Position numbers and translations under genes: made by a program
NCBI GenBank assembly: GCA_024743055.1
Contig: JANSXH010000002.1
Location: 243,496 to 307,495, forward strand
Source: Pseudomonadota bacterium
GTDB lineage: Bacteria > Pseudomonadota > Alphaproteobacteria > Sneathiellales > Sneathiellaceae
Length of the DNA: 64,000 bases
Reading direction: 5' to 3'
Part shown: piece after piece, positions 1-64,000 of the stretch
Position numbering within the stretch: position 1 is the first letter of the stretch
Layout of the letters: each line of letters opens with the position of its first letter
The notes under the pieces: generated by a model
Told to the model about the DNA's origin: nothing
The model's database searches: none
What the model saw: only the letters and a program-made list of their open reading frames with translations

Positions 1-2
1 TC

Positions 3-437
3 GAAACAACTCATAGGGATCTGGCGGACCGGTTTGCCATACCTTCCCCACGCATTGTCGTCGCCGGCCTAAATCCTCATGCGGGCGAAGATGGAAGCAT
101 TGGCAATGAGGAAGTTGAAATTCTGAAGCCAGTGATTGCAGATTTTCAGAAGGATGGATTGGATATAACAGGCCCATTTCCTGCCGACAGCCTGTTTCAC
201 CCGGCTGCAAGAGCGAAATATGATGCTGCGATCTGTATGTATCATGACCAAGCGCTCGTCCCACTCAAGACAATTGATTTTGAAAATGGGGTGAATGTGA
301 CCCTTGGCCTTCCTATAATCCGCACCTCTCCCGACCACGGGACAGCGGATGATATAGCTGGCAAGGGTATTGCCAATCCTGCAAGTTTAATTGCGGCTAT
401 AAAAATGGCTGCTGAAATGTCTGGCAATGCCGCCTAA
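3..437 (+). CDS. pdxA: 4-hydroxythreonine-4-phosphate dehydrogenase, C-terminal part (truncated by window start)
   Basis: Open frame from base 3 reads [37 protein letters not shown]...[43 protein letters not shown], typical PdxA C-terminus; followed directly by ksgA. Confidence 0.93.
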
Positions 438-1266
438 CGATCCTCCACTTCCCCCCCTACGCGAGGTCATTGCCAAATATGGTTTGCGTGCGGAAAAATC
501 CTTAGGCCAGAATTTTCTTCTCGACCTTAACCTCACAGGACGCATTGCTAGATGCGCAGGATCTCTTGAAGGGGAAACTATCATCGAAATCGGCCCAGGA
601 CCTGGTGGCCTGACACGCGCTATTTTGGCGAGCGGTGCCAATCGTGTGATTGCCATCGAAAAGGATCAACGCTGTCTTGATGCTTTGGGAGATATTGCGG
701 CTGCCTATCCTGGAAGGCTAGAAATATTGAACGAAGATGCGCTGGCACTGGACGAGACCAAGCTGTTTGACGGCAAGGCCAGGATCATCGCTAATCTTCC
801 GTATAATGTCGCCACACCTCTGCTGATAAAATGGCTAGGCCATACTGATCACTTTAAATCGATGACCCTCATGTTCCAAAAGGAAGTGGCTGACAGGATT
901 ACTGCCTCTCCTCGCACAAAAGCCTATGGACGGCTCACTATCCTTTGCCAATGGCTATGTGAAGTATCGAAAGAGTTCGATATCTCTCCGAAAGCCTTTA
1001 CCCCGCCACCGAAGGTAACAAGCACCGTCGTTAGCCTGGTGCCTCGCTCCACGCCTACGTTTCCCGCAAAAATGGAGATATTGGAAAAAGTGGTTGCGGC
1101 CGCTTTTGGTCAGCGCCGTAAAATGTTGCGCGCCTCGCTCAAGTCTTTGAAAATACCTGCTGAAGAACTGCTCGTTTCCGTAGGGCTGGACCCGACCAGC
1201 AGGGCGGAAGAACTAACTGTTGAGGATTTTTGCAAACTCGCGAGAAAATATGAAGAGTTTCAGTAG
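427..1266 (+). CDS. ksgA: 16S rRNA (adenine1518-N6/adenine1519-N6)-dimethyltransferase
   Basis: [45 protein letters not shown] motifs; overlaps pdxA stop. Confidence 0.96.
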
Positions 1267-1910
1267 CCTTCACGCAGCTGACTAACAAAGTCGATCAATC
1301 CAGTCCGGCGGATACATCTTACCCTTTCCGCTGTCATGATCGCCTGTACTTCATTGAGACAGCGATCAACATCATCATTAATGACCACATAATCATATTC
1401 ACGCCAATGGCTGATTTCTTCGGCCGCTTTGGACATACGTTGAGCTACAACCTCGTCGCTATCCTGTGCCCGGGTTTTCAGCCGCTTTTCCAGGACAGCC
1501 GTTGAGGGTGGAAGGATAAAGATACTAACTAGGTCTTCCCCCATTTTTTGTGCAAGCTGCTGAGTGCCTTGCCAGTCAATGTCAAACAATACATCTTTGC
1601 CTGCTTCCAAGGCCGCTTCTACCGGCGCTCGTGGCGTTCCATAGTAATTTCCAAAGACTTTCGCATATTCGAGCAATTCATCCCGATTGATCATCAGGTT
1701 GAAATCCACAGGCTCCATAAAGAAATAGTCTTTGCCATCTTCCTCGCCGGGTCGCGGCGGACGCGTTGTGGCGGAGACCGACATGGCCAAGTCTTCATTA
1801 TTCTTCAGCAGGGCGCGGGACAAAGTGGTTTTACCTGCACCAGAAGGAGACGAAAGCACCAGCATCAACCCGCGCCGGGTCAGGGCCTGGGTACTGGGGT
1901 CTAGTTGCAT
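1260..1910 (-). CDS. gmk: guanylate kinase
   Basis: [15 protein letters not shown]-loop, [27 protein letters not shown] motifs. Confidence 0.96.
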
Positions 1911-1922
1911 GTCTGATTGTTC

Positions 1923-2801
1923 CTATTCAATATTCTGCACCTGCTCGCGCATCCGATCGATCAAAACTTTTAGATCAAGTCCGATCTGTGTGAGGTCTTT
2001 GTCATTGACCTTCGAGCAAAGGGTATTCGCCTCTCGATTAAATTCCTGGCAAATAAAATCAAGGCGGCGCCCAATTCCTTTTTCCGCCGCCCCGTTCAAC
2101 ATGTCGCGTGTTGAAGTTATATGACTGGTCAATCTATCGAGCTCTTCTGACACATCGAGTTTGGTTGCAATCAGCGCTAGTTCCTGTTCCAATCTGGCAT
2201 CATCAAGGCTGGCCTGTTCCGCCAAAATTCTTTCCATTTGTGTTTTAAGCTTCAGCCGGCTGGCCTCTGGCTGCTTCTCGGCAAGTATGACGGCTTGTGA
2301 AACGAGTTGTTCAATATCTGCTAGCTGATCATTGAGAATTGGAAGCAACTGTCCCCCCTCTTCCTGACGCGCTGCCATAAGGCTTGCAATCAGTTCTTCA
2401 GCTGACTCGAGCAACACTGCCTCTAAAGCCTCGGTATCTTGCCCGTGACTGTTTTTGTCTTTTTGCTCAATCACACCCTTTAAGGCCAGCATGCCATCCA
2501 TACGAGGGGGATGAGCTCGTCCGGCGTCCACATAGGATTCCGATGTCTTAAGAAGCTCGTCCAGAAAATCTACGTTGACCCGATAAGCTGTTTCCGCTGA
2601 TAGCGCATCCAACTGTAAATGAAGATTAACGGAGCCACGAATAAAATGTGCTTTTACAAGTTTTCGTATTTTATGTTCAAGCTGGTCGAAACCAGGAGGC
2701 ATTCGGCATCTGATCTCCAGCCCGCGTCCATTAACGCTTTTGGCCTCCCAAAGCCAACTATGGCTTGAGGTTGATCCGCTCGCGCGGGCAAAGCCCGTCA
2801 T
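1923..2801 (-). CDS. YicC family endoribonuclease-like protein
   Basis: MTGFARASG start (internal to the listed ORF) and C-terminal GRRLDFICQEFNREANTLCSK; adjacent to gmk as commonly found. Confidence 0.9.
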   Translation of the reverse strand: MTGFARASGSTSSHSWLWEAKSVNGRGLEIRCRMPPGFDQLEHKIRKLVKAHFIRGSVNLHLQLDALSAETAYRVNVDFLDELLKTSESYVDAGRAHPPRMDGMLALKGVIEQKDKNSHGQDTEALEAVLLESAEELIASLMAARQEEGGQLLPILNDQLADIEQLVSQAVILAEKQPEASRLKLKTQMERILAEQASLDDARLEQELALIATKLDVSEELDRLTSHITSTRDMLNGAAEKGIGRRLDFICQEFNREANTLCSKVNDKDLTQIGLDLKVLIDRMREQVQNIE

Positions 2802-2891
2802 GCTGCTGATAGTCAAATTTACCTCTTGAACGTCGAACTGCAGTGCAGGTTTTATATCCCGTTCGTTGCAGCCCGACAAGCACGCAGGCAG

Positions 2892-4040
2892 TTATTTTTC
2901 GCTCTTTGCTCTTGCCGACGAGGGAACTGTATCTGTCTCAAATAGTAATATCAGTCTCCCGAGTCCTTTTTGTATCAATAAAAAAATAGACCAGGCTACC
3001 AGGCCGATCGCAAAGGACCCAAGATTAAGAAAAAACTCAGTCGTGATGTCGATTTGAGGGAGCCAAACCTCAAGCAAAGCATAAGTCCCACATCCCAATA
3101 TCCCCCCAAGAGCCGCCCGAACTCCCGGGCTTCGACGTATGTCCGCCTCATACTGACGGTTTCTGACAAGAACAGCTAACTGAATGGATAGCAATGTAAG
3201 AGCACCCGCCGAACCCCAAAGAAATGCCGCAGCAACACCGAGAACCCAAATGAGATCGGCAGCGAATTCACTTGTGTACATTTCAAGTGAAACGGTTCGA
3301 CCCAGTAAGAGCAAAGGAAAAATCACAAGAACTAGAGCGCAGATAGTTATTGGAAGAATCCAAAGTATATGGGCACTCATACAGCTATCTTCCAAAGTTT
3401 TCCCATTAATACCGGCGGCTGAGAAGCTCCGTCCGGCGGCGGCCCGGTAGGCTTTTCGCAAGATCTGATATTCAGTGGAGCACCCTCCTTCGGCCACCTT
3501 GCCCGTCGCTGCTGAAATGGCATCATCCAATTGCTGCAATGGCAGGTCCTTGTCTGGGGATGGGTGTCTCAAATAGTAGCTGGAGAGTTGTTTTGCTTCC
3601 TGCAGAAGAGACTTATATGCCAAATTCGAAACATCGTTTTGATTTAGGTCTGAGATAGATGAAGGAGGCTTAGATCCAGTTTCCTTAGCAACTGAATGAA
3701 TAGCTAAGGTCGGCTCTTTGGTTACTTGGTTAGAGGAACTTGACGCTTTAACTGCCTCTATACTTTCATTTTCGCTTTTTGTTTTAAGGTTAGGGCTTGC
3801 GCTATCTATTGGCCGCGGATGTTCCGGTTCAGTTTTACCTGACATTGGATCGGCTGTATTTTCAGATTTTTCCATACTGGCTACAGGCGATGTCTTCGCT
3901 GGATTCTTGATGTTACTAACAACTAGGTTACTGGCCGTATTATTCAGGGAAGCGATGTCTTTTTGAAGTTCCTGTAGAGCTTGCCGGAGCGTTTGGCGCT
4001 GTCTCAGCAAAGTCTGAATTGTATCCTTTCCAACGGTCAT
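2892..4040 (-). CDS. hypothetical membrane protein with N-terminal coiled coil, Ser/Glu-rich linker and C-terminal transmembrane segments
   Basis: 382-aa ORF; QRQTLRQALQELQKDIASL heptad-like start, long low-complexity linker, then hydrophobic segments; no family recognised. Confidence 0.7.
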   Translation of the reverse strand: MTVGKDTIQTLLRQRQTLRQALQELQKDIASLNNTASNLVVSNIKNPAKTSPVASMEKSENTADPMSGKTEPEHPRPIDSASPNLKTKSENESIEAVKASSSSNQVTKEPTLAIHSVAKETGSKPPSSISDLNQNDVSNLAYKSLLQEAKQLSSYYLRHPSPDKDLPLQQLDDAISAATGKVAEGGCSTEYQILRKAYRAAAGRSFSAAGINGKTLEDSCMSAHILWILPITICALVLVIFPLLLLGRTVSLEMYTSEFAADLIWVLGVAAAFLWGSAGALTLLSIQLAVLVRNRQYEADIRRSPGVRAALGGILGCGTYALLEVWLPQIDITTEFFLNLGSFAIGLVAWSIFLLIQKGLGRLILLFETDTVPSSARAKSEK

Positions 4041-4152
4041 CTCCTACACGAAGCCCCTCTATTGTTGCCTTTCGACTAGAGACGCCTGATGCCGTTGGTT
4101 TGTGCCAATTATTGGGTAATCTGACAATTGTCGTAAAGATGAGTAATTTCGA

Positions 4153-5130
4153 CTAATTCTTTTTGTTGAGCTTCCGCCAATTACGAACATTTCTGTTGTG
4201 CTCATCAAGGGTTTCAGCAAAGGCATGCCCTCCCGTACCATCAGCGACAAAAAACAAATCTTTTGTTTTCAATGGGTTGAGAACTGCAACAATACTGTCA
4301 ACACCCGGGTTGGTAATGGGACCCTTCGGCAACCCCGAAATATGATAGGTGTTATAATCGGTTTTTGATGCCAGATCCTTGCGACTTAACAGCCGGCCAA
4401 ATTCTTTCTTTCCCTCCGTCAAGCCATAGACAACAGTCGGATCAGACTGAAGCTTCATGCCCTTGCGAAGCCTATTTATAAAGACGCCGGCGACATGCGG
4501 ACGTTCAGAGGCCAATCCGGTCTCTTCCTCAACAATTGATGCCAGGATCACAAGTTCCTCCAGGGACTTGATCTCTTGCGGCGGTTTTTGGGCGGCCCAG
4601 AGTTCCTTGAGAAGATCCTGCATATCTTCCGCCATTCGCGTTACCAATTCGTCCCGGCTATCCCCAAGATGAAAATGATAGGTTTCAGGCAAAAAAGCCC
4701 CTTCGGGCATAGGAACCGTTATCTCTCCAGTCAAACCCTCAGCTTGCAGGATTAATTCCCTGATTTCTCGGCTTTGCAATCCCTCAGGAATGGTAACGCG
4801 GCGCGCCAGGACCTTCCCGGACACGAATAGTTCCATGAGGTCGCGCCCCGAAATTGACGCTGGAACCTCATATTCCCCAGCTCTAAGCAGTCGCCCCTGT
4901 TCTTCAAGCTTTACACCAAAAACAAAGGCTAACTCATTATTTATGATATTATTCTCTTTGAGATCTTTAGCAAGAAGTCGAAGTCCTGTTCCTTTTGGAA
5001 CCAGATAAATGACTTCTTCTTCCAGCGGACCGGGCTTGGTGAATTCCTGCCAGCCATATGCTGCCAGCCCAGCAATGCCAATAGCGGCTAACAAAACGAG
5101 GGCGGTGAAAAGGTATATAAACCGCTTCAT
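4153..5130 (-). CDS. mltG: endolytic transglycosylase MltG (YceG-like)
   Basis: LASIVEEETGLASERPHVAGVFINRLRKGMKLQSDPTVVYG and YNTYHISGLPKGPITNPG motifs. Confidence 0.95.
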   Translation of the reverse strand: MKRFIYLFTALVLLAAIGIAGLAAYGWQEFTKPGPLEEEVIYLVPKGTGLRLLAKDLKENNIINNELAFVFGVKLEEQGRLLRAGEYEVPASISGRDLMELFVSGKVLARRVTIPEGLQSREIRELILQAEGLTGEITVPMPEGAFLPETYHFHLGDSRDELVTRMAEDMQDLLKELWAAQKPPQEIKSLEELVILASIVEEETGLASERPHVAGVFINRLRKGMKLQSDPTVVYGLTEGKKEFGRLLSRKDLASKTDYNTYHISGLPKGPITNPGVDSIVAVLNPLKTKDLFFVADGTGGHAFAETLDEHNRNVRNWRKLNKKN

Positions 5131-5158
5131 CCAGCCCTCACCTGTCTTTCGTGAAAAA

Positions 5159-6418
5159 TCAAACGCGCTTCATTACGAGACTTGCGTTTGTCCCTCCGAA
5201 CCCGAACGAGTTAGAGAGCACCGCGTCCAGTTTTTTCTCCTGGGCCACTTTTGGAACCAAATTGATGTCCAAGCCATCAGAAGGGTCATCCAAATTTATC
5301 GTAGGAGGAAGGATACCTTCGTTCAGTGCTTTAATAGAAAACACAGCCTCAACTCCCCCTGCGGCACCTAAAAGATGGCCAATCGCAGATTTGGTAGAAG
5401 ACATAGCAAGGGAGTTTGAATTACTTCCAAACAACCTCTTCACGGCGCCGACTTCAATCTCGTCTCCCAATGGAGTCGAAGTTCCATGGGCGTTGACATA
5501 GCCAATATCTTCCGGATTAAGACCTGATTTTTTAAGAGCCATTTGCATGGACCTAAATCCACCATTACCGTCGCTGGCAGGCGCCGTAACATGGTAAGCG
5601 TCTCCGGAAAGACCGTATCCCACCACTTCGGCATAAATCTTGGCACCCCTTTTCTTGGCATGCTCATATTCTTCCAGAACGACGATACCTGCGCCTTCAC
5701 CCATGACAAATCCATCTCGCCCTTTATCATAGGGGCGTGACGCAACCTCAGGGTTGTCATGATATCCTTTGGAGAGGGCCTTTGAAGCGGCAAAACCGGC
5801 GATGCCAAGGCGACAAATAGCAGCTTCCGCACCCCCGGCAATCATGACATCTGCGTCATCATCAGCAATCATTCTTGCGGCATCCCCAATGGAGTGGGCA
5901 CCGGTTGAACAAGCAGTAACCACGGAGTGGTTCGGACCTTTAAATCCATGCCGAATGGAAACTTGGCCAGAGACCAGATTAATCAGAGCGCCTGGGATAA
6001 AGAACGGGCTGACCCGTCTGGGTCCCCTTTCGTGCAAAGTGATCGCATATTCTTCGATTGAGGGAAGTCCACCAATTCCGGCTCCGATAGACACACCTGT
6101 ACGAAAGAAGTCTTCTTCCGTTTCAGGCTTCCAACCGGAATCCTTAATTGCTTCGTCGGCCGCACCAATACCAAAAATGATAAAGCTATCGACTTTGCGT
6201 TGTTCTTTTGGCTCCAAATACTCATCGGCGATAAAGGCATCCGGATGGCTTGGATCTTCTGGAACTTCACATCCATAGCGTACGGGTAGATTTTCCGTAT
6301 CTATTTTCGTCAACATTCCGGCGCCAGATTCCGAGTTAATCAATCTCTTCCAGCTGGCTTCTACCCCGTTTGCTAGTGGGGTCACGAGCCCAAGTCCGGT
6401 AACAACTACACGTCGCAT
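5159..6418 (-). CDS. fabF: beta-ketoacyl-ACP synthase II
   Basis: MRRVVVTGLGLVTPLANG start (internal to listed ORF), VTACSTGAHSIGDA active-site Cys, VNAHGTSTPLGD, SFGFGGTNASLV. Confidence 0.96.
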   Translation of the reverse strand: MRRVVVTGLGLVTPLANGVEASWKRLINSESGAGMLTKIDTENLPVRYGCEVPEDPSHPDAFIADEYLEPKEQRKVDSFIIFGIGAADEAIKDSGWKPETEEDFFRTGVSIGAGIGGLPSIEEYAITLHERGPRRVSPFFIPGALINLVSGQVSIRHGFKGPNHSVVTACSTGAHSIGDAARMIADDDADVMIAGGAEAAICRLGIAGFAASKALSKGYHDNPEVASRPYDKGRDGFVMGEGAGIVVLEEYEHAKKRGAKIYAEVVGYGLSGDAYHVTAPASDGNGGFRSMQMALKKSGLNPEDIGYVNAHGTSTPLGDEIEVGAVKRLFGSNSNSLAMSSTKSAIGHLLGAAGGVEAVFSIKALNEGILPPTINLDDPSDGLDINLVPKVAQEKKLDAVLSNSFGFGGTNASLVMKRV

Positions 6419-6468
6419 GCCAAAACCTATCAATAAGTTTTAAGGAGGATTTACTTGAACAGGTGCTA

Positions 6469-6705
6469 CTAACCTACAGCAGCGTCGATATGTGAGATCG
6501 CGTCTTTCACTGTCAGAATTTTTTCTGCTGCATCGTCCGGAATTTCGATACCGAATTCTTCTTCAAATGCCATGACAAGCTCGACTGTATCCAGGCTGTC
6601 TGCGCCCAGATCATCAATGAAGCTCGCTTCTTCTGTTACTTTCGCCTCTTCAACACCGAGATGTTCAACAACGATTTTTTTAACGCTTTCCGCAGTATCA
6701 CTCAT
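6469..6705 (-). CDS. acpP: acyl carrier protein
   Basis: 78 aa with [25 protein letters not shown] phosphopantetheine site. Confidence 0.97.
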
Positions 6706-6889
6706 AGCTGTATCCTTAGATAATCCGACAGTTTATAAAAAGAGTATCATTCCTTACCCCCACCTTGCCCAAAATTCAAGCAACAACAGAGGCCAATTTG
6801 GTGCGGTTTCCTAACATACTTTGATTATCTTGCAAAGAAAACCTATCAGCAGCTTTCTTTTATCTAAACCGCTGGAAAAAATATCAAGG

Positions 6890-7627
6890 TTAAATCATGG
6901 CCATGCCGCCATTTACATGTAGCGTCTGGCCCGTCACATAGGACGCTTCGTCGGAAGCAAGATAAACCGTTGCGGCGCCAATATCCTCTGGTTTTCCAAG
7001 ATTTCCGTTTGGAACATTTGCCAAAATTCCAGCTCTTTGGTCATCTGTAAGAGCATCTGTCATAGCGGTGGCAATAAACCCGGGAGCAATACAATTTACA
7101 GTAACTCCTCTGCTGGCAACTTCCTGGGCAAGCGATTTGGACATGCCAATCATACCGGCCTTTGAAGCCGCATAGTTCATTTGGCCCGGATTTCCGGTTA
7201 CTCCAACAACTGAGGTTATGCCAATAATACGGCCATGGCGCCTTTTCATCATGCCGCGAAGGCAGTTTTTGGAAAGTTTGAATGCTGCCTTAAGATTAAC
7301 ATCCATTACCAGATCCCAATCTTCATCCTTCATGCGCATGGCAAGACCATCCCGGGTGAGGCCGGCATTGTTGACCAGAATATCGACCTGTCCCATCGCC
7401 TCTTCTGCCTTCTTTATCAAGCCATCAACGGCTTCTGGATCAGACAAATTGCAGGGCACGACATGAACCCGGTCTCCAAGGCTATCCGCGACTTCTTTTA
7501 AGGCGCCTTCACGGGTACCCGATAAGGCAACCGTAGCCCCTGCCTGATGTAAGTCACTGGCAATCGCAGCCCCCAAGCCACCGGATGCTCCTGTAACAAG
7601 AGCAAATTTTCCCGTAAGATCAAACAT
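6890..7627 (-). CDS. fabG: 3-oxoacyl-ACP reductase
   Basis: TGASGGLG, NNAGLTRDGLAMRMKDEDW, YAASKAG SDR motifs; between acpP and fabD. Confidence 0.95.
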   Translation of the reverse strand: MFDLTGKFALVTGASGGLGAAIASDLHQAGATVALSGTREGALKEVADSLGDRVHVVPCNLSDPEAVDGLIKKAEEAMGQVDILVNNAGLTRDGLAMRMKDEDWDLVMDVNLKAAFKLSKNCLRGMMKRRHGRIIGITSVVGVTGNPGQMNYAASKAGMIGMSKSLAQEVASRGVTVNCIAPGFIATAMTDALTDDQRAGILANVPNGNLGKPEDIGAATVYLASDEASYVTGQTLHVNGGMAMI

Positions 7628-7658
7628 TTATTCTCTCCGTCAATAGTGGCGCCAGGGA

Positions 7659-8612
7659 TTACAGACTGGCAAGAAAACTTTCAATATCCGCAGGTGATTG
7701 AACAGCGCTGCCCGTCAACTCCCGATTAATTCTACGTACCATGCCCGTTAATATCTTGCCAGTTCCAAGCTCTACAAGATCTGTAACGCCCTGCTCCCCC
7801 ATATAGAGAACAGATTCACGCCACCGAACCCGCCCGGTAACCTGCTCCACGAGTAATTTGCGGATTGTTTCCGGATCACTCACTTCCGAAGCGGTGAAAT
7901 TAGCAACCAGCGGGACACGCGGCGGCGCAATAGTTACCTCCGCCAGTTTTTCTGCCATGGCATCGGCAGCAGGCTGCATCAAGGGGCAATGGAATGGCGC
8001 ACTTACTGGCAGGAGCATCGCGCGTTTTGCCCCTTTTTCTTTGGCGATTTCAATGGCGGCTTCAACAGCAGCAACATGCCCGCTGAGGACGACCTGCCCA
8101 TCTGCATTGTCATTGGCAGCGACGCAAATTGCGCCGTCAGGCGCTGCTTTTTCAGCCTCTGCCACAACTTCTTCCACCGGACCTATATCCAGACCCAACA
8201 AAGCGGCCATGGCACCAACGCCAACAGGTACGGCCTCCTGCATCGCCTGTCCGCGGGCTTTCAGAAGCCGCGCAGCATCAGATAGGTCAAGTGCTCCTGC
8301 AGCCGTCAGTGCGGAATACTCGCCAAGGGAATGCCCTCCTACGAATTTGGCAACGGATCCAAGATCCATGTTTCCGTCTTTTTCAAGCACACGCACAACC
8401 GCCATGCTGACAGCCATCAACGCTGGCTGTGCATTTTCAGTTAGAGTCAGATCTTCAATCGGACCTTCAAACATCAGTTTCGTCAGATTCTGGCTCAAGG
8501 AATCATTGACTTCTTCGAAGACTTGGCGGGCCGTTGAATGGCTTTCGCTGAGCTCTTTTCCCATTCCAACAGCCTGGCTTCCCTGGCCTGGAAATACAAA
8601 TGCACGTGTCAT
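7659..8612 (-). CDS. fabD: malonyl CoA-ACP transacylase
   Basis: FPGQGSQAVGMG, GHSLGEYSAL, VSAPFHCPLM motifs. Confidence 0.95.
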   Translation of the reverse strand: MTRAFVFPGQGSQAVGMGKELSESHSTARQVFEEVNDSLSQNLTKLMFEGPIEDLTLTENAQPALMAVSMAVVRVLEKDGNMDLGSVAKFVGGHSLGEYSALTAAGALDLSDAARLLKARGQAMQEAVPVGVGAMAALLGLDIGPVEEVVAEAEKAAPDGAICVAANDNADGQVVLSGHVAAVEAAIEIAKEKGAKRAMLLPVSAPFHCPLMQPAADAMAEKLAEVTIAPPRVPLVANFTASEVSDPETIRKLLVEQVTGRVRWRESVLYMGEQGVTDLVELGTGKILTGMVRRINRELTGSAVQSPADIESFLASL

Positions 8613-8720
8613 AAAATTGGTCCGATCATAATTACTGAGTGGGCACAGTCATATTACAGCAAAAATTCCTGTCAAGCCTACTTGCATATAGCAGCAAAAT
8701 CTGTATAGTCCGCGGCCTCA

Positions 8721-8809
8721 ATACTCCTTGCCGACGGAGGTCGGCTAAGTTTGATCGGTTACGATAGGCGTAACTCCAAACACTTAAGAGCCATAAGGAG
8801 CTTACATAC
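8721..8809 (+). promoter_or_regulatory. candidate structured 5' leader upstream of rpsF
   Basis: Perfect 6-bp hairpin GCCGAC-GGAG-GTCGGC at 8730-8745 with no following T-run, ahead of rpsF; S6:S18 binding leaders are known upstream of rpsF in many bacteria. Confidence 0.4.
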
Positions 8810-9259
8810 ATGCCTCTATATGAGACAGTTATAATTGCGCGTCAGGACATCTCCACCCAACAGGTGGAAGCACTGGCAGATCAGATGTCCGGATTTATCA
8901 CCGACGGTGGCGGTGAAATCGCCAAAACCGAACATTGGGGTCTTCGCAACCTCGCATACAAAATCAAGAAAAACCGCAAGGGACATTATGTTCTGATGAA
9001 CATCGACGCTCCTGTACCTGCGGTTAAGGAAATGGAACGGAACCTGCTTCTGCATGAAGATATTCTCCGCTACATGACCCTTCGCGTTGATGAACTTGAA
9101 GAAGGCGAATCCGTCATGCTTCAAAGTAGAAACGCGCGGACGACAAACCGGCGCGACCGTGACGATGAAGGCGAAGCTGAAACAAGCGAACCCGTCGCCG
9201 AAACCGCAACGACCGAAACCGTTGTCGAAGAAGAAGTTACTGTAGAAGGGGAAGAATAA
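8810..9259 (+). CDS. rpsF: 30S ribosomal protein S6
   Basis: [44 protein letters not shown]. Confidence 0.97.
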
Positions 9260-9495
9260 TGGCTGACACACAACGCCGTCCGTTTTTCCGTCGCCGTAAG
9301 ACCTGCCCGTTTTCAGGCGAAGGTGCACCGAAGATCGATTACAAAGACGTTAAACTTCTGCAACGGTTCGTATCTGAGCGTGGTAAAATTATGCCCAGCC
9401 GGATCACTGCAGTGTCTGCAAAGAAACAACGCGAACTGGCAACTGCTATTAAGCGTGCAAGGAATCTTGCGCTTCTGCCGTTTGTTGTAAAATAG
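9259..9495 (+). CDS. rpsR: 30S ribosomal protein S18
   Basis: [69 protein letters not shown]. Confidence 0.97.
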
Positions 9496-9525
9496 AAAGC
9501 AAAGGGCAGCGATGTTCGCCGCCTT

Positions 9526-10491
9526 TTGATAAAAATATTGGTCAAGGAACTGGTCATCGCTGCGTCTTTGGGTGTGTTAAGCGCCCTGCTCCTGATGATT
9601 TCTGTTTTCGGGAATGACGGTGGGGCAAATTACGGTACAGCCTTTCAGTCTTTGGCCTTGTGGACCCTCTCCCTCGTTCCCCTTTTTATTTCGGGGCTCG
9701 GGTTTGGTACTTTAAGTGCCAGTGTCACCGTAGTGACGGGAGCGGTTACCGCAGGTATTTTTCTGAGCCCGGTGTTTGGCCTGTCCTATGCAGTTATTTC
9801 AGGCTTGCCGGTCATCATTCTAGTCCGCCAGGCGTTATTGTGGCGGGAGGATGAGGGAAAGAAATACTGGTATCCGACAGAGTATCTCATTCTCTGGTGG
9901 GTTGGCATTTGTATAGGTCTCACGATCGCTGCTATGGGTGTGCTGGCGTGGGACAATGGGTTGCGAGAGGGTCTGACCACAGGTTTTGACCAGATGCTCG
10001 CGCAGCTAAAGGAAGTTAGAGGTGTAAGCCCGCAGATTACGGCGGAAGAATTTGTGAATTTGATGCCACAGATTCTTGGACCGATGTGGGGGTTGTTTAT
10101 TCTTTTGAGTGGATGCTTGGCCCAGGGCCTCCTTGTCCGCTTCAAAAAAAATATTCGACCAACACCGAAATTGACGGAAATGGAGCTGCCAAAATGGCTC
10201 GCTCTGGCTTTCATCGGCACCGCTGCCTTGAGTGTTATTCTTGACGGCAGCTGGCCAATTTTGGGAGCGGTCGTCATCATGTTGGAAGTCGCCTTTTTCC
10301 TTCAGGGAATGGCAGTTATCCACGTGGTGTCAAAAAGATGGAACGGTCGACCATTCATTCTCTGGTCGATCTATATAATGATGGCTTTAATGTTGTGGCT
10401 GGTCCTGATAGTCACAATATTGGGGTTAATGGAAAACTGGATCGGGTTGAGGCGACGGTTTGCCGTAACGACACCCCAGGAGGAAGACTGA
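9526..10491 (+). CDS. DUF2232 family membrane protein
   Basis: Multi-TM protein between rpsR and rplI, a common alphaproteobacterial arrangement; TTG start is provisional. Confidence 0.75.
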
Positions 10492-11153
10492 TGGAAGTAG
10501 TATTATTAGAGCGGGTTGAAAAGCTTGGCCAGATGGGCGACGTAGTCACAGTCAAAAATGGCTATGCCCGTAATTTTCTGTTACCGCAGAAGAAAGCTCT
10601 GCGTGCCAGTAAAGAAAACCTCGCGGTTTTCGAAACTCAGCGTGCACAGCTTGAAGCGGACAACCTCAAGCAACGGGACGAAGCGAGCAAGGTTGGTGAG
10701 AAGCTGGACGGACAGTCAGTTATCTTGATCCGTGCAGCCAGCGAATCACAACAGCTTTATGGCTCCGTCAGCACCCAGGATATTGCTAAATCCGTAACCG
10801 CTGCCGGTTTTACTGTCGATCGCAAACAAATTGTCATGGACAAAGTTCTTAAAACCCTGGGGCTGCATGAAGTCAAAGTCAGGCTGCACCCTGAGGTCAC
10901 CGTGGCGGTTACTGTTAATATCGCCCGTTCCGATGAAGAAGCCGAAATTCAGGCACGTGGTGAGTCCGTTGAAGAAGCTGCGGAAGCCGCTCTCGACAAT
11001 CGCGATGAAGCCGTCCTTGATGTCTTTGAATCAACAGCCGATGTCGATCTCGACGAACTCCGTGATCTTGATGGTGGCGAAACTGCTGAAGAAGAAGCAA
11101 GTGCCGAAGCTGAAGTTGAGGCGGACGCAGAAGAAGAGACAAAAGACGCTTAA
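10491..11153 (+). CDS. rplI: 50S ribosomal protein L9 with long acidic C-terminal extension
   Basis: [44 protein letters not shown] just upstream of ATG at 10491; the listed ORF start at 10338 is spurious. Confidence 0.96.
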
Positions 11154-11176
11154 GAAAATTTTTTTTCAGCAATAGA

Positions 11177-11208
11177 AAGCGGTCGGTTTATCTGGCCGCT
11201 TTTTTTTA
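11177..11208 (+). terminator. rho-independent terminator downstream of rplI
   Basis: AGCGGTC...GGCCGCT stem followed by T8. Confidence 0.8.
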
Positions 11209-11244
11209 TTTTGAAAAAGACCGAAACACAATCGTCTGGGAAAA

Positions 11245-11290
11245 CTTATCCCCTTTATTCACAAGCTGTGAATGACATTTGTCCACAAGA
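11245..11290. promoter_or_regulatory. cluster of DnaA-box-like sequences upstream of dnaB
   Basis: TTATTCACA at 11255-11263 and TTGTCCACA at 11279-11287, each one mismatch from TTATCCACA; ATTCACA-AGC-TGTGAAT palindrome at 11257-11273. Confidence 0.4.
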
Positions 11291-11362
11291 TTTGACCGTG
11301 AACAGCACACTCACCTAAGAATGACCATGACACTCTCCGATCGGCTGTGATACTATCCAATT

Positions 11363-12844
11363 ATGGAAACAGTATTGCTCAATGACGGTCAAAATGACGC
11401 TGAATCAGGCGATGCTCCTGCCTATCGTTCTGCCCCTCATAACCTCGAGGCCGAGCAGGACCTGATTGGAGCGATCCTTGTCAATAACGAGGCCGCGTCC
11501 AAGGTATCAGGCTTCCTGCTTCCGCAGCATTTTACCGAAGAAGTCCATAGCCGCATTTATGAAGCGGCCACTACCCTGATCGAACGGGGTGAAATCGCCG
11601 ATCCCGTCACCCTTAAATCCTATTTCGACAATGATTCCGCCCTCTCCGATATCGGCGGATCCCAATATCTGGCTCGGCTGGCAGCCTCCGCGACCACCAT
11701 CATCAATGCCGAGGATTACGGCCGCCTTATCTATGATCTGGCCATGCGGCGGGAGCTCATTATTCTTGGCGAGGAAATTGTCAATACAGCCTATGATTCC
11801 GATCTAGAGGAAACTTCTCAGTCACAAATTGAAGAGGCTGAGAAGAAGCTTTTCTCATTAGCCGAGAACGGTGCCCATGAAGGTGCGTTGATTCCAGTGC
11901 GTGTCGCAATTGGCGAGGCACTGCAGTCCATTGAGGAAGCTTTTCAGCGGGACGGCAACCTAGTCGGTGTCACAACAGGCCTGCGCGATATGGATGGAAA
12001 ACTCGGAGGTCTGCATGCCTCGGACCTCTTGATCCTGGCAGGCCGTCCGTCCATGGGGAAAACCTCGCTTGCCACCAACATCGCCTATAACGCTGCCAAG
12101 GCCTACCATAGCAGCGGCGGAAAAGAAGGCGCTGTTGTTGGCTTCTTCTCATTGGAAATGTCAGCAGAACAGTTGGTTGGCCGTATTCTTGCCGAAGCAA
12201 CTGAGATCAGCTCGGAGAAATTGCGGCGGGGAGACCTGTCAGACGATGAATTTGCCAACAAGCTGGTTCCGCAGAGCGCTCTATTGTCAGAACTTCCGCT
12301 CTATATCGACGATACCCCTGCCCTTTCCATTGCCGCTCTTCGAACCCGCGCTCGCCGACTGAAGCGCAGTCATGGTCTTGGCATGATAGTTGTGGATTAT
12401 TTGCAATTGATGAAGGGGTCTGGCCGGCGAAGTGATAATCGGGTTCAGGAGATATCGGAAGTAACCCAGGGCCTTAAAGCGGTCGCCAAGGAACTTGACA
12501 TCCCGGTGATAGCCCTCTCACAGCTCAGCCGCCAAGTAGAAAATCGGGATGACAAGCGTCCACAGCTCTCGGATTTGCGAGAGTCCGGCTCTATTGAACA
12601 GGATTCGGATGTCGTCATGTTCGTATATCGGGAAGCCTATTATGAGGAGCGTAAAGAGCCTTCCGAAGGCACACCGGAGCATGCGGAATGGCAGGAGCGC
12701 ATGGCACGGCTGCATAATATGGCAGAAGTAATTATCGGCAAACAGCGCCATGGCCCTATCGGTAACGTCAAACTGCATTTCAAACCGGAGTTCACCCGCT
12801 TTGGAAATTATATCTCTGACGATTATCTGCCAGAACACCACTAG
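11363..12844 (+). CDS. dnaB: replicative DNA helicase
   Basis: LILAGRPSMGKTSLA Walker A, FFSLEMSAEQLV, DYLQLM, LRESGSIEQDSDVVMFVYR. Confidence 0.97.
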   Translation: METVLLNDGQNDAESGDAPAYRSAPHNLEAEQDLIGAILVNNEAASKVSGFLLPQHFTEEVHSRIYEAATTLIERGEIADPVTLKSYFDNDSALSDIGGSQYLARLAASATTIINAEDYGRLIYDLAMRRELIILGEEIVNTAYDSDLEETSQSQIEEAEKKLFSLAENGAHEGALIPVRVAIGEALQSIEEAFQRDGNLVGVTTGLRDMDGKLGGLHASDLLILAGRPSMGKTSLATNIAYNAAKAYHSSGGKEGAVVGFFSLEMSAEQLVGRILAEATEISSEKLRRGDLSDDEFANKLVPQSALLSELPLYIDDTPALSIAALRTRARRLKRSHGLGMIVVDYLQLMKGSGRRSDNRVQEISEVTQGLKAVAKELDIPVIALSQLSRQVENRDDKRPQLSDLRESGSIEQDSDVVMFVYREAYYEERKEPSEGTPEHAEWQERMARLHNMAEVIIGKQRHGPIGNVKLHFKPEFTRFGNYISDDYLPEHH

Positions 12845-12858
12845 GAGCACTTGATCAC

Positions 12859-13971
12859 ATGGATCCAGTACTCGTCGGAGCTCATTTGACTATTGATCTG
12901 GGCGCTTTACAGGACAATTACCGTCTTCTGGCCCAAAAGGCAGCCCCGGCTATCTGTGCAGCGTCGGTTAAGGCGAATGCCTATGGATTGGGTATTGAAA
13001 AGGTCGGGCCAGCCCTAGCAGATGCCGGATGTCAGCATTTTTTTGTCGCCCTGCCGACCGAGGGTATTGATCTCAGAAAATTGCTACCAGATGCCAAAAT
13101 TTATGTCCTGGGCGGCCTCTTGAAGGAGGCAGAGAAATACTATCTGGAACATAATCTCATACCGGTCCTCAATCATTTGCAAGAAATCGAAATGTGGGCG
13201 GACTATGCAAATGAAGTTGGGCCCTTGTCGGCAGTTCTTCATGTTGATACGGGAATAACGCGCCTCGGGTTGCTGGAAAATGAAATCAGGTCGCTAGCGG
13301 CGACGCCATCTCTGCTTGATAGTCTGAAAATTGAATATGTCATGAGCCATCTTGCCTGTGCGGACGACAGAACTCATCCTTTGAACCAGCAGCAGCTCGA
13401 AAAGCTCCATTATTTCAAAGGACTGCTGCCAGAAAAATTACAAGAAACACCGATCTCATTTGCCAACTCCGCAGGAATATTTCTGTCAAAAGACTATCAT
13501 TTCGATATGGTCCGTCCGGGCATTGCTCTATTTGGTGGTAATCCAATGTCTGCAGAAGACAATCCCATGAAGGAGGTCGTCCATTTACAGGGAAAAATCC
13601 TGCAAGTTCAGGACGTTGACAGCGAAATTCACGTTGGTTATGGTGCCACTTACCGGACGCAGGAAGTGAGCCGGATTGCAACGGTTTCTGTTGGCTATGC
13701 AGACGGCTATTTTCGGTCACTTGGCAACAGGGCAGAATGCGCAATAAAACAGAATAAAGTACCGGTCATAGGGCGCGTTTCCATGGATATTATAACGATT
13801 GACGTTAGTACGGTTGCCAAAGAAGACTGCCAACCTGGCGACTTTGTTGATCTGATCGGAAACGGCGTGACATTGGATGAAGTTGCAGCCCATGCTGAAA
13901 CCATTCCATACGAAATCCTGACATCCCTCGGGAACCGATATTATCGCGAGTATCTGGAACCGGTGGCCTGA
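12859..13971 (+). CDS. alr: alanine racemase
   Basis: ASVKANAYGLG PLP-lysine motif, HVDTGITRLG, VGYGATYRTQEVSRIATVSVGYADGYFR. Confidence 0.95.
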   Translation: MDPVLVGAHLTIDLGALQDNYRLLAQKAAPAICAASVKANAYGLGIEKVGPALADAGCQHFFVALPTEGIDLRKLLPDAKIYVLGGLLKEAEKYYLEHNLIPVLNHLQEIEMWADYANEVGPLSAVLHVDTGITRLGLLENEIRSLAATPSLLDSLKIEYVMSHLACADDRTHPLNQQQLEKLHYFKGLLPEKLQETPISFANSAGIFLSKDYHFDMVRPGIALFGGNPMSAEDNPMKEVVHLQGKILQVQDVDSEIHVGYGATYRTQEVSRIATVSVGYADGYFRSLGNRAECAIKQNKVPVIGRVSMDIITIDVSTVAKEDCQPGDFVDLIGNGVTLDEVAAHAETIPYEILTSLGNRYYREYLEPVA

Positions 13972-13974
13972 CAG

Positions 13975-14751
13975 ATGGAATGGAATTTTCTTGCCACGAT
14001 TGGTCGCGTATTTATCAGCTTCATGGCAGCTGTCGGTCGGATTACGAAATTCACAGGCCAGAGCCTGAGACATTGCATCATTCCGCCCTTTTATCTTCGC
14101 CTTTTCCTCCGCCAGATCATGAACATCGGCTATTATTCTCTGCCGGTCGTCGGCATGACGGCGCTGTTCACAGGTATGGTGCTCGCTCTTCAGATTTATG
14201 TAGGCTCTTCCAGATTTAACGCGGAAAGTGCTGTTGCGACGATTGTTGTTATCGGCCTTACCCGTGAACTTGCACCGGTCCTTAGCGGCTTGATGGTGGC
14301 TGGACGTGTCGGTGCCGCCATTGCCGCAGAAATCGGGACCATGCGGGTGACGGAGCAGATTGATGCCCTGGTCACCTTGTCGACCAATCCGTTTAAATAT
14401 CTGGTGGCGCCTCGCCTGCTCGCCGGTTTGATCACCCTGCCCTTTCTGGTGCTGATCGCCGACATTATCGGCGTCTCAGGCGGCTATCTCGTCGCTACGG
14501 AAACCCTTGGCCTCAATCCCGGCAACTATCTTAAGAACACTTTCCAGTTTCTGGAAGTACGCGATGTGGTATCCGGATTGATCAAGGCCGGTGTCTTCGG
14601 ATTCATTGTGTCCTTGATGGGATGCTATCACGGCTTTAATTCCACGGGCGGTGCGCAAGGTGTTGGTAAGGCGACGACCAATGCGGTTGTGTCCTCCTTC
14701 GTACTTATCCTCATCAGCGACTATTTCCTGACCGTTCTTCTGATCGACTGA
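13975..14751 (+). CDS. mlaE: MlaE/PqiA-type ABC transporter permease
   Basis: VGRVGAAIAAEIGTMRVTEQIDALVTLSTNPFKYLVAPR signature. Confidence 0.92.
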   Translation: MEWNFLATIGRVFISFMAAVGRITKFTGQSLRHCIIPPFYLRLFLRQIMNIGYYSLPVVGMTALFTGMVLALQIYVGSSRFNAESAVATIVVIGLTRELAPVLSGLMVAGRVGAAIAAEIGTMRVTEQIDALVTLSTNPFKYLVAPRLLAGLITLPFLVLIADIIGVSGGYLVATETLGLNPGNYLKNTFQFLEVRDVVSGLIKAGVFGFIVSLMGCYHGFNSTGGAQGVGKATTNAVVSSFVLILISDYFLTVLLID

Positions 14752-14753
14752 CG

Positions 14754-15530
14754 ATGGGCGCCACTCCAAAAATTGAGTTAAAGAAAGTCTGCAAGTCGTT
14801 TGGCAGCAAGGTCGTTCTGAAAGACCTTGATCTGTCTGTCGCGGATGGTGAATCCGTGGTGGTAATTGGCGGATCCGGGACCGGTAAATCGGTCATGCTG
14901 AAATGTATTCTCGGTCTTCTTAAACCTGATAGTGGTGAGATCCTGATTGATGGTCAGCCAATCATTGATCAACCCTCCCATATCCGAGAGAAAATTCTTC
15001 TTAAAACGGGGATGCTTTTTCAATATGCAGCTCTGTTTGACAGCCTGCCCGTATGGGAAAATGTCGCCTTTGGATTGATGCAGGCCCACGGCATGAAACG
15101 GAAAGCGGCAAAGGAAATTGCGATCGAAAAGCTCAGCCTGGTTGGTCTCGGTCCAGAGCTCGCAGAAAAAAATCCGGCAGAGCTCTCCATTGGTATGCAA
15201 AAACGTGTGGGCCTCGCGCGGGCTATCGCAGCAGATCCTGAAGTGATATTTTTTGATGAGCCGACAACCGGCCTCGATCCCATTATGGGGGATGTGATAG
15301 ATAGCCTCATCCGTGATTGTACGCAGCGCCTGGGAGCCAGTACCCTGACCATTTCCCACGACATGGAAAGCGCGCAGAAAATTGGTGACAGGATCGCTCT
15401 TCTCTATAAGGGGAATGTCGTTTGGTCAGGCCCGGCAAAAGAGATTGAAACCTGTGGTAATCCCTATGTGGAACAATTCGTTCGTGGGGACGTAGACGGA
15501 CCGATAAAACTGGATATTCTTAAGCCGTAA
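14754..15530 (+). CDS. mlaF: Mla-type ABC transporter ATP-binding protein
   Basis: GGSGTGKSVMLKCILGLL Walker A, LSIGMQKRVGLARAIA signature, FFDEPTTGLDP Walker B; coupled to mlaE. Confidence 0.92.
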   Translation: MGATPKIELKKVCKSFGSKVVLKDLDLSVADGESVVVIGGSGTGKSVMLKCILGLLKPDSGEILIDGQPIIDQPSHIREKILLKTGMLFQYAALFDSLPVWENVAFGLMQAHGMKRKAAKEIAIEKLSLVGLGPELAEKNPAELSIGMQKRVGLARAIAADPEVIFFDEPTTGLDPIMGDVIDSLIRDCTQRLGASTLTISHDMESAQKIGDRIALLYKGNVVWSGPAKEIETCGNPYVEQFVRGDVDGPIKLDILKP

Positions 15531-15591
15531 GGGCTGAAGATCTTTTGAGACTTACCGGCCCTAGCCGGAGCACAAACTTACGGAATATTGC

Positions 15592-16971
15592 ATGGCGAAA
15601 AATGCCGAACAATTCACCTGTCAATCCTGCGGAGAGACTTACCGAAAGTGGCAAGGACGCTGTGATTCCTGTAGTGAATGGAATTCGCTGATTGAAGAAC
15701 GGATCGAAGAGGCTGTCCCAAAGGGCCTGTCTACTGGCAAAGGCCGTGACATTACTTTTACAGCCCTTGATACGGACATAGCTGAGCATAGCCGTAATCT
15801 CAGCCAGCTGGCAGAGCTGGACCGGGTTCTGGGCGGAGGTTTTGTTCCCGGCACGTCTATCCTCATTGCTGGCGACCCCGGCATTGGCAAATCAACCCTG
15901 CTGCTGCAAGTCGTCGGGAAAATGGCCCTAGAGGGTCTTCCGTGCACTTATATCTCTGGTGAAGAAGCCACAAAACAGATTACCTTGCGGGCAAGGCGTC
16001 TCGGCCTCGATAAAGCCCCGGTGCAGTTGGCCTCTGCGAATTCTTTGAGGGATATCGTTACGAGCCTTGAGAAAGGACCTCCGCCAAAGCTGCTCGTCAT
16101 CGATTCCATTCAAACCTTGTTTGCGGACAATCTATCAAGTGCGCCTGGCACTGTCGCTCAAGTACGGGCTTGCGCGCAGGAACTGATCCGCCTTGCCCGG
16201 AAAACAAGCTGCAGCGTCATTCTGGTCGGCCATGTCACCAAGGACGGCCAGATTGCCGGACCGAGAGTGCTTGAGCATATGGTCGACACAGTGTTGTATT
16301 TTGAGGGAGATCGTGGCCACCAGTTCCGCATCCTCCGTGCAGTAAAGAATCGCTTTGGCGCTACGGATGAAATCGGGGTCTTTGAGATGACAGACACCGG
16401 ATTGCAGGAAGTCGCCAACCCTTCATCGTTGTTTCTGGGCAACACGGATCTGACGGTCAGCGGAGCCTCCATTTTCGCAGGCATGGAAGGTACCCGGCCC
16501 CTCCTCGTAGAAATCCAGGGCCTTGTGTCGGCGTCTCCCCAGGCCACCCCGAGACGTGCTGTCGTTGGCTGGGATTCGAGCCGACTTGCCATGATCCTCG
16601 CAGTCCTGGATGCCAGGTGCGGACTTTCCTTTACCGGAAGTGAGGTCTATCTCAATGTTGCCGGTGGGTTGCGGGTCAATGAACCCGCTGCAGATCTTGC
16701 CGTGGCCGCTGCGCTGATTTCATCTGTTTCTGATATTCCGGTGCCGGAACGAAGCATTCTATTCGGAGAGATCGGTTTATCAGGAGAGATCAGAGCTGTC
16801 GGTCAGACCGAAGCCCGATTAAAAGAAGCTGCCAAGCTCGGGTTCGAAAACGCCATAATTCCCCGCGGCAGTAAAATAAAAGACAGCAGTTTGAAGATTA
16901 TTGAAGTGGACCACTTGCGGGAAATAGTTAGTCTGTTCACACAGTCCAAACCGGTCACGCAAGTAGTGTAG
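15592..16971 (+). CDS. radA: DNA repair protein RadA/Sms
   Basis: CQSCGETYRKWQGRCDSCSEWNS zinc finger, GDPGIGKSTLLLQ, KNRFGATDEIGVFEM. Confidence 0.96.
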   Translation: MAKNAEQFTCQSCGETYRKWQGRCDSCSEWNSLIEERIEEAVPKGLSTGKGRDITFTALDTDIAEHSRNLSQLAELDRVLGGGFVPGTSILIAGDPGIGKSTLLLQVVGKMALEGLPCTYISGEEATKQITLRARRLGLDKAPVQLASANSLRDIVTSLEKGPPPKLLVIDSIQTLFADNLSSAPGTVAQVRACAQELIRLARKTSCSVILVGHVTKDGQIAGPRVLEHMVDTVLYFEGDRGHQFRILRAVKNRFGATDEIGVFEMTDTGLQEVANPSSLFLGNTDLTVSGASIFAGMEGTRPLLVEIQGLVSASPQATPRRAVVGWDSSRLAMILAVLDARCGLSFTGSEVYLNVAGGLRVNEPAADLAVAAALISSVSDIPVPERSILFGEIGLSGEIRAVGQTEARLKEAAKLGFENAIIPRGSKIKDSSLKIIEVDHLREIVSLFTQSKPVTQVV

Positions 16972-16989
16972 GAAAGTAAGTAGGGCCCT

Positions 16990-17682
16990 ATGGAAGACTT
17001 ACCCATACAGAGTGCCGATGCGGTTATTCTGGTCATTCTGCTGATTTCGGCGATCTTCGGATTTGCCCGCGGATTTGTGAAGGAAGTCCTATCTGTCGCT
17101 GGATGGATAGGTGCCATTTTCCTGACCCTGTATCTCTTTCCGCTACTCCAACCGTTCGCTCGAGAATTTATCGCCAACCTTTTGATTGCCGATATTTTGA
17201 CGGGCGCTGTAATTTTTATTCTCTCGCTTGTTATTTTGTCCTATATCAGCCATACCATATCCGAGAAAGTGAAGGCATCGAGCCTTGGCGCCCTGGACCG
17301 ATCCCTTGGCATCTTTTTTGGATTAGGAAGGGCTGTCATCCTACTTGGAATAGGCTGGCTGGCTTTTGTACAGTTTATCCCGGTGGAAGACCGCCCGGAA
17401 TGGATTTTGAAGGCGAAAATGTTGCCAATCGTCGCGTCTGCAGGTGAATTTGTAGCGGAGTTGCTCCCGCCGGATATGCAGGAAAATCTTGCGATTACGC
17501 GCGAATCAGATCAGGAAATGCTCGAAAAGCTAAAAGATACGTATAACCAACTCCCGGACGGCGTAAAAGATGGCGTTCAAGATACAATTAATGATGCAAA
17601 GGGTGCTCTCGACAAAGGATATGATGACCGATCTCGACAGCAAATGGAAAATCTCAGTAAAAGTGCTCAGGAAAAACCGTGA
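16990..17682 (+). CDS. cvpA: CvpA family protein
   Basis: Multi-TM protein, GFARGFVKEVLSVAGWIGA, immediately upstream of purF. Confidence 0.88.
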   Translation: MEDLPIQSADAVILVILLISAIFGFARGFVKEVLSVAGWIGAIFLTLYLFPLLQPFAREFIANLLIADILTGAVIFILSLVILSYISHTISEKVKASSLGALDRSLGIFFGLGRAVILLGIGWLAFVQFIPVEDRPEWILKAKMLPIVASAGEFVAELLPPDMQENLAITRESDQEMLEKLKDTYNQLPDGVKDGVQDTINDAKGALDKGYDDRSRQQMENLSKSAQEKP

Positions 17683-19154
17683 TGACTGACCGGCCTCAAA
17701 GTGACGTTTTTTGCCATCCCTTTGACGATGACAAGCTGCATGAGGAATGCGGCGTATTTGGCATCTACGGACATGGAGAAGCTGCCGCCCTTGTAGCCCT
17801 TGGCCTGCACGCCCTCCAACATCGTGGACAGGAAGCCGCCGGTATCGTCAGTCATGACGGCCGGCATTTTCATAGCCATAAAGCGATGGGTAAGGTTGGC
17901 GATAACTTCTCCTCCGAAGAGGTGATCAGTACCCTTCAGGGCTATGCGGCTCTTGGTCATAACCGCTATGCCACCACCGGCGGATCGGTGCTTCGCAACA
18001 TCCAGCCAATATTTGCCGATCTTGCCAATGGCGGCCTCGCTGTCGCACATAACGGCAACCTGACAAACGCCGCGACTTTGCGCGAACAGCTGGTGCTGGA
18101 AGGCAGCATTTTCCAATCGACGACCGATACGGAAGTGATTATCCATCTGGTTGCCAACAGCAAGAAGATGAAAGTCGTGGACTGCCTCATAGACGCCATG
18201 TCCAAAATTGTCGGCGCCTATTCTCTTGTCGCGCTAACCAGCAAGAAAATGATCGGCATGCGGGATCCATTTGGGGTGAGGCCTTTGGTTTTAGGGCGCC
18301 TGGACGAATCCTATATCCTTACCTCAGAAACATGTGCTCTTGATATTATCGGCGCCAGCTTTGTTCGGGATGTAGAACCCGGTGAGGTTATCGTGATCGA
18401 CGATAATGGCATGACCTCAACATTCCCGTTCACGGCCCCGCCAAAACGTTTCTGTATTTTTGAGCATATCTATTTCGCCCGTCCCGACAGTGTTGTAGAA
18501 AACCGTTCTGTCTATGATGTACGTAAGGATATTGGTCAGCAGCTCGCTCTTGAGCATCCTGTAGACGCCGATCTGATCATCCCTGTGCCTGATTCTGGAA
18601 CGCCCGCAGCCATTGGCTATGCGGAAGAATCCGGTATTCAGTTTGATCTTGGCATTATTCGAAACCATTATGTTGGCCGCACCTTTATTGAACCGACAGA
18701 CCAGATCCGCCATCTGGGAGTTAAATTAAAACTCAATGCCAATCGAGCCCTGATCGATGGCAAGCGGGTGGTGTTGGTCGATGATTCCATCGTTCGCGGC
18801 ACGACCTCGACCAAGATCGTTCAGATGATGCGCGAGGCCGGGGCAACAGAAGTTCATATGCGCATCGCCAGCCCGCCCACGACTAATTCCTGTTTCTACG
18901 GGGTGGATACGCCAAGCCGAAACAAACTGCTGGCTGCCCAGTATGAAGTCGAGGAAATGTGCAAATTCATTGGTGCGGACAGCCTTAGCTTCATTTCACT
19001 CAATGGACTGTATGTGGCCATGGGAGAGTTGGAGCGAAATGCGGATCAGCCCCAATATTGCGATGCCTGCTTCACTGGCGACTATCCCATCGAACTCGTT
19101 GACCAGGATGCTGGCACTGCCAAGGAGCTGACTCTGTTGTCCGAGCGCTCCTGA
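17679..19154 (+). CDS. purF: amidophosphoribosyltransferase
   Basis: EECGVFGIYGHGEAAALVALGLHALQHRGQEAAGIV, RVVLVDDSIVRGTTS, IPVPDSGTPAAIGYAEESGI. Confidence 0.97.
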   Translation: MMTDRPQSDVFCHPFDDDKLHEECGVFGIYGHGEAAALVALGLHALQHRGQEAAGIVSHDGRHFHSHKAMGKVGDNFSSEEVISTLQGYAALGHNRYATTGGSVLRNIQPIFADLANGGLAVAHNGNLTNAATLREQLVLEGSIFQSTTDTEVIIHLVANSKKMKVVDCLIDAMSKIVGAYSLVALTSKKMIGMRDPFGVRPLVLGRLDESYILTSETCALDIIGASFVRDVEPGEVIVIDDNGMTSTFPFTAPPKRFCIFEHIYFARPDSVVENRSVYDVRKDIGQQLALEHPVDADLIIPVPDSGTPAAIGYAEESGIQFDLGIIRNHYVGRTFIEPTDQIRHLGVKLKLNANRALIDGKRVVLVDDSIVRGTTSTKIVQMMREAGATEVHMRIASPPTTNSCFYGVDTPSRNKLLAAQYEVEEMCKFIGADSLSFISLNGLYVAMGELERNADQPQYCDACFTGDYPIELVDQDAGTAKELTLLSERS

Positions 19155-19202
19155 ACAGGTACGTCTGACATTCCTTAAATCCCTACTGATACGGAACACT
19201 CC

Positions 19203-19907
19203 ATGTCCGGAAAATTACAAGACAGAATTGCGCTGATTACCGGCGCCTCACGCGGCATTGGCGCTGCGGTTGCCAAACGCTTTGCCGCGGAGGGGGCCCA
19301 TGTCATCCTTGTGGCGCGAACCGTCGGCGGCCTTGAAGAAGTTGATGATGAGATCCAAACTGCCGGTGGAAGTGCCACCTTGGTGCCCCTTGATCTTCTT
19401 GATACCGCAGCAATTGATGGATTGGCTGCTCCTCTTTATGACCGCTGGAAGAAACTGGATATTCTGGTCGGAAATGCCGGAATGCTGGGCAAACTGATGC
19501 CGATACAGCAGTATTTGCCGGATCTGTGGGAAGAGGTATTCAGACTAAATGTCCATGCGAACTGGCGACTGATACGGGCCCTGGATCCCCTGCTCCGACA
19601 AAGTGATGCCGGACGCGCTTTGTTTGTCACCTCAGAGGTGGCTCATCAGCATAAGCAGTTCTGGAGTGGATATGCCGCCAGTAAGGCTGCATTGGAAGAG
19701 CTTGTCAGAACCTATGCCGCCGAGGTTTCCAAGACCAACCTTCGGGTAAATCTTGTCGATCCGGGACCGACTCAGACACGTCTCCGTGCCTTGGCCTATC
19801 CTGGTGAAGATGACAGCCAGCTTCCAACAGCAGAAGATCAGGCAGAGCTCTTTCTCTCGGCCATCCTAAAAGGTCCAGAGACCAACGGAGCGATCCTTAC
19901 TTCCTAG
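19203..19907 (+). CDS. short-chain dehydrogenase/reductase
   Basis: [32 protein letters not shown] motifs. Confidence 0.88.
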
Positions 19908-21244
19908 TTTTTATCCACATAGGGATTTTTGCCGGTTCTTGGTGAAATTCGGATGGGAACTGCAGGTAGATCAAAGTCTTCACGCAATCCGTTCACCAGA
20001 TATCTCAAGTATGATTCCGGTAATTCCCCACGGGATGACATAAATAAGGAAAAGGTCGGCGGCCGCGCTTTCACCTGTGTCATGTAGCGAATTTTCAGGC
20101 GACGACCTTTGGCCATGGGCGGTGGATGTTGTTCCAGCATATGCTCCAGCCATCGATTGAGTTTTGCTGTGGAGATCCTTTTATTCCAAAGTTCGTAAAC
20201 TTCGAGAACCTTGGGCATCAGTTTCTCGACCCCCCGGCCAGTCAGTGCTGAAAACGTTATGATAGGAATACCCCGCACTTGCGGCAGCGAAATGGAGAGA
20301 CGATCTCGTATCACCTTCAGCGCGCCCTGACGGTCCCTTACGGTATCCCATTTATTAACGGCCAAAACCAGCGCCCGCCCCTCTTCAATGACATGAGAGG
20401 CAATGGTCAGATCCTGTTTTTCAAACGTCAGTTCGGCATCAACCATCAAGACGACGACTTCCGCCATCTTGATAACCCGCAGGCTGTCTGCAACAGACAG
20501 TTTTTCCAGCTTCTTCTGAACCCGGGCTTTTTTGCGCAAACCCGCGGTATCGACCAGCTTAATGGCGCGCCCTTGAAATTCCCACTCTACCGCAATGGCA
20601 TCCCGGGTAACTCCCGCTTCCGGACCCGTCAGCATTCTGTCTTCACCAATGAGATAATTGACCAAGGTCGATTTACCGGCATTGGGCCGACCGACGATGG
20701 CAAGCTGCAGCGGCTTCTCCTCGGCCTCTTCCTCTAGCTCTGCATCAGCTTTTTTCTCAAACGGGAGCAAGGCGTCAAATAGCTCGCCGATGCCTTCCCC
20801 ATGTTCAGCAGACAGGGCAATGGGGTCGCCTAAGCCCAGCTTGTAACTTTCCAGGAGGCCATGTTCGCCACTGCGCCCTTCCGCCTTGTTGGCAGCGAGG
20901 ATCACCGGGATCGGCGCTTTTCGGATCCATTTGGCAAAATGCTCGTCCAGCGGCGTCACACCACTGCGGGCATCGATGATCATCAGGGCGACATCCGCCT
21001 CTTCCAGCGCAATCTCAGTCTGTTGACGCATCCGCCCTTCCAGGCTGTCGTCAAAGCTTTCTTCCAGTCCCGCCGTATCTATGATTTTGAATTTAAGGGA
21101 CCCGATACGGGCATCGCCTTCCCGGCGGTCCCGCGTCACACCAGGGGTGTCATCCACCAGCGCCAGCTTCTTACCCACCAGGCGATTGAACAATGTGGAC
21201 TTGCCGACATTCGGCCGACCAATGATAGCAACAGTAAAGGACAT
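19904..21244 (-). CDS. der: ribosome-associated GTPase Der (EngA)
   Basis: Two G domains: [16 protein letters not shown] and [28 protein letters not shown]. Confidence 0.96.
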
Positions 21245-21250
21245 CTTGTC

Positions 21251-22612
21251 TTAGCGTAATGCCACCAGCTCGGCATCTTCCGTTAATATGTATAAGGTGC
21301 CATCCGCCACTATGGGAGGAATGGACGCTTTGTCAGAAAGCTCGATTTCTCCCAGAATGGAGCCATCATAGGGGGAAACCGCCACTGCCTTACCGTAATT
21401 GGACACTAAAATCAAACGATCACTGGCCAGAATGGGCCCGGACCAGATAATAAGATCGGTTTTGTCCTCCGGATCGTCAAACTTTCCAAGAGGGCTGACC
21501 CAGCGGATCAGACCATTGCGCCGAGAGAGGCTTACCAATTCCCCATCCGTTGAAACAACAAACAGGAAGTCACCTGCGATCCACGGGGTCTGTAAAGTGG
21601 AGATCTCCTGATCCCACAAGCGATTACCGGACCTAAGGTCCACAGCAATCATTCTGCCCGAATAGCTGGCGGCATAAACAATTCCACGGTCGATGACGGG
21701 AAAGGCGTTGATATCGGTCAGTGACGTCAAGGAGCTATAGGCACGGCGGCGAACAAGCTGCTCACTCCAGGTTTCCTGGCCATTGGTTGAACGAAGGGCA
21801 AAAACCTCTCCGCTGGCGAAGGGTACGACCAAAGCGCCATTGGCATAGGCCGGGCTAGCGGCCCCCAAAAGGCCTGTTGTCTCCACGCCACCTTCAAAGT
21901 CCCAGTCAATCTCGCCAGTGGTGGCATTCAATGCATAAACCCTGCTGTCAAAAGTAATGACGAAGACATGGTCCTCAGCAATGGTCGGGGCCGCCCGGAG
22001 CGGCACACCAAGATTGCGTGTCCATAACTTCTCGCCTGTTTCCCCATTCAGAGCAACGACATCCCCATAGGAAGTTGTTGCAAAGACATGCCCATATTCA
22101 AAGGAGATTCCCCCTCCGATATTTCCTTCATCCTCATCTTCGGGTGTGAGGTCGACTTCCCACAGGCGTTCACCATCTTCGGCTAAGAAGGCTCGTACCC
22201 GGGTGCTGGAGTCTAGAGTATAAACGCGGCCTTCTGCCACCACCGGTGAGGAGAACATCCGATTCTCATCATCTGACCCGTCGCCGATAGATACCCGCCA
22301 CACTTCTTTCAGGTCTTCACCAAGGGTTAAGTGGTAGAGGGCGTGGGACGGTACGCCGCCAGCTTGCGGCCAATTCTGATTTTCATAAGGGGCAGGAAGA
22401 CGAACTTCCAGATCAGCAAGACCGGCGTCAGCCTCAAGAGTTTGCTCGAGAGCTAGAATGGAAATTCGGTCACCAGGAAGAGGTGGGTCCTCCGATTCTC
22501 CAAACCAGTCCGGCAACAATGAACAGCCAGAAATGACAAGCGGCAAGACACAGACAGATAAGCCTTTAACGAACTTGTTTTTAATCTCGGTCACCCTACT
22601 CTCACCACTCAT
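21251..22612 (-). CDS. bamB: outer membrane assembly lipoprotein BamB (PQQ-like beta-propeller)
   Basis: Lipobox VISGCSLLP, repeated GxxYAxxxxGxxxALxxxTGxxxW blades; next to der. Confidence 0.88.
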   Translation of the reverse strand: MSGESRVTEIKNKFVKGLSVCVLPLVISGCSLLPDWFGESEDPPLPGDRISILALEQTLEADAGLADLEVRLPAPYENQNWPQAGGVPSHALYHLTLGEDLKEVWRVSIGDGSDDENRMFSSPVVAEGRVYTLDSSTRVRAFLAEDGERLWEVDLTPEDEDEGNIGGGISFEYGHVFATTSYGDVVALNGETGEKLWTRNLGVPLRAAPTIAEDHVFVITFDSRVYALNATTGEIDWDFEGGVETTGLLGAASPAYANGALVVPFASGEVFALRSTNGQETWSEQLVRRRAYSSLTSLTDINAFPVIDRGIVYAASYSGRMIAVDLRSGNRLWDQEISTLQTPWIAGDFLFVVSTDGELVSLSRRNGLIRWVSPLGKFDDPEDKTDLIIWSGPILASDRLILVSNYGKAVAVSPYDGSILGEIELSDKASIPPIVADGTLYILTEDAELVALR

Positions 22613-22634
22613 GTAAAGACAATATAGACCGCAA

Positions 22635-23282
22635 TCAGGTCCCTTCTATCGCTGCCAGCATTTGCGTAACCCGGCCTTTGATGTCCGCCGGAACCGTCGC
22701 ATCATTTTGCAGGCGATTTAAAACTTCAACCGCTTTTGTCTTGTCCCCATCTTTCAAATAAGAAAGGGCAATTAGCTCATTTGCAGAGGCGCTCCAGATG
22801 GAACTGGCGTCAGCAATTGCAGATACTTGGCTTCGCACATCTTCCGAACTGCCATTATCCAGCAGATAATAACCGGCAAGAAGGCTGGCGATAGAGGAAA
22901 ACTCGGCATCGACTGCGCTGTCATTCGCCAAGGCAGTGTATATCTCAAGGGCTTCTGCGCCCTTCCCGGCTTCAATCAAAGCGGCTGCTTCACGCAAGCG
23001 CGATAGAGGGCGATAGCCGGCATTGCCATCTTCAGCAAGAGTTCCAAATTCTGAGGCTGCTGCGTCCGGTTTGTTCTCGGACATCAGGGCCACTGCTGCT
23101 TCGAACCGACTTCCCTGATCAAGGGATTGGCTCAAGGTGTAATTCTGCCATCCAACATAGGACGCCGTCCCAACGACGATAAGCACAGCAGCCGCGATCA
23201 CGTATTTGCCATACGCCTTCCAAAGGGCAAGCGATTTATCCTTACGGACATCCTCGTCCACTTCATTAAAAATATCGGCCAC
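22635..23282 (-). CDS. TPR-like YfgM/DUF2133-type membrane-anchored protein
   Basis: DIFNEVDEDVRKDKSLALWKAYGKYVIAAAVLIVVGTASYVGWQNY N-terminal anchor, helical repeats; upstream of bamB. Confidence 0.75.
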   Translation of the reverse strand: MADIFNEVDEDVRKDKSLALWKAYGKYVIAAAVLIVVGTASYVGWQNYTLSQSLDQGSRFEAAVALMSENKPDAAASEFGTLAEDGNAGYRPLSRLREAAALIEAGKGAEALEIYTALANDSAVDAEFSSIASLLAGYYLLDNGSSEDVRSQVSAIADASSIWSASANELIALSYLKDGDKTKAVEVLNRLQNDATVPADIKGRVTQMLAAIEGT

Positions 23283-23462
23283 AAAAAACTCCAGTGTTTC
23301 TCAGATTTGGCGGCTAAATTAAACCGCACAACAGCATATGGCAAACTCTGTCTCACCATTCCAGTTGAAAAGTGATCCCCAGAGCCGTTTTTTTTGGTAA
23401 TTCGGCTTACACATCCGCTTAATAGCGCTTAAAATAGCCTCACTTTACGAAATTTAGGGAAA

Positions 23463-23645
23463 TTGCCGGTCATGACTGAAGGACAGATTTTACAACTAGT
23501 TGCCCTTCTGATGGTCCTCGTCCTGGTATTTCCTGGTTTTCTCTATTACACCCGCAACCAGCCCATGGCGTCGACCTTACGCAATATTGCCATCTGGCTC
23601 GGACTGGCCCTCATTGCAGCTTTTCTCTATAATCTGTTTGGATAA
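23463..23645 (+). CDS. small membrane protein
   Basis: 60 aa, two hydrophobic segments; ORF only. Confidence 0.5.
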   Translation: MPVMTEGQILQLVALLMVLVLVFPGFLYYTRNQPMASTLRNIAIWLGLALIAAFLYNLFG

Positions 23646-24153
23646 CTTTCAATTGATCGCGACAAATTTCGTCCGAGGCATCTCACCTGGGCGTCAAAGA
23701 GAATTTATGAGGATTGTCGACGGTTCATGTGCGTCTGCCAACCAGTCACATCCTCACTCATCTTCACAGTGTTAATTCTTCTCATCCAGCACTGAAGTCC
23801 CTAATTATTCGCAAGGCGCAGTAGTTAAAATGGCGTCCTTATAAATTCGTCCAGATACCGGGTCGTGGAATATCTGCGCGGCATGCGCCTACACTCTCAC
23901 TCTCAACACCGTTATATAGAAATCCCGTTCTCGAAGCGCTGTCGGTCTCGTAAATTTTTGAGGAAAACCCCAAGTCATTTCAGCGCCGAACGCTATTCCC
24001 AGTCACCCGTTAACCATAACATAAAGAGCCCCAATATGCAAGCTCGCTAATGTCCGTAATTCGAGAAATACCCCTTTACCAATATTTCATGTTTTGGCCT
24101 TAATCTGTCCCAACATATAACGTTCGAGAGTAAAGAACGGGAGTAGCGTAACA

Positions 24154-24336
24154 ATGGCCAATTCATTCCTTGAAAAACAAAAACGGGCAATTGCCGATAA
24201 TCTGATTGATACCTGTGGATTGCAACGGGCCTTCCATGCCGCCAAGCAATTTGGATGGCATGACATTGCGGCTGACATCAATGATCGTATTCGTCATCCT
24301 GACGGTCCGAGAGATGAAGAGCCAGTCCGCCACTAG
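24154..24336 (+). CDS. hypothetical small protein
   Basis: 60 aa MANSFLEKQKRAIADNLIDTCGLQRAFHAAKQFGWHDIAADINDRI, plausible helical protein. Confidence 0.5.
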   Translation: MANSFLEKQKRAIADNLIDTCGLQRAFHAAKQFGWHDIAADINDRIRHPDGPRDEEPVRH

Positions 24337-24725
24337 GGAAGCGCATATCCCAGAACCTCACTGATAAACCGCCCTGGAAGCAAGGCAAAAAGTCCGGCCA
24401 AGGCCATTCCGATAAGGGTTCCCGCCATAAAGGCTGCGTGGCGCCGAACATTGCCTTTGCGGATACTCCAAATGGCCATCACCAGGCAGAACAAGACCCA
24501 GATGCTAAGGCCATGGATCCAGCTGAAGCTCCCATTCTCAAGACTGCGCATCCAAAAACTCGGAAGGGTGACGATGAGCATCAAGCCAACCCAAATCCGA
24601 CCTCGAAATTTATGCGCCTGATCGCCTTTCGGATCTTTTAGCAATTGAAATATACCGAGCCCCAGCGCCACCACTGCCGCCACCAGATGGGCCCATGTCA
24701 GGTATAGTACAAAGGGTTCCTGCAA
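24333..24725 (-). CDS. DUF2306-like four-TM membrane protein
   Basis: AHLVAAVVALGLGIFQLLKDPKGDQAHKFRGRIWV, WIHGLSIWVL, MALAGLFALLPGRF. Confidence 0.65.
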   Translation of the reverse strand: MQEPFVLYLTWAHLVAAVVALGLGIFQLLKDPKGDQAHKFRGRIWVGLMLIVTLPSFWMRSLENGSFSWIHGLSIWVLFCLVMAIWSIRKGNVRRHAAFMAGTLIGMALAGLFALLPGRFISEVLGYALP

Positions 24726-24800
24726 AACTCATTCTCCCTTTCACTTAATACCTGCAATGAATTCTTCACAAACAAAATTTAGGTCGAACAGATTAATTCG

Positions 24801-25799
24801 CTAGCTACTTTTTGGTACAAGCTTGGTTATTTCCATTATTGAATTAGATTCTCCAGGCTCACTTGCTACGAAACCGCTTGGAACAATAGAATAGATTGAA
24901 CGAGTTGTTTCTATGAGAACAGCATTTTTGGCGCCTTCATCTTCACCAGCGGCCTTAATAAATGCTTGGAACGTTTTTAATCCGTTTGCGCGTTGTTTGT
25001 TAACCGTCATTTGATGCATATGTGCGCGATATATCCTTCCACACCAAATTGCTGCTGTAATTAGTACACCGATGGTAACGAATTTGATTGTAGTATGTTG
25101 AATGATAATTGGAAGTGTTGCCCCTTCAGGGATAGACAATACTGAAACAAACAATATCGCGAAAACAATCGTTGCAAACAAACTAAGACCCGTAACCCAA
25201 AGCCATGTTACCGCTTGTCTTTCATTTTGTTTTGCTTGCCCAGCAAAATCCTCAGTAAAATGACCAACGCCGACTTCAGCTGCCGCAGTTCGAGCTGCTT
25301 GAACAATTGAGTCAATTTGTTTTTTCTGCCCTTCAATTATCTCGGTAGTTTCCTGTAGCATTTCATTTAGAGTTGCCTTAGCATTTTTCATATCAAGAAT
25401 CGATTTATCGACATCACCTTGAAGAAATGCGAGAAAAGGAATCCACAGCGCTATTTGCGGAAACAGGCTTTCTAAATTATTACCTAAGGTATATACAATA
25501 TCATCGCGATTAGCATTGGGATCTCCGTCCAGAGTGAAGGCTTCCATCCGATCCAACGTAGCTTTTATTTCTATCAAATTATTGATTGTGGTTTGAACAA
25601 CATTCTGGGGAAGATGCCTAATTTGTTCACTGTAAGACTTAAGAGGATTTAAAATAGAATCCAATTTCTGTAAGTCAGGGGTAGCCGCTTCAAAATTTAT
25701 GGCACCCCAACTTGGATTTTTCACGAAATTTTCTATATTTTCGATTGAACATTCTTCAACAATATTGTGAAATTCATCCAATTTTTCATCAGAAATCAT
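24801..25799 (-). CDS. hypothetical coiled-coil membrane protein
   Basis: 332-aa ORF in AT-rich stretch, long helical N-terminus then two TM segments (WLWVTGLSLFATIVFAILFVSVL, IKFVTIGVLITAAIWC). Confidence 0.7.
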   Translation of the reverse strand: MISDEKLDEFHNIVEECSIENIENFVKNPSWGAINFEAATPDLQKLDSILNPLKSYSEQIRHLPQNVVQTTINNLIEIKATLDRMEAFTLDGDPNANRDDIVYTLGNNLESLFPQIALWIPFLAFLQGDVDKSILDMKNAKATLNEMLQETTEIIEGQKKQIDSIVQAARTAAAEVGVGHFTEDFAGQAKQNERQAVTWLWVTGLSLFATIVFAILFVSVLSIPEGATLPIIIQHTTIKFVTIGVLITAAIWCGRIYRAHMHQMTVNKQRANGLKTFQAFIKAAGEDEGAKNAVLIETTRSIYSIVPSGFVASEPGESNSIMEITKLVPKSS

Positions 25800-25953
25800 T
25801 TACCGCTCCTTTTTTAAGGGCAACTGTTTACGATAAAAACAGACTCTGTTTCGTAACTTAAAATAGAAACACGATTTTTTATAGTATTTTTCTCTAATTC
25901 ACACTAGTTTTATTTGTTCAGTCCGTGCACTAACTCTAGTAATCGAGATATTC

Positions 25954-27501
25954 CTATTCCCACTCGATGGTTCCGGGGGGTTTTGAGGTGGTGTCATAGA
26001 CGACACGATTGATACCTTTTACCTGATTGATGATGCGGGTGGAGACCCGGCCGAGGAAATCATGTTCAAACGGGTAGTAATCCGCTGTCATGCCGTCAGT
26101 CGACGTCACGGCGCGTAAGGCACAGACATAGTCATAGGTGCGGTCATCTCCCATAACACCAACGGTGCGAACCGGGAGCAACACGGCGAAGGCCTGCCAG
26201 ATCTCATCATAGAGGCCGGCTTTGCGAATTTCGTCTAGATAGATGGTGTCGGCTTTACGCAGGATCTCAAGCCGGTCTCTGCTAATGGCACCCGGCACTC
26301 GAATGGCTAATCCCGGTCCCGGAAACGGATGGCGATCAACAAGCTCAGAGGCCATGCCGAGCTCCCGCCCAAGGGCGCGGACTTCATCCTTGAATAACTC
26401 CCTGAGTGGCTCCACCAGTTTCAGGTTCATGCGATCGGGCAATCCCCCAACGTTATGATGCGACTTGATGGTGACGCTGGGTCCGCCGGCGAACGAAACA
26501 CTCTCGATCACATCCGGATAGAGTGTGCCCTGGGCGAGAAACTCCGCACCGCCTACCTTGCTGGCTTCCTCATCAAAAACATCGATAAAGATACGGCCAA
26601 TGATCTTGCGCTTTGTTTCAGGATCATCCACGCCCTCCAGCTCTCCTAGGAACTGTTCAGAGGCATCGCGATGGATCAGGGGGATATTATATTTGTCCCG
26701 AAAGACACTTACGACCTGTTCAGATTCGCCCGCCCGCATCAAACCGTTATCCACATAGACGCAGGTCAGTTGATCGCCAATCGCCTCATGTATAAGGACG
26801 GCAACCACTGAACTGTCGACCCCGCCGGACAGGCCACATATAACCTTGCCCGATCCCACCTGCTTGCGGATCGCCGCAATGGCCTGATCCTTAAAGGCGG
26901 CCATGGTCCAGTCACCTTTGAGGCCGCAAATGCGATGAACAAAATTGGAGAGAAGCGCCGCTCCTTTTGGGGTATGGACGACTTCGGGATGGAACTGCAC
27001 CCCGTAGAATTTCCTGTCCTCATCGGCAATCCCGGCAAAGGGGGCGCCGTCCGAGGTGGCCATGACGCCGAAACCTTCAGGGATCTCAACCACTGTGTCC
27101 CCATGGCTCATCCAGACCTGATCTCGTGTTCCCGGTTCCCAAACGCCTTCAAACAAGGCTGAATCTGCAACTACCTCGACTTCAGCCCGTCCAAATTCCC
27201 GATGATCCGGCGCTTCCACCTTGCCACCGAGTTGCGCGCACATGGTCTGCTGCCCATAGCAGATGCCGAGAACCGGCACGCCCATGTCGAATACTGCATC
27301 CGGCGCCCGGGGTGTTTCATCGCCAATGACGGAAGCTGGCCCACCGGAAAGAATTATTCCAGCCGGATCAAAGTCCTGCAATTTTTCGGCAGCTGAATTG
27401 AAAGGAATGATTTCGCTATACACCCCGGCTTCTCGGACCCTGCGCGCGATCAGCTGAGTGACCTGACTTCCAAAGTCAATGATCAGAATACTGTTTTTCA
27501 T
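25954..27501 (-). CDS. guaA: GMP synthase (glutamine-hydrolysing)
   Basis: [60 protein letters not shown]-terminus. Confidence 0.97.
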
Positions 27502-27611
27502 AGACGGGGTTTAGACATATTGGCCATGTCTGTCCACCCCGTTTATGTGCTTGTGGGAATGTTTGTCCCGATGTGAATGCGGGGTGTCGTTTTTCGATCA
27601 CCCCGTCCTAT

Positions 27612-28106
27612 TCAGGTCAGGCCTTTTTTGGTTTTATATTCGGCAACCGCCCGCTTCAGCATCGTATATTCCGGGCAGCCGAAGAAGCAAAGACTGTCCA
27701 ATCTTAAGAGATGCTTTTCCGCCATTTCCAGATTGTCCGTCAGCAGGTAAGCTTCGCCAATATACTCGTTGGCACCGCGGTGATCAGGATCGATAGCAAG
27801 CGCTTTTTCATAGAAGCCAAAAGCCGCATCATAGTCACCTTTTTTCCTGTTGGCATAACCGAGATAGTTAAAAGCATCGGCATTTTTTGGATCCATCGCC
27901 GTCACTTTTGTGAAGGAGGAAATCGCGGCATCCCATTGCTCTTTGTCAATCGCAGCTTTACCGGCCGCAAAATCAGGATTTTTCGGGGCCTCCGCCTGTG
28001 TTGACGTATCGCTATCGCTTGATCCGGCAGCAAAGACGATTTGCGCTGTCAAGAGATGCGCTGCCGCTAAAGTGAATAAAGCCAAAAAGAATTTACGAAT
28101 TGTCAT
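27612..28106 (-). CDS. secreted TPR protein
   Basis: Signal peptide then TPR-like DPKNADAFNYLGYANRKKGDYDAAFGFYEKALAIDPDHRGANEYIGEAYL. Confidence 0.82.
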   Translation of the reverse strand: MTIRKFFLALFTLAAAHLLTAQIVFAAGSSDSDTSTQAEAPKNPDFAAGKAAIDKEQWDAAISSFTKVTAMDPKNADAFNYLGYANRKKGDYDAAFGFYEKALAIDPDHRGANEYIGEAYLLTDNLEMAEKHLLRLDSLCFFGCPEYTMLKRAVAEYKTKKGLT

Positions 28107-28238
28107 TGTTCTGACACCCTTCCTGTTTTTGGATTAGCATTACGCTATATACGGCATTCTTCGAAGATCAGACCACAACCTGCGGCAAAATAAAAGCCAC
28201 TTTTGATCACGACAGGGTGAGCTCCGTCACTGAATGGC

Positions 28239-28718
28239 TTATATCGGGAACATCACAATCAATTGCAAGACCAACACCGTGATTGCAAAGATCCAGCCGA
28301 TAAGGTGAATAAGAATGATTTTGCGAGCAGCATGTCTTAGGGAGGTGATATCACCGTCGGGATCAGCCGTCGTGACAGCCTGCAATGCCCCTCTTCCGAA
28401 AACAAGAAAATACAGAACGAAAGCAGCAATAAAGCAGAGACTGGCGAGGCTTGGGAAATCGTAGGCAAATAGATGCGTTTGATAAAGTGCCAGTACCAGC
28501 GCCGCCAGCACAAAGACGGCCATAATCACCGGGCCACCGTAATGGATAAATCTCTTTAACTCTGCGAGGATCCGTCGAATTTCGTCATCCGAGACGTTTG
28601 GATCCTCAACATCGCCGATCAGGCCCATCGCCGGTCGTTCGACGAAATTCAGCATTAGCAGCATGCCGTTGGCAAGACTGAATAGTGACAAGAGAATCCC
28701 GGCTATGTAATATTCCAT
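28239..28718 (-). CDS. hypothetical four-TM membrane protein
   Basis: MEYYIAGILLSLFSLANGMLLMLNF start internal to listed ORF; hydrophobic segments. Confidence 0.6.
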   Translation of the reverse strand: MEYYIAGILLSLFSLANGMLLMLNFVERPAMGLIGDVEDPNVSDDEIRRILAELKRFIHYGGPVIMAVFVLAALVLALYQTHLFAYDFPSLASLCFIAAFVLYFLVFGRGALQAVTTADPDGDITSLRHAARKIILIHLIGWIFAITVLVLQLIVMFPI

Positions 28719-28764
28719 CGCAAAACACACCTTAAAATTGCTTTGAAATAACAGAATAAGCCAG

Positions 28765-30066
28765 TTAAGGCTGCCGCTCAAGAACCGCCGTGAAGAAACC
28801 GTCTGAGCCAAAATCTGCCGGTGTGACCGAGAAATAGTCTTCGGTATAGCTATCTCGCAATCCCGCCTCTTCCCAAAGCTCCTGAACGGGCAGGAGTTTA
28901 AAGGACGGCTGAGCCTTTAGAAACTGACTGACCTGATGCTGATTTTCCTCTATCAGGATGGAACATGTGGCATAGATCAGCCGTCCACCGGACGCGACGA
29001 GTTGGCAGGCGTTTTCCAATATCGTAGCTTGCAGACCGCGAAGTTCCTGCAGTTTTTCCTCACTAAATTTCCATTTCTGATCAGGCTGACGACGCCAGGT
29101 TCCGCTTCCCGAACAGGGAGCATCTACAAAGACACGATCCGCGGCTCCGTACAATCCAGCCAACAGTTCCTGATCACTATCGTCTTGAGCCAACACTGCA
29201 GATTCAAGGATATCTATCCCGGCCCGCCGGCTTCGACCAGCAATGTCGCGCATACGGCGGGGATTGATATCAAAGGCGCTGATCCGCCCGCTATTTTGCA
29301 TCTGTGCCGCTAGAGCCAGACTTTTACCGCCCCCGCCCGCGCAATAATCAATCACCAGCATGCCAGGCCGAGGCATGGCCAACCGGCTTGAAATTTGGGC
29401 GGCCTCATCCTGTATCTCGACTATACCTTTTTCCAACAAGGGATGACGGCTTAGGTTCTGACGGGCTTCCAGGATCAAGCCGTCAGGAGATAATTTGGTT
29501 GGGGAGACCGGTATGTCAGCCTCTTCAAATAAGGTCAACGCCTCCTCCCGGGTGGTTTTAAGGAGGTTGGCCCGCAACGTCACCGGACCGCGCTGCTGAT
29601 AACTGGCCATAATAGCGGCAGCTTCCCCATCATATTGCTGATCAAGCTTGTCAGCGAGCCATTTGGGAAAATTACCGACAACATGGGGCGGCATGGTGGA
29701 AAGGTCGAGACCTGTGAAAGTCTCCAACGTCGCCCCTTCTTCCTCTGTGAGTTCTTCGAGGCTGTGAGGGCCGACAAGATAGGTCTGCTGTAATTCTTGC
29801 AGATGAACATCCTCGAACATAATGAGCGCTAGCAAAGCCTGCAACCTTGGCGTTTGGTCGAGCTTCAACTGCGTCAACACCCAGTCAATCTCTCCTCGCC
29901 GACGCAGGCATTTATACACGAATTCACTGACCCAGCGACGGTCTTTCGATCCGGCATAACGACGGGCGCGAAAAAAGGAACCGATCTCATTTTCCGCAGG
30001 AGAGGGAGAAGCCGCAATGAGGGCTAGTAGCTCCGCCGCTGCGGCGAGCCGGGCTGATGGGGTCAC
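28765..30066 (-). CDS. rsmB: 16S rRNA (cytosine967-C5)-methyltransferase
   Basis: VIDYCAGGGGKSLALAAQM, VDAPCSGSGTWRRQPDQKW, YATCSI motifs. Confidence 0.92.
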   Translation of the reverse strand: MTPSARLAAAAELLALIAASPSPAENEIGSFFRARRYAGSKDRRWVSEFVYKCLRRRGEIDWVLTQLKLDQTPRLQALLALIMFEDVHLQELQQTYLVGPHSLEELTEEEGATLETFTGLDLSTMPPHVVGNFPKWLADKLDQQYDGEAAAIMASYQQRGPVTLRANLLKTTREEALTLFEEADIPVSPTKLSPDGLILEARQNLSRHPLLEKGIVEIQDEAAQISSRLAMPRPGMLVIDYCAGGGGKSLALAAQMQNSGRISAFDINPRRMRDIAGRSRRAGIDILESAVLAQDDSDQELLAGLYGAADRVFVDAPCSGSGTWRRQPDQKWKFSEEKLQELRGLQATILENACQLVASGGRLIYATCSILIEENQHQVSQFLKAQPSFKLLPVQELWEEAGLRDSYTEDYFSVTPADFGSDGFFTAVLERQP

Positions 30067-30072
30067 AGTCGC

Positions 30073-31560
<1,488 letters not shown>

Positions 31561-31664
31561 TCATACAGTGAGTTTCTGAAAATCATAGAGGCAAAATTTG
31601 CGGAAGGAGCTTTTTTTGGCAGCGCCGAAATATCAGCGCTTTTCCGCCAAAAACTGCTACTATT

Positions 31665-32411
31665 TCAGGCCTCACCACTCTCGTCATCATCACGTCCGCG
31701 AAAACCTGTCGCCACGACATAGGCTTCGCGCGAATCCGCCCGGCTCGCTTCCGGCTTGGCATGATGGACCTGCGCGAAGTTCTTTTTCAGCATATCCAGG
31801 AGCTGGTTCTCCGTACCGCCCTTTAAAACCTTAGCAACGAATACGCCGCCCGGGGCCAATACATCAATGGCAAAGTCCAGCGCCAACTCACACATGTAGA
31901 CAATACGCAAATGATCCGTCTGACGATGACCCGTGGTGGGGGCCGCCATGTCAGAGATCACCGCATTGGCAAGACCGCCGAGAGCTTTCTTGACCTCGAT
32001 ATCCGCATCATCGGCCGTGAAGTCGAGTTTCATGATCTCGGCGCCCTGCATCGGCTCCATGCCGAGGATATCGACGGCCAGCACCCGGCCCTTGCCTTTC
32101 AAGGCCCCGACGCGTTCCACCGCCACCTGAGTCCAACCGCCAGGAGCGGCCCCCAGATCAACGACGGAATCGCCGGATTTCAGCAGCTTGTAGCGGTCAT
32201 CGATCTGCATGAGCTTGAAAGCAGCACGGGAACGCAGACCGCGTGTCTTTGCCTCGGCCACATAGGGATCATTAAGCTGCCGCTCCAGCCAGAGGGTGGA
32301 GGAATTCTTGCGGCCACGTGCCGTCTTGACCTTGGTATGCAAGAGCCGCCCGGTCATGCCGGTGGATTTGGATCCCGCTTTTCCCGGGCGTTTTTTGCTC
32401 TGCTTGCTCAT
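31665..32411 (-). CDS. rlmE: 23S rRNA (uridine2552-2'-O)-methyltransferase
   Basis: [55 protein letters not shown]. Confidence 0.94.
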
Positions 32412-33532
32412 TGTTCCGCCTTTGGCTCGGGTGCGCTCGGCGCTCCTGACCCGTTGGTGACTTTTTTGGCAGCACAGAATTCCTCATCCGCACGGCGCAT
32501 CATTCCCAGCAACAGCCCTTCGCGCAAGCCGCGATCCGCCACACGGAGTTTCTTGACCGGCCATCTAGTATGCATGGCCTCGACGATGGCGCAGCCGGAA
32601 ACCACCAGGTCCGCCCGTTCCTCCCCGATACAGGGCTCGGCCACCCGTGCTTCGTAATCGCTGCGGGCCAGGCGCTGACAAACGCCGATGATCGAGCGGG
32701 CATTGAGCCAGGCGCCATCGACCCGCTGCCGACTATAACGCGGCAGCCCGAAATGCACCCCGGCCAGGGTCGTTACCGTACCAGAGGTTCCGAGCATCTG
32801 CACCCGTCCCTCGCGGATGTTATCGGCTATGCCGTGCTCTTCCTCGAAAGCATCAATATGATGCCCGACATCGGCAATCATGTTCATATAAGCAGTCTCA
32901 GAGACAACCATGCCGCCATGACGCTCGGTCAGGGTCACCACGCCGTAAGGAATGGAGGTCCAGCCCAGGACCTCACTTTTCTTGCGCTGTCCAAGTCCGA
33001 GCCAGACCAGCTCCGTACTGCCGCCGCCGATATCGAAAACCAGCGCATTCTGGTTGCGGTAATCCAGCAAGGGCGTGCAGCCGTCAGCGGCCAGGGCCGC
33101 TTCTTCTCCGGTGGTGATGATAACCAGATCGATACCGCATTCATCGCGGACCCGTTCAAGAAAAGCCTCGCTGTTGCTGGCCTTGCGGCAGACCTCGGTG
33201 GCGACACAGCGCATACGTGTCACCCCGCAGCGCTGCATTTTATCGGCACAGATCTTAAGCGCTTCAACGGTTCTTTCGATGGCCTCCTCAGAGAGGACGC
33301 CGGTTATACTCACCCCTTCGCCAAGCCGGACAATACGGGAAAAGCTATCAATGACGCGAAAACTGCTGCCATTCGGTTTTGCCACCAGAAGTCTGCAGTT
33401 ATTGGTACCTAGATCAATGGCCCCGTATATATGAGACCATCTTCCTCTATTACCCTGTCTGTTTCTGCTCCGATATCTTTTCCGCCGTCCGCTCCTTCGC
33501 CGTGGGTTATCTGTCGTTGCCACCCAGGACAT
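32408..33532 (-). CDS. Ppx/GppA family exopolyphosphatase/pppGpp phosphatase
   Basis: [40 protein letters not shown]. Confidence 0.93.
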
Positions 33533-33705
33533 ACCTCCAGGTAAAAATCATAGGCATTGTAGCCATTACCCGTACAGTAACAGTTTTCTGGTCATAGGTT
33601 CACATATATTTTGCGGAGGAGTAGTTTTACGGTGATTGACAAGCCCGCAGGGACTTGCTAGTAGAGCCGCCTACCCGCGCCGGCAAGCAGTTGCCCGCAC
33701 CCGGA

Positions 33706-33779
33706 TGGGGAATCGTCTAACGGTAGGACAGCGGACTCTGACTCCGTCAATCCTGGTTCGAATCCAGGTTCCCCAGCCA
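33706..33779 (+). tRNA. tRNA-Gln(CTG), CCA encoded
   Basis: TGGGGAA/TTCCCCA acceptor stem, anticodon arm GCGGA-CTCTGAC-TCCGT (anticodon 33738-33740), GGTTCGAATCC T-arm. Confidence 0.97.
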
Positions 33780-33860
33780 CCCAAATCCAGACATTGCCTC
33801 CTCCAGTAGTCTACTGTATTTAAAAAACTACGTATCATTGAATTTCTGAGGTTGGTTATA

Positions 33861-34499
33861 ATGCGCGTGGCTCTAATTAGGTCTGTTTCCTTGCTTTTAG
33901 TCCTGCTGGTCACAGGATGCGCTTTCTCAGTACCGGAAGAAAACCCGATCACCCCTGTAAATGTTACTAACTTTAACAAGGGCTACCCAAATAGATCCAT
34001 TTCCCGAATTGGTTTCAACCAGGACTTTCCAAATCCTGTTGAAAAGGATCATCCCCTATATAAGGCTGTTACAATTGGGAAAATTGAAGACGTACCAGAC
34101 GTCATTCGAAACATAAATATTGCGATTGCGTCTTCAGCACAATTTGAGGAAGCCCTGCAGGTCACTCTAAACAATTCGTTTCTTTATAACAAAAACCCAG
34201 CAGAGGCTGATTACGTTCTCAACGTCAAATATATTGAAAATGATTTTTTCGGCCAAACAACAAGAATTCAGTATCTACTTAGTAAGAAAGGTGAATCCAT
34301 TCCCTTACTGGACCGTAAAATCAGGAGCGAGGTCATTGTAAAAAATGCTTGGGGCGGCATGACCTGGCAGCATGCCAGGACAGCAACACGCCTCGCCCAT
34401 ACGCTAAATCTTGCTTCTATTACTTGGTGCCTTGAGCAATATGATGGCGCAGCGTTCCCTCAGATATGTGACTTGGACTACTACAACCTAGACAAATGA
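33861..34499 (+). CDS. hypothetical lipoprotein
   Basis: Signal peptide with lipobox LLVTGCAFS; 212 aa; no family recognised. Confidence 0.75.
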   Translation: MRVALIRSVSLLLVLLVTGCAFSVPEENPITPVNVTNFNKGYPNRSISRIGFNQDFPNPVEKDHPLYKAVTIGKIEDVPDVIRNINIAIASSAQFEEALQVTLNNSFLYNKNPAEADYVLNVKYIENDFFGQTTRIQYLLSKKGESIPLLDRKIRSEVIVKNAWGGMTWQHARTATRLAHTLNLASITWCLEQYDGAAFPQICDLDYYNLDK

Positions 34500-34529
34500 G
34501 AATAATTTATCGGGGCTAAAATTACCTCA

Positions 34530-35549
34530 TTATCTTTGGACATAGCTTCTGAATTTACGCGCTTCTTCGCCTCGCAGCTGCAAGGACATACATCTTACCC
34601 CGCCGCCCATGTGGCACACCTGATGCGAGGCTATGGGGACGACTTCCCGTGAAGTGGCGGTCCTGACCTGTTCGAGGGCGATCTTGTCTTCCGGTATGCC
34701 GAACTGGGGAAGATAAATTCGCTCAGGTGTAACCAGGGCATTTGTATAAAGACCGCAGGCGGAGCCAAATCTCGCGTCGTAGATTTCGCTGCCGTCATAA
34801 GGGGTAACGATCTCATGGATTTTGACATTCGGCAGCCCTGCCCGTAAATCCGCTTTGAGTTGCCGGGCATATTCCGGGTCTTCCGGATAGGAATTAATGA
34901 TCAGGGTATTCTCATCAACGAAGCTGACCACTCCATCCGCATGCTCCAGTCCCCCCTGCTCATCCGCCTCAATGAAGGCAATGTTTTTTGCCTGTGTCAA
35001 AGCAGATATCTTCTTGCGAGCTTCCGCTTCACTGAGGTCATTGTCCCGAAGGAATTTCCGGCTGAGAACCACATTCCCCGCATAGTCATCGACAAAGTTT
35101 CCGCCATCATTGATCAGGTCCGTCTCCGGAACCGAAAGACCGGCTTCTTCCAGCAAAGTGGCAAATTCCTCCTGAACTGTATCGGCGTCCCCTTGCCTCC
35201 CGCCCTGACCCGCGGCGCTATAGCGGAACATCACCGGACTTTCCGTATTCAGAACCGTGAAATCCCGCATCCAGATGTCCAGCATCGGGACCCTGAGCAC
35301 GTTTTCCTCGCCCAGTTGCTCCACATATGCCTCATAGAGGTTATCGTTACTCAGAATGATAAACTCATCCCCGTTCTTTTCTATTTCCCTGGCATAGGCC
35401 ACATGAAAGGCGAGGATTTCGTCCATAACATCCTCATAGTATGAATCGAAATGGCTCGGCGGGGCCGCCAGGACAATCAGTTCAGCGCGCGCAGTCATCG
35501 TTGTTGCAATCATGATAAAAAATGGTATGGCATAATATACAAATCTCAA
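34530..35549 (-). CDS. secreted agmatine deiminase/peptidylarginine deiminase-like protein
   Basis: Signal peptide; DIWMRDF, NDGGNFVDDYAGNVVLS, LEHADGVVSFVDENTLI, CHMGGGVRCMSLQLR guanidine-modifying-enzyme motifs. Confidence 0.82.
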   Translation of the reverse strand: MRFVYYAIPFFIMIATTMTARAELIVLAAPPSHFDSYYEDVMDEILAFHVAYAREIEKNGDEFIILSNDNLYEAYVEQLGEENVLRVPMLDIWMRDFTVLNTESPVMFRYSAAGQGGRQGDADTVQEEFATLLEEAGLSVPETDLINDGGNFVDDYAGNVVLSRKFLRDNDLSEAEARKKISALTQAKNIAFIEADEQGGLEHADGVVSFVDENTLIINSYPEDPEYARQLKADLRAGLPNVKIHEIVTPYDGSEIYDARFGSACGLYTNALVTPERIYLPQFGIPEDKIALEQVRTATSREVVPIASHQVCHMGGGVRCMSLQLRGEEARKFRSYVQR

Positions 35550-35661
35550 TTTCCCATCCTCTTAAATCCAATGTGCATTTGTGCTCGGTTTTCCTTAAAT
35601 TGAAAGCCCTATATCAATAGCAAGATTACACCTCCTACCCCACCTTCATAAGGAACTCCCT

Positions 35662-36111
35662 ATGCTCTTAATTTCCCGTTATTTACTCCTGTCCGTGTTT
35701 CTTATACTGCCGACCCAGGCCCTGGCACAATCCGCGACACCGAACCTGATCGGGACATGGACCTCGATTGCGGGCGAAGTCGGCCATTGGTCTGGAACGT
35801 TGAAAGCGTTCGGAGGGCAAGTAGGTATCCTGAAAGTGGAGGAGCAGCTTGGAGGTGTGTTTCGCGGCATCATGGTCTATCAGAATGAAACCGACGGTCC
35901 GAAATTTGAAGGGTCTGAGGGCATCAACCATACCCTGTCTGAACCCATCCTTGGGGTTATCGATTGGGATGGAGTTTCAATCGTCTGGGTCGACAAGGAC
36001 GACGAAACCATCCATCGCGCCCGCCTCACCAGCGAAAATCAAATGGAAGTTATCGCTTTTGAGCCTGGTGAACATGCCGCTGTTAATCGGATGATTTTGG
36101 TGCGGGAGTAA
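35662..36111 (+). CDS. hypothetical secreted protein
   Basis: Signal peptide ending ALAQS; GTWTSIAGEVGHWS repeats of a small beta-rich domain. Confidence 0.65.
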   Translation: MLLISRYLLLSVFLILPTQALAQSATPNLIGTWTSIAGEVGHWSGTLKAFGGQVGILKVEEQLGGVFRGIMVYQNETDGPKFEGSEGINHTLSEPILGVIDWDGVSIVWVDKDDETIHRARLTSENQMEVIAFEPGEHAAVNRMILVRE

Positions 36112-36132
36112 ATGAGAGAGGTATCTCCGCAC

Positions 36133-36212
36133 TTGGAAAGGTAATCGTCTAACCGAAGTACAATTGGACTAAACCTCCTTCAAAGCTTGTTCGAACCCAG
36201 GTTTCCCAGCTA
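36133..36212 (+). pseudogene. decayed tRNA-Gln copy
   Basis: AATCGTCTAAC...TGTTCGAACCCAGGTTTCCCAGC aligns along nearly the full length of the intact tRNA-Gln at 33706 with one 1-nt indel inside and many substitutions; acceptor and anticodon stems disrupted. Confidence 0.75.
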
Positions 36213-36264
36213 TAATCTCAGTTAGATTTTGACTTCCCGATGCAGGAGCTAGATTCGCCCTGCT

Positions 36265-37989
36265 TCATTCTAATTGTTGTACTCTCCAGATCGATTTGGC
36301 GGCCTTCGCCATCGAGATTTGCCTATTATTTATTTGTTCTACATCCCAAGAATCATACTTTTCGATAATATCATTTATCATAGACATATTGCTATTTTTA
36401 AATAGTTCCACTTTTGTTTCAAAGGCCGAATTCCCGACATCCCTATTAATTTTAGATTCCAAAAGCGCCATGTTCCCTATTCGATATACGGAGTTTATCA
36501 CATCACTATCTGTAAATTCGGGCCAATTCTGATCAGGGTTTTCTGGCAAGATATGCTCAATAGTTAAATCAGCGGATTGAATGTCAACACCATTGCCGTG
36601 CATTTGAGATTCAAGCTTTCCTAAAATATATTTTAAGATATTTTTATTTCTTGAATTAGTTGTGTCCAATTCCTTATTCTGAAACGCTGGTTTAAAAACA
36701 TCGTCGGACGGATAAATTGAACGCAACTCTAATACTACTGAATTCGCATCCAATAATTCTCCTTTGGATATTCCAATAGCTACCCTTGAGTAAACTCTTT
36801 CCTGCTCAGCTGCTTGCAATCCACCAATAACATTGTACCTAAAGGAAATATTGACTATAGCTCTTAAAATTGAAGGAAAGCCATTCTCAATCTTGTTTTG
36901 CGCCGCCAACAAAACTGCAAAGGGCTGACGAACACTAAACATTTTCAATAATTTGGTATCTTCTTTTACTGATTGATCCCAATTTGATAGCTCAGGCTGA
37001 GATAACGACAGATATGTTTCCAAATCATCTTCAAGACCTATAATCAAATCATAAGCAGAGCTTCTGTCATCTACTGATCTCTTAATAACCTTGAAAAGTT
37101 CAGCTTGCCTAACAAATGTGTGATGTGCACCCCAATAGGTACGAAGAAAGGTTGTTAAGTTTTCTGACTGAAGTCTATCTAATATATTTGACCATCGGTT
37201 TTCTAAATCATCAAGTTCAGCTTCGTGTGATTCACCGTCCCTACTAATAATCGAAAACAGATAGTTTTTTAACAGATCAGGCGCTGAGAGCTTCACGCCC
37301 CTTGCATTTAGGGTTTCAAATACTTTATAGGCATTAAGTTCATCGTCTACAGTGATAACTGTAAAAAACAACCCACTACTTATTGTTTCGATAACCCTTG
37401 CTATTTCAGCGCCTTGATTGTCTGGCGGAATGTTGCGTGCTATGAAATATTCATTTAATTTTTTAACAAACCAATCTGAGGCCTTACGAATTGAATGCTC
37501 AGATGCTTTAAAGCCTCGTGAGGGAAGGTCTCTTAACGTAGTGACATAAGTCTGAAAGTAGTCATCGTTGTTTCTATTAAGTGTTAGTTTTGAACTTACT
37601 CTTAATGAAACCGAATCTAATTGGCCTACATACGTCCGCCTAATCTCTTCTAATCGCGTTTTATTTGACTCTGCATCATTGTCAGACAAAATGAGTTTCT
37701 GTAAATTACGCATTGCTGCCAATACAATAATTGTCAAAGTTGTCAGTCGTTGCTGCCCGTCAATTATATCTAAGGTTCTATTTTGCCCCGGCTGAAGAAC
37801 GAGATATCCCATATAGTGAGAGCTTTCTTGTTCGTCGTTTAATAGTTCAAGAATATCGAACCAAAGATCCTCCCAGTTATCTTCTTTCCAGCTATAGTCT
37901 CTTTGAAAACGCGGTACCTTGTATACACTACCACTAGCCATCAATTGTCTGTAAGTGTCATTTGAAGTATTGAAGGTTGTCGCAGCCAT
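36265..37989 (-). CDS. DUF262/DUF1524 (GmrSD-like) putative type IV restriction protein
   Basis: VPRFQRDYSWKEDNWEDLW, LDIIDGQQRLTTLTIIVLAAM (DGQQR), C-terminal LTIEHILPENPDQNW...YRIGNMALLESKINRDVGNSAFETK HNH-type DUF1524. Confidence 0.88.
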   Translation of the reverse strand: MAATTFNTSNDTYRQLMASGSVYKVPRFQRDYSWKEDNWEDLWFDILELLNDEQESSHYMGYLVLQPGQNRTLDIIDGQQRLTTLTIIVLAAMRNLQKLILSDNDAESNKTRLEEIRRTYVGQLDSVSLRVSSKLTLNRNNDDYFQTYVTTLRDLPSRGFKASEHSIRKASDWFVKKLNEYFIARNIPPDNQGAEIARVIETISSGLFFTVITVDDELNAYKVFETLNARGVKLSAPDLLKNYLFSIISRDGESHEAELDDLENRWSNILDRLQSENLTTFLRTYWGAHHTFVRQAELFKVIKRSVDDRSSAYDLIIGLEDDLETYLSLSQPELSNWDQSVKEDTKLLKMFSVRQPFAVLLAAQNKIENGFPSILRAIVNISFRYNVIGGLQAAEQERVYSRVAIGISKGELLDANSVVLELRSIYPSDDVFKPAFQNKELDTTNSRNKNILKYILGKLESQMHGNGVDIQSADLTIEHILPENPDQNWPEFTDSDVINSVYRIGNMALLESKINRDVGNSAFETKVELFKNSNMSMINDIIEKYDSWDVEQINNRQISMAKAAKSIWRVQQLE

Positions 37990-38163
37990 TTTACATTCCT
38001 AATATGGAGATTGAGGCAGCCTTATTGTACATTTCCAACTAGTAGAAGCAATCCAAGATTGGATGAAGGCAATCAGTGTAAAGTATCTATGGTAGTCGAG
38101 TACTACCAATTGAATGCTCCTTAAAGAAAACACTTAAAGCACTCGCCATTCCAATTTAAGAAT

Positions 38164-38598
38164 TCACCGTCCCTCAAACCTCACAACCAGCCGATCCAGC
38201 ATATGGGCGAAGTCGTCTTGTCTTTTGTCGTCGAACATGCTGTCGATCTGGCGGTTGATCTCGTTGAAGGGGACGCGGATGCGTTTGAGGGCGGTCTGGC
38301 CGTCTTCGGTGAGGGTCAGCTCCCAGGCGCGGGCGTCTTCCTCACTGCGTTGTTTTGTCAGAAAACCGAGCTTTGTTAAGCGGCTGACCATGGCAGTCAT
38401 GGCTGATTCATTGAGGCCAAGGTATTTAGCGACCTGTTTCTGACTGATTTTCTCCTCGCTCTCCACGATAGAAAGGACGGCGGATTGTGCAGTGGTCAGG
38501 TTCGCCGCCTCCATCAGGGCGCGGTCCGCTGATTTCTTCAGGGTATGGGCTGCCAGTTGCAGGCGGTGATAGATCAGGTATTTTTTGGCCGAGGACAT
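38164..38598 (-). CDS. MarR family transcriptional regulator
   Basis: ISQKQVAKYLGLNESAMTAMVSRLTKLGFLTKQRSEEDARAWELTLTEDG winged helix. Confidence 0.88.
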   Translation of the reverse strand: MSSAKKYLIYHRLQLAAHTLKKSADRALMEAANLTTAQSAVLSIVESEEKISQKQVAKYLGLNESAMTAMVSRLTKLGFLTKQRSEEDARAWELTLTEDGQTALKRIRVPFNEINRQIDSMFDDKRQDDFAHMLDRLVVRFEGR

Positions 38599-38603
38599 TG
38601 GGT

Positions 38604-39113
38604 TCAGGCCCGCCAGTTGAGAAGAAAGCTGGTATCCTGCGGATGTTCGAACTTTGGATTGTCCACAACCTCAACACAAATCATGATAATATCGACCCTC
38701 TCATCGGTTTCGCCCAGCGGCACGGCCAATGCTTCGACCAGAACCCAGGATTTGTCAATGAATTGTATGTTTTCGCGGACCGCAATCGGTGCTTTCTCAG
38801 TGCTACAGGTGCGGAATATCCACAACATATCGTCTGTTCTGTCGCCATAGAGGTCTTCATCAAGCCATTTGCCGGTGGCATCTCGTTTGGCCATCTCCGT
38901 GATTTTGGTGCCGATAAGGCGATAGCGAAAACGCAAGGGATCATGACTGACATCCACAAGGGTCAGGACCGGTAACACCTTCGGGATATGGAGGGGGTCA
39001 ATATCCTTTCGTGCCGGGAACTCCCGCTCCCCTCTCGCTTTGACCCAGTAATCCCGCAAGCTCAGTAAAGACGGTGCAGTTATTGATTTGGTCGTCTCGA
39101 TATGCTCCAGCAT
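38604..39113 (-). CDS. PAS_5-type PAS domain protein
   Basis: LRDYWVKARGEREFPARKDIDPLHIPKVLPVLTLVDVSHDPLRFRYRLIGTKITEMAKRDATGKWLDE. Confidence 0.75.
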   Translation of the reverse strand: MLEHIETTKSITAPSLLSLRDYWVKARGEREFPARKDIDPLHIPKVLPVLTLVDVSHDPLRFRYRLIGTKITEMAKRDATGKWLDEDLYGDRTDDMLWIFRTCSTEKAPIAVRENIQFIDKSWVLVEALAVPLGETDERVDIIMICVEVVDNPKFEHPQDTSFLLNWRA

Positions 39114-39313
39114 ATCCTCTCCCTCAGGTCCCGGACAGCGTGGTTTATATGGTCCGGTGCAAATGTGTAAGCCAACTGTTTTATAGCAGCTTTGCCCGTG
39201 AATTACGACGACTAGTCGGGCTCGATACCGTTCTAGTGATAAAAATCACTTGCATTTCTCCCGCCCCCATTATATACTTCACTAGTAAAGTAAATCAAAT
39301 CGGCGGAAGAACG

Positions 39314-39724
39314 ATGACGGAAATATCTCTTGAGCGGGGCCGGCGTGTCCTGTCGGAACAGCCTTTCAGTGTCCTGGTAGGATCGAAGATGCAATCCCTG
39401 GAAGAAGGCCAGGTAGAACTTGTTCTCGACCTCAGAAAGGAACACATGCAGCAACATGGCTTTGCCCATGGCGGGGTTGTAAGTTACCTGGCGGACAACA
39501 CTCTCACCTTTGCGGGTGGAACGGTTCTCGGGGATTCTGTCACCTTGGAATATAAGATCAATTTCGTCCGTCCGGCGATTGGAGAACGACTGATCGCCCG
39601 CGCCCGGGTCACTTCGGGTGGGCGCAGTCAGGCGGTGTGTCAGTGCGATATTTTTGCGGTCAAGGACGGGGTTGAAAAACTCTGTGCGACGGCACAAGGC
39701 ACCATCTGGAAAGTCGCGGCCTGA
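39314..39724 (+). CDS. PaaI-type hotdog thioesterase
   Basis: HMQQHGFAHGGVVSYLADNTLTFAGG motif; ATG at 39314 within longer ORF. Confidence 0.85.
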   Translation: MTEISLERGRRVLSEQPFSVLVGSKMQSLEEGQVELVLDLRKEHMQQHGFAHGGVVSYLADNTLTFAGGTVLGDSVTLEYKINFVRPAIGERLIARARVTSGGRSQAVCQCDIFAVKDGVEKLCATAQGTIWKVAA

Positions 39725-39745
39725 GCGGTACCTCAGGCGAGAGGT

Positions 39746-40372
39746 TTATCCTTTGCGGCGGAAACCGGCGATGCGCTTGAGCCGGCTTTCCGGCGGCGTG
39801 CTGTCCTGCTCGGCCACCGGTGTTTGCACTAAAGGTTTATTTTCCTCCTGTGAGACAATAGGTGTCTCGACGGGCGGGTTGTCCTTTGGCTTGGGCAAAA
39901 ACGTCCAGATCAGGAAGACAAAGACCATACAGATGGGTGAAAGCAGTAATGAGAACATGGCCCAGGCGGCGATGGCTCCGCTGAAGCGGATGACCGTGTC
40001 GACATCGGTAAATTGTGACTTGATCATGAACAGGGTGACGAAAAGATGAGGTAGATAGAGCCCGATGATCAGGGCATCTGTCGCCCGCCGTTCCGGGAAT
40101 CGCTGTTTTAGGCCCGGCAGCAACCGGACCGAGACCCAGGTAAGCGGGCAGAGAAACAAACTGAGCAACAGGAAGCTATGGAAAAAGGCACCGATATAAC
40201 CCTCCATCCCCCGACCGAGGAAGAATATCTGACCGGAAAGGGCGAGTGCTGCGAGCAGCGCGGCCACGAGTATCGGTGCGAGGACCAGCAAACGCTGACG
40301 CCAGCTCGACCGTCCTATAAAGGATCCGAGGCCGCCAAGGGCCGATATAGATTTTTCTTTAATCACAGACAT
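39746..40372 (-). CDS. hypothetical multi-TM membrane protein
   Basis: 208-aa ORF with four hydrophobic segments. Confidence 0.6.
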   Translation of the reverse strand: MSVIKEKSISALGGLGSFIGRSSWRQRLLVLAPILVAALLAALALSGQIFFLGRGMEGYIGAFFHSFLLLSLFLCPLTWVSVRLLPGLKQRFPERRATDALIIGLYLPHLFVTLFMIKSQFTDVDTVIRFSGAIAAWAMFSLLLSPICMVFVFLIWTFLPKPKDNPPVETPIVSQEENKPLVQTPVAEQDSTPPESRLKRIAGFRRKG

Positions 40373-40401
40373 TTAACACAACTAATTAACTCAACTTTTC
40401 A

Positions 40402-41316
40402 TCAACTGGCAGGCTCAAGCGTCGTGTGCTCACGGGCAAACTGCGCTATTTCCAGTATCGCCTGTCGGCCTTCCGGCACAAAACTGGCCGCCATATGCCA
40501 CACATGAACCATATCCGGCCAGATGTCCAGCCTGCAACTAATCCCCGCCTCTTGCAATCGCTCGGCCAGACGCCGGGAATCATCGAGCAGGATCTCGGTA
40601 CTGCCCACCTGCAGCAGAATTGGCGGCAAGCCGCTCATATCACCAAACAACGGCGAGACCAATGGGTTCTCAAGATCTTCCGTTTCCGCATAATAGCCGG
40701 CCACATGTCGGAGCGATGCCGGCCAGAAAACGGGATCCTTGGCCGCGTTATCAATCATGCTTTGACCACTGCAACTGAGATCCGTCCAGGGGGAGATCAA
40801 CATGGCCGCGGCCGGCTGCACCAAGCCGCGATCTTTCAAGGCAAGCAGGGTGGCAAGCGCCAATCCCCCACCGGCCGAATCTCCGGCAATGGTGATCTGC
40901 GCCGCCTCGCCCAATTCAGCGCGCAGCCACTCATAGCCTGCGACGGCGTCTTCCAAGGCGGCAGGAAAAGGATGCTCGGGCGCCAGACGGTAATCGAGCG
41001 CAAACACCCGTCCTTCCGCCGCACTGGCCAACCGATAAGTGATTTCCCGATGGGTCTTCGGCGATCCCCAGAAATATCCACCGCCATGCAGATAATAGAT
41101 GGCGGCATTGTCTTTGGTCGGAGTATGGGTCACCCACTCCCCTTTAATCCTATCAGTCACAACCGGGGACAGGGAGATATTTGCAGGTTTGCGGAGGTAG
41201 CTGTTATTGAGACGGCTGAGAGCGGTGCGGGCTTCCTCGAGGGAATGATCCATTGGCCGCTTTTTTTTCATGGCCCGTCTGACAAAGAAACTCGTGACCA
41301 GGGATTGCCAACTCAT
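40402..41316 (-). CDS. alpha/beta hydrolase fold-3 (HSL-type) esterase
   Basis: YYLHGGGYFWGSPKTHR oxyanion HGGG, TIAGDSAGGGLALA nucleophile, DMVHVWHMAA. Confidence 0.92.
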   Translation of the reverse strand: MSWQSLVTSFFVRRAMKKKRPMDHSLEEARTALSRLNNSYLRKPANISLSPVVTDRIKGEWVTHTPTKDNAAIYYLHGGGYFWGSPKTHREITYRLASAAEGRVFALDYRLAPEHPFPAALEDAVAGYEWLRAELGEAAQITIAGDSAGGGLALATLLALKDRGLVQPAAAMLISPWTDLSCSGQSMIDNAAKDPVFWPASLRHVAGYYAETEDLENPLVSPLFGDMSGLPPILLQVGSTEILLDDSRRLAERLQEAGISCRLDIWPDMVHVWHMAASFVPEGRQAILEIAQFAREHTTLEPAS

Positions 41317-41421
41317 GCCTACTCTCCTTCAAGGAGCTGTTCTATCTGATCGGGTGTCAGGAACCAAAGCAAATCTGGCAGGCTTGGAAATATTTTCAGG
41401 CCCTGTGGCCAGAAGGTCAGA

Positions 41422-41676
41422 TCAGGACTTGCCGCCAAGCCCGGCAATCACGCCCGTGATGTCCCGAAGCTCACTGGAAAGGGACTTGAGCGCCCGTGCC
41501 TGATCAGCCAGCATGCCTTCCGCAGAGATCGTATCTTCCGCCTCCAGCACCATATCGAGAGCTGCGAGATTGGCGCTGTTTGCCCGATCTCCCAATGTTG
41601 CCTCATCAAGTTCGGCCGTGTTGGAAAAATCAGATTTCAAACCGCTGACGATGGATGCCAATTCTGCCTGTCGCAT
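41422..41676 (-). CDS. hypothetical small helical protein
   Basis: 84-aa ORF. Confidence 0.45.
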   Translation of the reverse strand: MRQAELASIVSGLKSDFSNTAELDEATLGDRANSANLAALDMVLEAEDTISAEGMLADQARALKSLSSELRDITGVIAGLGGKS

Positions 41677-41863
41677 GGGTATATGCCTCTGTCTTTATCA
41701 ATCCATTACATAGATGCCGCTAAGTTTAAGGGCCGGGTGTAAAGGAAAGATTAACGACAATTGCAGATCCCGACCGCCAACACCCGCGACCCAGAAACGA
41801 CTTATTAAGGATTACCCGTCACAATGGCTTCTCGCAGAAAACTGCCGGATCAACGGAGATCAC

Positions 41864-42202
41864 ATGTCCAGTTCTAACGACCATAACCGCCGCGCCCATA
41901 AACGGGTTCTGGTGGCCAACTCGACCACTGTCGCCCATGACGGAGACCGCTATCGGGCGCGTATCCTCAACATTTCTGCAGGTGGCGCCGGTATTCGCAT
42001 GGATGTGAGACTTGAAGATCAGACTAGAATTGCGGTGGATATCGAAAATATCGGCCTCGTGCCTGCAACCGTGGTCCGTCAGATGAAAGACGGCGTCGGA
42101 GTCAAATTTGAGCTGTCGGTTGAAAAGGAGAAACGCTTCCTCCGCCAGATTTCTCAAATCGTCGCCGAAAAACGCGGTGCTATTGCCGAACAGGCAGTCT
42201 AA
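41864..42202 (+). CDS. PilZ domain protein
   Basis: NRRAHKRVLV...ILNISAGGAGIRMD; ATG at 41864 internal to listed ORF. Confidence 0.85.
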   Translation: MSSSNDHNRRAHKRVLVANSTTVAHDGDRYRARILNISAGGAGIRMDVRLEDQTRIAVDIENIGLVPATVVRQMKDGVGVKFELSVEKEKRFLRQISQIVAEKRGAIAEQAV

Positions 42203-42218
42203 CGCAAAATTTTAAGAA

Positions 42219-42476
42219 TTAGCCGCCCTGGCGACCAGCATGTAGAAGCTGCTTGGCGTCTTTATGGAACATTTCCGCCAGCTCATACTCTTCCTTGAGG
42301 TTCATGATCGTTTTCTCTGAATCTTCCGATTTCAGACCGCCATCGACCATAAAATCTATTAGCTGCGTCGAGCCGGCATTTGCAGCCAGATGGAACCCCT
42401 TACGCATATAGGCCTCGCGGCGATTGTCCACCCATTTCTCAAGAGCATCAACCTGTTCCTGGGTCACTTGAAACAT
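42219..42476 (-). CDS. hypothetical small protein
   Basis: 85-aa ORF, helical. Confidence 0.5.
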   Translation of the reverse strand: MFQVTQEQVDALEKWVDNRREAYMRKGFHLAANAGSTQLIDFMVDGGLKSEDSEKTIMNLKEEYELAEMFHKDAKQLLHAGRQGG

Positions 42477-42658
42477 AACTATCTATCCTCGGCACCTTAT
42501 TCTTGAGACAGCTCAGAAAAGCAATTTCAGAATGCAACTAACTATTAACCTTGTTTCTCTATAAATGACCTAAGAGAGACAATTGGTGAAGTATGCAAGT
42601 AAAACGTTAATCGAGTCTTACCGAATAGAGACCCGGGAAACGTCGGAGATTACGAGTA

Positions 42659-43933
42659 ATGACGTCTATGACGCCGCAAGAGATTATGGCCATGCTGGAA
42701 TCACATGCAGAATGGCTGCGCAATCCCAAAAAGGGAGAACAGGCGAATTTCAAGCATGCAGACTTTACCGGAGCCAATTTTGAGGGAGCGAAGCTTCAGA
42801 AGTCCTGCCTTTCAGGGTGCAAGCTCTCCCGTTCCATCTTTCGAGGTGCCAATCTGATCTCAGCCGATTTATATGCCGCTGATCTAACCAAAGCCGACCT
42901 TACAGACTGCCTGCTGATCCGGGCTGATCTTCGCGGCGCCGAACTAAAGGGTGCCCGTCTTAACGGTGCCAATCTTCAGGAAGCCGATTTTCGCGGCGGA
43001 TCCCTGATCCTGTCCGGCGGAGAGACCATTACCTTTCCCTCCTCGGATATGAGTGGTGCGGAAATGGAAAACGTCGTGGCTGAAAAAGCCAATCTAAACG
43101 GGGCAAACCTCTCCGGCGCTACCCTCAACAACGCCAATTTCTCCTATTCACAACTGCGCGGTGCTGACCTTAGCAATTCGGCCCTGACTAATGCCGGATT
43201 TACCGGATCTGACATGGCAGAATGTGACCTTTCCAACGCCGATCTGTCCGGTGCCGATCTTAGCAATGTGGACCTGAGCGGTGCCAAGGTAGAAGGCTGC
43301 AACTTCGAAAACGCCAACATGACAGGTGCCAAAGTCGAAAATGTCGACTTCTCCAAATCAAAAGCGGTTGCCGCAGAAGTCGCAGAAGAAGCCGAGTCCA
43401 CTCCGCTGCCTCCAAACCTTCAGGCGATCCTCAAAAAGCATTTTGCCTGGGTTGAATCAAACGGCCTGAGTGGAGAACGAGCCGATCTTTCTGGCATGGA
43501 CTTGTCCAATATGGATCTCAGTAATTGCGCCCTCAGTGGAGCGACCATGCGCGGGGCTAACCTCACGGGCACTAACTTGAGTGGAACCCAGACTGTCATG
43601 ACCGACATGTCTCAATGCCTGATGGTAGATGTGAATCTAACCGGTGCCGTGATGGAAGGGATCAATCTGTCACGATCAAACCTGAAAGGCGCCTGCCTGA
43701 AAGATACCATGATTACGGCTGTTGATCTGAAAGGTCCCAACGGTGAACCTCTGGGCAAGAAATGGCCAGCCAACTTGTCTGCGGCCGATCTGACAGATGC
43801 CAATCTTTGTGGCGCTAATCTCACGGATTCCAATCTGATTGATGCCAATTTCAAGGGCGCGGACATTACCGGCGCCGATTTTACAGGCGCCGACATGGAA
43901 GATGCGAAGTTTGACCAGAAGGTCAGCGCCTGA
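42659..43933 (+). CDS. two-module pentapeptide-repeat protein
   Basis: Long arrays of A(D/N)LxG pentapeptides, split by a non-repeat helix at about residues 240-275. Confidence 0.9.
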   Translation: MTSMTPQEIMAMLESHAEWLRNPKKGEQANFKHADFTGANFEGAKLQKSCLSGCKLSRSIFRGANLISADLYAADLTKADLTDCLLIRADLRGAELKGARLNGANLQEADFRGGSLILSGGETITFPSSDMSGAEMENVVAEKANLNGANLSGATLNNANFSYSQLRGADLSNSALTNAGFTGSDMAECDLSNADLSGADLSNVDLSGAKVEGCNFENANMTGAKVENVDFSKSKAVAAEVAEEAESTPLPPNLQAILKKHFAWVESNGLSGERADLSGMDLSNMDLSNCALSGATMRGANLTGTNLSGTQTVMTDMSQCLMVDVNLTGAVMEGINLSRSNLKGACLKDTMITAVDLKGPNGEPLGKKWPANLSAADLTDANLCGANLTDSNLIDANFKGADITGADFTGADMEDAKFDQKVSA

Positions 43934-43938
43934 GGTAA

Positions 43939-45558
43939 CTAGGCTCTATCCTCCAATATCATCTTAGCGGCCTTCTCCGCGATCATGATCACCGGAGAAT
44001 TTGTGTTTCCCGAGGTTATGGTCGGCATGATGGACGCGTCGACAATGCGAACCCCGTCAAGGCCATGAACCTTCAAACGATCGTCAACAACCGCCATTGG
44101 ATCGTTCCCCATCTTACAGGTCCCAATCGGATGGAAGATGGTCGTGGCGATATTCCCCGCTTCCCGAACTAAATCTTCGGTGTCCTGAATATGGGTCCCC
44201 GGCAGCATCTCTTCCGGCTGAAATCGTTTCACAGCCTCCGTCGCCATTAATTGGCGGGTCAGTTGGATTGATTTTGCCGCTACCTGCCGGTCCCCTTCGG
44301 TGGAAAGATAGTTCGCCTGGATGGCAGGTTGATCAGAGACATTTCGGCTTTTCAGATGAATTGATCCCCGACTTTCCGGTCGCAGATTACAGACAGAGGC
44401 TGTCACCGCCGGAAAGTTATGAAGCGGCTCTCCGAGTTTATCGGTGCTGAGGGGCTGCACATGATATTCAAGGTCCGGTGTCTCCAGGCGCGGATCGCTC
44501 TTGGCAAATATCCCCAGCTGGCTCGGCGCCATAGACAGCGGTCCTTTCTGGAACAAAAGATATTCAAGGCCCATCCCGACTTTCCCCATCAGGCTATTGG
44601 CCCGCTGATTGAGGGTTTCCCCGTTCTGGATTTTGAAAACCGTTCGGATCTGCAAATGATCCTGAAGATTTTCACCAACGCCCGGCAGTTCGTGGTGACA
44701 GTCCAGTCCAAAACCGGACAGCAGCTCGGGCTGACCAATACCGGAGAGTTCCAGGATTTTCGGACTATTGACGGCCCCAGCAGCGACGATTACCTCCCGC
44801 CCCGCCGTCGCCAGGGCTGGTTTGCCGGCGGCAGTAAATTCAACACCAGTGACTTTCGAGCCCTCCAGAATCAGGGCTTCAGTCTCAGCCTGTGTCATTA
44901 CCCGCAAATTAGGGCGACTGCGTACTGGTTTCAGAAAGGCTTTGGACGTATTCCAGCGAATACCCTTTCGCTGATTAACCTCGAAATAGCCGGAGCCTTC
45001 GTTATTGCCGGTGTTGAAATCATCAGTCTTCGGCACGCCAAGTTCCTCGGCTGCGTCGCGAAAAGCATCTAGAATTTCCCAGGACAGCCGCTGGGTTTCA
45101 ACCCGCCATTCTCCGCCAGAGCCATGCATGTCAGAAGGTCCACCGTGATAATCTTCCGATTGCCTGAAGAAGGGCAGCACATCTTCCCAACCCCAGCCGT
45201 CATTGCCAAGCTGCCGCCACTGGTCGTAATCCCGTGCCTGACCTCGCATATAGATCATGCCGTTGATAGAGGAACAGCCGCCGAGCACCTTGCCTCTCGG
45301 ATAGTCAAGAGCACGACCATTCAGACCCGGGTCAGACTCCGTCTTCATCATCCAGTCAGTGCGCGGATTGCCCATGCAAAACAGATAGCCGATGGGGATA
45401 TGGATCCAGTGATAGGCGTCAGATCCGCCTGCCTCTAGCAGCAGGACCCGGTTTGCCGGATCAGCAGACAGGCGGTTTGCCAGCACACATCCAGCGGATC
45501 CCGCGCCAATGATGATATAATCGTAGCTTCCCTCATCCTGTCTTTGCGATGCGATCAT
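43939..45558 (-). CDS. GMC family oxidoreductase (choline/alcohol dehydrogenase-like)
   Basis: DYIIIGAGSAGCVLANRLS, GKVLGGCSSINGMIYMRG, PIGTCKMG, VDASIMPTITSGNTNSPVIMIAEKAA. Confidence 0.93.
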   Translation of the reverse strand: MIASQRQDEGSYDYIIIGAGSAGCVLANRLSADPANRVLLLEAGGSDAYHWIHIPIGYLFCMGNPRTDWMMKTESDPGLNGRALDYPRGKVLGGCSSINGMIYMRGQARDYDQWRQLGNDGWGWEDVLPFFRQSEDYHGGPSDMHGSGGEWRVETQRLSWEILDAFRDAAEELGVPKTDDFNTGNNEGSGYFEVNQRKGIRWNTSKAFLKPVRSRPNLRVMTQAETEALILEGSKVTGVEFTAAGKPALATAGREVIVAAGAVNSPKILELSGIGQPELLSGFGLDCHHELPGVGENLQDHLQIRTVFKIQNGETLNQRANSLMGKVGMGLEYLLFQKGPLSMAPSQLGIFAKSDPRLETPDLEYHVQPLSTDKLGEPLHNFPAVTASVCNLRPESRGSIHLKSRNVSDQPAIQANYLSTEGDRQVAAKSIQLTRQLMATEAVKRFQPEEMLPGTHIQDTEDLVREAGNIATTIFHPIGTCKMGNDPMAVVDDRLKVHGLDGVRIVDASIMPTITSGNTNSPVIMIAEKAAKMILEDRA

Positions 45559-45786
45559 TATTCCCTCGAGTTCAGTCCGATAAGTTAACTTATCCAGCTA
45601 TACTGAATATGCAACACCCCTAGGTCACGGACCCGTAACTACCGTCTTTAACAATTGAGTAACAGTATTATCATATATATTAAGCTGTTGTGGGGTTCGG
45701 TTTCGCCGTTGGCCCATACAGAAGTAGTCATCAGCATGAAGGCATGCCGATATGCTTATGAAACTGTTTAGAAACAGGAAGAAATA

Positions 45787-45912
45787 ATGAGATTTACCAG
45801 ACGCAACTTTTTCAATCTGATTGCAGGCGCCTTCATGGCCATGGGGATATCTACAGACGCGATCCGCACCAAGGTTCGCGGGGGTTGGGTCCTCAGGGAG
45901 GATGATACGTAA
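45787..45912 (+). CDS. 41-aa twin-arginine signal microprotein
   Basis: Hand translation MRFTRRNFFNLIAGAFMAMGISTDAIRTKVRGGWVLREDDT*; RRNFF Tat motif plus hydrophobic stretch; TAA overlaps the next ATG (TAATG). Confidence 0.65.
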   Translation: MRFTRRNFFNLIAGAFMAMGISTDAIRTKVRGGWVLREDDT

Positions 45913-47339
45913 TGCGTATGGAAGTCTCCGATCTTGACAGTGCTGGCCAGTTTGATTTTTGTGTTATCGGAACGGGGCCTGCTGGAATTACGACCGCGAT
46001 GTCTCTTGCTGCAGATGGCAAACGCGTTGCTCTGCTGGAAGCAGGCCAGGAAGAATATACCGAAGAATCCCAGGATCATTACAAAGGTACGATTGTCGGC
46101 GATGAGTATCTTGACCTCGAATTTACTCATCTGAGGTATTTTGGCGGTACATCCAATCACTGGGGTGGCTGGTGCAAGACACTTGATGCCATTGATTTTG
46201 AAGGAAAAAAAGGCTTTCCCGACACCGAATGGCCAATCCGAAAGACCGACCTTGATCCCTATCTGAAACAAACGGCGGAAATTCTTGAAGTTCCATTGTT
46301 CAAACCGGACATGCCATTAGCCAACAGCGGATTTAAGAGCACGGATTTCACTTTTTCACCGCCTGTTCTCTTTGGGGAAAAATATGGCGACGCCTTGAAG
46401 GCTGATCCAAACATCGCTCTAGTGTTTGATGCTGCCTTGACGGCCTTTGACACCAATGGCGCGGCTATCACAGCCGCCAAGATCAAGGATTCTCAAGGGG
46501 CGGAATATAGTGTGCATGCCGATCGGTACATACTTGCCACTGGTGGTATCGAAAACAGCCGTCTGCTTCTCTGGGCCAACGCGCAAAGCAATGACCAGAT
46601 TGTCAAGAATACCAAATCCCTCGGCCGTTACTGGATGGAACATCCTGCCTTGCCGGTTGGCGATGTATTGATGACGACAGAATTCGCCAATTCGGTCATG
46701 CAAGATGGGATAGCCTTCATTAGTCCCTCCGCCGAGTGGATCTCGCAAAATGACGCACTCAATTGCTTGTTATATTTGGAGAGTATGACCTATAGAGGTG
46801 TTAAAGCCATGATTGCTGACGTTATGTGCGTGGCACCAGACTTTGGACGTTGGGCCTTTCAGCAGGTCAACAAATCCCTCTATTGCGGCACTAACTTTAG
46901 ATGCGGAGTTGAGCAGCTTCCGCTTGAGAAAAACCGCATAGAACTCTCTGACGAGCTGGATAGCTCCGGCATGCCGCGAACTATTCTATATTGGACTAAA
47001 GGCGAGGCAGAGTTGCAGTCATTTCGCAAGGCCGCCCGTGGATTGGCCGACTATATGGCAAAAGCCGACGTTGGGCGGGTTCATCTCAGGCCCTGGGTCC
47101 TGAGTGATGGAAGTTATCCGAAAGAATATGACGATGTCCCTGGCCACCATATGGGAGGTACCCGTATGTCTGATAACTCAAACCTCGGGGTTGTTGACAG
47201 AAACTGCAAAGTCCACGGCCAGGAAAATCTGTACGTTGCCGGCTCATCTGTCTTCACAAGCGGCGGCTATGCCAATCCGACATTTTCCATTGTTCAGTTG
47301 GCGCTAAGGCTGTCGGACCATTTGAAATCTCTTAGTTAA
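45912..47339 (+). CDS. GMC family oxidoreductase, no signal peptide
   Basis: DFCVIGTGPAGITTAMSLAADGKRVALLEAG Rossmann motif, FGGTSNHWGGWC, GHHMGGTRMS, YVAGSSVFTSGGYANPTFSIVQLALRL. Confidence 0.9.
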   Translation: MRMEVSDLDSAGQFDFCVIGTGPAGITTAMSLAADGKRVALLEAGQEEYTEESQDHYKGTIVGDEYLDLEFTHLRYFGGTSNHWGGWCKTLDAIDFEGKKGFPDTEWPIRKTDLDPYLKQTAEILEVPLFKPDMPLANSGFKSTDFTFSPPVLFGEKYGDALKADPNIALVFDAALTAFDTNGAAITAAKIKDSQGAEYSVHADRYILATGGIENSRLLLWANAQSNDQIVKNTKSLGRYWMEHPALPVGDVLMTTEFANSVMQDGIAFISPSAEWISQNDALNCLLYLESMTYRGVKAMIADVMCVAPDFGRWAFQQVNKSLYCGTNFRCGVEQLPLEKNRIELSDELDSSGMPRTILYWTKGEAELQSFRKAARGLADYMAKADVGRVHLRPWVLSDGSYPKEYDDVPGHHMGGTRMSDNSNLGVVDRNCKVHGQENLYVAGSSVFTSGGYANPTFSIVQLALRLSDHLKSLS

Positions 47340-47369
47340 TTCTGAAAACAGAGTGAGGGCTGTAACGGT

Positions 47370-47672
47370 TCAGTGGATTTTTACGTCGCCCTTGCCCTGC
47401 ACTGATTCGTAGACATGTACATGGTATCCTGCCATTGGATTACGGCCCAGATACTCTTTTAGATAATCCCGACAGGCAGTGCTGGCGTCACGGATCAGAT
47501 ACTGCCAGAGAGGTTCCATGGGGCTGGTCTTGGTATCCATATGCGGGACACTCACTGATCCTCCCCACTCCACATTGAAACCGTTCAGATAATTCTCTGC
47601 ATAGTGACGGAAGACGTCGGCTTCATCGATATTGACGCCGGCTTTATGTTCAAAGCAAAGTCGTAAGTCCAT
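47370..47672 (-). CDS. hypothetical protein
   Basis: MDLRLCFEHKAGVNIDEADVFRHYAENYLNG start internal to listed ORF. Confidence 0.6.
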   Translation of the reverse strand: MDLRLCFEHKAGVNIDEADVFRHYAENYLNGFNVEWGGSVSVPHMDTKTSPMEPLWQYLIRDASTACRDYLKEYLGRNPMAGYHVHVYESVQGKGDVKIH

Positions 47673-47768
47673 CCCAACACTCCTTAAAAGTCTGGCTGCA
47701 ATAAGGTTGCACGTGAGAGCGCATGCCAACGCTCTTCAACATAACATATATAGGGTAGATTAGGGAGA

Positions 47769-47798
47769 TGTCCCGGGCTTATATGTAAAGCCGGGACA
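47769..47798 (-). terminator. hairpin downstream of tRNA-Glu, possible terminator
   Basis: GTCCCGGGCTT...AAGCCGGGAC inverted repeat with one bulge; no strong U-run. Confidence 0.4.
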
Positions 47799-47799
47799 G

Positions 47800-47874
47800 T
47801 GGCATCCCCTAGGGGAATCGAACCCCTGTTTCCAGGATGAAAACCTGGCGTCCTAACCGCTAGACGAAGGGGAC
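47800..47874 (-). tRNA. tRNA-Glu(TTC), CCA encoded
   Basis: Reverse complement GTCCCCTTCGTCTAGCGGTTAGGACGCCAGGTTTTCATCCTGGAAACAGGGGTTCGATTCCCCTAGGGGATGCCA folds as a cloverleaf, loop TTTTCAT. Confidence 0.97.
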
Positions 47875-47978
47875 ACAAAGTGTCGCTGGAGGCAGGATTT
47901 AACGGTCTTCGCCGGACTTAGCAAGCAAAAAAATTCGCCTCTCCCGTTTTTTTGATAATTTTTTGATTTCAGGCGAAG

Positions 47979-49772
47979 TTAGGAGAGCCTGACTGCGTCT
48001 TCAATCAGCAACTGGGCAGTGGTTGTTCCGCGCCAGCTATTGGCCCGCAAATGGCCTGCAATATGAAAACTGGCGCCCTGATGAGCCAGCAAGGTATCTC
48101 CAAGCGGCGTCTCGAGAGAACGAAAACAAATGCCAGTCAAGCGGCTCTTTCCGTCCCGTCCAGTCAGGATGCATCGCACATGATTTTCCCCAACGATGCT
48201 TGCTTGAACCAGCCGCACATGGGTCAATGCAAATCTGGGCTCCGGGTTGCCAGCGCCATAGGGTCCGGCTTGTTCTAGCATGGAGATCAGGTCCATATTC
48301 GCACCTTCCACAGACATCGCCCCATCCAGGCCAAGGCTGGCAGTTCGTCCTGCTTCAGCCACGTCCGACGATAGTCTTGATTTCAGGAATTCGCGCAACT
48401 CATCAATCTTGTCTCTTGCGACGGTGAGGCCTGCAGCCATCGCATGGCCGCCGCCCGCGAGAATAAGCTCTGAGTGTCGCGCAGCCCCGATCGCCGCCCC
48501 CATATCGACCCCGGCAACAGATCGACCGGAGCCTTTCCCTTCTTCTCCATCAAGGGCAATGACAATGGCAGGTCGCTGATAGCTGTCCTTGATACGGCTG
48601 GCAACAATACCGATAACCCCAGGATGCCACCCCTCCCCGGCGACAATGACCACCGGATCCTTTGCCAGTCCTGACTGCTCGACCAGGTTCATGGCTTCTT
48701 CCTGAACCTGCGCTTCGATGGTTTTTCTATCCTTGTTGAAACCGTCAAGGTAAGAAGCTAGTTTACGGCATTCCTCCGGATCCTCACTCGCCAGCAGTTG
48801 CGGCCCGTATTCCGGCTTTCCGACCCGTCCCCCGGCATTAACCCGCGGCCCCAGCAGGAAGCCCACATGATAGGTTCCAGGAGCCTCATCAAGCCCGGAG
48901 ACGTCGGCAAGGGCAGCAAGTCCCGGATTACCGCGGCGGGCCATAACCTTTAGGCCTTGCGAGACAAAAGCCCGGTTCAGGCCTTTTAAGGGAACCACAT
49001 CACAAACTGTCCCAAGGGCCACAAGATCAAGCCAGTGACGCGGGTCTGGCTCCGGGCGTTGATCGCCATACCAACCTGCTTCCCGCAAGGCTCTGTTGAC
49101 GGCAACGACCAGCAGGAATGCCACGCCAACGGCGGCAAGATAGGTAAATTCCTGGCTCTCATCATGACGTTTGGGATTGACCACGGCTACGGCTTCTGGG
49201 AGCCGGGTTTCCGCCTGGTGATGATCAACGACAATCACATCCAGACCAATTTCTTTGGCATGAGCCAGGACATCAAAGGAAACAATACCGCAATCCACCG
49301 TGACGACCAGGTCTATGTCTTGCGCCTTGAGGCTTTCCATGGCCGCCTTGTTGGGGCCATATCCTTCCTTGATCCGATCGGGAATATAAATCTCCACCGG
49401 ATGATTGATGGCATTGAAAAATCGTTTGAGAAGCCCCGAAGAGGTGGCGCCATCAACGTCATAGTCGCCAAACACCGCAATATTCTCGCGGGTCCGAACA
49501 GCGTCGGCAAGACGCTCCGCAGCCTTATCCATGTCTTTAAAGGAAGACGGGTTGGGAAGAAGATGACGGAGTGTCGGCGTTAGATACTGCTCCGCCTCCT
49601 CAAGTGATACATCCCGGCCCGCCATAACCCGCCCGACGATCTCTGGCACGCCAAGCCGCTGGGAGATAGCAAGACCGAGGCGCTCATTGGTGCTGCGCAA
49701 ACGCCAGCGGCGATCCTTGAGGGATTTCTCAACATCTAAAAATGCGGGTTCGGTCGAAAGATCCGGATCCAT
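47979..49772 (-). CDS. recJ: single-stranded-DNA-specific exonuclease RecJ
   Basis: IAVFGDYDVDGATSSGLLKRF, VTVDCGIVSFD, VVDHHQAE, LGPRVNAGGRVG. Confidence 0.96.
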   Translation of the reverse strand: MDPDLSTEPAFLDVEKSLKDRRWRLRSTNERLGLAISQRLGVPEIVGRVMAGRDVSLEEAEQYLTPTLRHLLPNPSSFKDMDKAAERLADAVRTRENIAVFGDYDVDGATSSGLLKRFFNAINHPVEIYIPDRIKEGYGPNKAAMESLKAQDIDLVVTVDCGIVSFDVLAHAKEIGLDVIVVDHHQAETRLPEAVAVVNPKRHDESQEFTYLAAVGVAFLLVVAVNRALREAGWYGDQRPEPDPRHWLDLVALGTVCDVVPLKGLNRAFVSQGLKVMARRGNPGLAALADVSGLDEAPGTYHVGFLLGPRVNAGGRVGKPEYGPQLLASEDPEECRKLASYLDGFNKDRKTIEAQVQEEAMNLVEQSGLAKDPVVIVAGEGWHPGVIGIVASRIKDSYQRPAIVIALDGEEGKGSGRSVAGVDMGAAIGAARHSELILAGGGHAMAAGLTVARDKIDELREFLKSRLSSDVAEAGRTASLGLDGAMSVEGANMDLISMLEQAGPYGAGNPEPRFALTHVRLVQASIVGENHVRCILTGRDGKSRLTGICFRSLETPLGDTLLAHQGASFHIAGHLRANSWRGTTTAQLLIEDAVRLS

Positions 49773-49780
49773 GCGCTCAG

Positions 49781-50740
49781 CTACCTGACCCGGTGATCTC
49801 CACGAATGTAGCGAACAGTCCCCGAATAGGAGCGCATGACAATAGTCTCCGTATAGACCCGATCGCCCTTCTGGCGAACGCCTTTCAGCATCGACCCGTC
49901 GGTCACGCCGGTGGCCGCGAAAATAACGTTTCCGGCTGCCAGTTCTTCTAGGTTATACGTGCGATGGAGGTCTTCAATCCCCCACTTGGCCGCCCGGGCA
50001 CGCTCATCATCATTTCTGAAAACCAGGCGTCCCTGCATTTGCCCGCCAATACAGCGCAGAGCCGCGGCGGCAAGAACGCCTTCAGGTGCACCGCCCGTAC
50101 CCACATACATGTCAATCCCGGTTTCCGGATCCGCTGTCGCCATAACACCGGCGACATCGCCATCAGAGATCAGTTGAATACGGGCGCCGGTTTCGCGGAT
50201 ATCCGCAATGATATTTGCATGGCGGGGTCGGTCGAGGACACAAGCCATTGTCTGATTTACCGGAACACCTTTTGCGTCAGCAATTGCCCGCAGATTTTCT
50301 CCAGGAGATTTATCGAGATCAATGATCCCTTTTTCATAACCACCACCAACGGCGATTTTTTCCATATAAGTATCTGGCGCGTTCAAGAAATTGCCTTGCT
50401 CTGCGAAAGCGATAACGGCAAGAGCGTTCGGCCCCCCTTTTGCCGTGAGGGTCGTTCCCTCCAGTGGATCAAGGGCGATATCGATTTTCGGACCATTTCC
50501 ATTGCCGACCTTTTCACCAATATAGAGCATCGGAGCTTCGTCCCGCTCCCCTTCCCCGATCACAATCGTCCCGTCAATATCGAGCTTGTTGAGAGCCGTC
50601 CGCATGGCATCAACCGCTGCCTGGTCAGCTGCCTTCTCATCCCCAAGGCCGACAAGGTTACAAGCTGCCCTGGCCGCAGCTTCAGTTACGCGTACGACTT
50701 CCAGGGTGAGGTTTTTGTCTGTTGACGGTGAATTAGCCAT
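49781..50740 (-). CDS. glpX: class II fructose-1,6-bisphosphatase
   Basis: TIVIGEGERDEAPMLYIGEKVGNG, DIALDPLEGTTLTAKG, GTGGAPEGVLAAAALRCIGGQMQGRL. Confidence 0.95.
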   Translation of the reverse strand: MANSPSTDKNLTLEVVRVTEAAARAACNLVGLGDEKAADQAAVDAMRTALNKLDIDGTIVIGEGERDEAPMLYIGEKVGNGNGPKIDIALDPLEGTTLTAKGGPNALAVIAFAEQGNFLNAPDTYMEKIAVGGGYEKGIIDLDKSPGENLRAIADAKGVPVNQTMACVLDRPRHANIIADIRETGARIQLISDGDVAGVMATADPETGIDMYVGTGGAPEGVLAAAALRCIGGQMQGRLVFRNDDERARAAKWGIEDLHRTYNLEELAAGNVIFAATGVTDGSMLKGVRQKGDRVYTETIVMRSYSGTVRYIRGDHRVR

Positions 50741-50793
50741 GTTTTCTCTTTCGTTCCAATTTTGGCAGAGGGCGCCCCCTGCACTCGCACAAA

Positions 50794-52092
50794 TTACAGT
50801 GATACAATACGGATCATGCGTGGTCTTGCGACACTATGATCAAATTTTTCGATTTTCGCCAGTGCCCTGACCAGAGAAGCCTCTTTTACTTCATGGGTAA
50901 CAAGGATCACCGGTACAGCTTCCTGCTCAGATCGACCTCGTTGCAGCAGGCTTTCGATTGAGATGTCTTCGTCCCGAAATACTGCTGACACATCAGCGAT
51001 CACGCCAGGTTTGTCATAGACAGTCAGACAGACATAATAGCATCCGACATGGTCTTCTATGGATACGCTGGGGATAGGCTTCATCTTGACAACAGGAACA
51101 CCAAAGGTTGGTGTTAGTCGTCCGGCAGCAATATCGATGACATCTGCAATCACCGCCGATGCCGTCGGTCCCTCACCTGCGCCGCGCCCAACATATACAG
51201 TGCTATCCACTGAATCGCCTTCTGCAACAACAGCGTTAAAAACACCTGAGACATTGGCAATAGAGGTGTCTTTGCGAACCATGCAGGGATGAACCCGTTG
51301 CTCGATCCCCTTATCGGTCCGACGGGCAACACCAAGTAGCTTTATCCGATATCCCAGTTCTGTCGCATAAGAAATGTCGTCTGCAGTTACAGAGGTTATG
51401 CCCTCAATATAGACTTTGTCGAAATCAACAGGTGTCGCATAAGCGAGACTGGTCAGGATTGCCAGTTTATGGGCAGCATCGACGCCGTCAATATCGAAGC
51501 TAGGATCTGCTTCAGCATAGCCAAGGTCCTGCGCTTCTTTCAGAATACTCTCAAACTCACCCCCGGTTTCTTCCATTTCCGTCAGGATGTAATTGCAGGT
51601 GCCGTTGAGAATGCCATAGACCCGGCTGATAGCGTTGCCGCTTAAGCCTTCGCGCAAAGCTTTGACGATGGGAATGCCGCCGGCGACAGCCGCCTCATAA
51701 GCAATGGTGACGTTGTGTGCCTCAGCCTGTTCGGCAAGCGCCGTTCCGTGAACAGCAAGAAGGGCTTTATTCGCGGTTACTACTGATTTCCCGGCTTCAA
51801 GTGCCTTCTCACAGAGGTCCTTGGCAATCCCGTCGCTGCCACCGATGAGCTCCAGAATAATATCGACATTATTGTCGGTTGCCATATCTGAAGCGTTTTC
51901 GTACCAGGTCATTCCATCCAGGGAAACACCCCGATCCTTGGTTCTGTCTCGGCTGGAAACAGCTGTGACTTCAAGTTTCACACCGGATCGTGACTCTAGT
52001 AAACCTCCATGTGCCTCAAGTATCTTCAAGACACCCACACCAACCGTGCCGAGACCGGCAACTCCTATTTTTACTGATTCAACCACAATCAA
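50794..52092 (-). CDS. hom: homoserine dehydrogenase with C-terminal ACT domain
   Basis: VKIGVAGLGTVGVGVLKIL, VVTANKALLAVHG, GILNGTCNYILTEM, DPSFDIDGVDAAHKLAIL. Confidence 0.95.
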   Translation of the reverse strand: MIVVESVKIGVAGLGTVGVGVLKILEAHGGLLESRSGVKLEVTAVSSRDRTKDRGVSLDGMTWYENASDMATDNNVDIILELIGGSDGIAKDLCEKALEAGKSVVTANKALLAVHGTALAEQAEAHNVTIAYEAAVAGGIPIVKALREGLSGNAISRVYGILNGTCNYILTEMEETGGEFESILKEAQDLGYAEADPSFDIDGVDAAHKLAILTSLAYATPVDFDKVYIEGITSVTADDISYATELGYRIKLLGVARRTDKGIEQRVHPCMVRKDTSIANVSGVFNAVVAEGDSVDSTVYVGRGAGEGPTASAVIADVIDIAAGRLTPTFGVPVVKMKPIPSVSIEDHVGCYYVCLTVYDKPGVIADVSAVFRDEDISIESLLQRGRSEQEAVPVILVTHEVKEASLVRALAKIEKFDHSVARPRMIRIVSL

Positions 52093-53297
52093 GACGCCTT
52101 CAGTTTGGAGAGGTTTGCTTCTGACTCTGCCATAAATTTCTTTACATTGCGGCTCGCCTGGCGGATCCGCTGTTCGTTTTCTACCATGGCCACTCGGACA
52201 AAGCCGTCACCATATTCCCCAAACCCGAGACCAGGAGCGACAGCCACTTTTGCTTCCTGAAGTAACAGCTTTGAAAATTCAAGGCTGCCAAGATGGGCAA
52301 AGGGTTCCGGGATCGGCGCCCAGGCGAACATTGTTGCATCCGGCGATGGAATATCCCAACCGGCAGCAGAGAACCCTGAAATAAGGACATCCCGCCTTTG
52401 CCGATAAAGATCTCGAAATTCCTCCACACAATCCTGCGGGCCGTTGAGCGCAGCTGTGGCAGCGACTTGGATCGGGGTAAAGGCACCATAATCCAAATAA
52501 GATTTGATCCGTGCTAGGGCTTCAATAAGACGCTTGTTACCGGTCGCAAAACCCATGCGCCAACCCGGCATGGAATAGGTCTTACTGAGCGAAGTAAATT
52601 CAACAGCGATATCCCGCGCGCCTTCCACTTGCAAAATAGACGGCGGCTTCACATCACCAAAATAGATTTCTGCATAAGCAAGATCCGAGAGGATATACAT
52701 GTCATGCTGGCGAGCGAACCTCACAACTTCTTTATAAAAGTCGAGATCAACAGTCATCGCCGTCGGGTTGGACGGAAAATTGAGGATGAGACATGTTGGG
52801 GACGGAATGCAATGGCGCACCGCCCGCTCCAGGGCTTCAAAAAAATCCACATTGGGACCAAGCTCAAAATGCCGGACAACCGCTCCCGCTATGATAAAAC
52901 CATAAGGATGGATCGGATAACTTGGGTTCGGCGAGAGAATGACATCGCCGGGTGTAGTAATCGCCATGGCCAGATTGGCCAACCCTTCTTTTGATCCAAG
53001 TGTTGCGATCGTTTCTGTTTCCGGATCTATCTCAACATCAAACCGGCGGGCGTAATAAGCAGCATTGGCACGCCGCAATCCTGGAATACCACGGCTTGTA
53101 GAATAGCGATGGGTGCGGCCATCTTGTGCGGTTTCCACCAATTTGTCGACGATATGTTTTGGGGTTGGCGAATCCGGATTGCCCATGCCTAGATCAATAA
53201 TATCTTCTCCGGCCGCTCGCGCCTGCGCCTTCATCTTGTTCACTTCTTCGAACACGTAAGGTGGTAAGCGTTTTATGCGGTGGAAATCCGGGTCCAT
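52089..53297 (-). CDS. LL-diaminopimelate/alanine aminotransferase (class I/II PLP)
   Basis: IDLGMGNPDSPTP, LNFPSNPTA, SDLAYAEIYF, SLSKTYSMPGWRMGFATGN; coupled to hom. Confidence 0.93.
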   Translation of the reverse strand: MDPDFHRIKRLPPYVFEEVNKMKAQARAAGEDIIDLGMGNPDSPTPKHIVDKLVETAQDGRTHRYSTSRGIPGLRRANAAYYARRFDVEIDPETETIATLGSKEGLANLAMAITTPGDVILSPNPSYPIHPYGFIIAGAVVRHFELGPNVDFFEALERAVRHCIPSPTCLILNFPSNPTAMTVDLDFYKEVVRFARQHDMYILSDLAYAEIYFGDVKPPSILQVEGARDIAVEFTSLSKTYSMPGWRMGFATGNKRLIEALARIKSYLDYGAFTPIQVAATAALNGPQDCVEEFRDLYRQRRDVLISGFSAAGWDIPSPDATMFAWAPIPEPFAHLGSLEFSKLLLQEAKVAVAPGLGFGEYGDGFVRVAMVENEQRIRQASRNVKKFMAESEANLSKLKAS

Positions 53298-53398
53298 CGG
53301 TCTTGTCCTGTAAAATTTATCTTTGGGGTCCGTCTCCCCAAATCCCTGGTTCGACAGCTTTCCAAATAGTTCTATGCGGGTGTTTATACGAAGTTTGA

Positions 53399-54580
53399 TT
53401 AATTTAGAAGAAAGATTTCCGCTCGCCTGTTCCTGGCTTCATCGCTGGGCCGTCCTCCCCGGGCTAGCGGGAAGGAGTCACTCACGGATTCAAGTATCAG
53501 ATCGTCACCACTTACACCCAGTTCAATCAACGCTTCCGCAACAGCAGCAGCTCTCTGTTGAGAGGCCTTCAAATTGGCGATCATATACTCACTTGCGGAC
53601 AGCTCCCGTGTCCGGCTTGACGCGTGGCCAACAATTTTCAGCTTGCCACCCTCTGCCAGTTGCGACTGGGCAATCCGGGTCAGTTTTTGAGTATCCTCAG
53701 GATTGATCCGGTTTGATCCCTGTTCAAAGAAAATTATTTCAAGCGGAGGCGTGTCTGCCAGTTCCCGATAGGAAGGAACTCTTTTCACGGAATCTTCCGC
53801 AATTGCAGCAACTTCTGTTTCCTCAGAAACCGCTTTCGTTGGTGCCGAAGTCACCGGCAGAGCCTTGGTCTCGGAGGTAGCGGTTTCAACTGCTTGTGCC
53901 TCAGAGGCTGCTACTTGAGCTTCCTCTACTTTTTCGACTTTCTCCTCGACCGTTTCTGATACCTCTGCTGTGGTTGGCTCTTCCTTCGGAGGAACTACAG
54001 GCGTATCCTCTTCTGTGACTTCCTTAACAACCTCAGTTTCTGTTTCTTCCACAGCTTCACCAGCGACATCATCAGATGCCGTTGGAGCTTCTGTAGATGA
54101 GGCTGCGGAGGCAGCAGATTGCGCTACTGAGGCCGTAGCTGCTGCGTCTGCCTCTTCTGTCTGCTCTTGGGCACGTGCGTCAGCATCTTCTTGAACGGTT
54201 TCCGTAGCCCTCGTCTCTACCTCCTGAGGCGGCTCTTCCTTGACAACCTCCTCGGTTACTTCCTCTTTGACTTCTTCAACCTCGATTTTTGGAGGCGGCG
54301 GAGTCAGCGGTGCCTGAACGCTAGTATCTGCTCTCAGCACTTCATCCGTATAGCGTGCATTCGCCCGGTCTGCGATCAAGCCTTCCTCAATCTTACGGGC
54401 TTCAGCGAGGCTGTCAGAAGAGCCAGGGTTGGCAGGAACAGAGTTCAGATTTGGATATTCTTCGGAGCTGTCGCTGGAACAAGCTGTCGCCGCAAAAGCC
54501 AGTGTTACGATGACCAATCCAGAGCGACAGGTTCGGAAGATAAACCCCCGATAATCAGAAGAGATTGAAAGCTGTACCAT
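53399..54580 (-). CDS. OmpA-family lipoprotein with acidic low-complexity linker
   Basis: Lipobox FAATACSSD; Glu/Val/Thr/Ala-rich linker; C-terminal KLKIVGHASSRT...RAAAVAEALIELGV...RNRRAEIFLL OmpA-like. Confidence 0.85.
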   Translation of the reverse strand: MVQLSISSDYRGFIFRTCRSGLVIVTLAFAATACSSDSSEEYPNLNSVPANPGSSDSLAEARKIEEGLIADRANARYTDEVLRADTSVQAPLTPPPPKIEVEEVKEEVTEEVVKEEPPQEVETRATETVQEDADARAQEQTEEADAAATASVAQSAASAASSTEAPTASDDVAGEAVEETETEVVKEVTEEDTPVVPPKEEPTTAEVSETVEEKVEKVEEAQVAASEAQAVETATSETKALPVTSAPTKAVSEETEVAAIAEDSVKRVPSYRELADTPPLEIIFFEQGSNRINPEDTQKLTRIAQSQLAEGGKLKIVGHASSRTRELSASEYMIANLKASQQRAAAVAEALIELGVSGDDLILESVSDSFPLARGGRPSDEARNRRAEIFLLN

Positions 54581-54821
54581 GTTATCGCCCGCTACGTCAT
54601 CCGCCTGCACCCTAACGGCCGCATTTGAACTTTACAACATTTTGATTTAACTTAAATAAATTCGAAGATATCATAAAGCATATGGGAGGCAAGTCCGCAA
54701 CGTTTTCTGACGGCTTTAGCCAGTGTAACGCTTTTGGAACGATCGAAAGCTACTGTAAAAATGCGTTCTATAAAAACAGTCGATTTTAATTCGAAAAATA
54801 TTCAAACCGATAGGTGTCGAA

Positions 54822-56645
54822 GTGCAGAATACAGATCCACTTGAAAGCAGCCAGGAAGCTCTTGAGAATTCAAAGGAATTCGCGGAAAATTTCGCCAAGA
54901 TTGCGGTGCAAAGCCAGGAAATCGTCACAGAATTTCTCAACAGTCAGAAAAATGGCAATGTGGATCCCGACCCCTTGAATATCGGTAAAGCCTTTATGGA
55001 AATGACCGCTCAGATGATGACGGACCCGGCGAAAATCCTGGAGGCGCAAACGACACTTTGGAAAAACTATCTGGATCTCTGGCAGAATGCAGCCCTCAGG
55101 GCCACTGGCCAGGAAACCGACCCCTTGATCAAACCTGAAGCCGGAGACAAGCGTTTTAAGTCGGAGGAATGGAGCCAAAACCAGATATTCGACTATATCA
55201 AACAGTCTTACTTACTGACTTCCAATTGGGTGCAGGATACGGTCGCTGAAGTTGATGGTCTGGATGAGCACACGAAAAAGAAAGTAGACTTCTATACAAA
55301 GATCTATACGGACGCGCTTTCTCCAACCAATTTTTTCTGGTCGAACCCTGATGTACTCAAGAAAACACTTGAGAGCAAAGGCGATAATCTGGTCCATGGG
55401 CTGGAAAATATGCTCGACGACCTGAAGCGAGGTAAAGGTCAGCTTATTCCTAAAATGACCGACGAAACTGCCTTTGAAGTTGGGAAAAATATCGCAGTGA
55501 CTCCTGGCAAGGTTGTCTTTGAAAATGACCTGATGCAGTTGCTGCAATACACACCGACAACTGAGAAAGTTTACAAGAAACCCCTTCTGATCACGCCCCC
55601 CTGGATTAACAAGTTTTATATCCTGGATCTGAAACAGGAAAACTCCTTCATAAAATGGTGCGTCGATCAGGGCTATACAGTGTTCGTTATTTCCTGGGTT
55701 AACCCGGACGAACGGCATATCGACAAGACCTTTGAAAGCTACATGTCAGAAGGCATTCTGGCTGCCCTCGACGCCATTGAGAGCACAATCGGTGAAACAG
55801 AAGTGACGGCGATCGGTTATTGCATCGGCGGGACTTTGATGGCATCTACCCTCGCCTATCTTGCAGCTGTTGGCGAAAATCGCATCACCGCCTGCACTTT
55901 CTTTGCCGCGCAACTGGACTTTGAAGACGCCGGCGACCTTCTGGTCTTTACCGATGAAGAACAGATCCAGATGATTGAGCGAAAAATGGAGGAGGCTGGC
56001 TTCCTTGAAGGCAAGGATATGGCCGCGACTTTCAACATGCTGCGTTCCAACGATCTGATCTGGTCCTTTGTGATCAATAATTACCTTCTCGGAAAGTCGC
56101 CTTTCCCCTTCGACCTCCTGTACTGGAATTCTGACACCACTAATATGCCCCCTAAGATGCACAGCTTTTATTTGAGGAACATGTATCAAAAGAACCTCTT
56201 ACAAAAAGCAGGAGCATTGACCTTAGGCGGGCAACCGATTGACCTTAGCAAAGTGGAGATACCGGTCTTCGTTCAAGCCAGTAAGGAAGATCACATTGCC
56301 CCGTTCCAGTCTGTGTTCAAGGACACTCTGCTTTTCTCAGGCCCTGCAGAATTCATGCTCGCCGGGTCCGGACATATAGCGGGCGTGATCAATCATCCGG
56401 ATGCTAAGAAATATCAGCACTGGACCAATACCAAGAAGACGAAATATAAGAACGCCGATGAATGGATGAAAGATGCGAAAGAGCATCCCGGTTCCTGGTG
56501 GCCTCACTGGGATAAGTGGCTTAGCAAAAAGTCCGGACCGAAAGTCGCGGCTCGGGACCCTGCGAAAGGGAAACTCAAAGCTATTGAAGATGCCCCTGGT
56601 AGCTACGTGAAGGTACGGGCAAAATCCGGCAAAAACTCTGACTGA
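54822..56645 (+). CDS. phaC: class I poly(3-hydroxyalkanoate) synthase
   Basis: TAIGYCIGGTLMASTLAYLAA lipase-like box, TPPWINKFYILDLKQENSFIKWCVDQGYTVFVISWVNPD, HWTNTKKTKYKNADEWMKDAKEHPGSWWPHWDKWL. Confidence 0.95.
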   Translation: MQNTDPLESSQEALENSKEFAENFAKIAVQSQEIVTEFLNSQKNGNVDPDPLNIGKAFMEMTAQMMTDPAKILEAQTTLWKNYLDLWQNAALRATGQETDPLIKPEAGDKRFKSEEWSQNQIFDYIKQSYLLTSNWVQDTVAEVDGLDEHTKKKVDFYTKIYTDALSPTNFFWSNPDVLKKTLESKGDNLVHGLENMLDDLKRGKGQLIPKMTDETAFEVGKNIAVTPGKVVFENDLMQLLQYTPTTEKVYKKPLLITPPWINKFYILDLKQENSFIKWCVDQGYTVFVISWVNPDERHIDKTFESYMSEGILAALDAIESTIGETEVTAIGYCIGGTLMASTLAYLAAVGENRITACTFFAAQLDFEDAGDLLVFTDEEQIQMIERKMEEAGFLEGKDMAATFNMLRSNDLIWSFVINNYLLGKSPFPFDLLYWNSDTTNMPPKMHSFYLRNMYQKNLLQKAGALTLGGQPIDLSKVEIPVFVQASKEDHIAPFQSVFKDTLLFSGPAEFMLAGSGHIAGVINHPDAKKYQHWTNTKKTKYKNADEWMKDAKEHPGSWWPHWDKWLSKKSGPKVAARDPAKGKLKAIEDAPGSYVKVRAKSGKNSD

Positions 56646-56650
56646 TCAAT

Positions 56651-57292
56651 TCATTCTTTAGCCTGATGGTCATCAGGAATGAAAAAGATATGGTCGAAGG
56701 ATGCTTTGGCGGCATGACAGCCGATGCAAAATTCGACATTCTCGCTGTTTTCGCCGTTGGTCATGCCGAACACACTGCCATCAGGCAAAACCATGGTATA
56801 GCGCCAATCTCCACTGGGTTTGTTGAATCCCTTGGCCATTTTTTCCATTAGGAAGAGAGCCCCCGGATAGACTTGACTGTCTGAGGTTACTGAAAAACTG
56901 TCCTTGGCAAGGATCGAGCCAACGGGATAAGTCTCCCCTTTTTTCAATTTGCCATATTCTGCCGCTATATTATTGGCGTAATTGTCCACATATCTTGCGC
57001 CATGGGTTGCGGAGATATAGGGCGTGCTGTTGTATTTTTTCCAGCGCGTGTAGTTTTGCGCGGCACCGATATCTGACTCTTCGAATATCTTCCGGATCTG
57101 GGGCAGAACCGAGACATAAATCTCCTGGGCCTGCTCATTAGTTAGATCTGCAGGATCTGCCAATTCTATATGGCCGACAGGCTTGGTGTCTCCCTCTTCT
57201 TGAGCGGACGTCAAAGTGGGGGATAAAACAAATGCAAGAAAACACAAACACAGGCTGAGAGGGAGTTTAAGAATTAGCAAGATGGAGGTCAT
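56651..57292 (-). CDS. secreted cytochrome P460-like monohaem protein
   Basis: Signal peptide MTSILLILKLPLSLCLCFLAFVLSPTLTSA; THGARYVDNYANNIAAEYGKLKKGETYPVGSILAKDSFSV...FLMEKMAKGFNKPSGDWRYTMVLPDG...VEFCIGCHAAK. Confidence 0.85.
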   Translation of the reverse strand: MTSILLILKLPLSLCLCFLAFVLSPTLTSAQEEGDTKPVGHIELADPADLTNEQAQEIYVSVLPQIRKIFEESDIGAAQNYTRWKKYNSTPYISATHGARYVDNYANNIAAEYGKLKKGETYPVGSILAKDSFSVTSDSQVYPGALFLMEKMAKGFNKPSGDWRYTMVLPDGSVFGMTNGENSENVEFCIGCHAAKASFDHIFFIPDDHQAKE

Positions 57293-57376
57293 GATTATCC
57301 TTTCAGATAAAACTACTACCCCTCCAAATCTGGTATGCGGATGACGAACAAATGCCGTCATCCGCTGGAAGTTAAA

Positions 57377-58567
57377 TCAATTAACTCTGAGGTCTTCAGG
57401 CAGGAAGAACAGACTATCTGTATCTTCTGCCGCTAAATGACATTCATAACAGAATTTTACAGCATCCGATCCCTTGCCGTTCGTTGTCCCCACAACTTGG
57501 CCATTGGGTAGGATCAAAGTGTATTTCCAGTTCATGCTGTCAGCATTAAATCCGGCAGCCATCTTTTCCATCAGGAACAAAGGCCCAACGACCGCTCGTC
57601 CATCGGTCTGGACGGCAAAGCTGTCTTTCGCCAGAACAGAACCAACTGGCATTTTGCCGTTTTCCTCGTATTTGGCGTAGGCTTCCTCAGCCACGGCATT
57701 AGCGTAGTTGCTGACATGTCGGCCACCATGGGTGCCAGAGGCATAAGGCGCCGTTGAGAATATCTTCCAGTCGAGATAATAACCAGCCTCATCCAGGCCG
57801 GATTTAGCGTAGGAGTTTTTCATGTCTCCCTTCAGGCAGTCATAAGCACTATTTGCTTCGGCTGGTTCAAGTTCAACATCTGCCATTGCTGCGGCACCAC
57901 ACGGTCCGCAAGGGCCACAAGGATTGCAAGGGTTACAGGCATTTGCTGCGGCACATGGGTTCTTGGCTGCACAAGGGTTGCAAGGGTTGCATGCCTTTTT
58001 GGCCGCGCATGGATTACAGGCTCCGCAGGCAGCTTTCGCGGCACATGGGTTACATGCGCCACAGGCTTTCTTGGCAGCGCAAGGATTGCAAGCTCCGCAA
58101 GCCTTCTTCGCGGCGCAAGGGTTGCACGCACCACAAGCGGCTTTTGCTGCACATGGGTTACAGGCACCGCAGGCTTTCTTGGCCGCACAAGGATTGCAAA
58201 GAGCTGCTTTCTGCACGGACGGCACGATACAGTTTGAACTGCTTTTCGCGGCACAAGGATTAGCGGCGCAAGGATTGCAGGCATTGGCCGCACATGGGTT
58301 CTTTGCTGCACATGGGTTACAGGCGTTGGCTGCACAGGGATTTTTAGCTGCGCAGGGGTTACAGGCACCGCAGGCCTTTTTGGCAGCGCAAGGGTTACAC
58401 GGATTGCAAGGTTTCTTGGCCGCACAAGGATTACAGGAAGCCGCCGCCGGCTTGACCGTCATCATTGAAACCGGCACGGCAACTGTGGTAACGGCGATCA
58501 TACCTCCAACACCCACTAACGCAGGCACGAATGTTGTCGACAAGAGTTTTCGATGAAATGATGACAT
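57377..58567 (-). CDS. CNPCAAK-repeat protein with C-terminal cytochrome P460-like domain
   Basis: MSSFHRKLL start with GGAG upstream; signal-like hydrophobic N-terminus; 11 CNPCAAK units; [23 protein letters not shown]...[11 protein letters not shown]...[11 protein letters not shown]...[11 protein letters not shown]. Confidence 0.88.
57899..58435 (-). repeat. in-frame coding repeat encoding CNPCAAK(K/A/N)... units
   Basis: About 11 imperfect units, hand-counted about 42 Cys codons, interrupted once by [15 protein letters not shown]. Confidence 0.9.
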
Positions 58568-58687
58568 TGAGCTTTTCTCCCAGAAAGTTAAGCAGACGAC
58601 GCTTAAAAATTGTGTTGGGAAAAATCTACGCCTAGAAACGAGAACAATCTCGTCAACTCTCTTCACGTTAGAGTGAGATTGGTAAAC

Positions 58688-59212
58688 TCAAGTGAGCTCA
58701 GCTTTATAGACCTGAGCGAGGTTAGCATAATGGTGTGCCCCGCTCGTCAGGTTTTCCTGTTCTTCTTTTGAGAGTTCCCTCACCATCTTGGCAGGCGATC
58801 CTGCCCAAAGCTCTCCGGCCCGGACACGCTTGTTGGGCGTGACAAGTGCGCCTGCCGCTACCATGCCACCGGTTTCGACGACAACGCCATCCATGACAAT
58901 TGCCCCCAGACCAACAAAGCTTCCGTCTTCCAGGGTGCAGCCATGGATCATGCAGTTGTGACCTACCAACACGTCATCACCGATAATCGTAGGATGGGTG
59001 CCATTAGAGACATGAATGACGGTACCGTCCTGGATGTTACTGCGAGCCCCGAGGCGGATGTAATGAACATCGCCCCGGAGTACACAGTTGAACCAGATGC
59101 TCGATCCCTCCCCTATTTCAACGTTCCCGATGATACTTGCAGAAGGCGCAATAAAGGCGCTTTCTGCGATATCGGGATGAGTACCTTTGAAGGGAAGGAT
59201 ATGGGCGGTCAT
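58688..59212 (-). CDS. gamma carbonic anhydrase-like left-handed beta-helix protein
   Basis: SSIWFNCVLRGDVHYIRLGARSNIQDGTVIHVSNGTHPTIIGDDVLVGHNCMIHGCTLEDGSFVGLGAIVMDG hexapeptide repeats. Confidence 0.92.
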   Translation of the reverse strand: MTAHILPFKGTHPDIAESAFIAPSASIIGNVEIGEGSSIWFNCVLRGDVHYIRLGARSNIQDGTVIHVSNGTHPTIIGDDVLVGHNCMIHGCTLEDGSFVGLGAIVMDGVVVETGGMVAAGALVTPNKRVRAGELWAGSPAKMVRELSKEEQENLTSGAHHYANLAQVYKAELT

Positions 59213-59234
59213 TATTGTTTTCCTTGATCCGTTT

Positions 59235-60305
59235 TTATGGGAAGAGCGGCGCCTGTTCCAAACCCAATGTTTCCTCAAGCCCAAACATCAGGTTCATGTT
59301 CTGAACAGCCTGTCCGCTTGATCCCTTTACCAGGTTATCGATAGCGGCGATGACAACGGCCCGTCCCGGGATCCGATCTTCAAAGACATTGACCACGCAA
59401 AGGTTTGAGCCACGGACCATTTGAGTATGTGGCATCTCACCTGCTTGCAGCATCCGCACGAAGGGTTCCTCCGCAAACCGGGTCTCAAAAGCCGACCGGA
59501 TATTTGAGACAGAAACCCCGCTCTCAAGCCGGACATGAGCTGTGATCAGTTCACCCCGGCTCATGGGAACCAAATGGGGAACGAAATTGACCCGGACGTC
59601 AGATGCAATAGCCCCAATAGCTTTCGCTACTTCTTGTTCAATCTCCGGCGCGTGCCGATGTTTGGCGACGCTGTAAGGGCTCAGGCCCTCACCGGCTTCG
59701 CTGAATAGGGTGTTCTGCTTCAGGCCCCGCCCTGCCCCGGTTACGCCGGACTTGGCGTCGATGACCAGATCATAGGGATCCACCAGCTTGTTGGAAACCA
59801 GCGGCAACAAGGCCAGCAGCACGGCCGTTGGATAACATCCCGGACAGGCAACCAGCCGGGCCTGGCTGACAGCATCCCGATTGAACTCGGTCAGACCGTA
59901 AACCGCCGTCTTTTGCAGGTCGGTTGCCCGATGCTCATGACCATACCATTCGGCATAGGTGTCGGGATCTTCAATCCGAAAATCCGCTGACATATCAACG
60001 ACCTTTAGCCGTTCCGGCAGGCTGGCGATGATTTCCTGGGTTGTTCCGTGGGGAAGCCCGCAGAAAACCACATCTGCTTCACTCCAGTCCGCCTCACTGA
60101 CGCTGATCATATCCGGCAGGCCATAGCCACCGAGATGCGGATAGACTTCCGAGACGGGCTGGCCCGCCTTCCGGTCCGCAGTCAGAAAGGTTATCTCAAC
60201 GGCCGGGTGCCTGAGCAAAAGCCGCATGGCTTCTGCACCGGTATATCCGCTGGCACCGACAATGCCGGCTTTAATTTTTTTTGTTTGCGATGTCATATTA
60301 TTCAT
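59235..60305 (-). CDS. argC: N-acetyl-gamma-glutamyl-phosphate reductase
   Basis: AGIVGASGYTGAEAMRLLLRHP, ACPGCYPTAVLLALLPL, DAKSGVTGAGRGLKQNTLFSE. Confidence 0.95.
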   Translation of the reverse strand: MNNMTSQTKKIKAGIVGASGYTGAEAMRLLLRHPAVEITFLTADRKAGQPVSEVYPHLGGYGLPDMISVSEADWSEADVVFCGLPHGTTQEIIASLPERLKVVDMSADFRIEDPDTYAEWYGHEHRATDLQKTAVYGLTEFNRDAVSQARLVACPGCYPTAVLLALLPLVSNKLVDPYDLVIDAKSGVTGAGRGLKQNTLFSEAGEGLSPYSVAKHRHAPEIEQEVAKAIGAIASDVRVNFVPHLVPMSRGELITAHVRLESGVSVSNIRSAFETRFAEEPFVRMLQAGEMPHTQMVRGSNLCVVNVFEDRIPGRAVVIAAIDNLVKGSSGQAVQNMNLMFGLEETLGLEQAPLFP

Positions 60306-60344
60306 TCCGGGCCTGAGTATTGCCCGGATCTCCTCTTAAGCAAA

Positions 60345-60677
60345 TTATTTTGTCAGATACTGCTTATGGTCACCTTTGAGTGCTTTATCAGCGAACCAGA
60401 TCAGTATATTCAGATCGAATGCCTCACGGGCCTCATCATCCAGTCGGAGTCGACCCTTCTTGAGGACTGCAAGAATCCCTTTATTTGCTTTTCGAAGCAG
60501 CGCATTGCGGACAGAGCCGCGGATGTCCAGCTGATCGGTCATTTCCGTGATCAGCTCATCCCCAGTCAAAACATGGACATAGTCTTTAATCTGAATACGA
60601 AAGTTCCCCTCGGAATCCAATGGGATACCAAGGTCATCTATCGTCACATCTTCCATATTTTTCAGCGGATGTTGCAT
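60345..60677 (-). CDS. hypothetical protein
   Basis: 110-aa ORF; no family recognised. Confidence 0.6.
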   Translation of the reverse strand: MQHPLKNMEDVTIDDLGIPLDSEGNFRIQIKDYVHVLTGDELITEMTDQLDIRGSVRNALLRKANKGILAVLKKGRLRLDDEAREAFDLNILIWFADKALKGDHKQYLTK

Positions 60678-60782
60678 CTGCGGAACCTTAAAATCGAAAC
60701 ATCTTTTTACTACAGGAGGGCTTTCTTACACCAATTCACGGATTTGGCAAAGACGGGTCATACGCCCAACCTGAAACGGCCA

Positions 60783-60808
60783 ATAAAAAAGGCGGCTCTC
60801 GCCGCCTT
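60783..60808 (-). terminator. rho-independent terminator downstream of the cold-shock gene
   Basis: On minus strand GGCGGC-GAGA-GCCGCC followed by T6. Confidence 0.85.
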
Positions 60809-60832
60809 TTCGTCAATACCGGAATCTTAGAA

Positions 60833-61042
60833 TTAGTCCAGCACTACAAGCTCTTCGGCGGATGATTTGCCGTTACGTCCCTCAACCAGTTCATACTGAA
60901 CTTTTGCATTTTCGTTGAGGGTCTTCAAGCCTGCTCGTTCAACAGCTGAAATATGCACGAAAGCGTCGTTCCCGCCGTCTTCTGGTGCGATGAAGCCGTA
61001 GCCTTTTGTCGGGTTAAACCACTTTACTGTACCTGTCGCCAT
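60833..61042 (-). CDS. cold-shock protein (CspA family)
   Basis: [42 protein letters not shown]; start at 61042. Confidence 0.95.
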
Positions 61043-61320
61043 GTTTAGTCTCCTGGACACTAATTCTATGTTTTAGGCCAAGCACACCGTCGAAGTGCCC
61101 AATTGCAGCATGAATTGACCCTTGAAGATTCCGACACCCAAATTCGAGCGCATTATCAATCCCCGATGTTTCGCCTAATGGATAATTGTTGCAATTGCAA
61201 GAAAGTTTTGTATCAAATCGAAATAATGTGATCGCTTTCACTTAATGACACAACAATGTCCATAATTGCATAAAAAACAGGCGAAAACTGGTAACTTCTT
61301 CTTAACCAACGGAAATATTC

Positions 61321-61968
61321 ATGCTCCCTGATTCATCTCTGATATTTGCCTTCATTTCGGCAGCGCTTTTGCTGACCATTGCCCCCGGCCCTGACATTGT
61401 CTATGTGGCGATGCGTGGGCTGGCTCAGGGATGGCGTGCCGGACTTGTCGCCGCACTCGGCCTGATCACTGGAATATTCGTGCATATTCTTCTGGCTGCC
61501 CTTGGTCTGTCGGTCATTCTCGCGTCATCTCCAATATTGTTTGCGATCGTTAAATATGCCGGTGCCGCCTATATCATTTATATCGGCTGGCAAATTGCCA
61601 AATCGGGACCAATCGATCTCAGTTCGACGCAGCCAGCAATGGACCTTGGAAAAATTTTTCGCCAGACAATCCTGATGAATGTTCTCAATCCAAAAGTCGC
61701 CTTGTTCTTCCTGGCCTTCCTGCCGCAATTTGTCGAGACAACATCAGAGCATGCGACGGCCCAGTTTATTTTCTTCGGCTTCCTGTTTCAGGCCTGTGCC
61801 CTGCTGGTGATGGCCAGCGTCGGGATTTTTGCCGGATCGATTTCGTCGGCTTTGAAACAAAACAAGTCCGTTGGTCTTTATCTCAATCGTTTTGCCGGAT
61901 CTATTGTCATGATGTTGGGGATTGCCATCCCTGCAAAAGAGATTTGGGATTACGTAACCGAGAATTAG
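61321..61968 (+). CDS. LysE/RhtB family exporter
   Basis: LLTIAPGPDIVYVAMRGLAQGWRAGLVAALGL...NPKVALFFLAFLPQFV. Confidence 0.92.
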   Translation: MLPDSSLIFAFISAALLLTIAPGPDIVYVAMRGLAQGWRAGLVAALGLITGIFVHILLAALGLSVILASSPILFAIVKYAGAAYIIYIGWQIAKSGPIDLSSTQPAMDLGKIFRQTILMNVLNPKVALFFLAFLPQFVETTSEHATAQFIFFGFLFQACALLVMASVGIFAGSISSALKQNKSVGLYLNRFAGSIVMMLGIAIPAKEIWDYVTEN

Positions 61969-61977
61969 GAGAGCGAT

Positions 61978-62403
61978 ATGAGCGAAACCACTGAAGGGCC
62001 GTATAGGGGAAGCTGTTTGTGCGGGGCTGTTGCTTTCGAAACAGAGGGGCCGCTGAGGGACGTCATTTCCTGCCATTGCAAGCAGTGCCAGAAGTCCAGC
62101 GGGCATTATTTTGCCGCTACAGCCTGTCCGTCCGAAAGCCTGAAGCTCACAGAAGATCGGGGCTTGAAATGGTTTATCTCTTCAGACTGGGCAGAGCGAG
62201 GGTTTTGTCAGGAGTGTGGCTCCACACTGTTTTGGCGACGAAAAAATGGAGATCATATCAGCATCCTGGCAGGCACTTTTGATGGGGATTTCGACAAGAA
62301 AACAACCCGGCATATTTTTGTCGCGGATAAAAAAGACTATTACGATATCAATGACGGCCTTCCCCAGTTCGATACCTATCCAGAGGAAATGAAAAACGGG
62401 TAA
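61978..62403 (+). CDS. GFA (glutathione-dependent formaldehyde-activating-like, Mss4 fold) family protein
   Basis: GSCLCGAVAFETEG, SCHCKQCQKSSGHYFAA, FCQECGSTLFWRR zinc ligands. Confidence 0.92.
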   Translation: MSETTEGPYRGSCLCGAVAFETEGPLRDVISCHCKQCQKSSGHYFAATACPSESLKLTEDRGLKWFISSDWAERGFCQECGSTLFWRRKNGDHISILAGTFDGDFDKKTTRHIFVADKKDYYDINDGLPQFDTYPEEMKNG

Positions 62404-62550
62404 GAGAGGTTTCGCAATGAGAGACCAAGTCTTCAGATCTGTTCCTTCATTCCCAAAAATTTGTCCTTGATAGAACTATGCAGTGTCATATTTAGGTCTT
62501 AGCATAGCGAACTGAAGTCGCTTAATGAATGGACAGGTCCCAAGAGAAAC

Positions 62551-63063
62551 ATGCGAAAACTGACGTTACTCCGCCACGCCAAGTCCAGTTGGACAGATCA
62601 CGCCATTGCAGATTTTGACAGACCTCTGGCGCCGAGAGGGAGGAAAGCGGCAGTAAAAATTGGCTTGTATCTTGCCGAAACGGGCTTGTCGCCAGATTTC
62701 ATACTCTGCTCTCCTGCCAAGAGAACCCGGGAAACCCTGGCCAAAATCACGCCTTTCCTGACCCATAAATACGATATCAAATTGGAACGCTCAATCTATT
62801 CAGCGGGATCAGGTGGTGGGGTCATTTCATATCTCAAATCTGCGCCCCTCAGCAGTGAGCATGTACTTGTTATCGGCCATAATCCGACGATGCAACAGTT
62901 GGCACTTGACCTGGCGACGCCAGAGGCTGACAGTCGATACTCGGATATTGAGCGTAAATTTCCGACGGCGGCTCTCGCCCATATCGAATTTGACATTCCA
63001 GACTGGAAGTCCCTACGCTCTCGAGGCCGACTGGTTCATTACATTGTTCCCAAAGAGCTTTGA
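62551..63063 (+). CDS. SixA-like histidine phosphatase
   Basis: LTLLRHAKSSWTDHAIADFDRPLAPRGRKAA, VLVIGHNPTMQQLA. Confidence 0.92.
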   Translation: MRKLTLLRHAKSSWTDHAIADFDRPLAPRGRKAAVKIGLYLAETGLSPDFILCSPAKRTRETLAKITPFLTHKYDIKLERSIYSAGSGGGVISYLKSAPLSSEHVLVIGHNPTMQQLALDLATPEADSRYSDIERKFPTAALAHIEFDIPDWKSLRSRGRLVHYIVPKEL

Positions 63064-63120
63064 ACTGTCAGAGCATCAGGCTGAAAAATCGGCTGGGCCA
63101 AGCCACAAAGGATATGGATC

Positions 63121-63747
63121 GTGAAGGTAATTGATCTAAACAGTTGGCAACACCGTGGACAATATAAGCTGTTTCGGTCTTTTGCCTCCCCTCATCTCAG
63201 CACAACAGTTCGCATTGACGTGACGGAGTTCCGAGAGATCGCGCTGAAGAAAGAATTGTCGCTATTTCGCTCCGTCTTGTATGCCATTATGACAACGGCG
63301 AACCAGATTCCGGAGTTACGGACGCGGTTCAGCGGAGACAAGATTTATGAACATGCGATTGTTCACCCCTCCTATACCGTTCCTATTTCGGATGAGAGTT
63401 TTGCTTTCTGCGAAACAAAATTTGTCTCTGACTGGAATGAGTTCGACCGTCTTTGCAAAATTCAGACGGATCAAGCAGTGAAGCAATCAGAACTCACACC
63501 GGATGCCACCAAAGATGAAGATCACTGGATATACTTGAGCTGCGCCCCCTGGCTGGATTTCACCGCAACCCATCATCCGGTTCCCAACGCCGATGATTGC
63601 ATACCGCGTATCGCCTGGGGAAAGATCACCGAGGAGATGGGTAAATGGCGTATGGCTGTTAACCTGCAGGTCCATCACGCATTGGTAGACGGTCTTCATG
63701 TTGCCAGATTTTATCAGGGTCTTGAGTCAAACCTGAAAAATTTTTGA
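63121..63747 (+). CDS. CatA-like chloramphenicol acetyltransferase
   Basis: FASPHLSTTVRIDVTEF, MAVNLQVHHALVDGLHVARFYQGLE (HHALVDG catalytic motif). Confidence 0.88.
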   Translation: MKVIDLNSWQHRGQYKLFRSFASPHLSTTVRIDVTEFREIALKKELSLFRSVLYAIMTTANQIPELRTRFSGDKIYEHAIVHPSYTVPISDESFAFCETKFVSDWNEFDRLCKIQTDQAVKQSELTPDATKDEDHWIYLSCAPWLDFTATHHPVPNADDCIPRIAWGKITEEMGKWRMAVNLQVHHALVDGLHVARFYQGLESNLKNF

Positions 63748-63792
63748 AAGACTTCGATGCCTTAGTCGGCGAGACTGATGAACGTGCTGCGG
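63706..63792. repeat. 87-bp perfect inverted repeat, left arm
   Basis: AGATTTTATCAGGGTCTTGAGTC...GATGAACGTGCTGCGG equals the reverse complement of 63914-64000. Confidence 0.97.
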
Positions 63793-63913
63793 GCCACGGT
63801 CAGATGCTTGATTTTGTCTTCCCGCGATATTCTCGTGTCCATTTGGTCGAAACCGCTGGAATAAAAAACCAATCGATTACAGACATCTGACTCATCGAGG
63901 AGAGGAAACCCGA

Positions 63914-64000
63914 CCGCAGCACGTTCATCAGTCTCGCCGACTAAGGCATCGAAGTCTTTCAAAAATTTTTCAGGTTTGACTCAAGACCCTGATAAAATCT
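63914..64000. repeat. 87-bp perfect inverted repeat, right arm, reaching window end
   Basis: Reverse complement identical to 63706-63792; 121-bp spacer. Confidence 0.97.

Follow-up and report, generated by a model that had tools for sequence, protein, structure and literature searches.

Our analysis suggests that a 41-aa protein, encoded directly ahead of a GMC-family flavin oxidoreductase in the 64,000-nucleotide stretch of DNA analysed here (the window), quite probably serves the enzyme encoded downstream as a minimal Tat hitchhiker subunit. With somewhat less assurance, it can be regarded as a detachable Tat signal: a signal joined through a short, variable linker to a docking motif of about ten residues, with nothing further, carried by a separate gene that would export one folded flavoenzyme and pared from a larger hitchhiker that sister enzymes still use. 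The features of the pair, all on the forward strand (+), are as follows:

45776–45781 (+): putative SD-like AGGAAG ahead of the microprotein ATG, from the sequence
45787–45912 (+): Tat microprotein gene, 41 aa, MRFTRRNFFNLIAGAFMAMGISTDAIRTKVRGGWVLREDDT; translated ORF with ATG start and TAA stop
45796–45813 (+): twin-arginine motif TRRNFF, microprotein residues 4–9, from the alignment; both arginines (R5, R6) invariant across the family
45814–45849 (+): hydrophobic core of the microprotein signal, residues 10–21, from the sequence
45874–45909 (+): C-terminal tail of the microprotein, VRGGWVLREDDT, residues 30–41; conserved motif, putative docking tail
45895–45902 (+): putative SD-like AGGGAGGA for the GMC start, within the small ORF, from the sequence
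45910–45914 (+): TAATG stop/start overlap, from the sequence and the junctions in relatives
45912–47339 (+): GMC-family flavin oxidoreductase, 475 aa, without signal peptide; PF05199 (C-terminal GMC domain), E = 3e-22
45954–46049 (+): N-terminal FAD-binding Rossmann segment of the enzyme, residues 15–46 (GTGPAG); PF07992; G20, G22 and G25 invariant
47145–47276 (+): stretch with the conserved active-site H412/H413 and N455; invariant alignment columns, GMC His/Asn assignment by analogy

The small gene was first noticed by hand translation in the first-pass annotation, and our translation from ATG to TAA is identical to that one; the twin-arginine motif and hydrophobic core described there are present at residues 4–9 and 10–21, and the reported overlap of the small-ORF stop with the oxidoreductase start is exactly one base (TAA at 45910–45912, ATG at 45912–45914). 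Translational coupling of the two genes through TAATG is probable. The same annotation called the oxidoreductase leaderless, which holds for the missing signal peptide but not for the region upstream of its start, where the SD-like AGGGAGGA sits inside the small ORF. It also had the enzyme beginning almost at its FAD motif, and GTGPAG indeed runs from residue 20, with about 13 residues preceding the Rossmann strand and a start column that lines up across relatives in the alignment; a motif placed so early leaves no space for a signal peptide on the GMC protein itself.

By sequence, the closest solved structures to the enzyme are the BcGDH catalytic subunit (glucose dehydrogenase of Burkholderia; E = 6.6e-50; 6a2u/8grj) and that of Gluconobacter fructose dehydrogenase (FDH; E = 3.6e-39; 7w2j), and by fold the GMC model comes nearest to the FDH large subunit (7w2j); the GMC fold is present with its conserved His/Asn, as in catalytic subunits of the BcGDH/FDH type. 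The genome also encodes TatC (E = 9.7e-66). Taken together, the solved relatives, the Tat hitchhiker precedents and TatC support the prediction of a two-part exported flavoenzyme. A second, divergent GMC gene lies at 43939–45558 on the reverse strand of the window; it belongs to a choline-dehydrogenase-like subfamily (PRK02106, E = 9e-174) and gives no sign of sharing the partner.

The pair is conserved far beyond the window. A scan of the collection with the GMC protein as sole query gave 80 loci with GMC proteins 42–50% identical, spanning Emcibacteraceae-type MAGs, Mesorhizobium, other Hyphomicrobiales, a Pseudomonas, a Burkholderiaceae MAG and a Myxococcales MAG. A small Tat ORF lies directly upstream of the GMC gene in all 80, and its stop either overlaps the GMC start or directly adjoins it. 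The ORF is thus strongly conserved upstream of orthologues, beyond what chance would give; these ORFs carry the RR, a hydrophobic core and a C-terminal motif of the GW[ILV]L type, and are mostly in a different frame from the GMC. The pair is retained in about 100 related genomes. Junctions were parsed automatically in 81 loci, namely 78 of the 80 scan loci and three from related genomes, among them the second pair of the window's own genome; in the two scan loci that the parser skipped (L055 and L067) the ORF was seen directly. The gap is −4 in 69 of the 81 loci, −1 in five, and 0, +1, +2 or +4 in the remainder; the commonest junction is a four-base ATGA, GTGA or TTGA overlap, and TGATG overlaps occur too. 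In three loci (L031–L033) the small ORF and the GMC are in frame with one TAA between them, and in two genomes (L114 and L115) the gene order is reversed, with the enzyme first.

These junctions bear on the possibility, raised in the first-pass annotation, that signal and enzyme are truly one polypeptide, appearing as two through a sequencing indel or connected by a programmed frameshift. A single base between the frames in the window and a single TAA in L031–L033 speak for it; against it, the ORFs are separate in 80 of 80 loci, in many assemblies, with varied frames and with TAA, TGA and TAG stops, and no fused form occurs among the GMC rows examined. A stop intervenes at every locus, so the Tat sequence is never fused in frame with the GMC, and the range of gaps across loci, together with the downstream copies in two genomes, led us to reject a −1 frameshift product. 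As the small ORF stands apart in all 80 loci, neither sequencing error nor frameshift accounts for it, and the single-polypeptide reading retains next to no credibility. The tight stop/start overlap, with the SD-like sequence for the GMC inside the small ORF in the window, would also suit a leader peptide or coupling device that serves GMC translation only and whose product has no role. Such a device is very improbable, however: selection acts at the amino-acid level on both signal and tail; the small gene follows the enzyme in L114 and L115; and longer Tat proteins with the same tail are likewise found downstream of the enzyme in several genomes.

The enzyme profile was run against 385 genomes of the class and 399 of the phylum, and the surroundings of the matches were then scanned: among GMC rows of at least 560 bits, the small gene is directly upstream in 92 of 94, and both exceptions are one locus read twice (L145/L203, genome G615), a tandem GMC copy whose tandem partner has the microprotein. 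The microprotein profile gave four matches below E = 1e-10 in 61 related genomes, each beside one of the four closest GMCs: two in the window's own genome (the window pair and a further pair on contig C13) and one in each of two genomes of the same genus; the remaining matches in the 61 genomes, at E = 3e-4 or above, are partial and cover mainly the signal half of longer frames with ordinary Tat-like signals. In the GMC tree the micro-partnered enzymes form a single clade (the micro clade; support 100/100), which also contains the tandem copy without a small ORF and one contig-end copy, and the window enzyme falls inside this clade in a second, quicker tree. Automatic length labels are unreliable for the longer partners, whose classes were therefore reassigned by eye ahead of tree building, and start codons are uncertain for a few distant members such as L119 and L148. 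Apart from the GMC itself, no neighbour gene is shared across groups in 24 loci, the other clusters linking a few close relatives.

Two of these loci deserve description in their own right. In the second pair of the window's genome (G000, contig C13), the microprotein is encoded at 15512–15658 and the enzyme, 38% identical, at 14008–15498 (9999–11498 in L202); by eye, the pair is near a UbiA-type prenyltransferase-like gene, a gene for a large membrane protein and a 2OG-oxygenase-like gene. The G615 locus (L203, 7612–14682) has two micro-clade GMC genes with a microprotein at only one, and its cluster, with nucleotidyltransferase, epimerase and glycosyltransferase-like genes, reads as one for sugar-nucleotide/surface-polysaccharide biosynthesis.

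The microprotein itself shows two constrained ends joined by a variable middle. An alignment of 22 diverse members shows no change at R5, R6 or W34 and very little at L36 or D40, the RR Tat signal being assigned by motif alone. The tail motif of the family, (N/D)GW[ILV]L[RK]xxD, lies 7–14 residues from the C-terminus; across 91 members the tryptophan stands 7–14 residues from the end, mostly 8 or 9, and the RR-to-W spacing is mostly 27–53 residues. A spacing that varies while the tryptophan stays fixed near the end points to a flexible linker joining the signal to an end-anchored tail. In 59 Mesorhizobium-group loci, the dN/dS values are 0.23 (signal), 0.57 (linker), 0.15 (tail) and 0.12 (enzyme); purifying selection on the tail is thus nearly as strong as on the enzyme. 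A PDB search with the microprotein profile matched nothing but generic Tat-like signals, and structure prediction gave no confident placement of the tail: an AlphaFold model of the L033 read-through fusion (TAA read as G) gave the enzyme a pLDDT of 87, with residues 19–35 below 50; a model from fused and microprotein rows only reached an overall pLDDT of 38; and when microprotein rows were added to the enzyme alignment with MAFFT, the tail tryptophan paired with a WPI motif of the enzyme or the rows scattered.

Our preferred reading of the microprotein as a minimal hitchhiker subunit would work as follows: microprotein and enzyme would be made from a single coupled mRNA; the enzyme would fold round FAD in the cytoplasm; the microprotein tail (VxxGWxLxxxD, at the extreme C-terminus) would bind the folded enzyme; and the RR signal would deliver the pair to TatABC, the enzyme crossing as passenger. 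In effect, the signal peptide of the enzyme would be provided by a second polypeptide. The binding of the tail to the enzyme and the Tat dependence of GMC export are both predictions from conserved sequence, and the enzyme may act in the periplasm on a sugar or glycan substrate; sugar-nucleotide/polysaccharide genes near some members (G615; a Cupriavidus plasmid) hint that the substrate could be glycan-related.

The microprotein might also stay behind as a membrane anchor for the GMC, in addition to exporting it. Between hydrophobic core and tail, an AxA-type motif lies in only 47 of 91 members, and several members, including the window and Emcibacteraceae-type microproteins, lack it; direct membrane contact would moreover make sense in the absence of a conserved cytochrome neighbour of the BcGDH kind (24 loci). 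On the other side, an AxA-type cleavage motif does precede the tail in roughly half of the proteins, and the hydrophobic core of about 12 residues in the window is short for a stable anchor, so we regard a lasting anchor role as unlikely.

The proposed hitchhiker role has precedents among GMC enzymes. The gamma subunit that accompanies BcGDH in its secretion is a Tat hitchhiker, and the hydrophobic C-terminal tail of gamma, which contains a Phe-Trp, lies over the interface "like a lid" (PMC6719666). BcGDH gamma resembles the microprotein as a small Tat-signal subunit for a GMC enzyme without its own signal, and the crystal structure shows its tryptophan-bearing tail packed against the catalytic subunit; it differs in being folded and about 168 residues long (8grj_A), whereas the microprotein is too short for a folded domain, and profile searches gave no significant similarity between the microprotein and BcGDH gamma. 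The BcGDH catalytic subunit also has a 3Fe-4S cluster and a multihaem partner. Profile positions 130–168 face BcGDH residues 151–241, a stretch in which the window GMC is shorter and free of cysteine, making a BcGDH-like 3Fe-4S cluster unlikely; a gene-family comparison of 24 loci showed no conserved neighbour that would encode a BcGDH-like cytochrome subunit. In Collimonas, a GMC enzyme whose small subunit bears a Tat signal provides a weathering activity, for which genes including tat genes are reported, from random mutagenesis, to be essential (PMC12542777).

Hitchhiker gamma subunits are also reported to be necessary for folding of the catalytic subunit (PMC6719666), which would be in keeping with the microprotein being a chaperone that helps the GMC to fold or to load its cofactor, with an incidental RR. 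The invariance of RR in 22 diverse members and the selection on the signal argue against such a role, and we give it little more than a nominal chance.

Two known families of small subunits were compared as candidate homologues. PF13618 (Gluconate 2-dehydrogenase subunit 3) resembles the microprotein in comprising small GMC-associated subunits, several with a Tat signal; neither the microprotein nor the longer partners described below match it, the window's own genome has no member, and hhalign of the microprotein against it aligned only a generic RR segment (prob 10%), leaving the tail unaligned. FdhS (PF12318 FAD-SLDH; 7w2j chain B) is likewise a GMC small subunit with a Tat-like N-terminus, but is much longer (183 aa) and matches in the signal region only; PF12318 gave no match for the microprotein or the longer partners and is absent from the window's own genome, and the GWxL tail is missing in both alphaproteobacterial PF12318 proteins examined. 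Membership of the microprotein in PF13618 or PF12318 was accordingly rejected for want of profile support.

A closer relationship is suggested by the partners of sister enzymes. GMCs outside the micro clade adjoin Tat proteins of about 110–140 aa with an RR signal, located upstream of the GMC in L131–L134, L138 and L201 and downstream of it in L004, L005, L121, L123, L125, L126, L129, L135–L137, L153 and L156. Their C-terminal motif is near DFxxGxxVxxDGWxLxxxEAxLCAL; an example is WP_203102997.1, a "hypothetical protein" of Skermanella rosea, and the longer partners tried had no Pfam or NCBIfam match above cut-off. They share with the microprotein the RR signal, the C-terminal DGW[ILV]L and a gene adjacent to a sister GMC, and differ from it in an extra middle part, a DF element before the tail and a run-on after the motif (EARLCAL); the middle part with the DF element is absent from the micro proteins, which are 39–79 aa long. 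With hhalign, the microprotein aligned to the longer partners in the tail only (prob 83.5%, E = 8.3e-6, 17 columns; signal part unaligned), a single short pairwise comparison that shared architecture and gene context support. Many GMCs outside the clade have no partner inside the 1.5 kb flank, which is not evidence of absence.

The shared DGWxL tail makes the microprotein look like a longer partner pared to its signal and docking tail, and an origin by reduction appears plausible. As the GMC tree is unrooted, the direction from longer to micro is one that we infer; on the sequences compared, the simplest reading would be that the longer partner is the early form and that a single reduction took place at the base of the micro clade. 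The first-pass annotation had suggested a hitch-hiker exporter whose partner is reduced to little more than the signal. The exporter part of this suggestion is supported, with the small ORF conserved and no in-frame fusion in orthologues. The protein is indeed tiny, but what follows the signal is a conserved C-terminal motif common to the longer partners, so the microprotein is better described as a signal plus a probable docking tail.

If this reading is correct, the microprotein would be close to the smallest Tat escort that one can imagine, namely a signal peptide acting in trans through a short docking motif; it would offer a clean test of the minimum that hitchhiker export requires, perhaps a portable tag for exporting folded enzymes in laboratory strains, and a way to recognise exported GMC oxidoreductases whose own sequence hides their location. 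The partner genes are short enough for gene callers to miss, no family in the Pfam and NCBIfam releases searched covers the microprotein, and literature searches found no description of this microprotein–GMC pair.

Several minor observations accompany these results. On a Halomonas plasmid (L199; NZ_CP040452.1, ~1713369–1714750) the GMC frame is apparently in two pieces, through decay or sequencing error, and the upstream microprotein is intact. A scan of viral contigs gave one GMC fragment. In the window, a 104-aa ORF at 47370–47684 on the reverse strand is convergent with the GMC gene and matches no family of Pfam or NCBIfam above the curated cut-off; between the pair and a recJ-like gene, ~47805–47875 on the reverse strand reads as a tRNA gene, likely tRNA-Glu.
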